A stretch of 64,000 nt of DNA, from the NCBI RefSeq assembly GCF_025716945.1, contig NZ_JAOVZT010000003.1, positions 211,898 to 275,897 of the forward strand. The letters run 5' to 3'. Numbering within the stretch: the first letter of the stretch is position 1; each line of letters opens with the position of its first letter. Source of the stretch: Geodermatophilus sp. YIM 151500. GTDB taxonomy: Bacteria; Actinomycetota; Actinomycetes; Mycobacteriales; Geodermatophilaceae. The notes beneath the pieces were generated by a model. That model was not told where the DNA came from. It made no database searches and saw only the letters and a list, made by a program, of their open reading frames with translations. The position numbers were made by a program, and so were the translations under genes. Shown piece after piece: positions 1 to 64,000 of this stretch.

Positions 1-290
1 GTCCGCAGGCGGTTGGTCCGCGCGAAGTCGCGGTCGAAGTGACGCATGTCCAACGCTCCGATCGCGGTCAGCTGGTGCACGATCACGTCCGGCCGCGCCC
101 GCCCGACGGCCTCCGCGACCTGCTCGGGCTCGAGCGCGTCCGCGACCACCGGCACCGCACCCCACTCGCGGAGCATCGTCTGCTTGGACTCCCGGCGCGT
201 CATGGCGTGGACCTCGTGACCCGCCTCGACCAGACGCGGCACCAGCTGCCGTCCGATCGCTCCCGTCGCCCCGGCGACGAACACCCTCAT
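1..290 (-). CDS. NAD(P)-dependent epimerase/reductase, N-terminal part
   Basis: Only the first 96 codons are inside the window; the gene continues beyond position 1. The protein begins MRVFVAGATGAIGRQLVPRL, whose GATGAIG is the dinucleotide-binding glycine motif of NmrA-like and extended short-chain dehydrogenase/epimerase proteins. Further on, DVIVHQLTAIGALDMRHF resembles the strand after the fourth beta-alpha unit of atypical SDRs. The product should be a cytosolic NAD(P)-binding enzyme, but the substrate cannot be told from this fragment. ATG at 290 is chosen because the glycine motif follows within ten residues, as usual for the family. Confidence 0.8.
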   Translation of the reverse strand, partial: MRVFVAGATGAIGRQLVPRLVEAGHEVHAMTRRESKQTMLREWGAVPVVADALEPEQVAEAVGRARPDVIVHQLTAIGALDMRHFDRDFARTNRLR

Positions 291-648
291 GATCACTCCT
301 CGGTCGAGGACTGCTGACACCAGACAAGACAAGAGAGCAGACCCCGCTGTGACACCTCCGGTGCCCCTGCACGGACGACGGGCGCAGGGTGGCGGTGCTG
401 CGACCCGTTGGCACGCGGTCCGCGACGCGCACGTCCGCGTGCCGGTGTGCCGGTTCCGCGTGCGTCCAACCGCCGGGCTGACCCCAGCTGCTGTGGCTGG
501 CGGGCGCGGTCCTGGTCGAGGCCCAGGACGACGGGCGGGCCACCGACCACCGCTACCCCACCGACGGCTCCATGGCCCTCGGGTGGGCCCCCCACCTGCG
601 GTGGAGGGCCCAACCGTGGGGTTGTCGGGCCGACCGCAGCGGAGAGCC
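291..648. other. Intergenic stretch without a gene
   Basis: This stretch separates the start of the epimerase gene from the end of the haloperoxidase gene, both on the minus strand. Open frames here show no recognisable protein. It should hold the epimerase promoter near 291-350. The only clear structure is the GC-rich hairpin at 585-611, listed separately. Confidence 0.5.
585..611 (-). terminator. Hairpin downstream of the haloperoxidase-like gene
   Basis: GGGCCCCCCACC and GGTGGAGGGCCC form a 12-bp stem with one mismatch and a three-base loop, 38 bp beyond the stop codon of the minus-strand gene. There is no U-tract, which is common for high-GC actinobacterial terminators. Function is inferred from position and stem strength. 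Confidence 0.45.
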
Positions 649-1932
649 TCAGTCAGCCCGGCCGAACCGGTCGTGGACCGCATCGGCCACCTGGCGGCCG
701 ATGCGCAGCCCGTCGTCCATCGCATCCCGGAAATGGAACCCGAGCCAGATGCGGGCGTCCGTGACGTCGTCCAGCCACGCCCGCTCCGAGGAGTACGTGC
801 GGGTCGTGACGACCACCCCGGGCGCAGTGGACTCCAGAGTCACCTCCACTCGTCCGAACAGCTCCTCCAGCACGTGAGCAGTGCTCCCGGTGAGGCAGGC
901 ATGACCACTCGGGTACTCCGGATACGGAGGAGTCGGGCCGAAGGGCGTCCAGGCGGCATCGACGACGGTGGCAGGGTTGCCGTCGGCGTCGGCCTGGTGG
1001 ATCGCCGTCTCCGGACGCCAGTAGTAGTGGACGTACTTCTCGCGCCAGCAGGTGATCAGCGCGTCGGCGCCGGCGCCGTTGACCGCCGCGAACATGCGCG
1101 CCGCGTCCACGATGTCGAGGTCCCGCCGCAGGGCGAGGTCGCGCATCGCGTCCTGATACTGACGCACCGGGTTGTCGCTGAAGAACAGCGCCAGATCCGT
1201 CTGCTCGGGCGACCGGCGGGAGCCCGTCGCCGCGCCCATCGTCCGGACCTCCTCGACGTCCGCGGCGTACTGGTCGCTCCTCAGGGAATCCGGGCCGTTC
1301 CGGTCGAACTGCCTGGGCGACCGGATGAGCACCGGTCGGGTGAACGCCAGCCACGGGGCCAGGAACTCGCCGCTGGCCGTCGGCGCCCACATGCCCGGCG
1401 GCGGATCGAGAGGCCGCGGCGGCGTGACCGGTGCGTCCCGGCCGTCATCGACACGCGACACGAGGAGGGCCTCCGCCGCGTCGTGCCCGACGCGCTGCCC
1501 CCGGACCCGCCCGTCATCGTCGGGGATGCCGGCCAGCCAGGCGTCGTAATCGGCGTCGAGCGCCGCCTCGGACGCGGGGAAGTACCGCACCAGGACGTCG
1601 TGCGCGGCGGTCGCCGCGGCGACGTCGGACGACGCGGGGCCGTGCGCAGCCGGCTGGCGGAGCGTCGGCCTCCCCCCTCCCTCGACCGTCACGACCGCGT
1701 TGTAGACAGCCGTGGACACCAGGGCCAGGTAGAGCTGCGCGACCGGTGGCGGCTTCTTCCCCTCGGCGCTGATGGTGCGGAAGGCGATGGCGTTCCAGGA
1801 CGTGACGATGCCGGCTGCGCTGCCGGCCCGGGACGACGCGGGCTGGGCCGCCGTCACCGAAACGGTGCTGAGCAGCACGGCGAGTGCAGCGACGACGCTG
1901 CCCCGGCGGACGGACGTGGGTGCTCGGGCCAT
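649..1932 (-). CDS. Secreted vanadium-dependent haloperoxidase / PAP2-like protein
   Basis: The 427-residue product has a cleavable-looking N-terminus: MARAPTSVRRGSV, a hydrophobic core of Ala, Leu and Val, then a polar Ala/Ser-rich stretch. The C-terminal half carries the active-site pattern shared by vanadium haloperoxidases and acid phosphatases of the PAP2 superfamily: K-x6-RP (KYVHYYWRP, near residue 296), PSGH (near 340) and R-x4-GFHF (near 392-398). These residues bind vanadate or phosphate. The enzyme would act outside the membrane, either oxidising halides with peroxide or removing phosphate; sequence alone does not separate the two. ATG at 1932 follows AGGAGAG. It is divergent from the ATPase gene at 2098. 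Confidence 0.8.
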   Translation of the reverse strand: MARAPTSVRRGSVVAALAVLLSTVSVTAAQPASSRAGSAAGIVTSWNAIAFRTISAEGKKPPPVAQLYLALVSTAVYNAVVTVEGGGRPTLRQPAAHGPASSDVAAATAAHDVLVRYFPASEAALDADYDAWLAGIPDDDGRVRGQRVGHDAAEALLVSRVDDGRDAPVTPPRPLDPPPGMWAPTASGEFLAPWLAFTRPVLIRSPRQFDRNGPDSLRSDQYAADVEEVRTMGAATGSRRSPEQTDLALFFSDNPVRQYQDAMRDLALRRDLDIVDAARMFAAVNGAGADALITCWREKYVHYYWRPETAIHQADADGNPATVVDAAWTPFGPTPPYPEYPSGHACLTGSTAHVLEELFGRVEVTLESTAPGVVVTTRTYSSERAWLDDVTDARIWLGFHFRDAMDDGLRIGRQVADAVHDRFGRAD

Positions 1933-2097
1933 GGTGTCTCTCCTGTCTGTCCGGCGCTCCCTGCGTGCGTGTGCGGTCTGCGTGACGTAGGCGCTGGGAT
2001 CGGCCCAGCGATCGCTGGGAACGGGGCAGCACGTGCGCTGGCCCCCGCGAGGCAGGTCCTGTCCGGCCCTCCCGCTTCCCGGCAGAATCCGGAGGTG

Positions 2098-5000
2098 GTG
2101 TTCGTCGGCCGGGCTCGCGCCCTGTCGCGGCTGCTCGCGGCCGCCGAGGACGCTGCGGCGGGGTGGGCGCAGCTCGTCCTCGTCAGCGGCGAGGCCGGGA
2201 TGGGCAAGACCGCGCTGGTGGGAGTCGCAGCCGCGCGCAGCGGGCTGGCCGTCGGCTGGGGCACCGGCGTCGAGGCGGGACGGACGCCGGCGTTCTGGCC
2301 GTGGAGCTCCGCGCTGCGCGGGGTGCTCGGCACCGTGGACGCCGCCGAGGCCACCGAGCTGACGCGGACCGTCGCCCCCGAGCTGGCCCGGATGCTCCCC
2401 GAACTCGCCGTGGAGGACGCGGTCACCGACGTCGACGGTCTGCTGGACACCGACGCCGCGCGGCTGCGGCTGTTCGACTGCGTCGCGCGGTTCGTGGAAC
2501 GGCTGGCCCGGCGGCGTCCGCTGATGCTCGTCCTCGACGACCTGCAGTGGGCCGACGAGTCGTCGCTCCGGCTGCTCGAGTACGTCACACGCTGCCCGCG
2601 GCCGGTGTCGCTGGTGGTCGTGGGTGCCTACCGGCACGACGAGCTGACCGCTGACACCGAGCGCGCACTGGCCGACGTCGCCGTCCGCGGCGAGCTGGTG
2701 CACCTGCACGGTCTGTCGTCCGACGAGGTGTTCGCCCTGATGGCCGGCACCGTGGGCCAGGACGCGGCCGCGCGGTGGGCGGTCGAGGTGCACCGACGCA
2801 CCGACGGCCATCCGTTCCTGACCCGCTACCTCGCCGAACTCCTGGCCGACCCCGCCGGGGCCACGAGTTCGGCGCCAGCCGCGGCGCACGACCTCGCCGC
2901 CCGTCGCGTGGAGCGGCTCACCCCCGCCTGCCGTGAGCTCGTGCACGCCGCCGCCGTGGCGGGCAACGAGCTCAGGCCCGACGTGCTCGCCGAGGTGTGC
3001 GCCGTCGGTCCACCCCGTGCGGTGGAGCTGATCGCGGAAGGGGTTCGTGCCGGCGTCCTGGTGACGAGCCCGGACGGCGGGCGGACGCTGCTGGCGCACG
3101 ACCTCGTCCGCGAGGCGCTCTACCTGCGCCTGCCCGTCCACCGACGGTTGGCGCTGCACCAGGCCATCGCCCGCGCGCTCGAGCACCGTCACGAACGCGG
3201 CAGCGCCGTCGAGCCCGCGGACCTGGCCCTGCACTGCGCCGCGGCGGTGCCGCTCGACGGTGCCGACCGGGCGATCCGCTGGGCCAGGTCCGCCGCGGCC
3301 GCGGAGCGGACCCGGCTCGCGTTCGCCGAGGCTGCGGCGCACCTCGCCCGGGCCCGCCGCGCGGTCGAGGACTCCGCGGTGGTCGACGCCGGCGGTGCGC
3401 TGATCGATCTGCTGGTCGAGGAAGCCGATGCCCGTGCCCGGGGTGGTGATCCCACCGCAGCGCGCGCTCTGCTCGACGACGCCGCCCGTCGGGCCACGAA
3501 CCTCGGCGACGCCCAGCGTTCGGGGCGGGTCGCCCTCGGGGTGCAGCAGCTCGGCAGCCGGTTCTCCATGCCGCACGACGTCGTCGCCGAGCTGCTCGAA
3601 ACCGCCCGGACGGCGCTGGACGGCACCGGCACCCTCATGGAGGCGCAGGTCACCGCCGGCCTGGCCCGAGAGCTCACCCACTCCCTCCCCCGGGACCGGG
3701 CCCGCTCGAAACCGCCCGGACGGCGCTGGACGGCACCGGCACCCTCATGGAGGCGCAGGTCACCGCCGGCCTGGCCCGAGAGCTCACCCACTCCCTCCCC
3801 CGGGACCGGGCCCGGGCGCGGCCGCTGTCGGAGCGAGCCCTGGTGTTGGCCCGGGGGCACGAAGACGACGCCACGCTCGCCGCCTGCCTCCTCGCCCGCC
3901 ACGACGTGCTGTGGACTCCGGGCCGCGCTCACGAGCGGATCGAGGTCGCCGCCGAGATCGTCGCGCTGGCGCGGCGCACGGCGAACAGGGAACGGGAGGC
4001 CGAGGGCCTGCTCCTGCTGACCACGGCTCAGCTCGAGGACGGGTCCCCGGCGTACCGGGCGACCGTGACGCAGTACCTCGCGCTCGCCGAGGGCTTCGGC
4101 CAGCCACGCCACGACTACATGGCGCTGACCCGACGCGCGGCGCTCGCGCTCATCGACGGTCGCCTCGACGAGGCGGAGGACCTGATCGACCGCTCGAGCG
4201 AACTCGGGGAGCAGATCTCCGAGCCCGACACCGTCAACGTGCGGACCGGGCAGCGTCTGGCGCTCGCATGGGCGCGCGGCGAGCCGAAGCTCCTCCGGGC
4301 CGTGGCCGAGGAGGCGGTCCGCTGCTGGGTCGGGGTTCCCCTGCACGCGCACGCCGTCGCTGCCGGGTTGCTGGCGCTGGCTGGCGAGCACGACGACATC
4401 GAGGCCGCTCGGCGGGCCCTGGACACGGTCCTCGCGACGGACAGCTGGCGGGAGGACCGGTCCTACCTGTGGTCGTTGTTCATGGGTGGGATGGCGACCG
4501 CCGCCGTCCGCCTGGGTGATGCGGCACTGTGCGGGCAACTGCTCGACGACCTGCGACCGTTCACCGCCACCGCCGGCATCGGCGGATCGCTGGTCTGCTA
4601 CATGGGCAGCAACGCGCTGTGGGCCGGCATGCTCGCCGACGCACTGGGCCGGACCGAGGAAGCCCGCCGGTGGCTGGAGGGATCTCTGGCCGTCCACCGC
4701 CGGGTCGGCGCTGCTGCCTGGGAGGCCGAGAGCCATCTCCGGCTCGCCGCGCTCGGTGCTCCTGGCGAGCACGCCGAGGCCGCCGCTCGGCTGGCCGGCG
4801 AGCTGGGCCTGCACGGGGTCGTCGGCCGGCTGTCGGCCGTGGCCGACGGCGAGCGGGTGACCGTGGCAGCGCGACCGGTTGCAGAGCTGTGCCGGGACGG
4901 CGAGATGTGGCGGGTCCGCTTCGGCTCGGCGTCGGCCCACCTTCGCGACGCCAAGGGGCTGGCCGACCTGCACACGTTGCTCACCCGTCCCGGACGGGAC

Positions 5001-5405
5001 GTCCACGTGCTCGAACTGGTGGGCGCCGGGCACGTCGAACGGGACACCGGGACGCTGCTCGACGGCGCCGCACGCGCTGCCTACCGCCACCGCCTGGAGG
5101 AGCTCGACTCCGATCTGGCCGCCGCGCGCGACGACGGCGACCTCGGCCGGCTCCAGCGGCTCGACCACGAGCGGGCTGCGCTCCTCGTCGAGCTGCGCAG
5201 GGCGACCGGCCTGGCGGGGCGCGCGCGGTCGCTGGGTTCCGGCACCGCCGAGCGAGCGCGGAAGACGGTGACCTCCCGGCTGCGGGAGGCGATCCACCGG
5301 ATCGACACGGTGATCCCCGAGCTGGGGACCCACCTGGACCGCTCCGTGATCACGGGTACCACGTGCCGGTACGAACCGACGGCCGGCGTGGAGTGGCGGC
5401 TCTAG
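2098..5405 (+). pseudogene. Large AAA ATPase (LuxR/MalT-type regulator architecture), frameshifted by a 110-bp duplication
   Basis: The first part reads VFVGRARALSRLL, a Walker A loop (GEAGMGKTAL) and a Walker B strand (LMLVLDDLQWADESS), the N-terminal ATPase layout of large signal-transduction ATPases. Alpha-helical repeats of TPR type follow. At 3594-3814 an exact 110-bp tandem duplication shifts the frame: reading from the start continues only to a stop near 4020, while the downstream part is open in another frame to 5405. Removing one copy joins the halves smoothly (LPRDRAR then ARPLSERAL) into a protein of about 1,066 residues. The C-terminal 180 residues lack a LuxR helix-turn-helix; they contain an LRDAKGLADLHTLL motif and a charged helical tail. 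The start is uncertain, because the GTG codons at 2095 and 2098 both have poorly spaced GGAGG. Confidence 0.8.
3594..3814. repeat. Exact 110-bp tandem duplication
   Basis: Copy one (3595-3704) and copy two (3705-3814) are identical base for base and directly adjacent; one further G matches on the left. Because 110 is not a multiple of three, the second copy breaks the ATPase reading frame. Perfect identity implies a very recent event or an assembly or sequencing artefact. Confidence 0.95.
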
Positions 5406-5693
5406 CACGGGCGGCTACCGGGGCGGCCCGGGTCGTCGGCGCGGGCGTCGCTGGACCGGCGACGGAACGCGCGGTCATCGTCTCCGGGCCCCGGACCCGC
5501 AGATGCGAGCGACGTGGTCGACGGCGTGGCTGGTGGTCCCGAGCGGCCGGCAGGCCGCTTGCCCGCACGGCCCGCGTGCACTCACCCGGGGTGCTGCGCG
5601 ATCGCCGCGCGGCCCCTTCCGCCCGAGCGAGGCCACACGTGAGAATCCGGCGGGCCCGGCCCCGCGGTCGCCGACTCCTCGAGGGAGGACCAG

Positions 5694-6884
5694 GTGGACG
5701 ACGTCGTGTCGATCGACACGCTCGCCGCCGCGGCCGCCGTCGCCCTGCTGGCGGCGCTCCTGGTCGGCCTCCTCCCCCGGATGCCGGTGCCCCAGGTGGT
5801 GCTGCTGCTGGCCGGCGGCATCGTGATCGGCCCGGATGTGCTGGGGGTCGGGTCACCGGCGGACGTGCGCGTGCTCGCCGATGTCGGGCTGGGGTTCGTC
5901 TTCCTGCTCGCCGGTTACGAGATCGACCTGCGGTTGTTCCGCGAGGACGCCGGCCGCCGAGCGCTGGTGGCCTGGGCGATCTCGCTGGGGCTGGCCACGC
6001 CCGCGGTGGGCGTCATGGCCGCCGTCGGGCTGATCGAGGCCCTCCTGCCGATCGCCCTGGGCCTGACCACCACCGCGCTGGGGACGCTGCTCCCGGTCCT
6101 GCGGGAGGAGGGGCTGCTGCGCGGGCGTCTGGGCAGGTACCTGCTCGCCGCGGGAGCGGTCGGCGAGCTGTTGCCGGTGCTGACGATCGCGGTGTTCCTC
6201 GGCAGCCAGGGCCGCGTCACCGCCGTGGCCTCGCTCGGCGCCGTCGCGGTCCTGGCCGCCCTCCTCGGCGTGCTGCGCCGTGGGGTGCGTGAGGGCAGCC
6301 GGCTGGCCGTCGTGATCACGGTGGGCCAGCACGAGACGGCCCAGATCACGCTACGCGGCACGATCCTCCTGCTCCTCACGCTGGTCGCCGTCACCGACCG
6401 GTTCCACCTCGACGCCGTCCTCGGCGCCTTCCTCGCCGGCATCGTGCTGCGGCGATGGGTGGGCCGCGCCGCGCCGCCACTCGAGTCGAAGCTGGACGCG
6501 GTCGGTTACGGGTTCTTCGTCCCCCTCTTCTTCGTGTACTCGGGGATGGCCCTGGACCTGCACGCGATCGCCGATGCGCCGCTGCGGCTGGTGCTGTTCT
6601 TCGTCCTGATGCTGGCGGTCCGCGGCGGACCGGCGCTGCTGGTCTACCGCGGCGTGCTCTCCTGGCGGGAGCGCGGGCAGACCGCGCTGGTGAGCGCGAC
6701 CGCGCTGCCCGTGCTGGTGGCGCTCACCGAGATCGGTCTGCGCAGCGGCACGATGTCGAGCGAGAACGCCGCGGCGCTGGTCGGTGCCGGAGTGGTCACC
6801 GTGCTGGTGCTTCCGGCGGTGGCCGTCGCGCTGGAGCGGCGACCGGGTGAGCCAGCGACCGAGGACCCGGTGGAGCTGCGATGA
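5694..6884 (+). CDS. CPA2-family cation:proton antiporter
   Basis: The 396-residue protein is almost wholly hydrophobic, with about eleven or twelve predicted membrane segments, and matches the Na+/H+ exchanger domain of KefB/KefC-like CPA2 transporters. Typical stretches are LADVGLGFVFLLAGYEIDL in the first half and DAVLGAFLAGIVLRR near residue 245. It lacks a C-terminal TrkA-N (nucleotide-binding) domain, so it is the membrane unit alone. Expected role: exchange of Na+ or K+ for protons at the cytoplasmic membrane. GTG at 5694 follows GGGAGGA at good spacing. The 288 bp upstream hold no recognisable gene. Confidence 0.85.
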   Translation: MDDVVSIDTLAAAAAVALLAALLVGLLPRMPVPQVVLLLAGGIVIGPDVLGVGSPADVRVLADVGLGFVFLLAGYEIDLRLFREDAGRRALVAWAISLGLATPAVGVMAAVGLIEALLPIALGLTTTALGTLLPVLREEGLLRGRLGRYLLAAGAVGELLPVLTIAVFLGSQGRVTAVASLGAVAVLAALLGVLRRGVREGSRLAVVITVGQHETAQITLRGTILLLLTLVAVTDRFHLDAVLGAFLAGIVLRRWVGRAAPPLESKLDAVGYGFFVPLFFVYSGMALDLHAIADAPLRLVLFFVLMLAVRGGPALLVYRGVLSWRERGQTALVSATALPVLVALTEIGLRSGTMSSENAAALVGAGVVTVLVLPAVAVALERRPGEPATEDPVELR

Positions 6885-6956
6885 CCCGTGCCACGGCCGT
6901 GACGTCGACCCCCTCGTCTCCGGGACTGTGCCGGGCGGCGGAGCGACATGGTCTCG

Positions 6957-7784
6957 TCACGACGCCGCAGTGGGGACCAGCGGGGCGACGGTGCGCCGGG
7001 CACCGGCCACGAGCCGCGCGAGCCACGCGTCCGTGCCGACGGCCCGGCGCAGCGGCTCGTTGGGCAGCTCGATGCTGATCGGCGTGCCGGCCGGGAGGGT
7101 CGACCAGATGCCGCGGAGGTCGATGCCGCCCTCCCCCGGCACCAACCGCTCCTCGCGGGCCTGGCGGACCAGCTCCTCGTCGGTGAGCGGCACCGGCACC
7201 GAGCCGTCGCACAGCTGCGCGTAGTGGATCCACCCGCCCGGGATGGCGCGCAGGTCGTCGAGGGTCGTGGTGGAACGGCCGGCGTGCAGGGCGTCCACGA
7301 GCACGGACCGGCCCGGTCCGTCGGCCTGGGAGACGATCGAGACCGCGGTCCGGGCGTCGGGCACCGCCGTCCAGGGCATGAACTCCAGGCTCGCGACCAG
7401 GCCGCGCTCCGCGCACGCGGCGGCGAGGGCGGCGTACGACGCGGTGAGCCGGCCGCGGTCGCGGTCGTCCCCTCCCACCAGCACCGCCCGGGCGCCCAGC
7501 TCGGCCGCGGCGTCCAGGAAGCGGCCGTGCTGCTCGACGTCGAAGGTCTCCCCCAGCCGGACGATCTCGACGTCGAAGAGCTCGACCGGCGAGTCGGCGA
7601 GCCGGGCCCGCACCTCCCGCCGCGCGGCCGGGTCCTCGTGCAGCGGGTAGGCCGTCGTGCCCGGGGCGGCCGGGAGGAGCCGGAAGCCGACGGTGTCGAA
7701 GCCGTGCCGCTCGGCCAGCGCGATGTGCTCCACCGGCGCGGTGTCCAGGACGGTGAGGGCCGCCAGTCCCAGGGGCGCCCTCAT
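6957..7784 (-). CDS. TIM-barrel sugar-phosphate isomerase/epimerase-like protein
   Basis: This 275-residue protein belongs to the AP-endonuclease-2-like TIM-barrel superfamily (IolE, 3-dehydroshikimate dehydratase, hexulose isomerases). Recognisable pieces are RHGFDTVGFRLLP near the start, the acidic strand LVASLEFMPW, DALHAGRSTTTLDDL and the terminal acidic motif SIELPNEPLRR. Members are metal-dependent isomerases, epimerases or dehydratases; the substrate is unknown. Its ATG (7784) overlaps the TGA of the preceding flavoprotein gene (7781) in an ATGA junction, so the two are translationally coupled. It is the last gene of the catabolic operon. Confidence 0.8.
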   Translation of the reverse strand: MRAPLGLAALTVLDTAPVEHIALAERHGFDTVGFRLLPAAPGTTAYPLHEDPAARREVRARLADSPVELFDVEIVRLGETFDVEQHGRFLDAAAELGARAVLVGGDDRDRGRLTASYAALAAACAERGLVASLEFMPWTAVPDARTAVSIVSQADGPGRSVLVDALHAGRSTTTLDDLRAIPGGWIHYAQLCDGSVPVPLTDEELVRQAREERLVPGEGGIDLRGIWSTLPAGTPISIELPNEPLRRAVGTDAWLARLVAGARRTVAPLVPTAAS

Positions 7785-9496
7785 CGCGAGCTCCCCGCAC
7801 ACTGCCGGCCGAGCGCGGTGCCGACGAGGTAGCCGAAGGTCATCGCGGGGCCGAGGTTGATGCCACCGGACGGGTAGTGCCCGCCCAGGACGCTGGACTG
7901 GTCGACGCCGACGGCGTGCAGGCCGGGGATCGGGGTGTCGTCCGCGGCCAGGACGCGCGCGGCGGCATCGGTGACCAGGCCCGCGAACGTGCCGAAGCTG
8001 CCCGGCAGCACCTTGACCGCGTAGAACGGCCCCTTCTCCAGCGGCGCCAGGCTCGGGTTCGGGTACGGGTTGTCGGCGTCCCCGGAGCCGCGGTTGAAAG
8101 GCGTGCCGCCGCGCCCGAACTCCGGATCGTGCCCGCGGCGGGCGTGCTCGTTGAAGACTGCGACGGTCCTCTCCAGCCCCTGCGGGTCGATGCCGCACGA
8201 CACTGCCAGGTCGGCGAGGGTGCGGCCGCGGCGCAGGTACCCGGACCGCAGGTAGGGCCAGGTCGGCACCGGGAAGGGCTTCGCCATGCCGAGCGGGTAG
8301 TACCTCATGTACCTGGCGTCCGCGACCAGCCAGGAGCAGACCTCCTCCCCCTCCGGAACCGACTCGATCATCCCGAGGACGTAGTCGTGGTAACCGTCGG
8401 CCTCGTTGACGAACCGGGCGCCGTTGGCGAGGACGCCGATCACCCCGGGCTTGCCGCGGTCGAGGATGTGCGGGAACACCCCGGTGCGCCCCCCCGGGTA
8501 GCGCACCTCCGAGACGGGGCAGTAGGCCACCGGGGAGGCCTGGGACCGGTCGAGTCGCCCCCCGACGGCCTCGGCCAGCCGCAGACCGTCGCCGGAGCCG
8601 GCGCCCTCCGGCGGCAGGGACCGGTGCTCGCGACCCGTCGGCGTGCGCGGGAAGACCTCGCGGCGGCGCGCGACGTCGTGGCCGAAGCCGCCGGTGGCCA
8701 GCACCACGCCCTGCCGGGCGGCGACGACCGCGCGGCCCTCGGGGCCCTGGAGGGCCACGCCGACGACGCGGCCCGCCTCGTCGGTCTCCAGGGCGACGGC
8801 CGCGGTGTCGACCCGGATCTCGACGCCCGCGTCGAGCGCGGAGCGCAGCAGCCGGCCGACGAGCGCGGTGCCGTTGACCAGGCTCTGGCCCCGCCGGTGG
8901 AGCAGCAGGTCGCGCAGGTGGCGGGCGACCCGCACGGCGCAGTGCCGGAAAGCCGTCGGCGACCGGGTCGCGTGCAGGAAGGCCTGCAGGTCGGGCCCGG
9001 CCATGATGCCCATGCCGAGGAACGACGTCTCGTACATCTGCCGGCGCAGCAGCCGGGCCACGCCGTCCCCCAACGCTCCCAGCCGGACCGGCTGGGGGGC
9101 GACCTGCCGGTGGCCGGTCGCGGCGCCGGGGGTGCCGCCGTGGATGTCGGCGACCTGCGGCCCGGGCACGAACTGCAGCGCCGTCCGCTCGTGGAAGAAG
9201 TCGACCATCTCCGGGGCGGTGTCCAGATAGGTCCGCACCCGGGCCTCGTCGAACCGGTCCCCCAGCCGGTGGCGCAGGTAGGTCAGCGGCGCCTCGATGT
9301 CCTCGTGGACCCCCGCCGCGCGGGCGAACCGGTGCCGGGGCGCCCACATCCAGCCGCCCGACCACGCGGTGGCCCCGCCGCAGGTGCCGGACTTCTCCGC
9401 GACGAGGACCCGGGCGCCGCGATGGGCGGCCGCCACGGCGGTGGCCAGTCCCCCGGCGCCGGATCCGACGACCACGACGTCGTACTGCTCGCTCAT
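7781..9496 (-). CDS. FAD-dependent oxidoreductase, fumarate reductase / 3-ketosteroid dehydrogenase family
   Basis: The 571-residue protein opens with the FAD-binding motif VVVVGSGAGGLATAVAAAHRG and SGTCGGATAWSGG, typical of the FAD_binding_2 family (flavocytochrome c, KstD). The C-terminal part carries the second FAD-contacting region GLHAVGVDQSSVLGGHYPSG followed by GPAMTFGYLVGT. It should catalyse a flavin-linked dehydrogenation or reduction in the cytosol. The LGGHYPSGG ending resembles KstD-like enzymes, but the non-steroid neighbours make a steroid substrate uncertain. Its start (9496) overlaps the stop of the Gfo/Idh gene by four bases. Confidence 0.85.
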   Translation of the reverse strand: MSEQYDVVVVGSGAGGLATAVAAAHRGARVLVAEKSGTCGGATAWSGGWMWAPRHRFARAAGVHEDIEAPLTYLRHRLGDRFDEARVRTYLDTAPEMVDFFHERTALQFVPGPQVADIHGGTPGAATGHRQVAPQPVRLGALGDGVARLLRRQMYETSFLGMGIMAGPDLQAFLHATRSPTAFRHCAVRVARHLRDLLLHRRGQSLVNGTALVGRLLRSALDAGVEIRVDTAAVALETDEAGRVVGVALQGPEGRAVVAARQGVVLATGGFGHDVARRREVFPRTPTGREHRSLPPEGAGSGDGLRLAEAVGGRLDRSQASPVAYCPVSEVRYPGGRTGVFPHILDRGKPGVIGVLANGARFVNEADGYHDYVLGMIESVPEGEEVCSWLVADARYMRYYPLGMAKPFPVPTWPYLRSGYLRRGRTLADLAVSCGIDPQGLERTVAVFNEHARRGHDPEFGRGGTPFNRGSGDADNPYPNPSLAPLEKGPFYAVKVLPGSFGTFAGLVTDAAARVLAADDTPIPGLHAVGVDQSSVLGGHYPSGGINLGPAMTFGYLVGTALGRQCAGSSR

Positions 9497-10572
9497 CGGG
9501 CTGCTCCCTCCCCGGGCGGGGCGATCGGGACGACGCGGCCGGTCCGCGACGACTCGTAGACGGCGGTCACCACCGCCAGGGACGTGCGGGCGTCGCGCCC
9601 GGTGACGGCGGGCTCGCGACCCAGGAGGACCGCCTGGGCGAAGTCCTGCACCTGCCGGGTGTGGAAGTCCCCCAGCCGCGCGTTGATCGACCCGATGTCC
9701 GGCCGGGCCTCGCGTGCGGCGTCGAAGGGCGTGGACAGGTGGGTCTCCCCCGGCACGGTCCAGAGCTCGTTGACGCCCTCCTGGCCCTCGGGGAACTCCA
9801 GCACGCTGGCGATCGCACCGGTCTCCCCGACGACCGTGACCCGGTTGCCGAGGTTGTGGTTGGCCGCCGTGGTGGCCGTGATCGTGGCCGTCGCGCCGGA
9901 CTCGAACGCGACCACCGCCGAGGCGGAGTCCTCGGTCTCGATGTGGGCGCCGTGGGCGTGGGTGCGGATGAACCCGCTCACCTGGGTGGGCCGCCCGAGG
10001 AACCAGCACAGCAGGTCGATCTGGTGGACGGCCTGGGTCATGAGCACCCCTCCACCGTCGGTGTCCCAGCGGCCGCGCCAGGCGTCGGACGCGTAGTACT
10101 CCGCGGGGCGGTGCAGCAGCACCGAGACCTCGCCCAGCACCGGACGTCCGAGGCAGCCGTCGTCGACCGCGGCCCGGATCCGCTGGGCCGCCGGCCAGAA
10201 CCGCCGCTGGAAGAGCACCCCGAGGGTCACGCCGGCCCGGTCGGTGGCCGCGATCATCCGGTCGGCCGCGGCCAGGTCGACCGCGATCGGCTTCTCGCAG
10301 AGCACGTGCAGGCCGGCCTCGGCGGCCCGCACCACGACCGCCTCGTGCACCGGGTGCGGCGTGCACACGGTGACCGCGTCGAGGCCCAGCTCGACCAATC
10401 CGTCGAGACCGGGCGTGGCGTACGGGACGCCGTGCTCGGCGGCGAAGGCCGCGACCCGGTCCGCCGCCGGGTCGCAGCAGCCCACGACCTCGACGTCGTC
10501 CACCTGGTGCAGGGCGCGCGCGTGGTTGCCGGCGATCCGACCGCAGCCCACGATGCCTACTCGCAGCGTCAT
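9493..10572 (-). CDS. Gfo/Idh/MocA-family oxidoreductase
   Basis: The 359-residue protein begins MTLRVGIVGCGRIAGNHARAL, the N-terminal Rossmann motif of Gfo/Idh/MocA NAD(P)-dependent dehydrogenases, and contains the hallmark CEKPIAVDL (the EKP lysine) and a C-terminal sheet domain with GGGVLMTQAVHQIDLLCWF, whose histidine is the usual catalytic residue. It should oxidise a hydroxyl of a sugar, cyclitol or similar polyol. It is coupled on both sides: its ATG shares one base with the TGA of the 65-codon remnant, and its stop overlaps the flavoprotein start. Confidence 0.9.
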   Translation of the reverse strand: MTLRVGIVGCGRIAGNHARALHQVDDVEVVGCCDPAADRVAAFAAEHGVPYATPGLDGLVELGLDAVTVCTPHPVHEAVVVRAAEAGLHVLCEKPIAVDLAAADRMIAATDRAGVTLGVLFQRRFWPAAQRIRAAVDDGCLGRPVLGEVSVLLHRPAEYYASDAWRGRWDTDGGGVLMTQAVHQIDLLCWFLGRPTQVSGFIRTHAHGAHIETEDSASAVVAFESGATATITATTAANHNLGNRVTVVGETGAIASVLEFPEGQEGVNELWTVPGETHLSTPFDAAREARPDIGSINARLGDFHTRQVQDFAQAVLLGREPAVTGRDARTSLAVVTAVYESSRTGRVVPIAPPGEGAAR

Positions 10573-10769
10573 CAGAAGTGCTCCGCGGCATCGACGTCGC
10601 GGGCGGCCGACACGCCCTGGTCGAGGACGCCCAGCCTCGCGACGTCCGCGGCGTCGAGCTCGACGTCGAGGGCGGCGAGGTTCTCGGCCTGACGGGTGGG
10701 GTCGGCGGACCGGACGAGGGGTCCGGTACCCAGGCTCGGCGGCATCCGGTCGCGCATGGTCGGGGTCAT
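10572..10769 (-). pseudogene. Aldo/keto reductase C-terminal remnant (65 codons)
   Basis: The reading frame encodes 65 residues. QAENLAALDVELDAADVARL matches the conserved C-terminal helix of aldo/keto reductases, and the preceding PSLGTGPLVRSADPTR fits the strand and NADP-contacting segment just before it. Everything upstream, including the catalytic Asp-Tyr-Lys-His set, is absent. The frame is nevertheless coupled to its neighbours: ATGA with the OYE gene (10766-10769) and TGATG with the Gfo/Idh gene (10570-10574). It is probably a deletion remnant kept as a translational bridge. A functional microprotein is possible but unsupported. Confidence 0.6.
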
Positions 10770-12715
10770 CGGGAAGCCCCCACCGGCAGCTCGGCCCGGC
10801 GGGTGATCTCGGCGGCGACGGCGACGGCACCGGTCAGCGCGGCGTGCACGGAGCCGCCGTCGCCGCTCGCGTCCCCGACGGGGTGGACGCCCAGCCGCGG
10901 AGCCAGCGCGCGCAGCCGGTCGAGCAGCGCCGAGCGTGGCGAGACGCCGTGTGAGACCAGCAGCTCGCCGGGGGCGTCCACCCAGTGCTCCCCCGTCCCG
11001 TTGCGGAGCAGCAGCCGCGCCGCCTCGACGCGCACGACCGTCGCGCCGAGGTGGGTGGTCAGGCGCGCGGCCGCCGCGAGCCGCGGGAGGAGGAGGATCC
11101 CGGCTCGCCGGCCGACGTCCGGGGCGAGCTGCGGCTGCGGGCAGACGAGCACGACCCGGCTCCCCCGCCGGAGCAGGTCGTCGGCGACGGCAGCCGCCTC
11201 CCGATCGCCGCCGTAGACGGTGACCGCCTCGGGGGCCGGGTCGCCGGCGAGCAGGAAGTCGCGGACGTCGCGGGTGGGGCGGGTGCCGGCGCCCGGGAGG
11301 TCCGGCGCGGACCCTGCTCCCCCGGTGGCGAGCACGACCGCATCGGGCACCCGGCCCGCGAAGGTCCCCGGCCCGACGCGGACCCGGGTGTGGACGGCTA
11401 CCCCGAGGTCGGCCAGCTCGGCGCGGTACCACTCGACGATGCGGGCGTACTCAGGGTACGCGTGCAACCGCGCGGCGAGCGCGAAGTCGCCGCCGGTCTC
11501 CGGCCGTTCGTCGTAGAGGTCGACCGCGTGCCCGGCGATCGCGAGCTCGCGCGCGACCCCCATGCCGGCCGGCCCGGCGCCGACCACGGCGACCCGGGCC
11601 ACCTGCGCGGCCGGCTTCCCGGGCTGGTCGGCCTCCCGCCCGACCCACGGGTTGACGGTGCAGGGCACCGGCCCGGCCGCGAGGCTGTCGATGCAGTGGT
11701 TGCAGGCGATGCAGGGCCGGTAGCGGCCGCCGTCCAGCGCCCGGTTGCAGAAGTCCGGATCGGCGTGCAGCGTCCGGGCCAGGCTCACGAAGTCGGCCTG
11801 GCCGGCGGCGATGATCTCCGCCGCCGTCTCCGGCGTGCTGATCCGGCCGGCCACGCCGACCGGGATGGCGTACCCCCGGACGTAGGGCGCGGCGTGCTCG
11901 CGCAACAGCCCGCGCTCCCATTCCCCCGGCTGGATGATCCACTGGCCGGCCTCGTAGTTCCCGGCCGAGACGTCGAGGAAGTCGAGCCGGTCGGTGTCGA
12001 CCGCGGCCATCCGCCGGCGGGTCAGCTCGGGCGTGAGGCCGCCCTCCACGCCCTCGAACGCCGAGAACCGCAGTCCCAGCACGATGCCCGGAGCGGAGCT
12101 GCGGACGCTCTCGATGACCCGGTTCACGAAGAGTGTCGGGTCGCCCCACTCGTCGTCGCGCCGGTTGTAGGCCGGCGAGAGGAATTGGTGGATCAGGTAG
12201 CCGTGGCCGCCGTGCAGGCTGATGACGTCGACGCCGGCCGCCTGGCAGCGGGCCGCGGCCTCGCCGTAGCACGCGATGAGGTGCTCGATCTCCTCGGCGT
12301 CGAGCTGTGCGGGCCTCTCGCCGCCCACGACCTCGCACGGGACCGGGGAGGGCGCGACCGGGGTGAAGCCGCTGACCGCCCCTTGGGAGGTGCGCCCGCC
12401 GTGGTTGAGCTCGACACCGAACAGCGCTCCGGCGGCGTGCACGGCCGCGGCGGCGCGGGCGATGCCGGGGACGCGCTCGTCGACGTGAACCCCCATCTGG
12501 CGGATGCGGCCCTTGCCGTCGGCGCGCACGTAGCTCGCCTCCGTGAAAACGAGCGCCGCTCCGCCCTGCGCGCGACGGGCCAGGTAGTCGACGTAGCGGT
12601 CGGTCATCGTGCCGTCGATCTCGCAGTAGTTGCGCTCCATGGGGGCGGAGACGAACCGGTTGTGCAGCGTCAGCCGGCCCATCGGGAGGGGAACGGCGAA
12701 GGGAGCCACGGGCAT
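10766..12715 (-). CDS. NADH:flavin oxidoreductase, 2,4-dienoyl-CoA reductase (FadH) family
   Basis: The 649-residue protein has the two-part FadH/trimethylamine-dehydrogenase layout. Residues 1-370 form an old-yellow-enzyme FMN barrel (GVELNHGGRTSQG, SLHGGHGYLIHQFLSP with the catalytic-region histidines, and the Cys cluster CIACNHCIDSLAAGPVPC, a likely [4Fe-4S] site). Residues 380-640 form an FAD/NAD(P) domain (VAVVGAGPAGMGVARELA). It should pass electrons from NAD(P)H through FAD, Fe-S and FMN to an activated double bond. ATG at 12715 follows AAGGAG. It heads the coupled block and lies 150 bp downstream of the MHS transporter. Confidence 0.9.
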   Translation of the reverse strand: MPVAPFAVPLPMGRLTLHNRFVSAPMERNYCEIDGTMTDRYVDYLARRAQGGAALVFTEASYVRADGKGRIRQMGVHVDERVPGIARAAAAVHAAGALFGVELNHGGRTSQGAVSGFTPVAPSPVPCEVVGGERPAQLDAEEIEHLIACYGEAAARCQAAGVDVISLHGGHGYLIHQFLSPAYNRRDDEWGDPTLFVNRVIESVRSSAPGIVLGLRFSAFEGVEGGLTPELTRRRMAAVDTDRLDFLDVSAGNYEAGQWIIQPGEWERGLLREHAAPYVRGYAIPVGVAGRISTPETAAEIIAAGQADFVSLARTLHADPDFCNRALDGGRYRPCIACNHCIDSLAAGPVPCTVNPWVGREADQPGKPAAQVARVAVVGAGPAGMGVARELAIAGHAVDLYDERPETGGDFALAARLHAYPEYARIVEWYRAELADLGVAVHTRVRVGPGTFAGRVPDAVVLATGGAGSAPDLPGAGTRPTRDVRDFLLAGDPAPEAVTVYGGDREAAAVADDLLRRGSRVVLVCPQPQLAPDVGRRAGILLLPRLAAAARLTTHLGATVVRVEAARLLLRNGTGEHWVDAPGELLVSHGVSPRSALLDRLRALAPRLGVHPVGDASGDGGSVHAALTGAVAVAAEITRRAELPVGASR

Positions 12716-12865
12716 GGGATCTCCTTGTTCAGGACGCGACCGCGGCGCGGGCGGCCAGAACGTCGGTCAGGTGCCGGATGCGGTGCGGGGACACGGCTGG
12801 TCCTCCCGTGGTGGGAGAGGGGCGCCCGGGTTCGGCGCCGCGGGTGGGCGGCGCCGGACACCGCG

Positions 12866-14191
12866 TCAGCGGCGGCGGTGGAGGCCGAGCTCGCCGGTAG
12901 GGGTCCGGTAGGTCTCCGGGCCGGTGGCGAAGGCGGCGGCGGCGAGGATGGCGAACCCGAGGCACATCCACGCGACGGGCTGCCAGTTCGCGACGTCCCC
13001 GTCGGTCATCGCCTGGGCGATCGCCGGGGTGAAGCCGGCGGCCAGCAGACCGAGCATCAGACCGATGGCCATGCCGCTGTAGCGGACCCTGGCCGGGAAC
13101 TGCTCGGGGAAGGCCGCCATGTAGCTGCCGTTCGGCGCGGCGTAGAAGATGCCGATCAGCACGATGCCGCTGAGGAAGACGACCGGGACGTTGCCGGTAC
13201 CGATGGCGTTGAAGTACACGAACATCATCACGCCGGCGCCGAGGACCCCGCCGATGAAGACCGGCTTGCGGCCGATCGTGTCGGCCAGCCATCCGTAACA
13301 GGGCTGGGTGAGGACGGCCGCCATGTTGGCCGCGGCGATGGCGTACAGCATGGTCGAGCGCTCGATGCCGTTGTGCTCCACGGCATAGGCCAGCGCGAAG
13401 ACGTTGACGATCGTGTTCATCATGGCGAAGGTCGAGCTGAGCATGACCCGCAGGACGGCGGCCCAGTGGCCGCGGAAGAGCTCCACGATCGGGAGGTCGG
13501 CGACCTCGTCGTCCCGCTTCGCCTGCTCGAAGACCTCGGGCTCCTCCAGCTGGCGGCGTAGCCAGAAGGCCATGACGGTCAGCAGGATGCTGATCCAGAA
13601 CGGCACCCGCCAGCCCCAGGAGTAGAGCTGGTCGTCGGGCAGCGAGGCGACCGGGATGAAGACGAGGCTGGACAGGACGATGCCGAACATGATCCCGCTC
13701 ATGGTGAAGCTGGCGAAGAACGAGCGGCGGTGCTCGGGGGCGTGCTCCATCGACAGCGACGCGGAGCCGGGCGACTCACCGCCGGCGGAGAGGCCCTGCA
13801 GCAGGCGGAGCAGCACCAGCAGAACCGGCGCGGCCATGCCGATCTGGCCGTACGTCGGGAGGCAGCCGATCGCGAAGGTCGCCAGGCCCATCAGGAGCAG
13901 GCAGGCGATGAGGGTGTTGCGCCGGCCGAGCTTGTCCCCCAGGTGACCCCAGAGGACGGCGCCGAGGGGCCGGGCGACGTAGGCGACGCCGAGCGTGCTG
14001 ATCGACAGCAGGGTGGCCGTCCCCCCGCTCGGGAAGAAGACCTGGCCGAAGATCAACGCGGCGGCCGAGCCGTAGATGAAGAAGTCGTAGTACTCGAGCG
14101 TGCTGCCGAGGAAGCCCGACAGCGCGGCGCGGCGCGCGTTGCCGGTGTCCCTGCTCGCGACGGGCTCGGGAGCCATGGTCGTGGTGCTCAT
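12866..14191 (-). CDS. MHS-family MFS transporter (shikimate/metabolite:H+ symporter type)
   Basis: The 441-residue protein has twelve predicted membrane segments and the metabolite:H+ symporter signatures: [19 protein letters not shown] in TM1, [13 protein letters not shown] in the loop after TM2-TM3, and [10 protein letters not shown] in the second half. Family members (ShiA, KgtP, ProP-like) import small organic acids and osmolytes with protons. The adjacent catabolic genes suggest it imports their substrate, probably an organic acid or polyol-type compound. ATG at 14191 follows AAGGA. A perfect palindrome lies about 95 bp upstream. Confidence 0.88.
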
Positions 14192-14286
14192 GCGGGGTCC
14201 TTTCGCGGGCGGCGCGCCGCCGACGGGGTTGGCGGTCGCAGCGGCGGGCAGTTCGTGCCGCCGTGCGCTGCGTCGACTGTGACCCC

Positions 14287-14302
14287 ACACACTTGAGTGT
14301 GT
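14287..14302. promoter_or_regulatory. Perfect palindrome, putative operator of the catabolic operon
   Basis: ACACACT-TG-AGTGTGT is a perfect 7-bp inverted repeat with a two-base centre, between the LysR stop and the transporter start. Its position in the promoter region of the transporter-led operon suggests a regulator site. Which regulator binds is unknown; the neighbouring LysR protein is one candidate. Confidence 0.55.
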
Positions 14303-14341
14303 CCAACACCGAATTGCACTGGCACCAAGAGCGATTCGAGC

Positions 14342-15238
14342 TCAGTGGGCAGGAGTGGGCAGGACCTCCTCCGCGACGGCCAGCACGGCGTCGCGGGCGG
14401 CCGAGCCGCGGCGCGGCGACCACCCGATCCCGTGGTTCATCGTCACGTCGGTCCCCGTGAGGGGCACGTAGCGGGACCCGGGTGGCAGGACGTGAGCGAT
14501 GCCCTCGGTCATCAGCGCGATGCCGACCCCGGCGGCCACCAGCATCAGGATCATGTAGGGGTCGGTGATCTCCTGGACGACGTGGGGGCGGAAGCCGGCG
14601 TCGACGCAGGCTCGCATCGCCGACTCCTGCAGCGCCGACCCCGCGGTGAGCGGCGTCGTGATGAAGTCCTGGTCGGCCAGCTCGACGATGTCGACGCTGG
14701 GCCGCTCCGCGAGCGGGTGGTCGGTGGGCAGCACCACCCCGAAGGTCTCGAGCGCGATCAGACGCGTGGAGATGAGGGCCGAGTCCACCGGCAGGCCGAT
14801 GAAGGCCACATCGAGGCGGCCGGAGTCGAGCTGCTCGACGGCGTCGCGGGTCATGACCCGCCCGACCAGGTCCAGGGCGATGTCGGGGAAGCGCTCGCGG
14901 ACCGCGCGGGTGAGCGGCGGGAGCGAGAGGTGGTTGAGGACCCCGCTGAAGCCGATCCCGACCCGCCCGTAGACGCCGCCCACCGACGCGAGCGTGGCCC
15001 TGCGCGCCGTCTCGACCTCCTCCATCACCACCCGGGCGTGGGGCAGCAACGCCTGCCCGGCGGCCGTCAGGGACACCGACCGCGTGCTCCGCTCGAACAG
15101 CGGTGTCCCCAGGTCCCTCTCGAGCTTGCGGATGGTCTGGCTCAGCGGTGACTGGGCCATCTGCAGTCGGGCCGCGGCGCGGCCGAAGTGCAGCTCCTCC
15201 GCGACGGCGATGAAGGCCTGGATCCACCGGATCTCCAC
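14342..15238 (-). CDS. LysR-family transcriptional regulator
   Basis: The 298-residue protein starts VEIRWIQAFIAVAEELHFGR and continues with the LysR winged helix-turn-helix (AAARLQMAQSPLSQTIRKLE). A periplasmic-binding-protein-like effector domain follows (residues about 90-295). GTG at 15238 is preferred over the upstream ATG at 15271 because GAGGGAG sits at correct distance before it and the start then aligns with typical LysR N-termini. The gene is divergent from the SDR gene and precedes the transporter operon on the same strand, so it likely controls one or both in response to a pathway intermediate. Confidence 0.88.
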   Translation of the reverse strand: MEIRWIQAFIAVAEELHFGRAAARLQMAQSPLSQTIRKLERDLGTPLFERSTRSVSLTAAGQALLPHARVVMEEVETARRATLASVGGVYGRVGIGFSGVLNHLSLPPLTRAVRERFPDIALDLVGRVMTRDAVEQLDSGRLDVAFIGLPVDSALISTRLIALETFGVVLPTDHPLAERPSVDIVELADQDFITTPLTAGSALQESAMRACVDAGFRPHVVQEITDPYMILMLVAAGVGIALMTEGIAHVLPPGSRYVPLTGTDVTMNHGIGWSPRRGSAARDAVLAVAEEVLPTPAH

Positions 15239-15273
15239 ACGAGACTCCCTCACTCGTCCGAGGACGGCCATAT

Positions 15274-15292
15274 AGTGACGATCGCGATCACT
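15274..15292. promoter_or_regulatory. Imperfect palindrome in the LysR/SDR divergent promoter
   Basis: AGTGACGATCGCGATCACT has matching 5-bp ends and a near-symmetric GATCGCGATC core. It lies in the 106-bp divergent region, overlapping a TATA-like element on the minus strand. This is a plausible LysR autoregulatory site, assigned by position only. Confidence 0.4.
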
Positions 15293-15344
15293 TGCGTCGA
15301 CATTATCCGCGTCGAGTACATGAACCCGGACCGGGAGGCACCGA

Positions 15345-16025
15345 GTGGCCCGCAGACGAGCACTCGTCACCGGCGCGGCGAGCGGGATCGGCGCGGCCTG
15401 CGCCACCCGGTTGGCCGCCGACGGGATCGACGTGGTGACCGCCGACCAAGCCGCGGGAGCGGACGAGCGGGTGGACGTCAGCGACGAGCAGTCCGTCGTC
15501 GCGCTGCGCGATCGGGTGGGAGCGGTCGACGTGCTGGTCAACAGCGCAGGCATCGTCGGCCCCTCGGCCCCGCTCGTGGACCTCGACCTGACCTCGTGGC
15601 GGCGGACGTTCGCCGTCAACACGGACGGCACCTTCCTGATGTGCCGAGCGTTCGCGCCCGCGATGGTGAGGCACGGCTGGGGACGCATCGTCAACGTCGC
15701 CAGCATCGCCGCGAAGGACGGCAATCCGGCGCAGAGCGCCTATTCCGGGTCGAAGGCGGCGGTGATCGCGCTGACCAAGTCGCTCGGCAAGGAGCTGGCC
15801 ACGACGGGAGTGCTGGTGAACGTCGTCGCACCGGCCGCGGTGGTCACGCCGATGAACGCGACCACCGATCCGGCAGTCCTGGCCCGATCCCAGTCCCTGA
15901 CACCCATGGGCCGGTTCGGGACGGCCGAGGAGATCGCCGAGCTCATCGCCTGGCTCTCCTCCGACGCGGTCAGCTTCTCGACCGGCGCGGTGTACGACGC
16001 CTCCGGCGGGCGCGCGACGTACTGA
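15345..16025 (+). CDS. SDR-family NAD(P)-dependent oxidoreductase
   Basis: The 226-residue protein is a classical short-chain dehydrogenase. It has the cofactor motif TGAASGIG, the NSAG motif, a catalytic Ser in NVASIAAKDGN, and the YSGSK catalytic Tyr/Lys pair, and ends with a typical GGRATY tail. It should interconvert a hydroxyl and a carbonyl in the cytosol. GTG at 15345 follows GGGAGG. Divergent from LysR and beside the catabolic operon, it probably belongs to the same pathway. Confidence 0.9.
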   Translation: MARRRALVTGAASGIGAACATRLAADGIDVVTADQAAGADERVDVSDEQSVVALRDRVGAVDVLVNSAGIVGPSAPLVDLDLTSWRRTFAVNTDGTFLMCRAFAPAMVRHGWGRIVNVASIAAKDGNPAQSAYSGSKAAVIALTKSLGKELATTGVLVNVVAPAAVVTPMNATTDPAVLARSQSLTPMGRFGTAEEIAELIAWLSSDAVSFSTGAVYDASGGRATY

Positions 16026-16200
16026 TGCGGTGTGCTGGTCGGTAGGCGGTGACCGGCTCGCGCCCGCTGCAGGCGGACGGGGCCGGCGGCCGGCCGGCAG
16101 CGGTCCCCCCGGGTCAGCGCGCCTTGACCGTCCGGTGGGGAAGCACTTCACTGAGACGCGCCGGTGGCGGCGCAGCGTCCGGCGGCGGAGGGGCCCCGCG

Positions 16201-17211
16201 ATGTTCGACAGCATCACGCCAGGACAGGCCGAGCTGGTCTGCGGCGCCATGTCCACGCTCGTCGACCGGCGATCGCGCGGAGACCTCGGCCGCGGCGAGG
16301 CGCTCATCGACGCCGCGTCCGCACTGTTGTTCCACCACCCGGCCGGTGACGGGGGACGCGGTTGCCGCGGGGTCCCACCCGACGCCCTGGCCCGCGCCGT
16401 GCCTGCCGGCGGGGTGCTGGCGACCGAGACGGCGGAGCTCCTGGCGGTCACCGCCCTGGCAGACGGGCGCGCCGACCCGGATCGCCTGCTCGCCGCGGTC
16501 ACCTACGCCGATGCCCTGGGAGTGCAGGCCGGCTGGGTCGAGCAGCTCCGGGACATCGCAGGTGGGCGCTTCGAGCGCGCCCTGGCCGACATGATCCGCC
16601 GCAACACCGCGACGTTCCCCGGCCTCGGCGATGCCGAGGGACAACCGCACATGCAGCCCTACACCGGCCGCACCGACGCCGACAAGCGGCTGGCCGATTC
16701 CTTCCAGGAGCTCGAGGCGTACCCGGCCGAGACGTTCGGGCACGCGTTCTGGGTGCACTTCCGCCGGCACGGCTTCCGATTTCCCGGGCAGGAAGGCGCT
16801 TTCAACGGCGCCTTCGCCGTCCCCCACGACGGTCTGCACGTGCTCTCCGGATACGACACCTCCATCCAGGGCGAGCTGATGGTCAGCACCTTCACCGGAG
16901 AGATGCACCGCACCGACGCCCTCGGGGCGCACATCCTGCCGGTCATCTTCGAGTGGCACGTCGGGATGGAGGTCAACGGCATCGGCGCCCAGCACGATGC
17001 CCTCGACCCCTGGAAGTTCGTCGTGGCCCTGGCGCGCGGGACGAGGACGCGGGTCGACGTCCTCGACCCGGGGTGGGACTTCCGGCACGAAGCCCGCCGT
17101 CCGCTGGCCGACCTGCGGCACGAGTACGGCATCCCCCCGCTCGAGGATCGGTACCGCCCGTCGGGGCCCGAGGTGAACGTCACCGCCGAGGCCGACCCCA
17201 CGGCCGCGTGA
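16201..17211 (+). CDS. TerB-like / Coq4-like two-domain protein
   Basis: The 336-residue protein has two recognisable halves. Residues about 10-135 resemble a TerB-like helical domain (GEALIDAASALLFHH, ATETAELLAVTALADGRADP, then a helix-rich stretch). Residues about 175-320 contain HDGLHVLSGYDTSIQGE at 209-225, which fits the HDxxH-x11-E metal-binding motif of Coq4 exactly. Coq4 acts in ubiquinone ring processing in eukaryotes and proteobacteria. Actinobacteria use menaquinone, so the role here is open; oxidative or lipid-binding work on an aromatic or prenyl compound is conceivable. It follows the SDR gene by 175 bp. ATG at 16201 is the start at which TerB similarity begins. Confidence 0.65.
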   Translation: MFDSITPGQAELVCGAMSTLVDRRSRGDLGRGEALIDAASALLFHHPAGDGGRGCRGVPPDALARAVPAGGVLATETAELLAVTALADGRADPDRLLAAVTYADALGVQAGWVEQLRDIAGGRFERALADMIRRNTATFPGLGDAEGQPHMQPYTGRTDADKRLADSFQELEAYPAETFGHAFWVHFRRHGFRFPGQEGAFNGAFAVPHDGLHVLSGYDTSIQGELMVSTFTGEMHRTDALGAHILPVIFEWHVGMEVNGIGAQHDALDPWKFVVALARGTRTRVDVLDPGWDFRHEARRPLADLRHEYGIPPLEDRYRPSGPEVNVTAEADPTAA

Positions 17212-17361
17212 GGCACGCCGGCGTCTCCTCCCCGCCCCGGACGCCGGCGACGGACATCACGCTCCCTCCCTGCGCGCCGCACCACCTGGCGACGCCGTCA
17301 CCGCCGGTCGTCCGACGACGGTGTCGCGCCCGGCGGCATCGCACCGCGACCGACCGAGCCG

Positions 17362-18186
17362 CTACGACGCCTCACGCATCGTCAGGCCCCCGAGCGAGAC
17401 GACGTACTCCTCCGTCTCCTGGTCGACGCGGACGGCGTACGTGGTCGGGTAGTAGGCGGTCTCCTGGTACGACTCGGGCAGCTTGAGCGGCTGCTCCAGG
17501 CTGGGTCCGGTCAACAGCCAGTCCCGGGTGATCATCGGCTCGACGAAGATGTACCGGCCGTCCCACACGCCGTTGATGATGATCTGGGTGAAGTCGTACT
17601 CGCCGGGGACGAGGCTGGTGTCGCTCGAGTCCACCAGGTGCACACCCATGGCGGGTACGGCCTGCGCGGCGACGGGCGGACCCGGGGGAACCGCGTAGTC
17701 CTCGGGCACGTATCTCGCCTCGGGGAGCTTCTCAGCCTTGGCTGCGTACGCCGGGTCGTCCGGGGTGATGGCGTCGATCGTCGCCATGTCCACCATGTCG
17801 AAGTGGAAGTCGAAGTGGGGCCGGCCGAACAGCTCGGGCGGCTCGTGCCCCTGGGGGTTCCAGTTGAGCATGACGTGGTCGAACGCGGTATCCGCGGCCT
17901 GATCGGGGAAGTCGAGCATCAACGTGGTCCCCGACGCGGGCAGCCCGTCCAGGGCGGTGGGCGTCAGCCGGAGGCCGACCTCCGTCGGGCGTCCGCCGTC
18001 GAGCGTCACGAAAGTCGTGACGGTCCCGTTGCCGAGCTCTTGCGACGGGCTGGAGAACGTGCCGGCGTCGGATGGCGCCGTGCTGCTGGACTGGGCGGAT
18101 CCGGTGCTGCAGCCGGTGAGAGCAGTCGCGCCGGCACAGGCGGCCACGGCGAGAACAGCGCCGCGGAGGGCGCGGCGAGCGGCCAT
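17362..18186 (-). CDS. Lipoprotein with a DUF5602/TTHB210-like domain
   Basis: The 274-residue product has a lipoprotein signal: twin Arg near the N-terminus, a hydrophobic stretch and the lipobox LTGC with Cys26 as the acylation site. A Ser/Thr-rich linker follows, then a domain with HFDFHFDMVDMATIDAI and AVPAMGVHLVDS. Its His pairs resemble the TTHB210-like (DUF5602) family, which is uncharacterised. The protein should sit on the outer face of the membrane. ATG at 18186 follows AGAGGTGAGG. It converges with the TerB-Coq4 gene. Confidence 0.75.
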   Translation of the reverse strand: MAARRALRGAVLAVAACAGATALTGCSTGSAQSSSTAPSDAGTFSSPSQELGNGTVTTFVTLDGGRPTEVGLRLTPTALDGLPASGTTLMLDFPDQAADTAFDHVMLNWNPQGHEPPELFGRPHFDFHFDMVDMATIDAITPDDPAYAAKAEKLPEARYVPEDYAVPPGPPVAAQAVPAMGVHLVDSSDTSLVPGEYDFTQIIINGVWDGRYIFVEPMITRDWLLTGPSLEQPLKLPESYQETAYYPTTYAVRVDQETEEYVVSLGGLTMREAS

Positions 18187-18558
18187 TGCCCTCACCTCTC
18201 TGGGTGGTGGTCGGACCAGCGTGGAGCGCCGACCGGTCCCCGTGCCGCCGGCACTTCGGGCTGGCACCGGCAGCTGTCGGTCAACGGGGTGAGCAGGACA
18301 CTGCGCCGACACGACGGGGGCGCCGTCGCATCGGGGACCCCAGGGTGTCGGAGCCGCCCGATACCGTCCAGGGACCTTCTGCTCCTGAGGTGCCTGGACG
18401 TCCTCGACACCGACGCGGACGCTGTCCTGGCGGGATCCGTGGGCGTGTGCCGCACCGGGTGCCGTTCGGTCCGGGGCGGTCGCAGGTCCTGGACGGGTGT
18501 GGGCACCTCGGCGCTCTGCCGGCGGGCCCGTGGCTCGGTTCCGGCTAGCCTGCGGCCC
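18187..18558. other. Divergent intergenic stretch without a gene
   Basis: These 372 bp lie between the divergent lipoprotein and VOC genes. No protein-like frame or strong hairpin was found. A TAGCCT -10 element for the VOC gene is at 18546-18551. Confidence 0.5.
18546..18551 (+). promoter_or_regulatory. -10 element (TAGCCT), probable leaderless promoter
   Basis: TAGCCT fits the actinobacterial TANNNT -10 pattern and ends seven bases before the ATG of the VOC gene. This would put transcription start at or next to the start codon. No Shine-Dalgarno sequence precedes that ATG, consistent with leaderless translation. Confidence 0.45.
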
Positions 18559-18954
18559 ATGCCGGAGCGGGTGACCCCCTTCCTGATGTTCACGGGTGAC
18601 GCGGAGCGCGCCATGGAGCTGTACACGTCGCTGTTCGACGACGCGCGCATCCTGAGCGTCACCCGTTGGGGAGCGGAGGGGCAGGGGGTGGAGGGGACGG
18701 TGGAGAAGGCCTCCTTCTCCATCTCCGGTCAGGTGTTCCGCTGCTTCGACAGCCCTCCGGTCCACGCCTTCACCTTCACGCCGTCGTTCTCGATCTTCGT
18801 CGACGTCGCCTCGGCCGAGGAGCTCGACCGGCTCTTCGCGGGCCTGTCCGACGGCGGCGCCGTCCTGATGCCGCTGGACGACTACGGCTTCAGCCGCCGC
18901 TTCGGCTGGGTGAACGACCGCTTCGGCGTCTCCTGGCAGCTCAACCTCCCGTAG
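18559..18954 (+). CDS. VOC-superfamily (PhnB-like) protein
   Basis: The 131-residue protein MPERVTPFLMFTGDAERAME... matches the PhnB/'3-demethylubiquinone-9 3-methyltransferase' branch of the vicinal-oxygen-chelate superfamily: paired beta-alpha-beta-beta-beta modules, FSIFVDVASAEELDRLF in the second module and the terminal DRFGVSWQLN motif. These proteins are metal-binding or degenerate dioxygenase/glyoxalase relatives; no specific reaction can be assigned. There is no Shine-Dalgarno sequence, and the -10 element lies directly upstream. Confidence 0.85.
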   Translation: MPERVTPFLMFTGDAERAMELYTSLFDDARILSVTRWGAEGQGVEGTVEKASFSISGQVFRCFDSPPVHAFTFTPSFSIFVDVASAEELDRLFAGLSDGGAVLMPLDDYGFSRRFGWVNDRFGVSWQLNLP

Positions 18955-19059
18955 CCGCGACCGGGCGTCCCGAGTCGCGCCCGCTCGTCGGCCGGTCACC
19001 GCCGCCGCGTACGGGCTCCGAGAACTCCCCGTGCACGCGTCGAGCGGTCCCTCCGACGG

Positions 19060-21240
19060 TCAGGAGGCCGGAGCGTCCCCGCGCCCGGGCGACGCCCGCA
19101 GCGCATCGGTCAGCACCCCGACGAGCGTCTCGAACTGCACGTCGGCCGATGACCGGGCCTCGCCCTCCGACCCGTCCAGCGCCCGGGCGGCGAGCCCCGC
19201 CTTGCTGTCGATCAGCTCGGCGATCCGGGCGTCGATGGTCTGGGCGGCGATGATGCGCCACGCGGTGACCGGCTCGGTCTGACCGATGCGGTGGCTGCGG
19301 TCGATCGCCTGGGTCTGCTCCGCGTCGGTCCAGGAGAGCTCGGCGAGGACGATGTTCGAGGCGACCTGCAGGTTCAGGCCCACGCCGGCCGCGGTCAGGG
19401 AGCAGACCGCGACCGAGACGCCGGGGTCGGTCACGAAGGCGTCGATGTTCGCCTGCCGCGCCGCGGGCGTCTGGTCGCCGCGGATCGACGAGAAGCGCAC
19501 CCCCTGCCGGGCGAAGGTGTCCTCGGCGGCGTCCATGACGTCGACGTGCTTGGCGAAGAAGACCACCTTGCCGGCGCTGCGGGCCAGCTGCGCCGCGTAG
19601 TCCGCGGCCAGCCCGGCCTTCGCCCGGCCGAGGCGTCTCATCATGGTGAACACGTTCTCGCCGGACTCCCGGCTCATCGCGTCCTTCAGCTCCGATCGGG
19701 CCACCCGGCGGACGAGCTCCATGTCGATGCCGCTGTCGAGGCCGCGGTCGCTGCGGCCGTCGATGCCCTCGGTGGTGGCGGAGCGGCTGGCGAGCCCGGT
19801 CTCGTACCGCGCGACCATCCGGTCGGCCAGGTCCCGCTCGGCCGCTCGGATCGACCGGCCGACCGGTCCGTCCAGTTCGACGGGTAGGTCGGCGATGCGG
19901 CGGGCGGGGATGTCGGCGGCCACGTCGACCTTGCGACGGCGGACGATGCCGAGGTCGACCACGCTCTGGCGCGCCGCGGCAGGGAAGCCCCGGTCGGCGG
20001 GCGTCAGGCCGGTTCCCTCGAGCGCGTCCATCAGCTCGTCGAGCGGTGCGCTGTCGTCGATCCAGCCGAGGAACCGCCAGATCGCCCGGAAGTCCTCGAT
20101 GTCGTTGATGAGCGGGGTGCCGGTGAGCGCCATCAGGAGCGGCCGCCCGATGCGGGACCGCAGGCGGTCGGAGAGCTCCAGCACGTGCTGGGAGCGCTGG
20201 GACGCCCGGTTCTTGATGAAGTGCGCCTCGTCGACCACCATGCCGCGGAAGCCGAAGTCGCCGAGCCAGCCCACGTGGCGGTCGAGCACCTCGTAGTTGA
20301 GGACGACGACGTCGGCGAAGCCGTCGACCGTCTCGCCGTCCCCCTGCACCACGGTGGCCGAGCGGTGGGGGGTCCAGCGGGCCGCCTCACGGGCCCAGTT
20401 CGTCTTGACGACGTTCGGCACGACGACGAGCAGCGGATAGGCGTCCGCAGCCTCCGCGGCGAGCAGGGCCTGGGCGGTCTTGCCCAGGCCCGGCTCGTCG
20501 GCGAGCAGGAAGGTCCGGTGACCGCCGGCGGCCGCGGCGACCACCTGCCCCTGGTGCGGCATGAGCTCCCGGCCCGCTGGGGTGAACCGAGCCGTCGGCA
20601 CGGGGAGCGCCATGCACGCCGGGGCTCCCCCGCCGGCGCGCTCGAACGAGCCGAACAGCGGACCCAGCAGTTCCCAGCCGGCCAGGCGGCGCGGACGGGC
20701 GGTGCGCGGCGCGACGGCGGAGAAGTCGGGGGCGAGGAAGGGGTTGGCCAGCTGCCGGGAGACCACCGACTGGGGCACCACCTGCCGCTTCGTGCTCACC
20801 GGTGCGGTCGCCGTCTCGGCCGGCGCGGTCTCCTCCGGCGCCGGCTCGATGCCGACGCTCAGCAGCATGTCCCGCTTGAGCGTCCGCGCCGCGGCGGAGA
20901 CGTCGGCGTCCTCGGCGAGCAACGCCATCAGCCCGGCGTCCCGGACGGCGGTGGTCCCGAGGACGACCGCGATGCCGTCCAGGCGCTTGAGCTGCTCGGC
21001 CCGGCGAGCATCGCTCGCGCCCGCGGCCTGGATGCGGGCGCGCTCGTCGCGCAGCAGCAGGGCGACGGCCTGGAACTTCGTGCGCACGGCAGGCGTCACG
21101 GGGCCGCGCTGGACGGCCGCCTCGACCTCGCGGACGGTCCGAGCGAGCACCGAGACGACGTCGTCGCGGTGGCGCGCCCGTCGCTGCGTCCGCGGGGCGG
21201 TACGGCGAGCGCGCATCTGGCGCTGGCCTGGTCGAACCAC
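19060..21240 (-). CDS. SNF2-family DEAD/DEAH-box helicase
   Basis: The 726-residue protein has a 200-residue N-terminal helical region, then a SNF2 ATPase core: motif [12 protein letters not shown], motif [12 protein letters not shown], motif III ALTGTPL, and in the second lobe [19 protein letters not shown] (motif V) and [10 protein letters not shown] (motif VI). It should be an ATP-driven double-strand DNA translocase; the arrangement resembles SMARCAL1-like single-protein SNF2 enzymes. No nuclease or methylase partner is adjacent, so nothing ties it to a known defence system. GTG at 21240 is preferred because AGGAGGAG precedes it closely; a longer frame exists upstream without a ribosome site. 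Confidence 0.88.
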
Positions 21241-21689
21241 GTACTCCTCCTCTGGGATGCCGGGCACGGGGCCGCGGCAGCATGCGGCACGGGCCGGCGG
21301 TCGGGACGAGAAGCGTCCCGGGACGAACCTGGTGCCGCGGGACGCAGCCGCCGCCGTGCAGATCGGCCGGACCCGACCGCGGGCCTCACCGAGTCCCCTC
21401 CGGATGCCGGGCGCTGGCCGGGCACCACACGGGCGCCGTCGTCGCCGGACGACCGGTTGCCTCTCGCGGTCGGCGTCTGGTCACGTCAACCGAGTGCGTC
21501 GGCTCAGGATTCCCGGCCCCCCGATCCCGGGCTCGGTGATGGTAGCCGTGGACGTGGACCCGATCCCCACCGACACCGGTCGGCACGCAGGATGCGGCCT
21601 GGGTCACGCGCGCGGAGCACGCGGACCCGACCGCCCGGCCGCTCGGAGGGGTGAGCGCGGGACACCGGCCACCGCACGCGTGCGGGCAC

Positions 21690-21695
21690 TAGCGT
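21690..21695 (+). promoter_or_regulatory. -10 element (TAGCGT) before the HD-GYP/LuxR gene
   Basis: TAGCGT ends eight bases before the ATG at 21704. As with the VOC gene, this spacing implies a leaderless or nearly leaderless transcript. No Shine-Dalgarno sequence is seen. Confidence 0.45.
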
Positions 21696-21703
21696 GGGCC
21701 GCC

Positions 21704-23287
21704 ATGGCGGACGCCCGCTCCGCCGCGCCCCACAGCATCCGGTTGTCCGAGCTCATGGCCGCGTGGTCGGTGGCCATCGACGTCGGCATGGTCATGCCGA
21801 TGGACTCCGGTCTGCGCGTCTGCTCCCGGGCGGTGCGCCTGGCACAGCAGATGGACCTCGACGTCGCCCAGCAGCGTCGCGTCTACTACCTGGCGCTGCT
21901 GCGCCACATCGGCTGCACGGCGGAGAACTCAGCCCTGGCCGAGCTCCTCGGTGACGAACGGGCCTTCCGGGCCGGCATCGGCACCCGGGACATCTCCGAC
22001 GGCCGGGCCCTGTTGCCCTACGTCGTCCAGCTCACCGTCGGCTCGCGTCCACTGGCACGGCGGCCGGGCGCACTCGTCCGGCTGCTCGCCCACCTGGGCG
22101 TGATGCAGCGGGCCGGGGCCGCGGTGTGCGAGGTCGCACGGATGCTGCTCGACCGGCTCGGCCTCGACGACGAGCTCCGCGGACAGCTGCGCGAGGACGT
22201 GATCAGGGTGTACGAGCGCCCCGACGGGAGAGGCTTCCCGAGGGGGCTCGGCGCCGGGGAGCTCTCGCTGCCGGCGCAGCTGGTCCAGTTGGCGGAGGCG
22301 GCCTCGATGCATCTGCGGCTGGTCGGCGTCGAAGGCGCCCGGGCGATGGTCCGTGCTCGGCGGGGCCGGGCCTTCCTGCCCGAGGTGGCCGACGCCTTCC
22401 TGTGCGATGCCGGGCGGCTGACGACCGACGCGGACGATCCATGGGACGAGGTGCTGGCCATGGAGCCCGGCGGCACACCCGTCCTGGGGCCGGAGGGCAT
22501 CGACGCCGTCCTCACGGCCGTCGCCGACTTCACCGATCTGAAGTCGCCGTACACGGCCGGACACTCGCGTGCCGTGGCGGCCCTGGCCGGGGACGCCGCG
22601 ACGTGTTGCCGGCTGCCCGGCGACGATGCCACTGCGCTGCGGAGAGCCGGGTGGATCCACGACGTCGGGCGCCTCTCGGTGTCGATCCCGGTCTGGCACA
22701 AGCCCGGCCCGCTGGACCACGACGAGCGAGAGCAGATCCGGCTGCACCCCTACCTCACCGAGCGCATCTTCGCGCGCTCGGCGCCGCTCCGGCCGCTGGC
22801 GACGCTCGCCGCCCAGCACCACGAACGGGTCGACGGCAGCGGCTACTTCCGGGCGCAGCGCGGCGCGGACCTCAGCCTGCCCGCGCGGATCCTCGCTGCG
22901 GCCGACGTGTACGCCGCGCTCGTCCGCGACCGCGCGCACCGCCCCGCCCTGGACGCCGCCACGGCGGCGAGGACCCTGCGGGCCGAGGCCCGGGCAGGGC
23001 GTCTGGACGCCGACGCCGTCGACGCGGTGCTGGCGGCGGCCGGCCATCCCGCCCGACGTCGACCCGCCCTCGTCGGCGGGCTCACGGCACGGGAGGTCGA
23101 GGTGCTGCGCCTGCTGGCCGGGGGTGCCTCCAACGCGGAGATCGCCGCCGTGCTCGTCGTCTCGCGCAAGACGGTGGAGCACCACGTCGAGGCCGTCTAC
23201 GCCAAGCTCGACGTCCACTCCCGGTCGGCCGCGACGCTGCGGGCCATGCAGCACGGGCTCCTCCAGGCGGCGGCCCCGGGAACATAG
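21704..23287 (+). CDS. Tandem HD-GYP-like protein with C-terminal LuxR helix-turn-helix
   Basis: The 527-residue protein appears to hold two HD-GYP-type units and a DNA-binding end. Unit one (about residues 15-215) keeps the overall pattern ([32 protein letters not shown]) but has lost the HD pair. Unit two (about 265-430) keeps [21 protein letters not shown] and [11 protein letters not shown]; its signature reads GYF rather than GYP. A LuxR-type motif follows ([20 protein letters not shown] to [12 protein letters not shown]). HD-GYP domains cleave cyclic di-GMP; with the altered motif this copy may only bind or respond to it. It probably regulates nearby or stress genes. Confidence 0.8.
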
Positions 23288-23361
23288 GGAAACCACCCCA
23301 TGTGCCTTCCTCCCGGTCACCCCAGGCTCGTGCCGTCCCGGACCGCACCGAGGAGGACCTC

Positions 23362-23793
23362 ATGACCGACGCCCGCGCCCTCGCCGAGCGACTCTTCGAG
23401 ATCATCGACGGCCACCGCTGGGCCGACGTCGACACCGTGCTGCACGGCGACGCCGTGCTGAGCTCCCCGTTCGGGCACCGGCTCACGGTGCCGGCCTGGC
23501 TGGAGGTCAACCGGTCCTTCGCGGTCGCCTGCCCCGACGGCCACCACACCATCACGGACGTCGTCGACGCCGGCGACCGCTTCGCCGTCGAAGGGATGTG
23601 GACGGGCACCCACACCGGGCCGATGACGGGTCCGGCCGGGAGCATCGCGCCCACCGGCCGGTCGGTGGTGCTCCCGTTCTGCGGCGTCGCGGCCCGCCGC
23701 GACCAGCGGATCGCGTCGGTGACCGTCTACCTCGACCAGACGGCGATGCTCACCCAGCTCGGCCTCGTCGCCGAACCGGCCACGGCGCGTTGA
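23362..23793 (+). CDS. SnoaL-like nuclear transport factor 2-fold protein
   Basis: The 143-residue protein starts MTDARALAERLFEIIDGHRW and has the NTF2/SnoaL cone fold pattern: N-terminal helices, HHTITDVVDAGDRFAVEGMWTGTHTGPM and a final strand with YLDQTAMLTQLG. SnoaL-like proteins include polyketide cyclases and many small isomerases or ligand binders; no substrate can be named. ATG at 23362 follows AGGAGG. It lies 74 bp after the HD-GYP/LuxR gene, probably in the same transcript. Confidence 0.85.
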   Translation: MTDARALAERLFEIIDGHRWADVDTVLHGDAVLSSPFGHRLTVPAWLEVNRSFAVACPDGHHTITDVVDAGDRFAVEGMWTGTHTGPMTGPAGSIAPTGRSVVLPFCGVAARRDQRIASVTVYLDQTAMLTQLGLVAEPATAR

Positions 23794-23846
23794 CCGCGCA
23801 CCGTCCTGCGACCCGACCGCGCACCGCCTGCGACCAGGAGTTCCCG

Positions 23847-24275
23847 ATGACGCACCAGCAGCTCGTCGACCGCCACTACACCGAGATCGACACCGCCGAC
23901 TTCTCCGACGCCGAGGAGCTGTTCAGCCTCGACGTCGTGACATGGCTTCCCGACGCCGGTCCGTTCACCGGTATCGAGCCGTTCGTCGAGTACGGCCGGG
24001 CGTTCCTCCGGGCGTTCCCGGACGGCCGGATCCACCGCGACCACTACCTCGAGTCCGGCGACCGCGTCGTCGTCGAAGGGCGCTTCACCGGCACCAACAC
24101 CGGGCCGCTCCGCACACCGGCCGGCGAGCTGGCGCCCACCGGCCGGGCGATGACCCTGCCGTTCGCCGACGTCTTCCGCGTCGTCGAGGGCAAGATCGCC
24201 GAGCACCGCGTCTACTACGACAGCCTCGACCTGCTGACCCAGCTCGGTCTGGCGCCCGCGCCGGCGTCGCCGTGA
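23847..24275 (+). CDS. SnoaL-like ester cyclase family protein (second copy)
   Basis: The 142-residue protein is a paralogue of the preceding one: both contain a (VE)G-(MR)-(WF)-TGT(HN)TGP stretch, APTGR and end with LTQLGL. It has the SnoaL-like fold and unknown substrate. ATG at 23847 follows CAGGAG. The pair probably arose by tandem duplication and is co-transcribed with the upstream regulator. Confidence 0.85.
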   Translation: MTHQQLVDRHYTEIDTADFSDAEELFSLDVVTWLPDAGPFTGIEPFVEYGRAFLRAFPDGRIHRDHYLESGDRVVVEGRFTGTNTGPLRTPAGELAPTGRAMTLPFADVFRVVEGKIAEHRVYYDSLDLLTQLGLAPAPASP

Positions 24276-24308
24276 TCCCCGCGCGGGCGCGGACAGGGCG
24301 GTCGGGAG

Positions 24309-25886
24309 TCAGGGACGCACCAGGTTGCGCGGTCGCCGACGCCGGGCGAAGAACCGCTCGACCCGGCGCCACCGATTCGGTGTCTTCTCCGGGTCCATCA
24401 CCTCGGACTCGACCAGCGCCCGGTCGACCGGGCCGACCTCGGACGGCTCGAACGGGACCAGCGAGCGGCCGCTGGGCCGGCGCAGCCGCTCGATGCCCCG
24501 CACGAGCGAACCGGTGTCGGCGATCGCGGCGGCGACGTCGTCCGGCGTGCAGCCGAGGTGCTCGGCGAGCAGCCCGTCACGGAAGCCGACGATGGTCGCG
24601 GCGAGCCGGTCGGCTCCCGGCCGTCCCTCGACCGCCTCGATCGCCAGGTCGCACTCGGTGTCCAGGCCCATCGATCGGTTGTTCAGGTTGCTCGAACCGA
24701 GACGCAGCAGGCGGTCGTCGACCACGGTCAGCTTGGCGTGCACGTAGATGTGCCCGCGCCGCTCCGTGACCGGCGTGTAGAGCCGGAACCGGTCGTGCAC
24801 GTCGGCCTCGCGGACGATCTCGAGCACCCGGGCGCGCGCGGTGCCCATCGCCTTCTCCGACAGCCAGCCGTCGGCGGTCCACGGGTTGAGCACGACGACG
24901 TCGGGGCCGTCGGGCTCGCGCAGCCGCTCGGCGATCGCCTCGGCGATCCGGCGGCTGGCGAAGTACTGGCTCTCCACGTAGAGCGAGCGGCGGGCCGCGG
25001 CGATCGCGGCCAGCCACAGCAGCTCGACCTCGTGCACGAGGGTCGCGCCGCCGTGCTCGGGGCGGGTGCGGGAGATGGCGACGTCGACGTCGGTGAGCAG
25101 GGGCTCGACGTCCTCGGGCCAGCACTGCCGCTCCTCGAGGAGCGGCTCGAGCCTCTCCCCGGTGCCGCTCTCCCACCGCTCACGCGCGAGCTCGGCGACC
25201 GCACGAGCGGCGGGCCCGGTCATGATGCTGGTCGCGTCGTGCCACGGCCCGGTCGGCCGACCTCGGCCGCGTCCGGCTCCCGGACGACGTCGGTGCGGAT
25301 TGCCGTCGGCGTGGTCGGAGGTGTCCCAGCGGTCGGTGGTGACGTCGATACCGCCGGCGAAGGCCAGGCAGTCGTCGATGACCACGATCTTCTGGTGGTG
25401 CGCGCCGCCGACGGGGTGGTGGGTGTCGACGGTGAAGGTGAGCCGGTCGGGAGTGCGCCGGTCGAGCAGCACGATCGGCTTCAGCCCGCGGCCGAGGGCG
25501 CGCAGCATGCCGAGGTCCCACTGCAGGACGCCGATCTCCAGCCGCGCGTTGCTCTTCACCGCCCGCTCGAGCACGGCGCCGAGCCGGTCGTCCCTCGCCC
25601 GGCCGCCGGCGAGCGGGTCGAGCCGGATCCGCGGATCGAAGTCCCAGCCGATGAACAGCACCCGCCGCTCGGCGCACAGCACGGCCCGCTTCAGGGTGGC
25701 GAAGTAGCCCGCCGCGTCGACGAAGATCGCGAAGCGGGTGGCCCGCTCGATCCGCCAGCAGGTCTCGCCGGGGATCAGCAGCGGCGCACCCTGCTCCGGC
25801 CGGCCGTCGTCGCGGGCACCGCGCGACGCGGGATTCCCGACACCGGGATCGGTATCGGGCTCGGTGGTCGCCTCGCCGCCGTCCAT
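24309..25886 (-). CDS. Phospholipase D-family / cardiolipin synthase-like protein
   Basis: The 525-residue protein contains two HKD motifs, HHQKIVVIDD in the first half and HAKLTVVDD in the second, each with HxK and a downstream Asp, followed by GSSNLNNRSMGLDTECDLA. This is the two-lobed PLD superfamily as in cardiolipin synthases and bacterial PLDs, acting by a phosphohistidine intermediate on phosphodiesters. There is no transmembrane segment at the N-terminus, unlike typical Cls, so it may be a soluble or peripheral phosphatidyltransferase. An insert rich in Arg and Gly after the first HKD motif is unusual. The start is uncertain; GTG at 25889 is an alternative. Confidence 0.85.
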   Translation of the reverse strand: MDGGEATTEPDTDPGVGNPASRGARDDGRPEQGAPLLIPGETCWRIERATRFAIFVDAAGYFATLKRAVLCAERRVLFIGWDFDPRIRLDPLAGGRARDDRLGAVLERAVKSNARLEIGVLQWDLGMLRALGRGLKPIVLLDRRTPDRLTFTVDTHHPVGGAHHQKIVVIDDCLAFAGGIDVTTDRWDTSDHADGNPHRRRPGAGRGRGRPTGPWHDATSIMTGPAARAVAELARERWESGTGERLEPLLEERQCWPEDVEPLLTDVDVAISRTRPEHGGATLVHEVELLWLAAIAAARRSLYVESQYFASRRIAEAIAERLREPDGPDVVVLNPWTADGWLSEKAMGTARARVLEIVREADVHDRFRLYTPVTERRGHIYVHAKLTVVDDRLLRLGSSNLNNRSMGLDTECDLAIEAVEGRPGADRLAATIVGFRDGLLAEHLGCTPDDVAAAIADTGSLVRGIERLRRPSGRSLVPFEPSEVGPVDRALVESEVMDPEKTPNRWRRVERFFARRRRPRNLVRP

Positions 25887-26071
25887 CACATGCGGAGTGT
25901 GCCCGTCGTCACGGATGCGGCCAACGCCCGACTCGCCGGGACCGGGCGATGGCGCCGGCGCGTCCGGTCGCCCCCGGGGCCGCTGAGCTCAGCATGGGTT
26001 GCCGGGGCGCGTCCGGCAGTACCGTGTCCCCTCTGCCCCCTCCCTGGTCCAGGGCGGCTCTCAGTCTCGGG

Positions 26072-28387
26072 TCAGACGTCCGGCTGTCCGCCGACCACGC
26101 GTCGAACCGTCACCGAGACAGCGGCCACCGCCTCGCCGTCTACGCCGTCGGGAACGGTCAATGTGAATCTATGTGACCCAGCCGGCAGTCCGACCAGGAC
26201 GATGTCGTAGCCGACGTCCAACGGACCGTCCTCCTCCGAGCTCCAGGCCATGTCCTCGAAGGCTGTTGTCCCGAAGTTCGGCGAGAGCCCGATGCCCCTG
26301 AGTGTCAGCGGCTCGCCTTCCGTGATCGACGCGCCATCCGCCGGCTCGTGGATGTATGCACGCACTGGTTTGACCGGAAGCGGGAACGCAGCTGTCTCAG
26401 CAACAGCAGTCCGCACTCCCGAAGATGCGACGATCTGGAAGCGGCATCGTTCCCCGCCCGGTAGGAGATCGGCATTGACAACATGCCGACGCTCGGTGAG
26501 GTTTGCTGCCACCGCGCGCCAGGTCGCACCGTCGTCGTGGCTGAACCGCAGGATGGACAGCGCGTCACCCGGGGGTTCGTCGACGACCCACTGGACTTCG
26601 GCCAGCCGCGGATCCCGGCCCACGAACCTGGGCGCCTCGATGTCGACCCGCGGTGGCGCCTGTTCCAGGTGATGAGTGTGCATGGTCTGCCCCTCGCGCC
26701 TGAAGGCGATGGCCTCCGCAGCCGGATCCCAGGGCAGCCAGGTGTGGAAGTCAATGTCCGGGTCGTCGGCGGACTGATTCCATTCCAGTCGGCATCGACG
26801 GGATGCCAGGATCCGCCCATCCGGCCCGAGCAGGTCGCACCCGACCGCTGCGAGCGTTCCAGGCTCGACCGGTGGGCCGGGTCCGTACAGGTGGAAGCTG
26901 GGAAGCACCTCGATCGCACCGTTCCGGTGCATGCGGAAGTTCAGGCACAAGTACTCGCCGGGAACGTCGGCCAGTTCTGCCCGCGCCTCCCCTAGCCCTC
27001 CACCCCCGCCCGATCCCGCGACAGCGCCGATCTTGCTCATCATTCCCGCCCACGTGTAGGGGGAGGGCCACTGAGGACTGCAGTACGACATGACATCGAA
27101 CGTGGCCGACGGGGCGAGGGTGGTCGTGAATCGGGCACTGAACCCGACTTCACCGATGCTTCCCTGGGGAAACGCGTCGTATGTCGGGAAACTGCTGTCG
27201 ATCAATCCTTCCCCGGAGGCCCCGCAGGGTGCGTGCTTGCGATCCAGTGCATGGCCGAGTTCGTGGTAGATGGTGCTGATGTCCCTGTGACGAGCCGTGG
27301 CCAGGCCGGTGGCGCCACAGCCGACAACGGGGCCGACGGCCACCGTGTCGCTCACCATTCCCACATAGGTGTCCAGGGTCATGCTGGCGTTCCGCAAGAC
27401 TCTCAGCCTGTCCAGCAAGCCGTCCCATCCCGAGCTGCAGCCACCCGCCGCGGGGGCCCCTCCGGTCAGCGCCTGGTCGAACGTGATCACCGTGTACCCC
27501 GAGTAGTCGATCCCACTGATCGGCGCGAATCGACTGACGTCACCCAATGACTCCTCCATGGCGACATCGCTGGGCGCGGCCAGGTTCAGCGTTCCCGGAC
27601 CGGTCAGATGGACACCCACGAGATGCACTTTCAGGTGCGGAATCTGGCGGAATGAGAGGCCGAAGGTGCGCTCGTGCTCGTAGTGCCGCGGGTCAGCTGC
27701 GTCAGGGTCGAACGCTCGGATCGTGAGAGATGTCGAACCCTGGCACTGGCTCGGCGACAGCACGAAGTTGAGCGTGCCGTTCACGTCATGTCGGTTGATG
27801 CTCGTCTGGGGGATGGCCGGGATCGGCCCGTTGAGCGGCAGGAGTTTCACCGGCCCGGAGCCTACGACGAGTTCCCCGGATGCACGGGTAGGAGGCGCGG
27901 CAGGGCCCATGCGTTCGATGTAGGCCCGCACGATCGTTGATTTGCGCGCCACGAGCGGCAGCGAGTTGTCCGGCGCGAAACCGCTGCCCTGCCCGTTGAT
28001 GTTGCAGAACTGGATCCCCTGCGTCAGCTCGACGCCGACTATGGACAGTCGATCAAGAGTGGCTTCCACGGTCACGGTCTTGCTGTTCTGCCAGACCGGG
28101 TAGCCGGAGGAGCCCATTCGACGTGCGGTCACCCGAATCACATGAAAGCCGGGCGAGCTCGCCCGGACTATCGCCGTCCAACCAAGCCAGTCTGGGGCAG
28201 TCATCGTCGCCTGCATCAGCGAACCGCCGTTCACGCTGACCACGACAGCACTCGGCGGAAGGAGTGCGCCGTTGACGGTGTTCTCCCCAGGCTCGGCGGT
28301 CCCACTGACCTGGATCGCCGCCCCGACGACGGCTCGGCTCCCGGAGACGGGGGTGTTTATGTGCACCTCACCGGCGAGAATGGCCAT
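26072..28387 (-). CDS. Metzincin-type metalloprotease with beta-sandwich domains, unknown family
   Basis: The 771-residue protein carries HELGHALDRKH at about 375-385, the HExxHxxxxxH zinc site of metzincins, and a probable Met-turn (DVMSYC near 432). Upstream, IVGVELTQGIQFCN with LVARKSTIVRAYIERM (about 115-155) matches a beta-rich region seen in some large surface proteins. N- and C-terminal parts look like Ig-like or fibronectin-like sandwiches, with an approximate repeat of 'SHDDGATWRAVAANLT' type. There is no signal peptide at the chosen start, so export, if any, must be non-classical. The gene is third in a three-gene cassette of lower GC. Proteolytic activity is inferred from the zinc motif only. 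Confidence 0.75.
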   Translation of the reverse strand: MAILAGEVHINTPVSGSRAVVGAAIQVSGTAEPGENTVNGALLPPSAVVVSVNGGSLMQATMTAPDWLGWTAIVRASSPGFHVIRVTARRMGSSGYPVWQNSKTVTVEATLDRLSIVGVELTQGIQFCNINGQGSGFAPDNSLPLVARKSTIVRAYIERMGPAAPPTRASGELVVGSGPVKLLPLNGPIPAIPQTSINRHDVNGTLNFVLSPSQCQGSTSLTIRAFDPDAADPRHYEHERTFGLSFRQIPHLKVHLVGVHLTGPGTLNLAAPSDVAMEESLGDVSRFAPISGIDYSGYTVITFDQALTGGAPAAGGCSSGWDGLLDRLRVLRNASMTLDTYVGMVSDTVAVGPVVGCGATGLATARHRDISTIYHELGHALDRKHAPCGASGEGLIDSSFPTYDAFPQGSIGEVGFSARFTTTLAPSATFDVMSYCSPQWPSPYTWAGMMSKIGAVAGSGGGGGLGEARAELADVPGEYLCLNFRMHRNGAIEVLPSFHLYGPGPPVEPGTLAAVGCDLLGPDGRILASRRCRLEWNQSADDPDIDFHTWLPWDPAAEAIAFRREGQTMHTHHLEQAPPRVDIEAPRFVGRDPRLAEVQWVVDEPPGDALSILRFSHDDGATWRAVAANLTERRHVVNADLLPGGERCRFQIVASSGVRTAVAETAAFPLPVKPVRAYIHEPADGASITEGEPLTLRGIGLSPNFGTTAFEDMAWSSEEDGPLDVGYDIVLVGLPAGSHRFTLTVPDGVDGEAVAAVSVTVRRVVGGQPDV

Positions 28388-28426
28388 GAACTCGCCCTTC
28401 TGCCGTCAGCACCATGTTGAAGCCGG

Positions 28427-28939
28427 TCATCGGTTCGTCCGGCCGCGCAGTTGCTCATCACAACACCGGGCGAATTCCTCCACCCCGACGGCGATGCTGC
28501 CCACGCTCCGGACGAGAACGGCGACGGTTCCGCGGGCGAACAGCACGCACGCAGGGTCGTTCCGGGAAGAGGTGAAGCAGACGTCACCGAAGTCAGGCGG
28601 CTCCGCGGGCTGGAGCATGTTCACCATCTGCGTCGCGAGGAGGTCCATCACCGAGGCCCGCGCATCCACGGACGAGTCGCACTCTGCCGCGACGATTTCG
28701 ACCACGAGGCCGCCGGTCGTGCGGCGCCCCTTCTGAGCAATGAAATACCGCCGGACCCGCTCTGCGTGCAGGCGATCCGGGTAGTCGTTCGCCCCGGCCA
28801 GCGAGAATCCGGCCGGAACGCATGGCTGGAAGGCGACAAGGACGGTCGCGGCGGTCCGGGACTCCACTGGTCGCGCCCACCGCTCGAATTCATACGCACG
28901 TTCCTGGCGCCGGCGTCGATCGGCGAGGCCGTCTGTCAT
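28427..28939 (-). CDS. Unknown 170-residue protein of the protease cassette
   Basis: I do not recognise this protein. It begins with a highly charged stretch (MTDGLADRRRRQERAYEFE), then has an alternating hydrophobic pattern (TAATVLVAFQP, GGLVVEIVAAE, TVAVLVRSVG) suggesting a compact alpha/beta fold, and closes with FARCCDEQLRGRTNR. There are no membrane segments. Its ATG overlaps the stop of the upstream gene (ATGA at 28936-28939), and the protease gene begins 39 bp after its stop, so it is translated as part of the cassette. It could be an inhibitor, chaperone or adaptor for the two enzymes; that is speculation. Confidence 0.65.
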   Translation of the reverse strand: MTDGLADRRRRQERAYEFERWARPVESRTAATVLVAFQPCVPAGFSLAGANDYPDRLHAERVRRYFIAQKGRRTTGGLVVEIVAAECDSSVDARASVMDLLATQMVNMLQPAEPPDFGDVCFTSSRNDPACVLFARGTVAVLVRSVGSIAVGVEEFARCCDEQLRGRTNR

Positions 28940-30237
28940 GTCACCTGCCTCTGCGTTCTGGACGCCGCCGGACGAGTGTTGCTGACACTCCCCGGCTGGG
29001 CGAGTTGTTCGCGGTAGTCGAAGGCGGCCGGATCGGCGAACTGGACGCCGTAGGGAAGGAAGACGGAACGCATCGTCGGATGAGGCGTCTGCGGGTTGCT
29101 GGGATCCTCGAAACCGTTGACCAGGTAGCAGAGGTCCCAGATCCGGCTGTCCGCGACGGTGTCGGTCTTCCACGCGACCTCGTGGTACAGCAACGTGCTG
29201 CCGGGGGAGGGTGCAGTCGATGACGGGAGGAAGCCGATCCCGGGATCCCACCACTGCCCGAACCCGATCGGGATCAAGGGATTCACTGCGCCCGTCAGGA
29301 TCTCGCCCTCCCAGAGATCGCATCCAACGAGGTTGGCCAGTGTGGTGATGGCGCAGGCGCAATCGCTGCAGTTCACCTTCTCGCCATTGCCGAAGCCGCC
29401 GGCGAGTCGTTCGAGAAACTTCGTCAGTTCGAATGTGTTGCCGATGGCGTAGTGCGGCATCGTCGCGGCGACGTCGTAGACCACGCGGGCCGCGTTTGCA
29501 TTCGTCCCACCCCAGTTGAGGGCCTGAGCGAGCCCGTTCGCCACCGCATCGAACGGATCCTGCACCCCGGGGGCTGGGGGAACGCCACACGCGTAGGCAA
29601 GTGCCGTTGCCCACGGGTTCTGGTTACTGCCAGGAGTCTGGCTCCACGGACCCCGCGGAGCGCGACGGAGGACGTAGATCCGGTGTGCGCTCCGGTTCGT
29701 GTCCCAGAACGTGTTGCCGACGAGGCAGCGGAACTGCCACTGCCATTCGATGTCATGAACACCGGGATTCGAGCCGAGCGTGTGGTTGTCGAGCGGCATC
29801 TGCACGAACTCGGGTACGGAAACCCCGTTCGCGAAGTTCACTCGTATCGGGTTGATCGCCCCGAGGACGCCGCCACCGCTCGCGGAAACCCAGGCGACCG
29901 ATGTCCCGGGACCGGCCGTGAAGCGCACCGCTACGAAGACGTTCTCCCCCGCTGTCTCCTCGATGCAGTATGCGGCCGGGCTGACCGTCGTCCCGGGAGA
30001 CTGTCCGCTTCTCCACTCGGGCAACTGGACCGGTAGCGAGCGGTCATAGCGAATGTTGATCGCGTCGTTCGTGAATGCCGAAGGGTCGTGGTTGAACATG
30101 ATCGCATCGACGTGCACCCGGCAAGTCGGGGGTATCGGCGGCACGACCAACCGACCGATGAGCCGGTGCAGCGGGCCGGCGATCCACCGGCCCAGGGCCG
30201 ACGCTGTGCCTCGCAGGATCCGGTGGTGCAGGACCAT
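28936..30237 (-). CDS. Transglutaminase-like cysteine protein, unknown family
   Basis: The 433-residue protein has a C-terminal region with a possible Cys-His-Asp triad in transglutaminase-like order: NCSDCACAITTLANLVG (near 287-303), LLYHEVAWK (His near 351) and SRIWDLCYLVNG (Asp near 367). The N-terminal half contains strand-rich sequence (VAVRFTAGPGTSVAWVSASG, HDIEWQWQFRC) that may be a beta-sandwich. No signal peptide is obvious; residues 1-40 are basic and amphipathic. It is the first gene of the cassette, with AGGAGG before the ATG. Transglutaminase-fold proteins can be peptidases or cross-linkers; the assignment is by motif order only. Confidence 0.6.
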   Translation of the reverse strand: MVLHHRILRGTASALGRWIAGPLHRLIGRLVVPPIPPTCRVHVDAIMFNHDPSAFTNDAINIRYDRSLPVQLPEWRSGQSPGTTVSPAAYCIEETAGENVFVAVRFTAGPGTSVAWVSASGGGVLGAINPIRVNFANGVSVPEFVQMPLDNHTLGSNPGVHDIEWQWQFRCLVGNTFWDTNRSAHRIYVLRRAPRGPWSQTPGSNQNPWATALAYACGVPPAPGVQDPFDAVANGLAQALNWGGTNANAARVVYDVAATMPHYAIGNTFELTKFLERLAGGFGNGEKVNCSDCACAITTLANLVGCDLWEGEILTGAVNPLIPIGFGQWWDPGIGFLPSSTAPSPGSTLLYHEVAWKTDTVADSRIWDLCYLVNGFEDPSNPQTPHPTMRSVFLPYGVQFADPAAFDYREQLAQPGSVSNTRPAASRTQRQVT

Positions 30238-30827
30238 GCCCTCCTGCCTCCTCGCCCGACCTCCTGGTTCGCCGACACGTCATAGCCCGGAGGACGCGAC
30301 GTGCGGGACGAGGTCTGCTGGGTCCTCAACGACGGCTTTGCCTTCGTCTCCATCAGGAGCGTAGGACCAGCCAGGCATGGCCAGCGAGCGACTGGAGGCA
30401 CCGGTTCCGCCTGACGTTGGCCACCCGGGCTGCCCCGTGAGGTGGCGCTGGCGCTGCACGGGGACGACGTCGACCTCGACGGGGGTGCTGCGACCCGACG
30501 GATGCTGGCGCGGGCCTCGTGAGGGTGACCTGCTGCGGATGAGTGACCGATGTCGGGATGTGTTCACCGGGGTGCAGGTCTCCGCCGTCCGGCCCCATGG
30601 TCGCCGGGCACCTGAGCTCGCTGCCGACCACTCGATCGCCGAGGGCCGGGCTATCGCGGCTGACGGCCCGCTGTGCCCGGACCGCTCGCCCGGCCGTCCG
30701 TGCCTGGTCCTCGACGGCAGTGTCGCAGATCGGACGAAATCGAGCGCTTCCAGCGAGTTGCATCTCGGACCGGCCCACCCTGGATTCCGGGTCGGTCGTT
30801 CATGCCAGCCGTGTGCGCAGGCATCGT
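30238..30827. other. Gene-poor boundary stretch
   Basis: These 590 bp lie between the start of the low-GC cassette and the end of the Rph-like gene. No open frame looks like a protein. A 32-codon minus-strand tail (LAMPGWSYAPDGDEGKAV..., ending at 30280) has ordinary protein composition and might be a gene remnant. The stretch must contain the cassette promoter and may be an insertion boundary. Confidence 0.4.
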
Positions 30828-33224
30828 TCACGCCGGCTGCTCGATCGTGACCGTCCCCGCGGCGCCGTCGACGGTGATCACCTGCCCGGTCCTCAGGCGC
30901 TCGGTGGCGCCCGGGACGCAGATCACCACGGGGATGCCGTACTCCCGGGCGACGGTCGGCCCGTGCGCCATGACCGCGCCGGTCTCGGTGACGAGCCCGC
31001 CCGCGGTGAGGAACAGCGGCGTCCAGCCCGGGTCGGTCGTCGGCGCGACCAGGATCTCGCCCGGCTCGATGGACGCGCTGGCCGGCTCGTGGACCACGCG
31101 GGCGCGGCCGCGGACCCGCCCGGGGGCCGCCCCGGTGCCGGTGAGCGTGCGCTCGTCCGATGCGCGAGCCGGTAGCAGCGCCTCCACGTCGGTGCCGTCG
31201 GAGAGCAGGGCGACCGGCACGGTCCGCCGCCGCAGCTCCCGCGCGTGCTCCGACCGCCGCCCGGCGACCACCTCGCGCAGGTCGTCACCGCGCTCCACCG
31301 CCGTGCGCAGCTCGGGCAGCGTGAGGAACATGACGTCGTCCGCGCGCTCGAGGAGCCCCTCCGCCCGGAGCCGGGCACCGAGGAGGAGGAGGCGCCGACG
31401 CCGGTCGCGCAGCGGGTACAACCCGGCGAACTTCCCCGCCTCGCGCAGCCCGCCCAGCTCCCGCGCCCGGCGCAGGAAGAGGGCCGCGAGCCGACCGCGC
31501 ACCCGGCGGCTGCGTCGTGTCCGCTGGACGAGCTCGTCGAGCATCGCCTCGGCCCGGGCGGCGGCGTGTTCGAACCTCCGGTCGGGGGCCTGCTCGGGAT
31601 CGGTGACGCGCAGGTAGTTGGCGAGCATCGCGAACACCGGCGTCGGATCCTCCGACCAGCGCGGCACGCCGACGTCGACCTCCCCGACGGACCTGATGCC
31701 GTAGATGTCGAGGAACGCGCCCAGGCCGCAGTCCGGCAGCTCCCCGTCCAGGTAGGCAGCGGCGAGCTCGTCCGGCGGCGTGCCCAGCAGCATCTCGCGG
31801 TAGGGCGCGGCCCGCCGGGCCACCTGCCAGAGCGCGAGGTCCATCTCGATCGTGACGTTGTGCGGCATGCCACCGAGCACGGTGCGCACCTCGTCGGCGC
31901 TCGCGATCCCCTCGAGCAGCGGGGGCAGCGCGGCCGAGACCAGGAGTCCGCTGACGACGGGCCAGATGACCCCGTCGAGCCGTGCGCTCCCAGCCGATCG
32001 CTCCTCGACCAGGTCCAGCAGCTCCGCGGCCGTGGACGGGTCGGCCACCGGTTGCCGCCGGAGGCGCTCGATCTCGCCGAACACGCGTGCCCGAGCCGCC
32101 GCGGGCCGGGTCAGCGCGCGCAGGATCCCGACCACCGCCCGCGGCCCCGTCCTCAGCGCGCCGGTGCCGCGCCGGCGGGAGGCCCGCCCCGGGGCGAACC
32201 GCGGATCGTCGAGCATGTGCTCGGTCACCGCCTGCGCGCGCGGGCCGAAGTCGACGGCCATGAGCTTCACCAGCCGCCGCCGGGTCGACGGGTCGCGCAT
32301 CGCGTCGGTCAGGTCCCCGTACAGCCGCCCGCCGACGTCCACGATCTCGACCGTGAGGCCGAACGACGCGAGCATGCCCGCCAGCATCGACTTCAGCGTC
32401 GCCATGCCCATCGGCGTGACCGGCCGGAGCATGCCCTGGACGTGACCGAACTCGACGTACATCCGCGGTCCCGGGTTCATGCTCTCCGGAGGCGCCGGGA
32501 ACAGCGTGGTGATCGGCCGCGACTGCAGCAGCCACAACCTGCCGTTCCGGTCATAGGCCCACTCGACGTCCTGCGGCCCGCCGAGCCGGTGCTGCAGCCG
32601 CCGTCCGACGTCGCGCAGTTCCGCCAGCCGGGCCGGGGTGAGACAGCCCCGTTCCTCCGGGGCAGCGCCGTCCAGCACGTAGTGGTCGGCCCTCGTCGTC
32701 CCCTCGACGACCGCCTCGCCGAGTCCCGGGGCGGCGTCGACGACGGCCTCGCTCCGTGACCCGGTGAGCGGGTTGGCGGTGAACAGCACGCCCGCGACCT
32801 CGGCGTCGACCATCTTCTGGACGACGACCGCCATGCGTGCGGTGTCGTGCCGGACCCCGGCGGCTGCACGGTAGGCCATCGCTCGTCCGGCGTGCAGGGA
32901 GTCCCAGCAGGCGCGGATCGCCTCGAGCAGCTCCTCGGCGCTGGTCACCGCCAGGTACGTCTCGTGCTGGCCGGCGAAGCTCGCGTCCGGCAGGTCCTCG
33001 TCGGTGGCACTGGACCGGACCGCCACCGGCCCGCCGCCGAGCCGGTCGTACGCCGCGAGCACCTCGGCCCGCGGCACGTCGCCACGGCGATGCGCCTCGG
33101 TCGTGACGCAGAAACCGTCCGGCACGCGCTCGCCGAGCCGGATCAGCTCGGCGAGGCCGGCGGCCTTCCCGCCGACCAGGTCCCGCCGTCCCGGGTCGAT
33201 CGCGGTCAACTCGAGCACGGGCAT
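30828..33224 (-). CDS. rph: Rph-like phosphotransferase (PEP-synthase/rifampicin phosphotransferase family)
   Basis: The 798-residue protein has the three-part layout of rifampicin phosphotransferase: an ATP-grasp pyruvate-dikinase-type domain (about 1-255; LVGGKAAGLAELIRLGERVP, AVRSSATDEDLPDASFAGQH, QSRPITTLFP), a large central substrate domain, and a swivelling phosphohistidine domain with MAHGPTVAREYGIP (catalytic His near 753). Rph transfers the ATP beta-phosphate to the ansa-chain hydroxyl of rifamycins. It is somewhat shorter than the roughly 865-residue characterised enzymes, so another substrate is possible. ATG at 33224 follows GGAGGGG. It is divergent from a TetR regulator over shared direct repeats. 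Confidence 0.75.
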   Translation of the reverse strand: MPVLELTAIDPGRRDLVGGKAAGLAELIRLGERVPDGFCVTTEAHRRGDVPRAEVLAAYDRLGGGPVAVRSSATDEDLPDASFAGQHETYLAVTSAEELLEAIRACWDSLHAGRAMAYRAAAGVRHDTARMAVVVQKMVDAEVAGVLFTANPLTGSRSEAVVDAAPGLGEAVVEGTTRADHYVLDGAAPEERGCLTPARLAELRDVGRRLQHRLGGPQDVEWAYDRNGRLWLLQSRPITTLFPAPPESMNPGPRMYVEFGHVQGMLRPVTPMGMATLKSMLAGMLASFGLTVEIVDVGGRLYGDLTDAMRDPSTRRRLVKLMAVDFGPRAQAVTEHMLDDPRFAPGRASRRRGTGALRTGPRAVVGILRALTRPAAARARVFGEIERLRRQPVADPSTAAELLDLVEERSAGSARLDGVIWPVVSGLLVSAALPPLLEGIASADEVRTVLGGMPHNVTIEMDLALWQVARRAAPYREMLLGTPPDELAAAYLDGELPDCGLGAFLDIYGIRSVGEVDVGVPRWSEDPTPVFAMLANYLRVTDPEQAPDRRFEHAAARAEAMLDELVQRTRRSRRVRGRLAALFLRRARELGGLREAGKFAGLYPLRDRRRRLLLLGARLRAEGLLERADDVMFLTLPELRTAVERGDDLREVVAGRRSEHARELRRRTVPVALLSDGTDVEALLPARASDERTLTGTGAAPGRVRGRARVVHEPASASIEPGEILVAPTTDPGWTPLFLTAGGLVTETGAVMAHGPTVAREYGIPVVICVPGATERLRTGQVITVDGAAGTVTIEQPA

Positions 33225-33243
33225 GGGCACACCCCTCCGTAGG

Positions 33244-33286
33244 CAATACAGCTGCAACGCAATCGAGTCACAATACAGTCGCAATG
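33244..33286. promoter_or_regulatory. Two direct repeats, putative TetR operator between rph-like and tetR
   Basis: CAATACAGCTGCAACG (33244-33259) and CAATACAGTCGCAATG (33271-33286) agree at 13 of 16 positions and start 27 bp apart, in the 75-bp divergent region. On the minus strand TTGTGA and TGTATT, 17 bp apart, make a good -35/-10 pair for the rph-like gene, overlapping both repeats. Binding here would repress both genes. Confidence 0.6.
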
Positions 33287-33299
33287 TATGGTCTGCGGC

Positions 33300-33875
33300 A
33301 TGTCCCGTACGGTCGACCACCGCGAGCGCCGGGAACTGCTCGCCGACGCGGTGATGCGGCTCGCGGCCACGCGTGGCCTGGAAGCGGTGAGCCTGCGGCA
33401 CGTGGCGGCCGAGGCAGGCGTCTCGACCGGGATGGTGCAGCACTACTTCCGCACCAAGGACGAGATGATGACGTTCGCCCTCGGCATGGTCGTGGACCGG
33501 ATCCGCGAACGATCACAGGCGGCGGCCGTGCCGACGTCGCCGTACCGACTCGTCCGCGACCTGCTGCTCGAGGTGCTGCCCCTCGACGAGACGCGCCGGC
33601 TCGAGAACCACGTCGTGCTCGCCTTCCTCGCCTACGCCGCGGTGAAGCCGTCGCTCGCGTCCGGGCTGCGCGAGTCCGCCGCACAGATGCGCGCGTTCCT
33701 CGCCGACCAGGTGCGAGCGGCCGGGAGGGACGGCGTCGACCCGGAACGTGCGGCGGCCGGGCTCCTCGCGCTCGTCGACGGCCTCGGGCTGCAGCTGCTG
33801 TCGCGGCAGCTCGCCGAGGAGGAGGCGGTCGCCGCGCTCGACGCGCAGCTCGCGCTGCTGCTCGGCCCGGCCTAG
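33300..33875 (+). CDS. TetR-family transcriptional regulator
   Basis: The 191-residue protein has the TetR helix-turn-helix (SLRHVAAEAGVSTGMVQHYF) near residues 33-52 and an all-helical ligand-binding remainder. ATG at 33300 (MSRTVDHRERRELL) is preferred to ATG 33288 because TetR proteins typically begin close to this point and repeat two ends at 33286; neither start has a Shine-Dalgarno sequence. Being divergent from the Rph-like gene over paired repeats, it is most likely its repressor and an autoregulator. Confidence 0.88.
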   Translation: MSRTVDHRERRELLADAVMRLAATRGLEAVSLRHVAAEAGVSTGMVQHYFRTKDEMMTFALGMVVDRIRERSQAAAVPTSPYRLVRDLLLEVLPLDETRRLENHVVLAFLAYAAVKPSLASGLRESAAQMRAFLADQVRAAGRDGVDPERAAAGLLALVDGLGLQLLSRQLAEEEAVAALDAQLALLLGPA

Positions 33876-34012
33876 GCACCGCCCGCAGGGGTCGGGCGGA
33901 CGCGGTCGGCGGGCGGTGGAGTGCGCTCCGCGCGCTCCTTGCCCCGCTCCGTCCACCGCTGAACGATGGGTCGATCCCCACGCGCCGGTCGCCCACGGTC
34001 GGGAGCGCAGTG

Positions 34013-34732
34013 ATGGCTACCTTCGTCATCGTCCACGGAGCCTGGTCGGGGGCGCACGCCTGGCGGTGGGTGCGCCCGCTGCTGCGCGACGCGGGACACG
34101 AGGTCTTCACCCCGTCCCTGACCGGACTGGGTGAGCGGGCGCACCTGGCCCACCCCGGGATCGATCTCGACACGCACGTCGAGGACGTCGTGGCCGTGCT
34201 CCGCTACGAGGACCTCCGGGACGTGGTCCTCGTCGGGCACAGCTACGGCGGCATGGTCATCTCCGGGGTCGCGGACCGGGAACGCGACCGGCTGGCACAA
34301 CTCGTCTACCTGGACGCCGACGTCCCGCTGGACGGTCAGTCGGAGTTCGACCTCCTGGAGCCGGAGGAGGCGGCGGAGTACGCGGCAGCGGCCCGGTCAC
34401 GCGGTGACGGTTGGCGGATCCCGCCTCCCTTCCCGGACCCCCTACCCCCGGGGCTGCCTGCCGCCGTGGCCTGGACGGTCGCACGGATGGTGCCCCACCC
34501 GCTGCGGACCCTGACGCAACCGCTGCACCTGGTCGACGACGCGGCCGTGGAGCCGCCGCGGACCTACGTCCTGTGCAGCGAGGGCAAGCACGGCCAACCC
34601 GTACCGGCGTACGTGCAGCGGATCTCCGCCGACCCGCAGTGGCGGGTGATCGAAGTGGAGGCGGGTCACGCGGCGCACGTGACCGCTCCGGAGGCCCTCG
34701 TCGGCACCCTCGTCGAGATCGCGACGTCCTGA
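34013..34732 (+). CDS. Alpha/beta-fold hydrolase
   Basis: The 239-residue protein has the N-terminal oxyanion motif VHGAWSGAHAW, the nucleophile elbow VGHSYGG (Ser near 79), and a terminal His in EAGHAAHV. It is close in pattern to the esterase branch that includes salicylate-binding esterases and EstC-like enzymes. It should hydrolyse an ester or amide in the cytosol. GGGAG precedes the ATG at 34013. It lies 137 bp after the TetR gene on the same strand. Confidence 0.88.
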   Translation: MATFVIVHGAWSGAHAWRWVRPLLRDAGHEVFTPSLTGLGERAHLAHPGIDLDTHVEDVVAVLRYEDLRDVVLVGHSYGGMVISGVADRERDRLAQLVYLDADVPLDGQSEFDLLEPEEAAEYAAAARSRGDGWRIPPPFPDPLPPGLPAAVAWTVARMVPHPLRTLTQPLHLVDDAAVEPPRTYVLCSEGKHGQPVPAYVQRISADPQWRVIEVEAGHAAHVTAPEALVGTLVEIATS

Positions 34733-34862
34733 TCCCACCCGCTGCCGCGGGACCCTGTCCACAGGTGTCCCGCGGCATCGCCCCGTCCCGGCCTCGGGTC
34801 GTCCGTCGAGGAGGGCGCGACCGGTCCTCGGTTCGGCGAACCGGACGGGCACCCTCCCCCTT

Positions 34863-36053
34863 TCAGGCGGGCGGGATGTTCTGGTTGACGTGGAAGGCGT
34901 TGTCGGGGTCGCACTTCGCCTTCACCTCCGCGAGCCGTCGATGGTTCTGGTCGCCGTACGCCTCGCGGACGCGGACGGTGCCCTCGTCGGCGTCGAGGAA
35001 GTTGACGTAGACGCCGGCGGCGGGGTGCGGCTCGAGCGCGTCGAGGAATGCCCGCACCCAGGCGGTCTCGGCCGCGCCGAGCTCGTCGGACTCATCGGGG
35101 AGCCACACGCCATCGATGACGACGGCGTGGGGGGCTTCGCGACCTCCGAAGGCGGTGGCACCACGCGGGACTCGGGCGACGGCGCCCCCGAAGTGGAACA
35201 TCCCCGCGTACGAGCGCGGCGAGCGGGCGGCGTAGCCGTGACCGGCGACGGCGTCGATCACCTCGTCGGAGAGGCCGTCGAGGTTCGTGGCCTTCCAGTA
35301 GTAGTGCCACCCGTGGGGAACCGTGTCGTCGATGCTCCGCTGGTGGTCGGCGTACGGCATCGGGGAGATCAGGTCGATGAGCGGTGACCCGAACGCGCGC
35401 AGGTCCCGCAGGGCGCGCTCGCCTGCCTCGACCCCGCCCGCGTAGCAGCAGCCGACGGCGATCGCGGGCCGCCAGTGCAGCTCCTCGGGGATGACCGGAA
35501 GCGGCGGGACGGTCCCGAACTTGACGACCGTGCCGAGCTCGTCGGCAGCGTCGGCGACGAAGTCCCGGTAGAAGCGCAGCACGTCGGCGGTGTCGTCGGC
35601 CGCCCAGAACACCGGCCCGGCCGTCACCGTCGGGCCGACGGGGTGCAGCGCGAACTGGAAGGACGTGACGACGCCGAAGTTGCCACCGCCGCCTCGGAGC
35701 GCCCAGAACAGGTCGGGGTGCTCGTAGGTCGACGCCCGGACGATGCTGCCCTCGGCCGTGACGACGTCGGCGGCGAGCAGGTTGTCGACGGCCAGCCCGT
35801 GCCTGCGCATGAGCCAGCCGATGCCACCGCCCGGGGTGAGCCCGCCGACACCGGTGTGGCTCACGATGCCCCCCGTCGTGGCCAGCCCGTGGGCCTGCGT
35901 CTCGTGGTCGACATCGCCCCACAGGGCGCCACCCTGCACCCGGGCCGTCCGGGTGACGGGATCCACCAGCACGGCTCGCATCGGCGAGAGGTCGACGACG
36001 AGCCCGTCGTCGCAGAGCGCGATGCCCGCCACGTTGTGACCGCCGCCCCGCAC
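34863..36053 (-). pseudogene. BBE-type FAD-linked oxidoreductase, N-terminally truncated
   Basis: The open frame covers 396 residues beginning exactly at VRGGGHNVAG, the FAD-linking histidine motif of berberine-bridge-enzyme-like (FAD_binding_4 plus BBE) flavoproteins. Family members carry about 65-70 residues before this motif (the first FAD-binding sub-domain). Here the upstream sequence in the same frame (EHLAVRGGGH) soon reaches a TAG, and only about 100 bp remain before the HxlR gene. The rest is intact, including GVGGLTPGGGIGW and the BBE tail YGDQNHRRLAEVKAKCDPDN. The second FAD-linking Cys of BBE proper is absent. I treat it as a probable pseudogene; a GTG start at 36053 could still express the fragment. 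Confidence 0.75.
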
Positions 36054-36153
36054 GGCGAGGTGCTCGACGGGGTCATCGCACTACCGGGGACGGCGGCTGT
36101 GCAGTCACGAATCTGGACTTCTCAGGCGGGGCCGACGGCGCGACAGTGGTGTC

Positions 36154-36954
36154 GTGCGGACGTACGGCCAGTACTGCCCCATCGCCCGCGGGGCCGAGAT
36201 CTTCGCCGAGCGCTGGACGCCACTGATCATCCGCAACCTGCACGTGGGCTGCGGAACCTTCGGCGAGATCCTAGAGGGCGCGCCCGGGCTCTCCCGCACC
36301 CTGCTGTCGCAGCGCCTCAAGCACCTCGAACGGCTCGGCATCGTCGAGTCGACCGCCAAGGCCGACGGGCGCGGGCGCCGGTACGAGCTCACCCCCGCGG
36401 GTCGCGACCTGTTCACCGTCTGCAGGTCGCTCGGCGAGTGGGGCGCCCACTGGCTCGAGATCGCTCCCGAGCACCTCGATCCCTTCGTGGCACTGTGGTC
36501 GATGTGCAACGCGCTCCGCCGGGACCGGCTCCCGGCGGGACGCGTCGTCATCCGCTTCGACTTCACCGGTCGCGCCCGGCACGAGCGGTACTGGCTCATC
36601 ATCGAGCGCGGCGACACCGAGATCTGCAAGGAGTACCCCGGCCTCGACGAGGACCTGTACGTGACCGCCGAGTCCGAGGCCTTCGTGAAGTGGCACGCCG
36701 GCCGGCTCAGCTGGGCCGAGGCCACGTGCGATCGCCGGATCCGTCTCGCCGGTCCCGCGCAGCTCGTGCGGGCCTTTCCCACCTGGAACGCCCGGAGCGC
36801 GTTCGCCCACATCGAACCGGTCGTCCGGACGGCGCAGCCCGCCCCGCTGCCGTGGCCGCCCGTCAGGCGGCCGCCCAGAGCACGGCGAGCGTCGCACCCG
36901 AGCCGACGACGGCCGCGCCGTAGCAGAGCACCGCGACGGTCCGCTTCTTCTTGA
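36154..36954 (+). CDS. HxlR-family transcriptional regulator
   Basis: The 266-residue protein begins VRTYGQYCPIARGAEIFAERW, the Cys-containing HxlR start, followed by a winged helix-turn-helix (FGEILEGAPGLSRTLLSQRLKHLE and a LGIVESTAKADGRGRRYELT wing). Residues 110-220 form an added C-terminal domain, likely a sterol-carrier-like or ligand-binding region. The last 30 residues are Arg/Pro/Ser-rich and are encoded opposite the end of frdD, so the true end of the functional protein is probably near residue 235. The regulator is divergent from the truncated flavoprotein gene, a usual HxlR target arrangement. Confidence 0.85.
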   Translation: MRTYGQYCPIARGAEIFAERWTPLIIRNLHVGCGTFGEILEGAPGLSRTLLSQRLKHLERLGIVESTAKADGRGRRYELTPAGRDLFTVCRSLGEWGAHWLEIAPEHLDPFVALWSMCNALRRDRLPAGRVVIRFDFTGRARHERYWLIIERGDTEICKEYPGLDEDLYVTAESEAFVKWHAGRLSWAEATCDRRIRLAGPAQLVRAFPTWNARSAFAHIEPVVRTAQPAPLPWPPVRRPPRARRASHPSRRRPRRSRAPRRSASS

Positions 36955-37213
36955 TCTGCAGACCGTCGTACAGCGTGTAGCGGAAGCGGTGGGCGCTGTG
37001 CACCAGCAGCAGCACGAAGGTGCCCAGCAGGACCACGAAGGTCACCGGGTGCCCGACGACGGCGAGCAGGTGCTGGTGGTCGGGCGGGTCGAGCCAGCCC
37101 AGCGGGAAGGCCAGGCCGAACAGGAGGGCCAGGCTGGGGAGGAGCACCGCCGCCGCCACCCCGCCCGCGCTGAACGCGAGCCACACGAGCGGCTGGACCC
37201 GCCGCCTGCTCAC
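36863..37213 (-). CDS. frdD: Fumarate reductase membrane anchor subunit D
   Basis: The 116-residue protein has three predicted membrane helices (VWLAFSAGGVAAAVLLP, HPVTFVVLLGTFVLLLVHS, VAVLCYGAAVVGSGATL) and the histidine-containing HSAHRFRYTLYDGLQIKKK segment characteristic of FrdD. It anchors the soluble subunits and helps form the quinone site. Its GTG overlaps the TGA of frdC (37210-37213). The gene's last 92 bp overlap the convergent HxlR gene. Confidence 0.85.
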   Translation of the reverse strand: MSRRRVQPLVWLAFSAGGVAAAVLLPSLALLFGLAFPLGWLDPPDHQHLLAVVGHPVTFVVLLGTFVLLLVHSAHRFRYTLYDGLQIKKKRTVAVLCYGAAVVGSGATLAVLWAAA

Positions 37214-37662
37214 CGGGTCACCAGCCACAGGACGAAACCGGAGACGACCACCAGGCCGGTGTACTGCCCCGCGATGATGTGGACGGGCGGCACCGTCCGG
37301 CCCGCGACCCGCACCGCCATCGCCTGCGGGGTGAGGGCGAACCAGGTCACCGCGTGCAGCAGCACGAAGGCCAGCGCGACGACGTTGAGCAGGGTCACCC
37401 ACGGCGAGGCGGCCCAGTCGAGGAAGCGCAGGTAGGCCGCCTCGCCCCGGCCGACGGCGTGGACGAGGAACAGCAGGTACACCACGAACCAGGCGACGAA
37501 GACACTGCTCAGCTCGCGCATGACGAAGACGAGGTAGGACCGCTTGCGCGTCCACCACCAGGTCGAGACGCGCGGGCGGTAGAGGCGCAAGCCGGTCGGC
37601 GTGCCCCCGGAGGGAGTCGGCGTGCCGCGGGAGGGAGTCGTCGCGCCTCCGGAGCGGGTCAT
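37210..37662 (-). CDS. frdC: Fumarate reductase membrane anchor subunit C
   Basis: The 150-residue protein has a polar, repetitive N-terminus ([16 protein letters not shown]) not found in typical FrdC, then the conserved [19 protein letters not shown] motif and three membrane helices with a conserved His in LLHAVTWF. It forms the anchor with FrdD and takes part in quinone binding. The N-terminal repeats reflect a GGGAGTC-rich DNA repeat at about 37605-37640 and may be a local expansion. Its ATG overlaps the stop of frdB in an ATGA junction. Confidence 0.88.
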
Positions 37663-38408
37663 CGTGCCCCCCGTGGCAGCAGGAAGGCCTTCACCGTCTC
37701 CATCGCCGCCTTCAGCTTGTAGCGCTGGATGGCGGCCGCGGGGTCCACGTGCTTGGGACACACCCGGGTGCACTCGCCGACGAAGGTGCAGCCGTAGACG
37801 CCGTCGTGCTCGACGAGGACGTCGAGACGCTCCCGCTCGCCGCGATCGCGGGAGTCGAGGTCGTACCGCTCGGCGAGCGCGATGGCGGCCGGCCCGATGA
37901 ACTCGGGGTCGAGGCCGTAGACCGGGCAGGCGGCGTAGCAGAGCATGCAGTTGATGCACATGCTGAACTGCTTGTAGGCGTCCAGCTGCTCCGGCGTCTG
38001 GAGGTACTCCACGTCGGGCTCCACCGTCCGGTGGTCGTCGGGGTGGATGATCCAGGGCTTGACCCGCGGCAGCTTCGCCATGAAGTCGGACAGATCGACC
38101 ACGAGGTCACGCACGACGGGGAAGTTGGCGAGGGGCTCGACCGTGACCGGGCCAGGCGCGTGGTCGGAGAGGAACGTCGCGCAGGTCAACCGGGGCTCGC
38201 CGTCGACGTTCATGCCGCAGCTGCCGCAGATCCCCATCCGGCACGACCAGCGGAACGACAGGGTGGTGTCGACCTCGTTCTTGACGTGGTTGAGGCCGTC
38301 GAGGACCGTCCACTCCTTCCGCAGGGGGACGTCGTACTCCTGCCAGTGCGGCTCCGGGTCCGTGTCGGGCCGGTACCGGGACACCCTCAGCCGGATGCTG
38401 TCCGCCAT
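37659..38408 (-). CDS. frdB: Fumarate reductase / succinate dehydrogenase iron-sulfur subunit
   Basis: The 249-residue protein holds the [2Fe-2S] cysteines ([15 protein letters not shown] and a following Cys), the [4Fe-4S] motif [12 protein letters not shown] and the [3Fe-4S] motif CTRVCPK. It carries electrons between the quinone site and the FrdA flavin. ATG at 38408 lies two bases after the frdA stop, so translation is tightly coupled. Confidence 0.93.
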
Positions 38409-38410
38409 GG

Positions 38411-40165
38411 CTACCTGCCGTAGACCCGCTCGCCCGGGGGCCAGCGGGTGATGGTCACCGGGGAGCGGTCGACCCGCGCCGTCCCGTCGGACTCGCGGTG
38501 GACGAGCAGGTGGGTCAGGAAGCGCTCGTCGTCGCGCGCCGGGAAGTCGGTGCGCTGGTGCGCCCCCCGGGACTCCTCGCGCTGCAGACCGGACTGGAGG
38601 ATGCACTCGCTGATATCGAGCATGTTGGCCAGCTCCAGGGCGGCCAGGAGCTCGGTGTTGAACGAACGGCTGGTGTCCGCAAGTCCGACGTTGCCGACGC
38701 GCTCCTGCAGCTCGGCGAGGGTGTCCGCGCCCTTGGCCATGGTGGGCCCGGTCCGGAAGATGCCGGCGGCCTCCTCCATGGCGGCCTGCATCTGGTCCCG
38801 GAGCGCGGCGATGCTCTCACCGCCCGGCCCCCTGCCCAGCAGGTCCTGCTCCAGACGGCGCACCTCGTCGCCGGCCTGGGCCTCGACGACGGCAGGGGTC
38901 CTGCCCGCAGCGGAGGCGTACTCCGCCGCCGCTCTCCCGGCCCTCGCGCCGAACACGAGGCACTCGGGCAGCGAGTTGGAGCCCAGCCGGTTGGCCCCGT
39001 TGATGCTCACGCACGCGGTCTCCCCCGCGGCGTACAGCCCCGCGAGGGGGGTCGCTCCGTCGATGTCGGTGGAGACCCCGCCCATCATGTAGTGCACGAC
39101 CGGGCGTACCGGGATCAGCTCGTGCACGGGGTCGATCCGCTCGTACTTCAGGCACAGCTCGCGGACGAACGGGAGCTTCGTGTCGATGAGCTTCGCGCCG
39201 AGGTGGCGCAGGTCGAGGTGGACGATCGGGCCGTAGGGCGAGTCCACCGTGCGGCCCTTCTCGACCTCGTGCACGAAGGCCTGCGACAGGCGGTCGCGGG
39301 GGCCGAGCTCCATGCTGCGGAGCTCGGGCGTCGGCGTCGGTCTGCCGAGGTCGTAGTCCTGCAGGTAGCGGTAGCCGTCCTTGTTGATCAGCCACCCGCC
39401 CTCGGCCCGGGCGGCCTCGGTGATGAGGATGCCGGTGAACGGCAGCCCCGTCGGGTGGTACTGGACGAACTCCATGTCCTTGAGCGGCGCACCCGCGCGA
39501 TAGGCCAGGGCCATGCCGTCGCCGGTGTTGATGTTGGCATTCGTGGTGAACGGGAAGACCTTGCCGCAGCCTCCGGTGCCCAGGACGACGGCCTTCGCCG
39601 TGAGCGCCTGGATCCGTCCGGTCAGCAGGCCGATCGCCACGACGCCGTGCACCCGGCCGTCGTCGACCAGCAGCCGGGTCACGAACTCTTCGTCGTAGCG
39701 CGTGACCTCGCCGTGCTTCAGCGACGTCTGGAAGAGCGTGTGCAGCATGTGGAAGCCGGTCTTGTCGGCGGCGAACCACGTGCGCTTCTTCTTCATCCCG
39801 CCGAACGCGCGGACCGCGACGCGGCCGTCCGGCCGCCGGCTCCACGGGCAACCCCAGTGCTCGAGCCGCAGGAGCTCCTCGGGAGCCTCCCGGACGAAGG
39901 CCTCTACGGCGTCCTGGTCGCCGAGCCAGTCGCTGCCGGAGACCGTGTCGTAGCAGTGCTCGTCGAGGCTGTCGTCGGCGGCGATGACACCGGCGGCACC
40001 GCCCTCGGCCGAGACCGTGTGGCTGCGCATCGGATAGACCTTCGACACCACGGCCACGTCGAGCCGGGGGTCGACCTCTGCGATGGCGATGGCGGCGCGC
40101 AGTCCCGCACCGCCTCCCCCGACGATCAGGACGTCGTGCGCGGCGCGTATGACGCCGTCACTCAC
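38411..40165 (-). CDS. frdA: Fumarate reductase / succinate dehydrogenase flavoprotein subunit
   Basis: The 584-residue protein starts [20 protein letters not shown], has the FAD-linking histidine in SHTVSAEGG, the dicarboxylate-binding HPTG segment and the active-site HYMMGG motif. It interconverts fumarate and succinate on the cytoplasmic face of the membrane. The ABCD gene order matches M. tuberculosis frdABCD, which supports fumarate reductase, though direction cannot be proven from sequence. Its GTG overlaps the end of the preceding small gene by eight bases. Confidence 0.93.
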
Positions 40166-40385
40166 CGCGCCACTCCTCGTCGGCCAGCACCCTGCCCCGG
40201 TGGTGGACGACCATGTGGTGGAAGCTCCCGTCGTGGAACTCCTCCCGGGTGCTGCAGCAGCCGCAGGAGAAGCGGAGCTCCTCGGTGATCAGCCCCTGGT
40301 GGTCCTCGGTCAGGTACCGCTCACCTCCGCGCGTGAGTCCGCACGGGGCCAGCCTCGGCTCGAACGTGGCGGCGACTGCACTCAC
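40158..40385 (-). CDS. Small Cys-rich protein upstream of frdA
   Basis: The 75-residue protein contains [20 protein letters not shown] and a run of His residues ([18 protein letters not shown]). The CGCC cluster and the His suggest a metal or Fe-S site. It overlaps frdA by eight bases and would be first in the operon, so a role in assembly or regulation of the fumarate reductase is plausible. I do not recognise a named family. GTG at 40385 follows AAGGGGTG. Confidence 0.65.
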
Positions 40386-40824
40386 GGCCCATCACCCCTT
40401 GGTGCAGGGACAGAGACCTCCGACTGCGCAGATCAGCGTGCTCCGCACCACCGAGGTTGTGAAGGGCCTCCGCCCGGGTGCGACCCCCTGCGGAGCCGGA
40501 CCTGCACATGAGCGGACCGGCGCGCGCCGACCCGGGCCGGCCGTGGTCGTGCCCGGCGCGGGGTTCAGGAGGGCTGCTGCGCCTCGTCAGCCGTCCGCGC
40601 CTCCCGGTTCGGCCTCGCCCGCACCCTGGACGGTCTCGCCGCCCTGATCGACCGCGGCCCTAGCAATCCTCCGTGACCCGACGGGCCCGGGCGGGCCTTG
40701 ACCTCGAGTCCGCTCGAAGTCCTAGCGTCGCATCCGCACGGCGCGAACCCGACCTGACGGGCCGACGCCGATGAGGCGGGGCCCACGACGGAGTCGTACC
40801 GGGCAGCGCACCAGTTCGGAGGAC
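40386..40824. other. Divergent intergenic stretch with the doxX promoter
   Basis: These 439 bp between the frd operon and doxX hold no protein-like frame. A promoter for doxX is listed at 40698-40728; the frd promoter should lie near 40400-40470. The 19-bp rifamycin-associated element known from actinomycetes was looked for by eye and not seen. Confidence 0.5.
40698..40728 (+). promoter_or_regulatory. Promoter of doxX-rox: TTGACC-19-TAGCGT
   Basis: TTGACC (40698-40703) and TAGCGT (40723-40728) form a recognisable -35/-10 pair 19 bp apart, ending 96 bp before the doxX start. Confidence 0.5.
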
Positions 40825-41307
40825 ATGACGATGACCACCACCGACCGCACCAACGTGCTCCGGAACCCCGCCGGGATCCGGGCCATCCGCGACGTCGTCC
40901 TGCTCGTCGGCCGGATCGGCCTCGGCGTGCTGATGATCGGGCACGCCAAGCTCATGTACGACGTCGGCGGCAGCCTCGCCGGTATCGGGCGGCTCTTCGC
41001 GCAGATGGACATCCCACTGGCCTCGGTCACCGGGCCGGCGAACGTGCTCTTCGAGTTCGTCGGCGGGATCGCGATGATCGTCGGCGCCGTGGTGCCGATC
41101 ATCGGCGTGCTGATGGCGCTGAACATGGCCGGCGCCTGGTTCTTCGTGCACACGAGCGGCCTGTACGCCATGGACCGCAACGGCCCCGAGCTGGTCATCG
41201 CGGTCGGGCTGCTCGGCCTCGTCCTGGCGGTGACCGGCTCAGGTCGGTTCGGGGTCGACCACCTGATCGTCCGGCGCTTGCGCCTCCGGTCACGGACGCC
41301 GGCCTGA
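40825..41307 (+). CDS. DoxX-family membrane protein
   Basis: The 160-residue protein has four predicted membrane helices with DoxX-type sequence (GRIGLGVLMIGHAKLMYD, ANVLFEFVGGIAMIVGAV, VIGLLGLVLAV-like end). DoxX proteins are quinone- or thiol-linked membrane redox components. GGAGGAC precedes ATG at 40825. It lies 45 bp before the monooxygenase gene and is likely co-transcribed with it. Confidence 0.85.
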   Translation: MTMTTTDRTNVLRNPAGIRAIRDVVLLVGRIGLGVLMIGHAKLMYDVGGSLAGIGRLFAQMDIPLASVTGPANVLFEFVGGIAMIVGAVVPIIGVLMALNMAGAWFFVHTSGLYAMDRNGPELVIAVGLLGLVLAVTGSGRFGVDHLIVRRLRLRSRTPA

Positions 41308-42816
<1,509 letters not shown>

Positions 42817-42960
42817 CGGGGATGAACGACATCGTGGTGCCCCGGGTCGGGTAGGAGCGCCGATGTCGCGACGGCCGTCGTGCGTCACGTAGGCGTCCGG
42901 GCAGGACGACGCGGCCGTCCGGACCGGCATCCACCGGGACCCTCGGACTCGCGGCCCGGG

Positions 42961-43380
42961 TCAGGCCGGCACGGACACCGGCATCTGCGCCGTCGGGTCG
43001 GGCTCGGCGACGATCCACGCCGTGCGCCCGTGGATCGGCGGGGTCTTGGTGCCGTCGGTGAACCACACGACCACTCCCCCGTGCGCCCTGCAGTGCGAGC
43101 GCACGACCCGGACCCGGCTCTCTCGCCTGCTCTTGGTGGGGCGGACCAGCGGGAGGCCGAAGTCGGTGCCGACGACGTCGGTGGTCAACACCGGTTCGCC
43201 GGCGGTGAGCTTGGACGTCGGCACGGTGACCGTGGTCCCCGGTGCCGACCCGGCCGGCCGCCTCAGGCTCGCCGCGCCGCGGTGCACGGCGGCCTTCCGG
43301 GTCTTCCCGCACTCGCAGCGCCAGGCGACATCGCCGACGGCTCGGGCGAACGGATGGGTGGGCGTGGGAACGGTCGTCAT
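42961..43380 (-). CDS. Unknown 139-residue protein with an SOS box
   Basis: I do not recognise this protein. A C-x-C pair (WRCECGKTRKAAVHRG) near residue 22 and SHCRAHGG near 100 could ligate a metal, and the middle is strand-rich and basic. A near-perfect LexA box lies about 92 bp upstream. The next genes on this strand, upstream, are a Fe-S nuclease and a RecA-fold ATPase. It may take part in DNA damage response; the fold is unknown. GGGAGG precedes ATG at 43380. Confidence 0.7.
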   Translation of the reverse strand: MTTVPTPTHPFARAVGDVAWRCECGKTRKAAVHRGAASLRRPAGSAPGTTVTVPTSKLTAGEPVLTTDVVGTDFGLPLVRPTKSRRESRVRVVRSHCRAHGGVVVWFTDGTKTPPIHGRTAWIVAEPDPTAQMPVSVPA

Positions 43381-43471
43381 CAGAGCCTCCCGGGAGTCGG
43401 GGCCGACCTGGGTGACCGGCCCCGGATGACCACTGCCGGGCACCGGTGCGGCCGCCTGTCGACCCATTGAT

Positions 43472-43487
43472 TCGAACACGTGTTCGG
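43472..43487. promoter_or_regulatory. LexA (SOS) box
   Basis: TCGAACACGTGTTCGG matches the mycobacterial/actinobacterial LexA consensus TCGAAC-N4-GTTCGA at every fixed position but the last. The CGAACACGTGTTCG core is a perfect palindrome. It sits upstream of the 139-residue gene, which would therefore be repressed by LexA and induced by DNA damage. Confidence 0.8.
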
Positions 43488-43562
43488 TCGTCTGGCAAGA
43501 TGCCGCGCCTGACTTGCCGACGAGGCGAGCCGGGCCGTCCGGCGTCCGGACGCGCCAGGCGC

Positions 43563-44612
43563 TCAGTCCCTCCGGCTGCCGTTCCGCGTGACGCGGATCG
43601 TCTGCGGGCTGCGAGTCGTCCGGGTCGGCAGGACCTCGCCCAGCTCGACCAGCCGCTCGACCGCGGCGTCCTTGTCCACCTGCCTGCGCAGGCCGCCTCC
43701 GGACCACTCGCAGTGCAGGTCGTCCGCCGGCCCGGAGCGTCCGCGCAGCCGCTCCCGCGCAAACTCCTTGTGCCGCTTGGCCTCGTTCTCGGCGGCCCGC
43801 CAGGTGTCGTAGTCGTGGACGGCGGCGACGTAGTCGGAGTCCGTGACCGTGAGACGGGACTGGCGTGAGACCGCACCCTCCGTCTCCGGGTCCACGGGCG
43901 GGCCCCAGCAGAGGTCGAGGAAGGGGCACCAGTCGCACATGGTGTCCACCCCGGGGCCGAACCCGTCGCGGGGGACGGCGTCGACCCCCTCGTCCTCCAC
44001 GGTGGCGTATACGTCGGTGAGCCACAGGAGCGCCTCGGCGGTCAGCGCCGGGTCGTGGTCGGCCTCGAAGACGACGTCCTCGCCCGAGTCGCGGGACAGG
44101 TAGCGGATGCGCAGCCCGTCGACGCCCTGCGCCGTGCCGACGGAGAGCCGCCGGTCGGCGGTCCGCCCGGTCCTCAGCAGCCAGGCGTAGACGGCGACCT
44201 GGAACCAGTGCCGGACCGGGACCCCACGGGTCAGCACCCGCTCGAACCCGAACCGGGACGTGGTCTTGAGGTCCTCCACCACCGGGGCATGCCACCAGTC
44301 GCAGCGGCCCCGGACCTGCTCCCCCTTCAGCCCGACCTCGGTCAGGCCGCCGTACTGGCGGCGCAGCGCACGCAGCACGCCGCGGTGCAGCTCGGAGCCG
44401 ATGAAGGCCTGCAGCCCGGCGCGGGTGTTGGTCGGACGACGGCGGGCGATCCGGTAGGCCGCCCGGCGCCGGCACTCGCCGAGCTCGGAGGCGCCGATCA
44501 TGCGCTGGCGGGAGCGGGCCCGGCGGCTGTCGAGGTCCCGGACCGCGGCGGCAAGGCTCGGCGCGGTCCGCCGCTCGGCGGCAGTGGGGCGGTCGGGCAG
44601 GACGGCGGTCAT
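43563..44612 (-). CDS. Cas4/RecB-like PD-(D/E)xK nuclease with four Fe-S cysteines
   Basis: The 349-residue protein has the nuclease core Asp105, Glu113-Asp114-x-Lys116 (VVEDLKTTS) and the downstream Gln138-x3-Tyr142 of RecB/Cas4-type nucleases. Cys47 and CDWCPFLDLC (Cys226, Cys229, Cys235) reproduce the four-cysteine [4Fe-4S] arrangement of Cas4 and AddB. It should be a DNA exonuclease. There are no cas1, cas2 or CRISPR repeats here, so CRISPR adaptation is not suggested. Genome context, upstream RecA-like ATPase and downstream SOS-controlled gene, fits recombination or a phage-derived module. ATG at 44612 is 68 bp past the end of the ATPase gene. Confidence 0.8.
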   Translation of the reverse strand: MTAVLPDRPTAAERRTAPSLAAAVRDLDSRRARSRQRMIGASELGECRRRAAYRIARRRPTNTRAGLQAFIGSELHRGVLRALRRQYGGLTEVGLKGEQVRGRCDWWHAPVVEDLKTTSRFGFERVLTRGVPVRHWFQVAVYAWLLRTGRTADRRLSVGTAQGVDGLRIRYLSRDSGEDVVFEADHDPALTAEALLWLTDVYATVEDEGVDAVPRDGFGPGVDTMCDWCPFLDLCWGPPVDPETEGAVSRQSRLTVTDSDYVAAVHDYDTWRAAENEAKRHKEFARERLRGRSGPADDLHCEWSGGGLRRQVDKDAAVERLVELGEVLPTRTTRSPQTIRVTRNGSRRD

Positions 44613-44679
44613 GGCGTCGTCCTCGGTCCTGGAGGGGTGGAGCGGGGCCGGCGGACCGGCCCCGCTCCCGCGACGTAGC

Positions 44680-46116
44680 TCACGCGACGATCTCCTGCTG
44701 CCCCGCGAGGCCGGCCCGCTGCGTGGCGATCACCTCGCGCACCAGTGCCGTCAGGCGCTTGGTCGCGACGTGTTCGACGGGCCGGCCGAAGCGGGCACCG
44801 ATCTCCTCCCCCGTCACCCCCAGGTTCTGCAGGCTGGCGAGCACGCCCCGGCGGGCGGCGGTGAGCCGTCGCTCCCGCGGGTCGTCCGGGGTCGGCGATG
44901 CCTCCAGCAGCGGGTTCGCAGGCGCTGCCTCCCCGCTGGTGGCCGGAGGGCCGGCCGCGACGGCGGGGCGGTCGGACTCCCCGACCGCGGCGGGCGCCTG
45001 CGCAGCGGCCGGAGCCCTGCGGCGTCCGGCTGGGTGAGCCGCCATCGACGCCTCGACGAACTCCTCGTGCCGGGCCGCGATCAGCTCCGCGACCGTGTAC
45101 GAGCCGCCGGGGGTCGGCACCTCGACCTGGAGCACGGCGCCGCGGTTGGCCTCGGCCCACACCTCGCGCAGCTCGTCGTCGTTCCCGGCGTCGCCGATCC
45201 GCGCGACCAGGTCGGCGACGTCCGGCTCGTCCCGCCGGTCCGAGCGGCCCGTCCGGGCCTCTTCGGTCCGCTCGTGGTCGAGCAGCCCGCCGCCGTGGAA
45301 GGAGACGAGGTCGCGGACGTGCGCGGTGCCCGGGTCGCACTTGAGCGCGTCGAACACCAACCACTCGAGCAGCCGGCCGGTCGCGGCCGGGTCGGTGACC
45401 TCCTTGGCGGGGTCGTCGTTGGGCTTGATCCCGACGTGGACGCTGCGCGCGCCGACGATCAGCGGCCGTCGTCCGCGGCGCAACCGCATCCACACCGTCG
45501 CCGCGTACGGGAACTCCCGGTGCGTCTGCACCGACCAGGTCTTCTGCCCCTCGATCGGGCGTCCGTTGGCGTCGACCTCGGTGACCTCCTTGCCCCGGGC
45601 GGTCACGACGACGATGCCCGGAAAGGTGAGCAGCTCGGTTTGCAACTTGCGCCAGCGGGCGCCGGCGTCGTTCCACAGGTTCTGGCTGATGGTGATCTCG
45701 GCGTTGGGGTCGCGCTTGAGCAGCTCGCGGTTGCGTGCCGACTTGGCCGCGCGGCCGCTGGCCCAGTCCTTCAGGCCGTCCCAGATGGCCGAGCCGGTGT
45801 CGATGCCGAGCACCACCGGCGGTTCACCGGCGTCAGCGGCACGACGGGCCTCGGCCTTCACCATCTGGACGGCGGCCAGCACCTGGGCGTAGGAGCCGTC
45901 GTGCTCGATGATCTGATAGTTCGCGCCGGGGATGGCGCCGTACTCGTCGCCGGCCCCCTCGTTGAGGTCGATCCAGTACAGCGCGCCGATCCGGTCGCTG
46001 GCACTGAACTGGGCCAGGGACCAACTCTTTCCCGCCTTCTCGTCGCCCTCGAGGAGGATGCACGGCCACGGCACACGGCCGGTGGGCTGACGGGTCTTGA
46101 GGCCGGAGACGGCCAT
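44680..46116 (-). CDS. RecA-fold AAA ATPase, phage-recombination type
   Basis: The 478-residue protein has a Walker A loop GDEKAGKS at 24-31 and acidic strands ALYWIDLNEG and VVLGIDTGSAIW, the pattern of AAA_24/phage nucleotide-binding ATPases of the Sak4-type RecA fold. The middle contains conserved IVVVTARGKEVTEV. The C-terminal third is Ala/Pro-rich with a final helical domain (GVLASLQNLGVTGEEIGARF). Such proteins usually work as single-strand annealing or recombination ATPases in phages. AAGGAG precedes the ATG. It and the Fe-S nuclease probably form one transcript. Confidence 0.75.
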   Translation of the reverse strand: MAVSGLKTRQPTGRVPWPCILLEGDEKAGKSWSLAQFSASDRIGALYWIDLNEGAGDEYGAIPGANYQIIEHDGSYAQVLAAVQMVKAEARRAADAGEPPVVLGIDTGSAIWDGLKDWASGRAAKSARNRELLKRDPNAEITISQNLWNDAGARWRKLQTELLTFPGIVVVTARGKEVTEVDANGRPIEGQKTWSVQTHREFPYAATVWMRLRRGRRPLIVGARSVHVGIKPNDDPAKEVTDPAATGRLLEWLVFDALKCDPGTAHVRDLVSFHGGGLLDHERTEEARTGRSDRRDEPDVADLVARIGDAGNDDELREVWAEANRGAVLQVEVPTPGGSYTVAELIAARHEEFVEASMAAHPAGRRRAPAAAQAPAAVGESDRPAVAAGPPATSGEAAPANPLLEASPTPDDPRERRLTAARRGVLASLQNLGVTGEEIGARFGRPVEHVATKRLTALVREVIATQRAGLAGQQEIVA

Positions 46117-46392
46117 GGTGAGCTCCTTGCCGACATGGGGAAGATGTCGACCCGGACGCTACGAGCGGGTACTGACACTTCCATCCGCTTCGCGCAAGCA
46201 CATCAGGCTGCTCCTGGCGAAGTCGCAGGTCAGCCGGGGCGAAGTCCGCCCGATGGGCGTGTCGGCCGTGGGCGTGACCGGGCGCGGGATCGCGGCGGAA
46301 AGGGCCCCGGAGGGAGCCTTCGAGCCCCCCGCGAGGTCACCTCCGGCCCAGGTCATCGCGTATCGCCTGATGAGACCCGTAACTGTCGGACC

Positions 46393-46408
46393 TCGTACGT
46401 ATGTTCGG
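46393..46408. promoter_or_regulatory. SOS-like box before the HNH gene
   Basis: TCGTACGTATGTTCGG differs from TCGAAC-N4-GTTCGA at two fixed positions. It ends three bases before the GTG start. DUF222/13E12 HNH genes of M. tuberculosis carry LexA boxes in this position, so the match is probably functional despite the mismatches. Confidence 0.55.
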
Positions 46409-46411
46409 CCC

Positions 46412-47971
46412 GTGGAGCGGATCCGGGGCCGGCGGTCGGTCGAGGGCCTGCTGCTCGACTGGGCGATCGCCCAGCCGCCGCCCGATCGCCGGCTGCCGGT
46501 CGGTCTGCTCAGCCGTGAGCAGAAGGCCGCCGAGCTGCAGCGGGTGCAGGCCCGCCGGGCGATGGACGCCGCCTACGAGGCCGAGCTGGTGCTGGGCCTG
46601 GCCGACGACACCCCCGACGACTTCGACCCGCCTCCGGACCACCCCGGCGCGCGGAAGGGGTCGTGGGCTCCCGACGCCGAGCTGCCCGGGGTCTCGGAGT
46701 TCTTCGTGCCCGAGCTGGCGGTGGTGCTCGGCTGCGGTCGGGGCACCGCCGCCCACCTCGCGCACCGGGCCCGGACCTACCGGGAGAACCTGCCGGCCAC
46801 CTGGGCCGCGCTGGCCGCCGGCACCCTGGACGAGCCGCGGGCCAAGGTCCTCGCCGACGTGCTGGCCGCCACCACCCCCGCGATCGCCCGGTCCATCGAG
46901 GCCCGGTTGCTGCCCGAGGCCGGCCGGCTGTCGACCGGACGGCTGCGGCGGCGGGCGCTGGCCCTGCTGCTCGAACTGGACGCCGCGGCCGTCGACGCCC
47001 GCCGCGAGGACGCGCGGCGGCAGGCCGACGTGCGCAGCTATCCGTCGCACCTGGAGGGGATGTCCACCCTCGCGGCAGACCTGCCCGCCGACGAGGCCGC
47101 CGCCGGGTACGCCCTGATCGACCAGCTGGCGGCCATGCTCAAGGAAGACGGCGACCCGCGCCCGATCGGGCAGTTGCGGGCGGAGGTCTTCTCGCTGCTG
47201 ATCCGCCGCCCGGCCGACTCCGGCCTGCCCGGGATCACGGCGCACCTCTCCGTCACCGCCGCGCTGGCGGGGCTGGAGGGCTCCACGACCACGCCGGGCG
47301 ACGTCGACGGCCACCCGATCACCGCCGCCCACGTCCGCGAGCTCCTGCAGCGCCTCGGCGCCCTCGGCCTGCAGGCACCCGCGGGCGGGTCGCTGACCCT
47401 GGCGATCACCGACGACGATGGGCGCCTGCTGGCCACTGCCACCCCGCAGCAGCTGGAGAAGCTGGCCCGGCGCGGCTGCCCCCAGCACCCCGACGGCGAC
47501 TTCGGGTGCGCGGTGCTGGCTCGCCCGACGGCGACCGAGGCCTATCGGCCCACCGCCGCCCAGTGCGAGTTCATCGACGTGCGCGACCGCACCTGCCGGT
47601 TCCCGAACTGCGGCCGGCGTGTGGGCTGGGCCGACCACGACCACGTCGTCCCCCACGCCTGCGGCGGGGAGACCGACTGCACCAATCTCTGCTGCCTGTG
47701 CCGCAGCCACCACCGGCTCAAGACGCTGGCCCGCGGTTGGCGGTTCGTCATGGACGACGACGGCACCCTGCACGTGACCACCCCCTCGGGCATCACCCGC
47801 ACCACCCGCCCACCCGGCCTGCGGCCACCGGCGCCCGAACCACCCGGAACACCGCCCGCGACCGGGACACCGGTGCCCGAGCCACCGGTGCCCGAGGCGC
47901 CGGTGCCCGAGTCACCCGGGTCACCGTCGGCGACCGAGTCGTCCCTGCTGGACGACCCGCCACCCTTCTGA
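46412..47971 (+). CDS. HNH endonuclease of the DUF222 / 13E12 repeat family
   Basis: The 519-residue protein has an N-terminal helical DUF222 domain (about 1-330; GVSEFFVPELAVVLGCG, LTAKL-type helices) and a C-terminal HNH nuclease: CRFPNCGRRVGWADHDHVVP, GGETDCTNLCCLC and SHHRLKT, with paired Cys residues for zinc. The tail is a Pro-rich repeat of (PVPE) type. Members are multicopy, DNA-damage-induced presumed endonucleases or mobile-element proteins in actinobacteria. GTG at 46412 is used because the SOS-like box sits immediately before it; ATG 46370 is the alternative. Confidence 0.85.
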   Translation: MERIRGRRSVEGLLLDWAIAQPPPDRRLPVGLLSREQKAAELQRVQARRAMDAAYEAELVLGLADDTPDDFDPPPDHPGARKGSWAPDAELPGVSEFFVPELAVVLGCGRGTAAHLAHRARTYRENLPATWAALAAGTLDEPRAKVLADVLAATTPAIARSIEARLLPEAGRLSTGRLRRRALALLLELDAAAVDARREDARRQADVRSYPSHLEGMSTLAADLPADEAAAGYALIDQLAAMLKEDGDPRPIGQLRAEVFSLLIRRPADSGLPGITAHLSVTAALAGLEGSTTTPGDVDGHPITAAHVRELLQRLGALGLQAPAGGSLTLAITDDDGRLLATATPQQLEKLARRGCPQHPDGDFGCAVLARPTATEAYRPTAAQCEFIDVRDRTCRFPNCGRRVGWADHDHVVPHACGGETDCTNLCCLCRSHHRLKTLARGWRFVMDDDGTLHVTTPSGITRTTRPPGLRPPAPEPPGTPPATGTPVPEPPVPEAPVPESPGSPSATESSLLDDPPPF

Positions 47972-48013
47972 TCTCCTGAGCCCTGAGGGTGAGGCGCATC
48001 TCGCCCCGACCGG

Positions 48014-50299
48014 CTACCTGGCCACGATGAGCTCGCCGTCGCCGCCCGATCCGACGGCGAGCGCGACCGGCGCGGAGCCGGTGAGGAGCGGCCTGCCGCG
48101 GAGGCGGTGGGCGAGCGCGGTGTGCCGGCGTCCGGAACCGGTGGCGCGCACGGCCTGGCCGAGCGCTCGGGGCGAGCCGACGAGGACGACGAGCTGCTTG
48201 GCGCGGGTGACGGCGGTGTAGAGCAGGTTGCGCTGCAGCATCATCCAGGCGCTGGTGGTCAGCGGGATGACGACGCAGGGGTATTCGCTGCCCTGGGAGC
48301 GGTGGACGGTGACGGCGTAGGCGTGCACCAGCTCGTCGAGCTCACCGAAGTCGTAGTCGATGGCCTCGTCCTCGTCGGTGACGACGGTGAGGGTCTGCTC
48401 GACCGGGTCGATGGCGGTGACGACACCCTGGGTGCCGTTGAACACGCCGTTCGCGCCCTTGTCGTAGTCGTTGCGGACCTGGCTGACCTTGTCCCCCACG
48501 CGGAAGACCCGCCCGCCGAAGCGCTTCTCTGCCCGGTCGGGCCGGGCCGGGGTGAGCGCCTCCTGCAATAGCTCGTTCAGCGCGGCGGCGCCCGCCGGTC
48601 CGCGGTGCACCGGGGTGAGCACCTGCACGTCGCGGCGGGGGTCGAGGCCGAACCGGGCGGGGATCCGGCGCACCACCACGTCCACGGTGAGCCGGGCGGC
48701 CTCCTCGGCGTCGTCGGTGCCGAAGAGGAAGAAGTCGTCGAGGCCGCGGACCTGGGGATGGCTGCCGGCGTTGATCCGGTGTGCGTTGGTCACCACCCCG
48801 GACCGGCTGGCCTGCCGGAAGACCTGGGTCAGCCGCACGTGCGGGATGGGGGTGCCGTCGGCGAGCAGGTCGCGCAGCACCTCGCCGGCGCCGACCGAGG
48901 GCAGCTGGTCGACGTCGCCGACCAGCAGCAGGTGCGCGCCCGGCGGAACGGCTCGGACCAGCTTGTTGGCCAGCAGCAGGTCGAGCATGGAGGACTCGTC
49001 GACCACGACCAGGTCGGCGTGCAGCGGCCGTTCCCGGTCGAAGGCGGCGTCCCCGCCCGGCCGCAGCTCCAGGAGCCGGTGCACGGTCACCGCCTCCACC
49101 CCGGTCAGCTCGGTCAGCCGTTTGGCCGCCCGGCCGGTGGGGGCGGCCAGCACGACCTTCGCGCGCTTCGCCGCCGCCAGGGTGACGATCGAGCGCACCG
49201 TGAAGCTCTTGCCGCAGCCGGGGCCGCCGGTGAGCACGGCGACCTTCTCGGTGAGCGCCAGGCGCACCGCCTCCTGCTGGGCGGCCGCGAGCTCCACGCC
49301 GGTGCGCCGGTGCAGCCAGGCCAGCGCGGCGTCCCAGTCCACCCCGGCGAAGGCCGGCATCCGGTCGACGTCGGCGCCCGCCAGCCTCCGCAGCCCCGCG
49401 GACAGGGAGACCTCCGCCCGGTGGAAGGGGACGAGGTAGAACGCGACCGTCGGAGGCTCCCCGTCCGCACCGGGGACCTCCTCGCGGATCACGCCCTGCT
49501 CGGCCACGAGCAGGGCCAGGCAGTGACCCACCAGGGCGGCCGGGACCTGCAGGATGTCGACCGCCCGGGCGACCAGCTCGGTCTCGGGCAGGAAGCAGTG
49601 CCCCTGCCCGGTGGCCTCGGACAGCACGAACTGCAGCCCCGCCTCGACCCGCTGCGTGCTGTCGTGCGGGATCCCCACCGCGGCAGCGATCGTGTCGGCG
49701 GTCTTGAACCCGATGCCCCACACCTCGCCGGCCAGGCGGTAGGGCTCGGCGCGGACCACGCCGATGGAGGCACCGCCGTACTGCCGGTAGATGCGCACGG
49801 CCAGCGAGGTGGACACGCCCACCCCCTGCAGGAAGACCATCACCTCCTTGATGGCCTTCTGCTCCTCCCAGGCCGCGGTGATCAGCCGGGTCCGCTTCGG
49901 GCCCAGGTTCGGCACCTCGGCCAGCCGTTCCGGCTCGTCCTCGATGACCCGGAGCGCGTCGGCTCCGAAGTGGTCGACGATCCGCTCGGCCAGCCGCGGG
50001 CCGATCCCCTTGACCAGGCCCGAGCCCAGGTACCGGCGGATGCCCTGGACGGTGGCCGGCAGCAGGGTGGTGTAGTCCTCGACCTGGAACTGCCGGCCGT
50101 ACTGCGGATGCGCTCCCCACCGCCCCCGCAGCCGCAGCGTCTCCCCCGGCTGCGCACCCAGCAGCGCCCCCACCACGGTGACCAGGTCACCGCCTCGCCC
50201 CGTGTCCACCCGGGCCACCGTGTAGCCGGTCTGGACGTTGGCGAACGTGATCCGCTCCAGCGTGGCCTCCAGGACCGACCCGGCCCGCGCCTCTCCCAC
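48014..50299 (-). CDS. recD2: RecD2-type ATP-dependent DNA helicase
   Basis: The 761-residue protein fits RecD2: an N-terminal OB-like and helix-hairpin-helix region ([33 protein letters not shown]) and an SF1B helicase core with Walker [13 protein letters not shown], motif [22 protein letters not shown] and C-terminal [12 protein letters not shown] and LYTAVTRAK. It unwinds 5'-3' on DNA and acts in repair or replication-fork processing without RecBC. The GTG start at 50299 has a weak ribosome site. It is divergent from ssb. Confidence 0.9.
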
Positions 50300-50457
50300 C
50301 TGCCGTCCCCTCGCCGACGCGCCGTCCGACGACCGATGGTCACACGTGCCGGGGACAACTCCGCGGTCCTCGCGCCCGGGACCGGACCACGAGGAGCCGG
50401 GGCGGGCGCCGGCGGCCTCCGGTCGGCGGCGGGCACGGAAATGTCAGCGGTTCTCCT

Positions 50458-50463
50458 TAGCGT
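50458..50463 (+). promoter_or_regulatory. -10 element (TAGCGT) of ssb
   Basis: TAGCGT lies 47 bp before the ATG of the SSB gene, in the divergent region with recD2, and matches the -10 pattern seen before other genes of the window. A conventional leader with GGAGGACC follows. Confidence 0.4.
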
Positions 50464-50510
50464 GCAGACGCTCACCCGAGCGATGCACCGACAACACGGA
50501 GGACCGGATC

Positions 50511-51011
50511 ATGGCCGGCGATACTGTCATCACCGTCATCGGCAACCTGACCAGCGACCCCGAGCTCCGCTGGACGCCCTCGGGCGCGGCGGTCGCCAAC
50601 TTCACCATCGCGTCGACGCCGCGCACCCTGGACCGCGAGACCCAGGAGTGGAAGGACGGCGATGCGCTCTTCCTGCGCTGCAGCGTGTGGCGGCAGGCAG
50701 CGGAGAACGTCGCCGAGTCGCTGACCCGCGGGTCGCGGGTGATGGCACAGGGCCGCCTCAAGCAGCGCTCCTTCGAGACCAAGGAGGGCGAGAAGCGCAC
50801 CGTCATCGAACTCGAGGTCGACGAGATCGGCCCGTCGCTCCGCTACGCGACGGCGACGGTCGCCAAGGCCGCCCGCTCCGGCGACGGTCCTGGCGCGAGG
50901 TCCGGCGGCGGGAACGGTGCCGGTGACGGTCGCGCTGCGGCCGGGCAGGGCGGCCCACCCGATCCCTGGGCGGCGCCGGTCGGCGGCACCGGCGAGGAGC
51001 CGCCCTTCTGA
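50511..51011 (+). CDS. ssb: Single-stranded DNA-binding protein
   Basis: The 166-residue protein has the bacterial SSB OB fold ([57 protein letters not shown]), a Gly-rich disordered linker and the acidic-aromatic tip GEEPPF for partner proteins. It protects single-stranded DNA in replication and repair. GGAGGACC precedes ATG at 50511. This is probably a second SSB rather than the rpsF-linked one, judged by its place beside recD2. Confidence 0.92.
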
Positions 51012-51256
51012 GCTCCGCACCGGCGCACTGCAGCACCATGAGGACGGTCCGCCGGATCATTCGGTGCTGCCGCGCTGCACCACCGCGACGTCCACGACCG
51101 GGCGCCACGTCGAGCCGGACCGGCGTGAGCGCCCGAGCCGGACCCGCCGTAGGGCAGGGCTCCCGGAGCGATCGTCCGGCGGGGCGCCGGACCGTTGCCA
51201 GGACCGCTCGCGGGTTGCAGGCTGCCGCTAGGCCACGGGAGGGACGGAGGCGCGCC

Positions 51257-52291
51257 ATGCCGGCACCGACCGACCACGAGCTGTTCGAGCTGGGGGACCT
51301 CCCGCTCCAGCACGGCGAGATCCTCCGGGGAGCGACGCTCGCCTACAAGACGTACGGGACGCTCGCCCCGGACAGGTCCAACGTGATCCTGCACCCGACC
51401 TGGTTCAGCGCCTGGCACGACGCGAACGAGTGGACGATCAAGCCCGGCTCCGCCTGCGATCCGGGCCGGTACTTCGTGGTCGTCCCGAACCAGATCAACA
51501 ACGGGCTGTCGAGTTCGCCCAGCAACACCCCGCCGCCGTTCAACGGGCCGTACTTCCCGCCGGTCACCTTCCACGACCAGGTGGAGGCCCAGCACCGGCT
51601 GCTCACGCAGAAGTGGGGCATCGAATCCCTGGAGCTCGTCCTGGGTTCCTCCATGGGAGCGGCCCAGACCTACCAGTGGGCGGTGAGCCACCCCGAGATG
51701 GTGAAACGGGCCGCGCCGATCGTCGGCTCGCCGCGGACCAGCGAGCACAACCAGGTGTTCCTGAAGAGCCTGCGGGCGACGTTGACCTTGGACCCCGCCT
51801 TCCACGACGGCCTGTATCCCCCGGACGCCCCGCCGATGAGAGGGCTGCGCGCCTTCGCCCGCATCTACGCCGGCTGGGGGCTCTCGCAACGGTTCTATTG
51901 GGAGCGCGCGTACCGGCAGATGGGCTATCCCACGCTCGAGGACTTCCTCGTCGGGTACTGGGAGGGCTTCTGGCTGGACGGCCGTGACCCCAACAACCTG
52001 CTCGCCATGCTGTGGACCTGGGAGAACGGGGACGTCGGCAAGACGCCCGGCTTCGACGGGGACACCGAGGCGGCGCTGCGGTCGATCCGGTGCCCGGTCG
52101 TGTCGATGCCCGCCCGCACCGACCTCTACTTCCCGCCGGAGGACGAGCAGGCGTGGTCGGAGTTCATCCCGCACGGTGAGGTGCGCGTGCTCGACACCGT
52201 CTACGGCCACTTCGCCGGTCTCGGCGTCCACGAACCGGACAACGCGGTCATCGACGAGGCACTGCGCGAGCTGCTGGGTCGTCCGGCCTGA
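51257..52291 (+). CDS. MetX-like alpha/beta hydrolase
   Basis: The 344-residue protein belongs to the homoserine O-acetyltransferase-like alpha/beta-hydrolase family: LAYKTYGTLAPDRSNVILHP near the start, nucleophile elbow LGSSMGAAQT, Asp in PARTDLYFPP and His in YGHFAGLG. True MetX enzymes acylate homoserine; many relatives are hydrolases with other acyl esters, so the substrate stays open. A GGGAGGGACGGAGG stretch precedes ATG at 51257. It converges with the glutamate dehydrogenase gene. Confidence 0.85.
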   Translation: MPAPTDHELFELGDLPLQHGEILRGATLAYKTYGTLAPDRSNVILHPTWFSAWHDANEWTIKPGSACDPGRYFVVVPNQINNGLSSSPSNTPPPFNGPYFPPVTFHDQVEAQHRLLTQKWGIESLELVLGSSMGAAQTYQWAVSHPEMVKRAAPIVGSPRTSEHNQVFLKSLRATLTLDPAFHDGLYPPDAPPMRGLRAFARIYAGWGLSQRFYWERAYRQMGYPTLEDFLVGYWEGFWLDGRDPNNLLAMLWTWENGDVGKTPGFDGDTEAALRSIRCPVVSMPARTDLYFPPEDEQAWSEFIPHGEVRVLDTVYGHFAGLGVHEPDNAVIDEALRELLGRPA

Positions 52292-52295
52292 GCCC

Positions 52296-52313
52296 GGGCT
52301 CGGGTCCGAGCCC
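52296..52313. terminator. Bidirectional terminator hairpin
   Basis: GGGCTCGG-GT-CCGAGCCC is a perfect 8-bp inverted repeat, followed by a further GGGCCCGAGCCC-rich stretch, in the 73 bp between the convergent MetX-like and glutamate dehydrogenase genes. It could end transcription in both directions. Confidence 0.5.
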
Positions 52314-52364
52314 GGACCCGGGCCCGAGCCCGGGGCCGCGGCATCCGGGGGCGGCGAGAGCGGC

Positions 52365-55300
52365 TCAGCGGTCGGCCGTCCCGGCTCGCCCCGACACCAG
52401 TCCGCGCACCTCGCGCAGCGCCACGGACAGCGTCGCCAGGTCCGCGCGGTCGTCGGCGGCGATGTCTCGGAGGACGGCGAGACACCGGTCGACCGCCGGC
52501 TGGTTGTGGTCGACCCACCGTCGGACCAGCGCGGCGCTGTCCTGCAGCGCACCGCCGACCGCGAGCACCTCGGCGGTCAGCGAGGCCCGGACGGCGTAGA
52601 GGTCGTCGCGGAGCGCGGCCCGCGCCAGGGCTTGCCACCGGTCGTCCCTCGGCAGCCGCAGGATGCGCTCGCGCAGCCAGTTCAACTGCAGGTCCTGACC
52701 GAGCGCGAAGTAGACGGCGGCCACCTGCTCCCGACCGCGACCGGTCTGGCCGGCCACGTCGATGACGTCCAACGCGGAGAAGAGCGCCGGCAGCGTGGCG
52801 ACCCGCCGGGCGAGCGGTTCCGGGACCGCGTCACCGGTGCAGCGTGCGACCGCGGCGCCGAATGCCTCGTCCGCCTCCTCCGAGCCGGCGAGCAGGCGCG
52901 GGATCTCGTCGGCCAGGGCGGGGACGGCCGGTGCGAAGTGCGCAACGGTGCTGCGGATGTCCAGTGGCTGACGCCGGTTCCGCAGCAGCCAGCGGCTCGC
53001 GCGTTCGGCCAGCGTCCGCACCTCGAGCAGGAGCCGGATCCGCACCTCCGTCGAGACGTCGGCGAGCGACTCGATCTCGGCCTGCAGGTCCGCCAGCCCG
53101 AAGATCTCCCAGCTGGCGATGTGCGCACGGGCGATGTGCGGGACGGGCAGCCCGGTCTCCTCGGCCAGGCGGAAGGCGAACGTGCTGCCGGCGCGGTTGA
53201 CCATCGCGTTCGTCACGCAGGTCGCGACTATCTCGCGGCGGAGCGGGTGCTCCGGCAGCCGGTCGGCGAACCGCTGCCGGACGGCCGTCGGGAAGTAGCC
53301 GGCGAGCGCGGCGGACAGGAACGCGTCGTCCGGCAGCCCGGAGGCGAGCACCTCGTCGTAGGTCCAGATCTTCGAGTAGGCCAGCAGGACGGCGAACTCG
53401 GGCATGACCAGACCGCGCCCGGTCGCGGCGCGCTCGGCCAGCTCGTCGTCCGTGGGCAGGCACTCGAGTGCCCGGTTGAGCCGCCCCGACCGCTCGAGGG
53501 ACCTCAGGAAGCGCACGTGCACGTCCAGCATGGCGCGCGCCTGCGCGTGCGCGTTGTACAACGCCCGGGTCTGGGCGAGGTTGTCCCGGAGCACCAGCTC
53601 CGCCACCTCGTCGGTCATCTCCCCCAGGAGGGCGTCCCGCTGCTTGCCCGTGAGGTCGCCGTCGGCGACCACGCGGTCGAGCAGGATCTTGATGTTGACC
53701 TCGTGGTCGGAGCAGTCGACGCCGGCGGAGTTGTCGATCGCGTCGGTGTTGATCCGCCCGCCCCCCAGGGCGTACTCGACCCGGCCGCGCTGCGTGAACC
53801 CGAGGTTGCCGCCCTCGCCGACGACGCGGCAGCGCAGCCCGGCGGCGTCGACACGCACCTGGTCGTTGCGCTTGTCCCCGACCTCGGCATGGGTCTCCGT
53901 CGAGGCCTTGACGTAGGTGCCGATGCCGCCGTTCCACAGCAGGTCGACCGGCGCTCCGAGGACGGCGCGGATCAGCTCGTCCGGCGTGAGGACCTCCTCG
54001 GCCACGTCCAGGCGGGACCGGACCTCCGGGGAGAGCAGGACCGTCTTCGCCGTCCGTGGGAAGACCCCGCCCCCGGCCGAGATCAGCGAGGCGTCGTAGT
54101 CGGCCCAGGTGGAACCGGGGAGGTCGAACAGCCGGGCGCGCTCCGCGAAGGCGACCGACGGATCGGGATCGGGGTCGAGGAAGACGTGCCGGTGGTCGAA
54201 GGCCGCCACCAGGCGGACGTGCCGCGACGACAGCATCCCGTTGCCGAAGACGTCCCCCGACATGTCACCGATGCCGACGACCGTGACGTCGTCGTGCTGC
54301 ACGTCGACGCCGAGGTCGGCGAAGTGGCGCTGGACGGAGATCCAGGCTCCGCGCGCCGTGATGCCCATCGCCTTGTGGTCGTAGCCGGAGGAGCCGCCCG
54401 ACGCGAAGGCGTCACCCAGCCAGAACCCGTACTCCCGCGAGATGGCGTTGGCGATGTCGGAGAAGGTCGCGGTGCCCTTGTCGGCCGCCACGACCAGGTA
54501 TGCGTCGTCCCCGTCGTAGCGCACCACGCGCGGGGCCGGGACGATCTCACCGGCCACGAGGTTGTCGGTCACGTCGAGCAGTCCGCGGATGAACGCCGAG
54601 TAGCAGGCGACGACCTCGGCGCGCAGCGCGTCCCGGTCCGCGGGCGGGTTCTTGACGACGAAGCCACCCTTCGCACCGACCGGCACGATGACGGCGTTCT
54701 TCACCGTCTGCGCCTTCATGAGCCCGAGCACCTCGGTCCGGAAGTCCTCCGGCCGGTCGGACCAGCGCAGTCCGCCACGGGCGACCGGCCCGCCGCGCAG
54801 GTGGACGCCCTCGACCCGGGGCGAGTAGACGAAGATCTCGAACATGGGCCGCGGGAGGGGCAGGTCCGGGATCTGCGTGGGGGCCAGTTTGATCGCGAAC
54901 CACGGCTTGGGCGCGCCGTCCGCCCCGACCTGGAAGTAGTTGGTCCGCGACGTCGCCTCCACGATCCGGAGCAGCGCGCGCAGGACGCGGTCCTCGTTGA
55001 GGCTGGTGACGTCGTCGAGTCCGCCCTCGAAGTCGTGGACGAGGTGCTTGACCACCAGGTCCCGATCCGCCCCCTGGTCGGGATCCAGCCGGGCCTGGAA
55101 GAGGTCGAAGAGCTGGCGGGCCAGCCCGGGATTGCCGGCCAGGGTCGCCACCGTGTAGTCCAGCGCGAAGGTGGCGCCGACCTGCCGGAGGTACTTCGCG
55201 TACGCCCGCACGACGGCCACCTCCCGCCCGCGCAGCCCGGAGCGGAGGACCAGCCGGTTGAGCCCGTCGTCCTCGAGCTCGCCGCGCCAGACCATGGCGA

Positions 55301-57212
55301 ACGCTTCCTGGAACCGCTCGCGCATCCCGTCGGTGTCCAGACCGGTGAGCTGCTCGTGGCGGAGCCCGAAGTCGTAGATCCACACCGGCTCGGCGCCGGA
55401 CGGTCGGATCACGTAGGGACGTTCGTCGACGACGTGGACACCCATGTTCTCCAGCAGCGGCAGGACGTCGGAGAGGGTGACGGACCCGCCGTGCCGGAAC
55501 AGCTTGAACCGCAGGGTGCCCGGCGCCGCCTCCAGCGGCCGGTACAGGTGCATCGCGAGGTCGTCGCCGTCGCCGAGCCCCTCCATCCGCTTGATGTCGA
55601 CCACGGCCGCGGCCGCGGAGGTGTCCTGCTGGTAGGCCCCGGGGAACGCATCGGCGTACCGGTGGTGCAGGTCGACCCCGAGTTCCTCGCCGAGCTGGTC
55701 GACCAGCGCGTCGTACAGGTCGTCGGTCCAGGAGCGCATCGCCGCGACGAGCCGGGCCTCGATCTCGGCGACGTCGTACTCCGGGACGGCGCCGGGTTCG
55801 GTGTGGACGGTGATGAGCAGCCGGGCCAGGACCGATTCGCTCACCTGGGTCGCGTACTGGGTGCTCACACCGTGGAACGCCGCCTTGAGGATCCCCTCGA
55901 TGCGGGTGCGCAGAGCCGTGGTGAGCCGGTCGCGCGGCAGGTACACCAGGCAGGACATGAAGCGGCCGAAGACGTCGCGCCGCACGAGCAGACGCAGCCG
56001 CTGGCGGTCCTGGATGTCGAGGATCGTGGTGGCGGCCTCGTACAGCTCGTCGGCGTCGATCTGGAACAGCTCCTCGCGGGGGTAGCCCTCGAGGATGTTC
56101 CGCAGCATCCGCCCGTCGTAGCTGTCGGACGGGTGACCCGCCCGGTCGAGCACCGCCCGCACCTTGCGGCGGAGGACCGGGATGTCCTGCGGCGACTGCC
56201 GGTAGACGGCGCTCGCGACGAGGCCGAGGAACCGCCGTTCGCCCACCGCGTCGCCCTCGGGGCTCAGCCGCTTGACGCCCACGTAGTCCAGGTAGTTCGG
56301 CCGGTGGACGGTCGACCGCGAGTTCGCCTTCGTGAGGTTGAGCAGCCCCGGCTCGCGCGCCCGCTGCCGCACCTCCGGCGGCAGCTTGGCGAAGCTGTGC
56401 GAGACCGGGCGGCTCCGGCTGTCGCGCAGCAACCCCAGGCCCGTCCCCGGAACGGCGCGCAGCGCGTCCTCGCCGTCCTCCGTGCCCAGCTCGTACTCGC
56501 GGTAGCCGAGGAACGTGAAGTGGTCGTCGGTGAGCCACCGCAGCAGGGCTGCCGCCTCGTCCCGGTCCGCCTCGTCGAGGACCGCCGCGTCGACGTCCAA
56601 CGTGTCGGCGACGGCGAGCGCGCGCTCCCGCATCGCCGGCCAGTCCTCGACCGCGGCGCGCACGTCGCCGAGGACGCGGAGGACGTCGGAGCCCAGTTCG
56701 TCCAGCACCGCGGCGTCGGTCTGCCGGTCGACCTCCAGGTGCACGAAGGACTCGGCCAGCGTGCCCGTCGTGGCGTCGTGCCGGTCGAGGACGTCGACGA
56801 GCCGTCCGGCGTCGCGTCGTACCGGGACGACCGGGTGCACGGTGAGGTGCAGTCCCAGGCCGTGCCGGATGACCTCCGTCGTCACCGAGTCGACGAGGAA
56901 CGGCATGTCGTCGGTCACGACGTCGACGACGGTGTGCGGGGAGCCGAAGCCGTGCTCCTCGAAGTCCGGGGAGTACACCCGCACCGCAGGTGTGCCCGGC
57001 GGCCGGTCGAGCGCCAGGGTCAGGTGCGACATCGCGGCGCCGTACAGGTCGTGCACCGGCCGGGCCGCGAGGTCGTCGCGGGCGATGCGCCGGTAGTACT
57101 GGCCGATGAACGCCAGGAACAGCCGCTGCTGCTCCGGGGGCAGCCGGTCCCCGGCGTACCTCCGGATCTCGTCGACGATGTCGCTCCGGTCGCGGGACGG
57201 GACGGTGGGCAT
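52365..57212 (-). CDS. gdh: NAD-dependent glutamate dehydrogenase, large (L_180) type
   Basis: The 1,615-residue protein matches the roughly 180-kDa NAD-GDH class of actinobacteria and proteobacteria. The long N-terminal half has ACT-like regulatory regions (HTVVDVVTDDMPFLVDSVTT, DDHFTFLGYREYE). The catalytic domain (about 730-1230) contains RGGLRWSDRPEDFRTEVLGL, the substrate lysine in VPVGAKGGFVVK, and VGIGDMSGDVFGNGM of the NAD domain. It oxidises glutamate to 2-oxoglutarate and ammonia, linking amino-acid use to the TCA cycle. ATG at 57212 (MPTVPSRDRSD) follows AAGGGGG. It is monocistronic between terminator-like sequences. Confidence 0.94.
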   Translation of the reverse strand: MPTVPSRDRSDIVDEIRRYAGDRLPPEQQRLFLAFIGQYYRRIARDDLAARPVHDLYGAAMSHLTLALDRPPGTPAVRVYSPDFEEHGFGSPHTVVDVVTDDMPFLVDSVTTEVIRHGLGLHLTVHPVVPVRRDAGRLVDVLDRHDATTGTLAESFVHLEVDRQTDAAVLDELGSDVLRVLGDVRAAVEDWPAMRERALAVADTLDVDAAVLDEADRDEAAALLRWLTDDHFTFLGYREYELGTEDGEDALRAVPGTGLGLLRDSRSRPVSHSFAKLPPEVRQRAREPGLLNLTKANSRSTVHRPNYLDYVGVKRLSPEGDAVGERRFLGLVASAVYRQSPQDIPVLRRKVRAVLDRAGHPSDSYDGRMLRNILEGYPREELFQIDADELYEAATTILDIQDRQRLRLLVRRDVFGRFMSCLVYLPRDRLTTALRTRIEGILKAAFHGVSTQYATQVSESVLARLLITVHTEPGAVPEYDVAEIEARLVAAMRSWTDDLYDALVDQLGEELGVDLHHRYADAFPGAYQQDTSAAAAVVDIKRMEGLGDGDDLAMHLYRPLEAAPGTLRFKLFRHGGSVTLSDVLPLLENMGVHVVDERPYVIRPSGAEPVWIYDFGLRHEQLTGLDTDGMRERFQEAFAMVWRGELEDDGLNRLVLRSGLRGREVAVVRAYAKYLRQVGATFALDYTVATLAGNPGLARQLFDLFQARLDPDQGADRDLVVKHLVHDFEGGLDDVTSLNEDRVLRALLRIVEATSRTNYFQVGADGAPKPWFAIKLAPTQIPDLPLPRPMFEIFVYSPRVEGVHLRGGPVARGGLRWSDRPEDFRTEVLGLMKAQTVKNAVIVPVGAKGGFVVKNPPADRDALRAEVVACYSAFIRGLLDVTDNLVAGEIVPAPRVVRYDGDDAYLVVAADKGTATFSDIANAISREYGFWLGDAFASGGSSGYDHKAMGITARGAWISVQRHFADLGVDVQHDDVTVVGIGDMSGDVFGNGMLSSRHVRLVAAFDHRHVFLDPDPDPSVAFAERARLFDLPGSTWADYDASLISAGGGVFPRTAKTVLLSPEVRSRLDVAEEVLTPDELIRAVLGAPVDLLWNGGIGTYVKASTETHAEVGDKRNDQVRVDAAGLRCRVVGEGGNLGFTQRGRVEYALGGGRINTDAIDNSAGVDCSDHEVNIKILLDRVVADGDLTGKQRDALLGEMTDEVAELVLRDNLAQTRALYNAHAQARAMLDVHVRFLRSLERSGRLNRALECLPTDDELAERAATGRGLVMPEFAVLLAYSKIWTYDEVLASGLPDDAFLSAALAGYFPTAVRQRFADRLPEHPLRREIVATCVTNAMVNRAGSTFAFRLAEETGLPVPHIARAHIASWEIFGLADLQAEIESLADVSTEVRIRLLLEVRTLAERASRWLLRNRRQPLDIRSTVAHFAPAVPALADEIPRLLAGSEEADEAFGAAVARCTGDAVPEPLARRVATLPALFSALDVIDVAGQTGRGREQVAAVYFALGQDLQLNWLRERILRLPRDDRWQALARAALRDDLYAVRASLTAEVLAVGGALQDSAALVRRWVDHNQPAVDRCLAVLRDIAADDRADLATLSVALREVRGLVSGRAGTADR

Positions 57213-57342
57213 GGCGACCCCCTTCGGCTCCTCCAGCCTGCTCCCCGCGGCGGCGCCCGCCAAGGACCGTCGAGCCCCCGGCCTCGGCGCATCCGTACCG
57301 ACCCCCGATCTGGCGGCTCCGCGGACGGCGCGTCCCGCACGA

Positions 57343-57379
57343 GCGACCGCCCCGTCCGGGTCGCGGACGGGGCGGTCGC
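57343..57379 (-). terminator. Strong hairpin terminator after the transporter gene
   Basis: Two perfect 16-bp arms (GCGACCGCCCCGTCCG and its complement) with a five-base loop lie 11 bp after the stop of the minus-strand transporter gene. There is no U-tract, but the stem is very stable. It also separates that operon from the glutamate dehydrogenase promoter. Confidence 0.75.
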
Positions 57380-57390
57380 CGGCGGGACGG

Positions 57391-58755
57391 TCAGCCGCCC
57401 AGGATGCCCACGACGAGCCGGTAGCAGGTGGCCAGGATGGCGACCAGTCCGAGGACCCCGATGACGTTCTGCCAGGGCTTGTTGCGCAGGTCCCCCATCA
57501 GGCCCTTGTGATTGGCCAGCACGAGCAGCAGCACCCCGAGCACCGGCGCGAACACCACGGTGAGCGCCTGGGCGAGGATCAGCAGCTGCACCGGCGACTG
57601 GCCGCCGGCGGCCAGGGTGACGGTCAGCCCGAAGGCGAGGACGACCAGGATGAGCGCCTTCACCCGCGGGCGGGCCAGCGAGTTGCCCCAGCCGAGCCCG
57701 TCGGAGAGCAGCGTTCCGCCGGCGGTCGCGTTCGCCACCATCGAGGAGAAGGCTGCGGCGAAGAAGCCCAGCGCGAAGATCTTCGAGCCGACGTCACCGG
57801 CCAACGGCTCGAGAACTCCGGCCAGCTGCCCCAGCGAACTCGACTCCACACCGGTGCGGGTGGCCGCGGTGGCGGCGACGACGATGACCAGGATGGTCAT
57901 CACGCCGGGAGCCACGATGCCGGGAACGGTGTCCGCGATGGTGATCGCGCGGTACTGGTCCCGCCGCAGCCCGCGCTCGCGGGTGGCGTAGCCGGTGTAG
58001 AAGGCGGCGTTGATGGAGAAGTTGGTGCCGACCAGGGCCACGAGCAGCAGGCCGACGCCGCTGGGGATGGTGGGGGCGAACCCCGCGCCCGCCGCCGACC
58101 AGTCGGGGCCGGTGAGGACGGCGGAGGCGATGAAGCCGGCCGCCATGAGCGCGATGATGCCGATCATGGCCCGCTCGAAGACGGAGTAGTAGCGGCGGGC
58201 GAACACCACCCCGGCCACCACGGCCGTGCACGCGAGGGTCCACACCGCCGGCGACCCACCGAAGAGCAGGGACAGGCCGATGCCGGAGCCGACGGCGTTG
58301 CCGACGGAGAACATCAGGGTGATGCCGAAGACCCCCACCCCGGCGACGGTGCCGACCCAGCGCCCGAGGGTCTCCTTGACCGTGCCGATCAGCGACCCGC
58401 TCGCGGAGAGGGCGATGCGCACGCTCATGTCGGTGAAGCCGAGCATGAGGAGGGTCGACACGGCGATCACCCAGATCAGGGAGTAGCCGTACCCGTTGCC
58501 GGCCTGCACCGCCGACAGCAGGTTCCCGGGGCCGAACTGCCAGGCGCCGACGATGAAGGCCGGGCCCATGACCGACAGGACCCGGAGCCACCGGCGGGCC
58601 CGCGAGCCCGTGCCACCCGTGCCGGCCGGCGGCCCGCTGTCGGCCCCGGCCGAGTCCGCCGGCGGCGGCCCGACCAGCTCGGCAGCCGGCCGGGAGGCCG
58701 GCGGCGCGGTGGCGGGTGGCTTCCTGGTGCTGCTCGCCTTGCTGATGATGCTCAT
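57391..58755 (-). CDS. Nramp-fold transporter lacking canonical metal motifs
   Basis: The 454-residue protein has a Pro/Ala-rich cytosolic N-terminus (about 55 residues) and eleven or so membrane helices with overall Nramp pattern (MGPAFIVGAWQFGPGNLLSA, VGTNFSINAAFYTGYATRERG). In canonical Nramp, TM1 carries DPGN and TM6 carries MPH, both metal ligands. Here they read GPGN and TNFSINAAF. The protein is thus unlikely to carry divalent metals in the usual way and may move another substrate. It follows the DHDPS-family gene by 51 bp, suggesting it imports that enzyme's substrate or a related organic acid. GAGGAA precedes ATG at 58755. Confidence 0.8.
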   Translation of the reverse strand: MSIISKASSTRKPPATAPPASRPAAELVGPPPADSAGADSGPPAGTGGTGSRARRWLRVLSVMGPAFIVGAWQFGPGNLLSAVQAGNGYGYSLIWVIAVSTLLMLGFTDMSVRIALSASGSLIGTVKETLGRWVGTVAGVGVFGITLMFSVGNAVGSGIGLSLLFGGSPAVWTLACTAVVAGVVFARRYYSVFERAMIGIIALMAAGFIASAVLTGPDWSAAGAGFAPTIPSGVGLLLVALVGTNFSINAAFYTGYATRERGLRRDQYRAITIADTVPGIVAPGVMTILVIVVAATAATRTGVESSSLGQLAGVLEPLAGDVGSKIFALGFFAAAFSSMVANATAGGTLLSDGLGWGNSLARPRVKALILVVLAFGLTVTLAAGGQSPVQLLILAQALTVVFAPVLGVLLLVLANHKGLMGDLRNKPWQNVIGVLGLVAILATCYRLVVGILGG

Positions 58756-58806
58756 GGCGTCATTCCTCGCGACCGTCGGAGGGGCGGGACGGCGGGCCGG
58801 CCGGGA

Positions 58807-59727
58807 TCAGACCAGCTCGGCGTGCTTGAGGGCCAGCGTGATCTCCTCCGCGGCCGAGGGCGCGAGCGGCAGCAGCGGCGGGCGGACCGTGGCGTGGTCG
58901 AGGATCCCCCGCGCGACCAGGGCGAGCTTGAGGGCGACGGTGCCCTCCATGTGCGAGCCGCGGTGGTAGACGGCCTTGGTCAGCGGCAGCAGCTTGTCGT
59001 GGATCGCGCGGGCCGTGGCGTAGTCCTTGGCCTTGCCTGCGGCGATCAGCTCGATCAGCAGCTCGGGCGCCATGTTCCCGTAGCCGACGAGCAGGCCGTC
59101 GACGTCGAACATGGTCGGCAGCAGGTACTCGTCGTGGCAGGACAGGATCTGCAGGTCCGGGAACGCCTCGCGGAGGACCGGGATCTCGGTGTCCCACCGG
59201 CGCATGTTCCGCACGCCGTTCTTGGTGGCGACGACGCCGGGCTGCGCGGCGATCTCGAGCTGGGTGTCCAGGTCGTAGGACGCCTTCGTCGCGTCGGGGT
59301 ACTGGAAGAGGATGCACTGCAGACCGGAGGCCTCGTGGATGGCCTTGTACCTGCCCTGCGGGGCGCCGGGCTGGAAGCCGAACCGCAGCCAACCGTGGGA
59401 CGGGTAGACCAGGGCACCGGTGGCTCCGGCGTCGGCGGCCCGCTTCGCCTCCTCGGCGGCGGTCTTGTCGCCCTCGGTGGTGATGCCGGCGATCACCGGC
59501 ACCTTGCCGTCGACGGCCTCGACCACGGTGCGGATGAGGGCCACCTGCTCGTCGGGGGTGAGGTAGGTGCCCTCGCCGGCGTGGCCCAGGAGGACGAGGC
59601 CCTTGACGCCCTCGAAGGAGATGAGCCACCGGGCCAGCTCGGCGTTGGCGGCGTGGTCGACGTCGCCGTCGCGGGTGAAGGCGGTGACGGGGGCGGGGGT
59701 GAGGCCGCGAAGGTCCAGAGCGGACAT
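58807..59727 (-). CDS. Dihydrodipicolinate synthase-family lyase
   Basis: The 306-residue protein has the DHDPS/NAL TIM-barrel pattern: LTPAPVTAFTRDGDVD near the start, GHAGEGTYLTPDEQ, Tyr in LFQYP and Schiff-base Lys in VVATKNG. Family members condense or cleave pyruvate with an aldehyde (DapA, N-acetylneuraminate lyase, KDG aldolase). As a second copy beside a transporter and a LacI regulator it is more likely catabolic than a lysine-pathway DapA. AAGGAG precedes ATG at 59727. Its promoter holds a perfect LacI-type operator. Confidence 0.88.
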   Translation of the reverse strand: MSALDLRGLTPAPVTAFTRDGDVDHAANAELARWLISFEGVKGLVLLGHAGEGTYLTPDEQVALIRTVVEAVDGKVPVIAGITTEGDKTAAEEAKRAADAGATGALVYPSHGWLRFGFQPGAPQGRYKAIHEASGLQCILFQYPDATKASYDLDTQLEIAAQPGVVATKNGVRNMRRWDTEIPVLREAFPDLQILSCHDEYLLPTMFDVDGLLVGYGNMAPELLIELIAAGKAKDYATARAIHDKLLPLTKAVYHRGSHMEGTVALKLALVARGILDHATVRPPLLPLAPSAAEEITLALKHAELV

Positions 59728-59770
59728 GTCGTGCTCCTTGGGGGTTCGGGGGACGTCCCGGAACGTTTGC

Positions 59771-59782
59771 GGGAACGTTCCC
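59771..59782. promoter_or_regulatory. LacI-type operator, perfect 12-bp palindrome
   Basis: GGGAACGTTCCC is a perfect palindrome with the central CG of LacI-family sites, 43 bp upstream of the lyase start. A half-copy (GGAACGTTT) lies just to its left near 59759-59767. The divergent LacI gene is the obvious binder, controlling the lyase-transporter operon. Confidence 0.7.
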
Positions 59783-59803
59783 ATCACACCATCCGATGTG
59801 ATG
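59782..59803. promoter_or_regulatory. Inverted repeat CATCACA-N8-TGTGATG
   Basis: Perfect 7-bp arms around an eight-base spacer directly abut the LacI palindrome. The sequence resembles GntR/FadR-type or CRP-type sites, so a second regulator may act on the same promoter; it could also be a -35/-10 overlap feature. Confidence 0.4.
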
Positions 59804-59970
59804 CAGGTCAACCCCTCGACGTCGTCCGGATCACAGGTGCGGGTGCACGGCTACTCTTCGTCGCCGGCGCCGCGCGGACGCCTGCGCCGGGCCTCGTCCG
59901 ACCGTGACGCCGGAGCGGCGCCCCGCGCCGGCCTTCTCCGGAGGCGGGACCGGCGCCGCCTGCTCCGGAC

Positions 59971-59976
59971 TAGGGT
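59971..59976 (+). promoter_or_regulatory. -10 element (TAGGGT) of the LacI gene
   Basis: TAGGGT lies 19 bp before the GTG start of the LacI gene, leaving a short leader with GGGAGGA. It matches the other TAGNNT elements in the window. Confidence 0.45.
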
Positions 59977-59995
59977 GGGAGCTCAGGGAGGACTC

Positions 59996-61030
59996 GTGGC
60001 CGAGGAGCAGCAGATCCGTCCCCGTCACGCACCGGTGACGCTCCGGGATGTCGCCGCAGCGGCGGGCGTGTCCAAGTCGACCGTGTCCCGCATCCTCGAC
60101 GAACGGCTGCCCCGGTCCGACAGCGGCACGGCCGAGCGCGTCCGGCGCGTGGCGGCCGAGCTCGGCTACGTCCGCGACCCCTCCGCGGCCAGCCTGCGGC
60201 GCGGGACGACGATGTCGATCGGGGTGGTGGTGCCCCGGCTGACCGACACCGTGATGGCGATGCTGTACGAGTCGCTCGCGCATGCCTGCCGGCGATCGGG
60301 CCACTTCGCCATCGTGGCAACCACCGACGACCAGCCCGACGCCGACCGAACCGCGGTGGAGGCCCTGCTCCAGCGCCGGGTCGACGGGCTCGTGCTCTCC
60401 ACGGCCCGCCTGGGCGACGACTTCCCCGGTCGGCTGGCCGCACGCGGCGTGCCCTACGTGCTGGCGCTCCGGACCGACGGGCACAGCCTGGCCTCGGTCG
60501 GGGACGACCGGCTCGGCGGCTACCTGGCGACCCGGCACCTGCTCGACCTCGGGCACCGCCGCATCGGCCTGATCGCGGGCCCCGGGTACGCCTCGAGCGC
60601 CCGAGGCCGGGTCGAGGGCTACCGCCAGGCGATGGCCGAGGCCGGCGTGGACGTCGATCCTGCCTGGGTCGCCGAGTCGACGTTCGGCATCGAGTCCGGC
60701 GGGGACGCTGCTCGCTCCCTGATGGGCCTGGACCCGCGGCCGACCGCGGTGTTCGCCGTCAACGACAACACGGCCATCGGTGCGCTGTCCGTCGTCGAGA
60801 ACCTCGGGTTGTCCGTTCCCAAGGACGTCTCGCTGGTCGGGTACAACGACATCCCCATCGTCGGCCGCCTCCCTACCCCGCTGACGTCGGTCCGCGTGCC
60901 CTTCGACCAGATCGCCGGCGCCGCGCTCGAGTTGCTCGTGTCAGGGCCGACGGACGAGCACGACCGGGTCCGGGTCGCCCAGCCGACGCTGATCCCGCGC
61001 CGGTCCACCGCGTCCGCACCGCCCCTCTGA
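59996..61030 (+). CDS. LacI-family transcriptional regulator
   Basis: The 344-residue protein has the LacI helix-turn-helix and hinge (TLRDVAAAAGVSKSTVSRIL) and a sugar-binding-protein-like effector domain ending with LTSVRVPFDQIAGAALELL. It should bind GGGAACGTTCCC in the promoter of the divergent lyase operon and release it on inducer binding, likely the lyase substrate or a relative. GTG at 59996 has GGGAGGA at the right distance. Confidence 0.92.
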   Translation: MAEEQQIRPRHAPVTLRDVAAAAGVSKSTVSRILDERLPRSDSGTAERVRRVAAELGYVRDPSAASLRRGTTMSIGVVVPRLTDTVMAMLYESLAHACRRSGHFAIVATTDDQPDADRTAVEALLQRRVDGLVLSTARLGDDFPGRLAARGVPYVLALRTDGHSLASVGDDRLGGYLATRHLLDLGHRRIGLIAGPGYASSARGRVEGYRQAMAEAGVDVDPAWVAESTFGIESGGDAARSLMGLDPRPTAVFAVNDNTAIGALSVVENLGLSVPKDVSLVGYNDIPIVGRLPTPLTSVRVPFDQIAGAALELLVSGPTDEHDRVRVAQPTLIPRRSTASAPPL

Positions 61031-61068
61031 CCCGACCGGTACCCGCGGGCCCGACGACCGGGTCCGCC

Positions 61069-61080
61069 CCCCGATCGGGG
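61069..61080. terminator. Weak hairpin between convergent LacI and M15 genes
   Basis: CCCCGATCGGGG is a perfect 12-bp palindrome, with C-rich and GGG flanks that could extend it. Located between the converging genes, it may terminate either. Evidence is positional. Confidence 0.35.
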
Positions 61081-61137
61081 TGGGTGCTGCTGGTGGTCAC
61101 GACGGCGAGGGGCACGTGCGATCGGCACGGTGGGAGG

Positions 61138-61836
61138 TCATCTGCCGTCGGAGGAGAAGTGCTGGTAGTCCTTGGTGGTCGTCCAGGCACCGCCCCAGTA
61201 CCAGCCGATGCCGGCGAAGGCCTGCACCGTGGGATCGCCCGCGTGGATCGTCCCGGGCGCGGTGCCCGTCCGGTCGACGTGGTCGGCTCCGGCAGGGGGG
61301 AGCACCGTGCCGCCGGAGGAGACGTAGGGGTTCTGCACGGGGTTGACGTCGATCGCCGCACCGTAGGAGTGCCGCGACCACACCCCGGGGCGTCCGGTCA
61401 CCGACCGGCAGTTGAAGGCCGACGTGTTGTTGGCCTCCATCGACCGGTCATCACTGCCCTGGTAGTCGTCGACCAGCTGCATGCGGGCGATCGGGAAGCC
61501 CTGGTCGTACAGCTCGGAGAACACCGAGACCACGGGAGCGGCCCAGTCCTCGTGGACGACCATCTCGCCCTGCGCGTCCTGCCCGTCGAACGTGCGGTGG
61601 GTCAGGACCAGCAGCCGCAGGTCCTCCGGCGGCACCGGACAACCGGGACGGTAGGAGTAGGGCAGATCGCCGGCGGAGACCTCCTCGATCTCGTAGCGGA
61701 AGGACGACGCGGACGAGCCCGAGACCTGGCTCGGCGCGGCTGCCGACGCGTCGGGGAACCGCGGCTCGCCGATGCCGACGGCCGTGGCCGCCGCACCGAG
61801 GACGGCCACGAGCTTGATCCACTGGTCGCCGGACAT
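61138..61836 (-). CDS. M15-family D-alanyl-D-alanine carboxypeptidase-like protein
   Basis: The 232-residue protein has an N-terminal hydrophobic stretch (KLVAVLGAAATAVGIG), consistent with a signal or anchor, and an M15-type zinc site: FNCRSVTG, then SRHSYGAAIDVNP (His and Asp ligands) and a final DPTVQAFAGIGWYWGG with KDYQHF for the last His. Such enzymes trim peptidoglycan stem peptides outside the membrane. AGGGGGAG precedes ATG at 61836. Confidence 0.85.
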   Translation of the reverse strand: MSGDQWIKLVAVLGAAATAVGIGEPRFPDASAAAPSQVSGSSASSFRYEIEEVSAGDLPYSYRPGCPVPPEDLRLLVLTHRTFDGQDAQGEMVVHEDWAAPVVSVFSELYDQGFPIARMQLVDDYQGSDDRSMEANNTSAFNCRSVTGRPGVWSRHSYGAAIDVNPVQNPYVSSGGTVLPPAGADHVDRTGTAPGTIHAGDPTVQAFAGIGWYWGGAWTTTKDYQHFSSDGR

Positions 61837-62060
61837 GCGGTCTCCCCCTCGCCGCGGGTTCCGTGGTCGGACCGGGCGTGCAGGCATCGTCCTCCTCACG
61901 GTGCAGCACCGACAGCCCACCGCGCCCTGCCCGGACGACGGGACGTCCGGGGACCGGCTCCCGGGCCGCACCGGCTCCCGGCCCGGGCCGGGACGAGACG
62001 GCCCCGCGACCGCTCTCCGGCAGCAGAATGGACCAGCACACCCCGACCGATGGGATCGTC

Positions 62061-62330
62061 ATGACCGCCGTGAAGACGTGGAACGTTCAGGTCGACATCG
62101 ACGAGGACGAGGGCCGCACCCGTGCGGTCGCCCGGCTGAGCACGGGCGGAGACCAGTCGCTCACCGCTACCGGGCTCGCGCGGCTCAACCCCGCCGACCG
62201 CGATGTCCCGAAGATCGGGGACGAGCTGGCCGTGGCGCGCGCGCTGTCGGAGCTGGGGCACCTCCTGCTCGACGTCGCCGCCCGGGACATCGAGCAGAGC
62301 AGCGGTGTGCCGGCCCATCCCGTGCTGTGA
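62061..62330 (+). CDS. DUF1876-family small protein
   Basis: The 89-residue protein MTAVKTWNVQVDIDEDEGRT... with ALSELGHLLLDVAARDIEQ matches the DUF1876 (dsRBD-like) family found across actinobacteria, with alternating beta strands and a long helix. Function is unknown. An in-frame ATG at 62028 offers a longer start; neither has a clear ribosome site. Confidence 0.8.
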   Translation: MTAVKTWNVQVDIDEDEGRTRAVARLSTGGDQSLTATGLARLNPADRDVPKIGDELAVARALSELGHLLLDVAARDIEQSSGVPAHPVL

Positions 62331-62432
62331 CGTCGTGGGGCGCCGGCCGGGACCGGCCCTGACCTCCACCGCCGACGCCCATGCTCCGTCGGGCGGTCCC
62401 GGGCCGCCCGCGACGAGGCGGGCCGGCCGGCG

Positions 62433-62840
62433 CTACACCGGCAGCCGGCTCGCCCGGCGCAGCGCGGCCAACCCGTCGGCAGTGCCCGGCCAGTGCCGCT
62501 CCACCGCCGACGCGCCGGCGCGGCGGACCACCGAGCGCAGCACCAGAGCGGCCACGATCGCGTCGTCGGCGTGGCCCAGCACCGGCACGAAGTCGGGCAC
62601 CAGGTCGATCGGTACCACCAGGTAGGCCAGCAGCAGCCACAGCCGCACCCGCACGCCGCGCGGCAGGGTGCCGTCGGCGGCCAGCCGGCGCACCAACCGG
62701 AGCACGTCGGGCAGCAGCCGCAGCAGCTCGCGCGCGCGCATCGCGTCCGGGCGGTGGGTCCACAGCACCACCATCAGCACCGACCAGCACAGCAGCAGGC
62801 CGCCCCCCACCCCGACCAGCGTCTGCGCCCAGCCCGGCAT
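62433..62840 (-). CDS. DUF1232 (YkvA-like) membrane protein
   Basis: The 135-residue protein has one N-terminal membrane helix (TLVGVGGGLLLCWSVLMVVL) and the YkvA signature LAYLVVPIDLVPDFVPVLGHADDAIV. DUF1232 proteins are small membrane-associated proteins of unknown role. Confidence 0.85.
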   Translation of the reverse strand: MPGWAQTLVGVGGGLLLCWSVLMVVLWTHRPDAMRARELLRLLPDVLRLVRRLAADGTLPRGVRVRLWLLLAYLVVPIDLVPDFVPVLGHADDAIVAALVLRSVVRRAGASAVERHWPGTADGLAALRRASRLPV

Positions 62841-62983
62841 GCCGCCGTCCCTCCCATCGTCCCGGTCGGCGAGCTCACCTCGAGCCCGCGGCGGTCGTCG
62901 GCCGCCACCTTTACCGGCGCCGCCCGGTGAGCATGACACCGGCCGGCACGGGCGGGACGGGTGCCGTGCCGGTGGCGACGACG

Positions 62984-64000
62984 TCAGTCCAGCTCGACCG
63001 GTGCCCCGCCGAACGCGACCAGGCTGACGACCCAGTACGCGGCGTAGAGCGTCAGCAGGACGACGCCGTGCCGGCGCTGGAGCCGGCCGGTGGAGAGCAG
63101 GTAGGCCGCGAGGACGGTGAGGGCCACGAGCGCGGGCAGGTGCCAGGCGAGCACGTCCGGGCCCACGACGATGCCGCCGGCCAGGAGGGTGATGCCCAGC
63201 TTCCCGGTGACCGAGAAGACGACGCTGCCGATGACATTGCCGACCCCGATCTCCGGCACACCCTTCCGGAACGGCTCGACCGTGAGGAAGAGGTCCTCGA
63301 GGGTCAGCACGGCGGTGACGATCGTCGCGCCGAAGACCGTGCCCTCGAGCCCGTAGGTCTCCAGGATCCCCTCGGTCCCCAGGCTCGTGGTCGCCGCGCC
63401 GACGACGAGCCCGGCGAGGGCGAGCACGGCCAGCCCGAGATGGGCCCACCCGGGCAGCGCCCGGGGGGCGAACCGCATGTCGTCGACGATCCGCCGCTCC
63501 GGGCCGGGGTCGGCCCAGGCCCCTCCCCCGTCGGGTCGGTAGGTCCGCGGCTGCCCGGGCGGCACGCCCGGCGCCGACCCGCCGACAGCGGCCGCTTCGA
63601 ACACCTCCTCGTCGCGGAACACCGGGACGCTCCTGCGGCACTCCCGGACGACGACGTAGGCGACGAACAGGACGAACAGGCCGAGGAGCACCAGGCCGTC
63701 GGAGACGGCGAGCGGCCCGGTCAGCGTGAACCCGACCATCACCAGGGGCGCGGCGGCGAGCAGGACGAGGTAGTCACGCGGGACGGCGACCCTGCACGGC
63801 GCCAGGAGCGCGGCGAGCGCGAGGACGATCCCGGTGAACGACAGCGCCGTCCCGACGGCGACGCCGAGCGCCACCCCGCTGAGGTCCTCCAGGTTCAACG
63901 CGACGCCGAGGGTGACGTCGTCGAACTCGATCCCGGTGAAGACGACGGCGAGCAGGAACAACGGGACCCGGAGGCCGCGCGCCGCCCCGACGAGGTGGGC
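62984..64000 (-). CDS. CaCA-superfamily (Na+/Ca2+ exchanger-like) membrane protein, partial
   Basis: The frame runs open to the window edge, so the N-terminus is missing; 338 residues are visible. Two hydrophobic halves surround a polar loop rich in Gly and Pro. Each half contains an alpha-repeat-like segment: FTGIEFDDVTLGVALNLEDLS in the first and TSLGTEGILETYGLEGTVF then TLEDLFLTVEPFRKGVPEI in the second. The layout matches Na_Ca_ex-type cation exchangers, although the standard GTSxPE motif is altered. It should exchange cations across the membrane. Confidence 0.75.
   Translation of the reverse strand, partial: AHLVGAARGLRVPLFLLAVVFTGIEFDDVTLGVALNLEDLSGVALGVAVGTALSFTGIVLALAALLAPCRVAVPRDYLVLLAAAPLVMVGFTLTGPLAVSDGLVLLGLFVLFVAYVVVRECRRSVPVFRDEEVFEAAAVGGSAPGVPPGQPRTYRPDGGGAWADPGPERRIVDDMRFAPRALPGWAHLGLAVLALAGLVVGAATTSLGTEGILETYGLEGTVFGATIVTAVLTLEDLFLTVEPFRKGVPEIGVGNVIGSVVFSVTGKLGITLLAGGIVVGPDVLAWHLPALVALTVLAAYLLSTGRLQRRHGVVLLTLYAAYWVVSLVAFGGAPVELD

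Follow-up and report, generated by a model that had tools for sequence, protein, structure and literature searches.

The window analyzed here is a 64,000-nucleotide stretch of the genome of Geodermatophilus sp. YIM 151500 (G000:C33:211898-275897), taken from a 4.77-Mb assembly of 53 contigs that is 99.82% complete. Near its left end lies a gene encoding a large AAA ATPase (2095-5405), which is interrupted by two identical, adjacent copies of a 110-base unit and changes reading frame at the border between them. The window contained nothing recognized by Rfam and no tRNA found by ARAGORN. The features of the locus are as follows.

2095..4020, plus strand: upstream-frame open reading frame of 641 aa; start GTG at 2095 or 2098, stop at 4018-4020
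about 2101-2622, plus strand: AAA_16 ATPase domain (Pfam), inside the upstream open reading frame
3594..3703, plus strand: copy 1 of the 110-base unit, in the upstream frame (direct reading, TRF, lag scan and codon-position G+C)
3704..3813, plus strand: copy 2 of the 110-base unit, identical, with the coding pattern of the downstream frame; base 3814 matches too
3705..5405, plus strand: downstream-frame remainder, 566 residues from 3705; stop at 5403-5405
4839..5402, plus strand: C-terminal domain, conserved across the 22 sequences aligned; predicted winged helix into which a long helical hairpin is inserted

The exact 110-bp tandem duplication claimed by an earlier sequence-only reading was confirmed in three ways. 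Direct reading and an equality comparison gave identical adjacent units at 3594-3703 and 3704-3813; TRF reported 3594-3814 with a period of 110, 2.0 copies and 100% matches; and an exact lag scan found a 111-base run at lag 110 starting at 3594, which corresponds to a junction microhomology of one base. Chance cannot give an exact match of 111 bases. The same reading held that the duplication breaks the frame of a gene of about 1,066 residues and that removal of one copy restores it, and this proved correct: taking 110 bases from 2095-5405 leaves 1,066 codons and a stop. The frame shifts because 110 leaves a remainder of two when divided by three. The upstream open reading frame consists of 536 residues through the end of copy 1, followed by an out-of-frame tail, and neither frame meets a stop before its end. 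Read in the upstream frame, copy 1 encodes a 36-residue peptide, and copy 2, read in the downstream frame, encodes the identical one. Codon-position G+C (about 0.51-0.58 at position 2 and about 0.86-0.95 at position 3) fits the upstream frame as far as 3703; from 3704 it fits the downstream one. The earliest possible start in the downstream frame is an ATG at 3747, which lies within copy 2 and is not preceded by an evident ribosome-binding site. Apart from the duplication, the lag scan and frame analysis detected no lesion in either half of the gene and no divergence between the copies.

Identification of the product as an AAA ATPase is secure: Pfam AAA_16 (PF13191) matches in the upstream half (residues 18-191 of the translation P0001) with an E-value of 5.6e-25 and 89.2 bits against a gathering cut-off of 32.6. 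In the downstream half, TPR_12 is matched below the Pfam cut-off. The TOMM system kinase/cyclase fusion model TIGR03903 scores 85.5 bits, short of the NCBI cut-off of 705.75. The last 188 residues of the gene can be aligned with 21 other sequences. This C-terminal domain (window 4839-5402) of the AAA_16 ATPases is conserved yet has no Pfam model, none matching at E ≤ 0.1; the best hit in a sequence search of the PDB was an unrelated fusion protein at E 0.03, and Foldseek returned nothing at E ≤ 0.001. The AlphaFold2 model of the domain, with a pLDDT of 82.1 and a pTM of 0.58, combines three strands with helices and a C-terminal hairpin, and its central part is a long helical hairpin. The top VIA-align match was the DNA-binding domain of SaeR, with a Z of 9.0 and an rmsd of 2.5 over 87 residues, for a tool with which best Z values of 7-8 are common, and response-regulator winged helices occupied the leading rows. 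The predicted fold resembles the OmpR/PhoB winged helices, and on this model the term regulator, which the earlier reading had applied to the protein, is plausible; that designation draws its support from the predicted fold. Going by the modeled domain, the product is likely to be a regulatory ATPase whose output domain is a winged helix. The duplication cuts the ATPase off from the C-terminal putative winged-helix domain.

A profile search of genome contigs recovered at least 28 named homologous loci. Both halves of the gene are present in 26 of the 28 named loci among the matches listed, and in all 26 the stretch corresponding to the unit is single and the halves lie in one frame, overlapping on the subject by one unit length, give or take a codon or an omission in the local alignment. 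The two loci left out of this count are one whose contig begins within the gene (L115) and one represented by the downstream half only, in two frames (L138). The closest homolog among the matches listed is from Pseudonocardia autotrophica (L111), with 65% identity to the upstream half and 70% to the downstream half. The two best homologs from the same family, L071 (genome G079; 42% and 47% identity to the upstream and downstream halves) and L072 (genome G084; 39% and 43%), also carry the stretch once, with the halves in one frame. A repeat scan of the homologs, requiring a lag of at least 20 and a run of at least 24 and of 0.8 of the lag, found an exact repeat at the duplication site in none of the 28 named loci among the matches listed; one locus (L123) shows a pair of short repeats, at lags of 27 and 30, at other places in its frame. 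The earlier reading had named a two-copy structure common to the relatives as a refuting case, and the 26 judged loci together with L071 and L072 show that this case does not hold. A programmed frameshift or a conserved two-copy structure was rejected on the same count, the stretch occurring once and in one frame in 26/26 judged loci among the matches listed.

Some homologs are broken or cut short as well. Among the 26, the Pseudonocardia oceani locus (L116) has a single in-frame stop in the upstream half and another locus (L134) is truncated by a contig end; L071 has a single TGA in the downstream half. Broken copies of the gene thus arise by other routes too (L116, L071). The single-stop homologs suggest that some strains can do without the gene.

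The gene is patchily distributed in its own family. Among 112 family genomes, good coverage at both ends of the query is seen only for the two best matches (G079 and G084). A tree of the downstream half, with 32 rows and with L115, L134, L138 and L071 omitted, pairs the window gene with the Pseudonocardia autotrophica homolog with a support of 100/100 and places the same-family L072 elsewhere. Because of this pairing and the patchy presence in the family, the data suggest that the gene may have been acquired laterally. A mobile or viral origin was rejected: neither the initial genome-contig search nor a viral-contig search with the downstream half yielded a relative, and none of the three plasmid records that matched covered 80% of the query. 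A conserved neighborhood, as a hint at function, was likewise rejected: for three neighboring genes, 30 loci contained no counterpart at E ≤ 1e-8. At the left edge of the window, an open reading frame on the minus strand (3-839) matches L072 at 14560-14868.

The abundance of comparable repeats was assessed in 824,000 bases of the same genome, of which 8,103 were counted twice (about 816 kb, or about 17% of the genome). In the scanned portion, 12 distinct exact tandem repeats have a lag of at least 30 and a second copy that is whole; 11 of them have a lag divisible by three, and the 110-base repeat is the only one that does not. Only three have lags of at least 50 (54, 84 and 110). A control of 400,000 bases from another genome (G002) contained no exact direct repeat of at least 30 bases at lags of 30-3000, and no whole-copy exact tandem repeat with a lag of at least 50 occurred in 829,875 bases taken from other genomes, among them the G002 stretches. 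The feature is uncommon and is not alone in its kind. The surplus of repeats in this draft relative to the control may be a matter of biology or of assembly.

The 84-base repeat is one instance of a dispersed repeat that was matched 55 times in the genome. This element of about 85 bases, represented at L038:14872-15044 (G000:C33:74872-75044) and also in L073, L075, L079 and L035, is often tandem and often lies at N gaps. It was matched in 10 of the 13 family genomes searched (this one included) and in one of eight further genomes of the order; five loci holding such repeats had no Rfam match, and its RNA fold was no better than that of shuffles (z -0.01). A search of the window did not turn up its core. 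Another repeat, whose period is 46 bases, lies beside N gaps at L083:19740-19901 and L079:15160-15530.

The most plausible explanation, and probably the correct one, is that a rare illegitimate 110-bp tandem duplication occurred recently in this one strain and inactivated its AAA_16 ATPase gene. We infer that the duplication is real in the cells, that it is recent and inactivating, and that it came about by slippage or end joining. An illegitimate duplication of 110 bp with one base of microhomology could have formed by replication slippage or by end joining; since 110 is not divisible by three, it would have cut the ATPase half off from the C-terminal half, with its likely DNA-binding domain, and so inactivated the gene in the sequenced genome. 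A Ku gene is present in the genome (one match above the Pfam cut-off), and a microhomology of one base indicates no particular mechanism. DNA secondary structure as a cause of slippage was considered and gave no signal, the unit having no unusual structure (DNA fold z of 0.48, with 139/200 shuffles folding equally well). The undiverged copies and the lack of a further lesion would fit a young event, and the absence of differences in 110 bases limits its age only loosely. Tandem repeats generally lose one copy at a low rate, and by analogy the loss of one copy would be expected here at low frequency; re-formation at the same site after such a loss would be rare.

The chief competing explanation is that the cells hold one copy, and that the second was introduced when two contig ends sharing an overlap of about 110 bases were joined but not merged or when a gap was wrongly closed. 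The evidence for two copies is a single draft assembly, which is in 53 contigs and has 100-N gaps, and exact identity combined with a near-zero junction overlap is the expected trace of an unmerged overlap. Many exact direct repeats in this genome adjoin N gaps, and several gaps lie within repeat arrays. Against such an origin, the stretches read are free of N gaps for about 60 kb to each side of the duplication, and the roughly 816 kb scanned (about 17% of the genome) contains no other exact tandem repeat at a lag of about 110, arrays of other kinds aside. Because there is no second repeat of that lag, no recurrent length hints at an assembler k-mer. We regard an assembly artefact as a serious minority explanation, one that is unlikely but carries appreciable weight.

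The sequence-only reading had also proposed that identical duplications of this type can act as reversible phase switches, since the extra copy can be removed by slippage or recombination. Under a switch, the duplication would be formed and lost often enough to toggle the regulator in a population. There are precedents for behavior of this type. In pneumococcal capsule genes, spontaneous tandem duplication within an open reading frame abolishes function and is reversible, as recounted in PMC4022640 and PMC4243769 (citing Waite et al. 2001, 2003). The Geodermatophilus locus resembles these genes in having a frame-breaking tandem duplication within an open reading frame, of a kind with which function is lost in the pneumococcus and whose extra copy can there be lost again. 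However, the pneumococcal case was observed through its phenotype, which reverted in culture, whereas here there is one genome sequence, a gene of another kind and one state. In the account of Staphylococcus aureus sigH given in PMC3486894, short-junction duplications form at frequencies of up to 1e-5, and overnight between 1e-2 and 1e-3 of the cells lose activity as the locus returns to single copy. That system is likewise a short-junction tandem duplication at a regulator locus, but its units are much longer (1,210 and 1,888 bp), its junctions are of 7-8 bases and the duplication creates an active fusion gene, whereas the unit here is 110 bp, the junction is one base and the gene is broken.

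Several observations argue against a switch at the Geodermatophilus locus. A single state is seen, as one consensus sequence from one genome. Among the features by which phase-variable loci are recognized, a frame-breaking exact tandem repeat is present within the gene, but the corresponding site is not repeat-prone in the homologs (0/28 named loci among the matches listed). With a microhomology of one base, the duplication should rarely form again at the same place. The stop in L116 and the TGA in L071 are more readily explained by plain decay than by a switch that has been preserved. It is therefore highly improbable, in our estimation, that this soil-type actinobacterium has a contingency switch here, in which loss and re-formation of the 110-base copy would toggle between an intact AAA ATPase regulator and one severed from its putative DNA-binding domain, and the earlier proposal gained no support beyond a bare possibility. 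The locus would be better described as a mutation capable of reverting, for which a role as a switch is conceivable. Least probable of all, to the point that we give it hardly any credence, is a productive split into two functional proteins, an ATPase half and a C-terminal-domain half starting from ATG 3747: both halves are open and this in-frame ATG lies within copy 2, but it has no evident ribosome-binding site, the upstream frame ends about 270 bases beyond it, making simple stop-start coupling unlikely, and the homologs retain one chain.

Within the group of actinobacterial AAA_16 ATPases that have a large C-terminal part, the Pseudonocardia autotrophica protein, the closest among the matches listed, is similar over its whole length to the product of the window gene. 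The two genes differ in that the Pseudonocardia gene is an uninterrupted single frame containing the unit once, whereas the Geodermatophilus gene contains the unit twice and its frame is broken. As a recent duplication in one strain, which remains our preferred explanation, the locus offers a clean example of a small out-of-frame duplication silencing a large gene. It also serves as a caution that a single draft genome cannot separate a mutation from a switch or an assembly error. To our knowledge no tandem-duplication switch of a regulator is known in this group, and a literature search aimed at the group, which was not exhaustive, returned no paper. If both states coexisted in one clone, the locus would represent a tandem-duplication switch of a regulator in an actinobacterial group.
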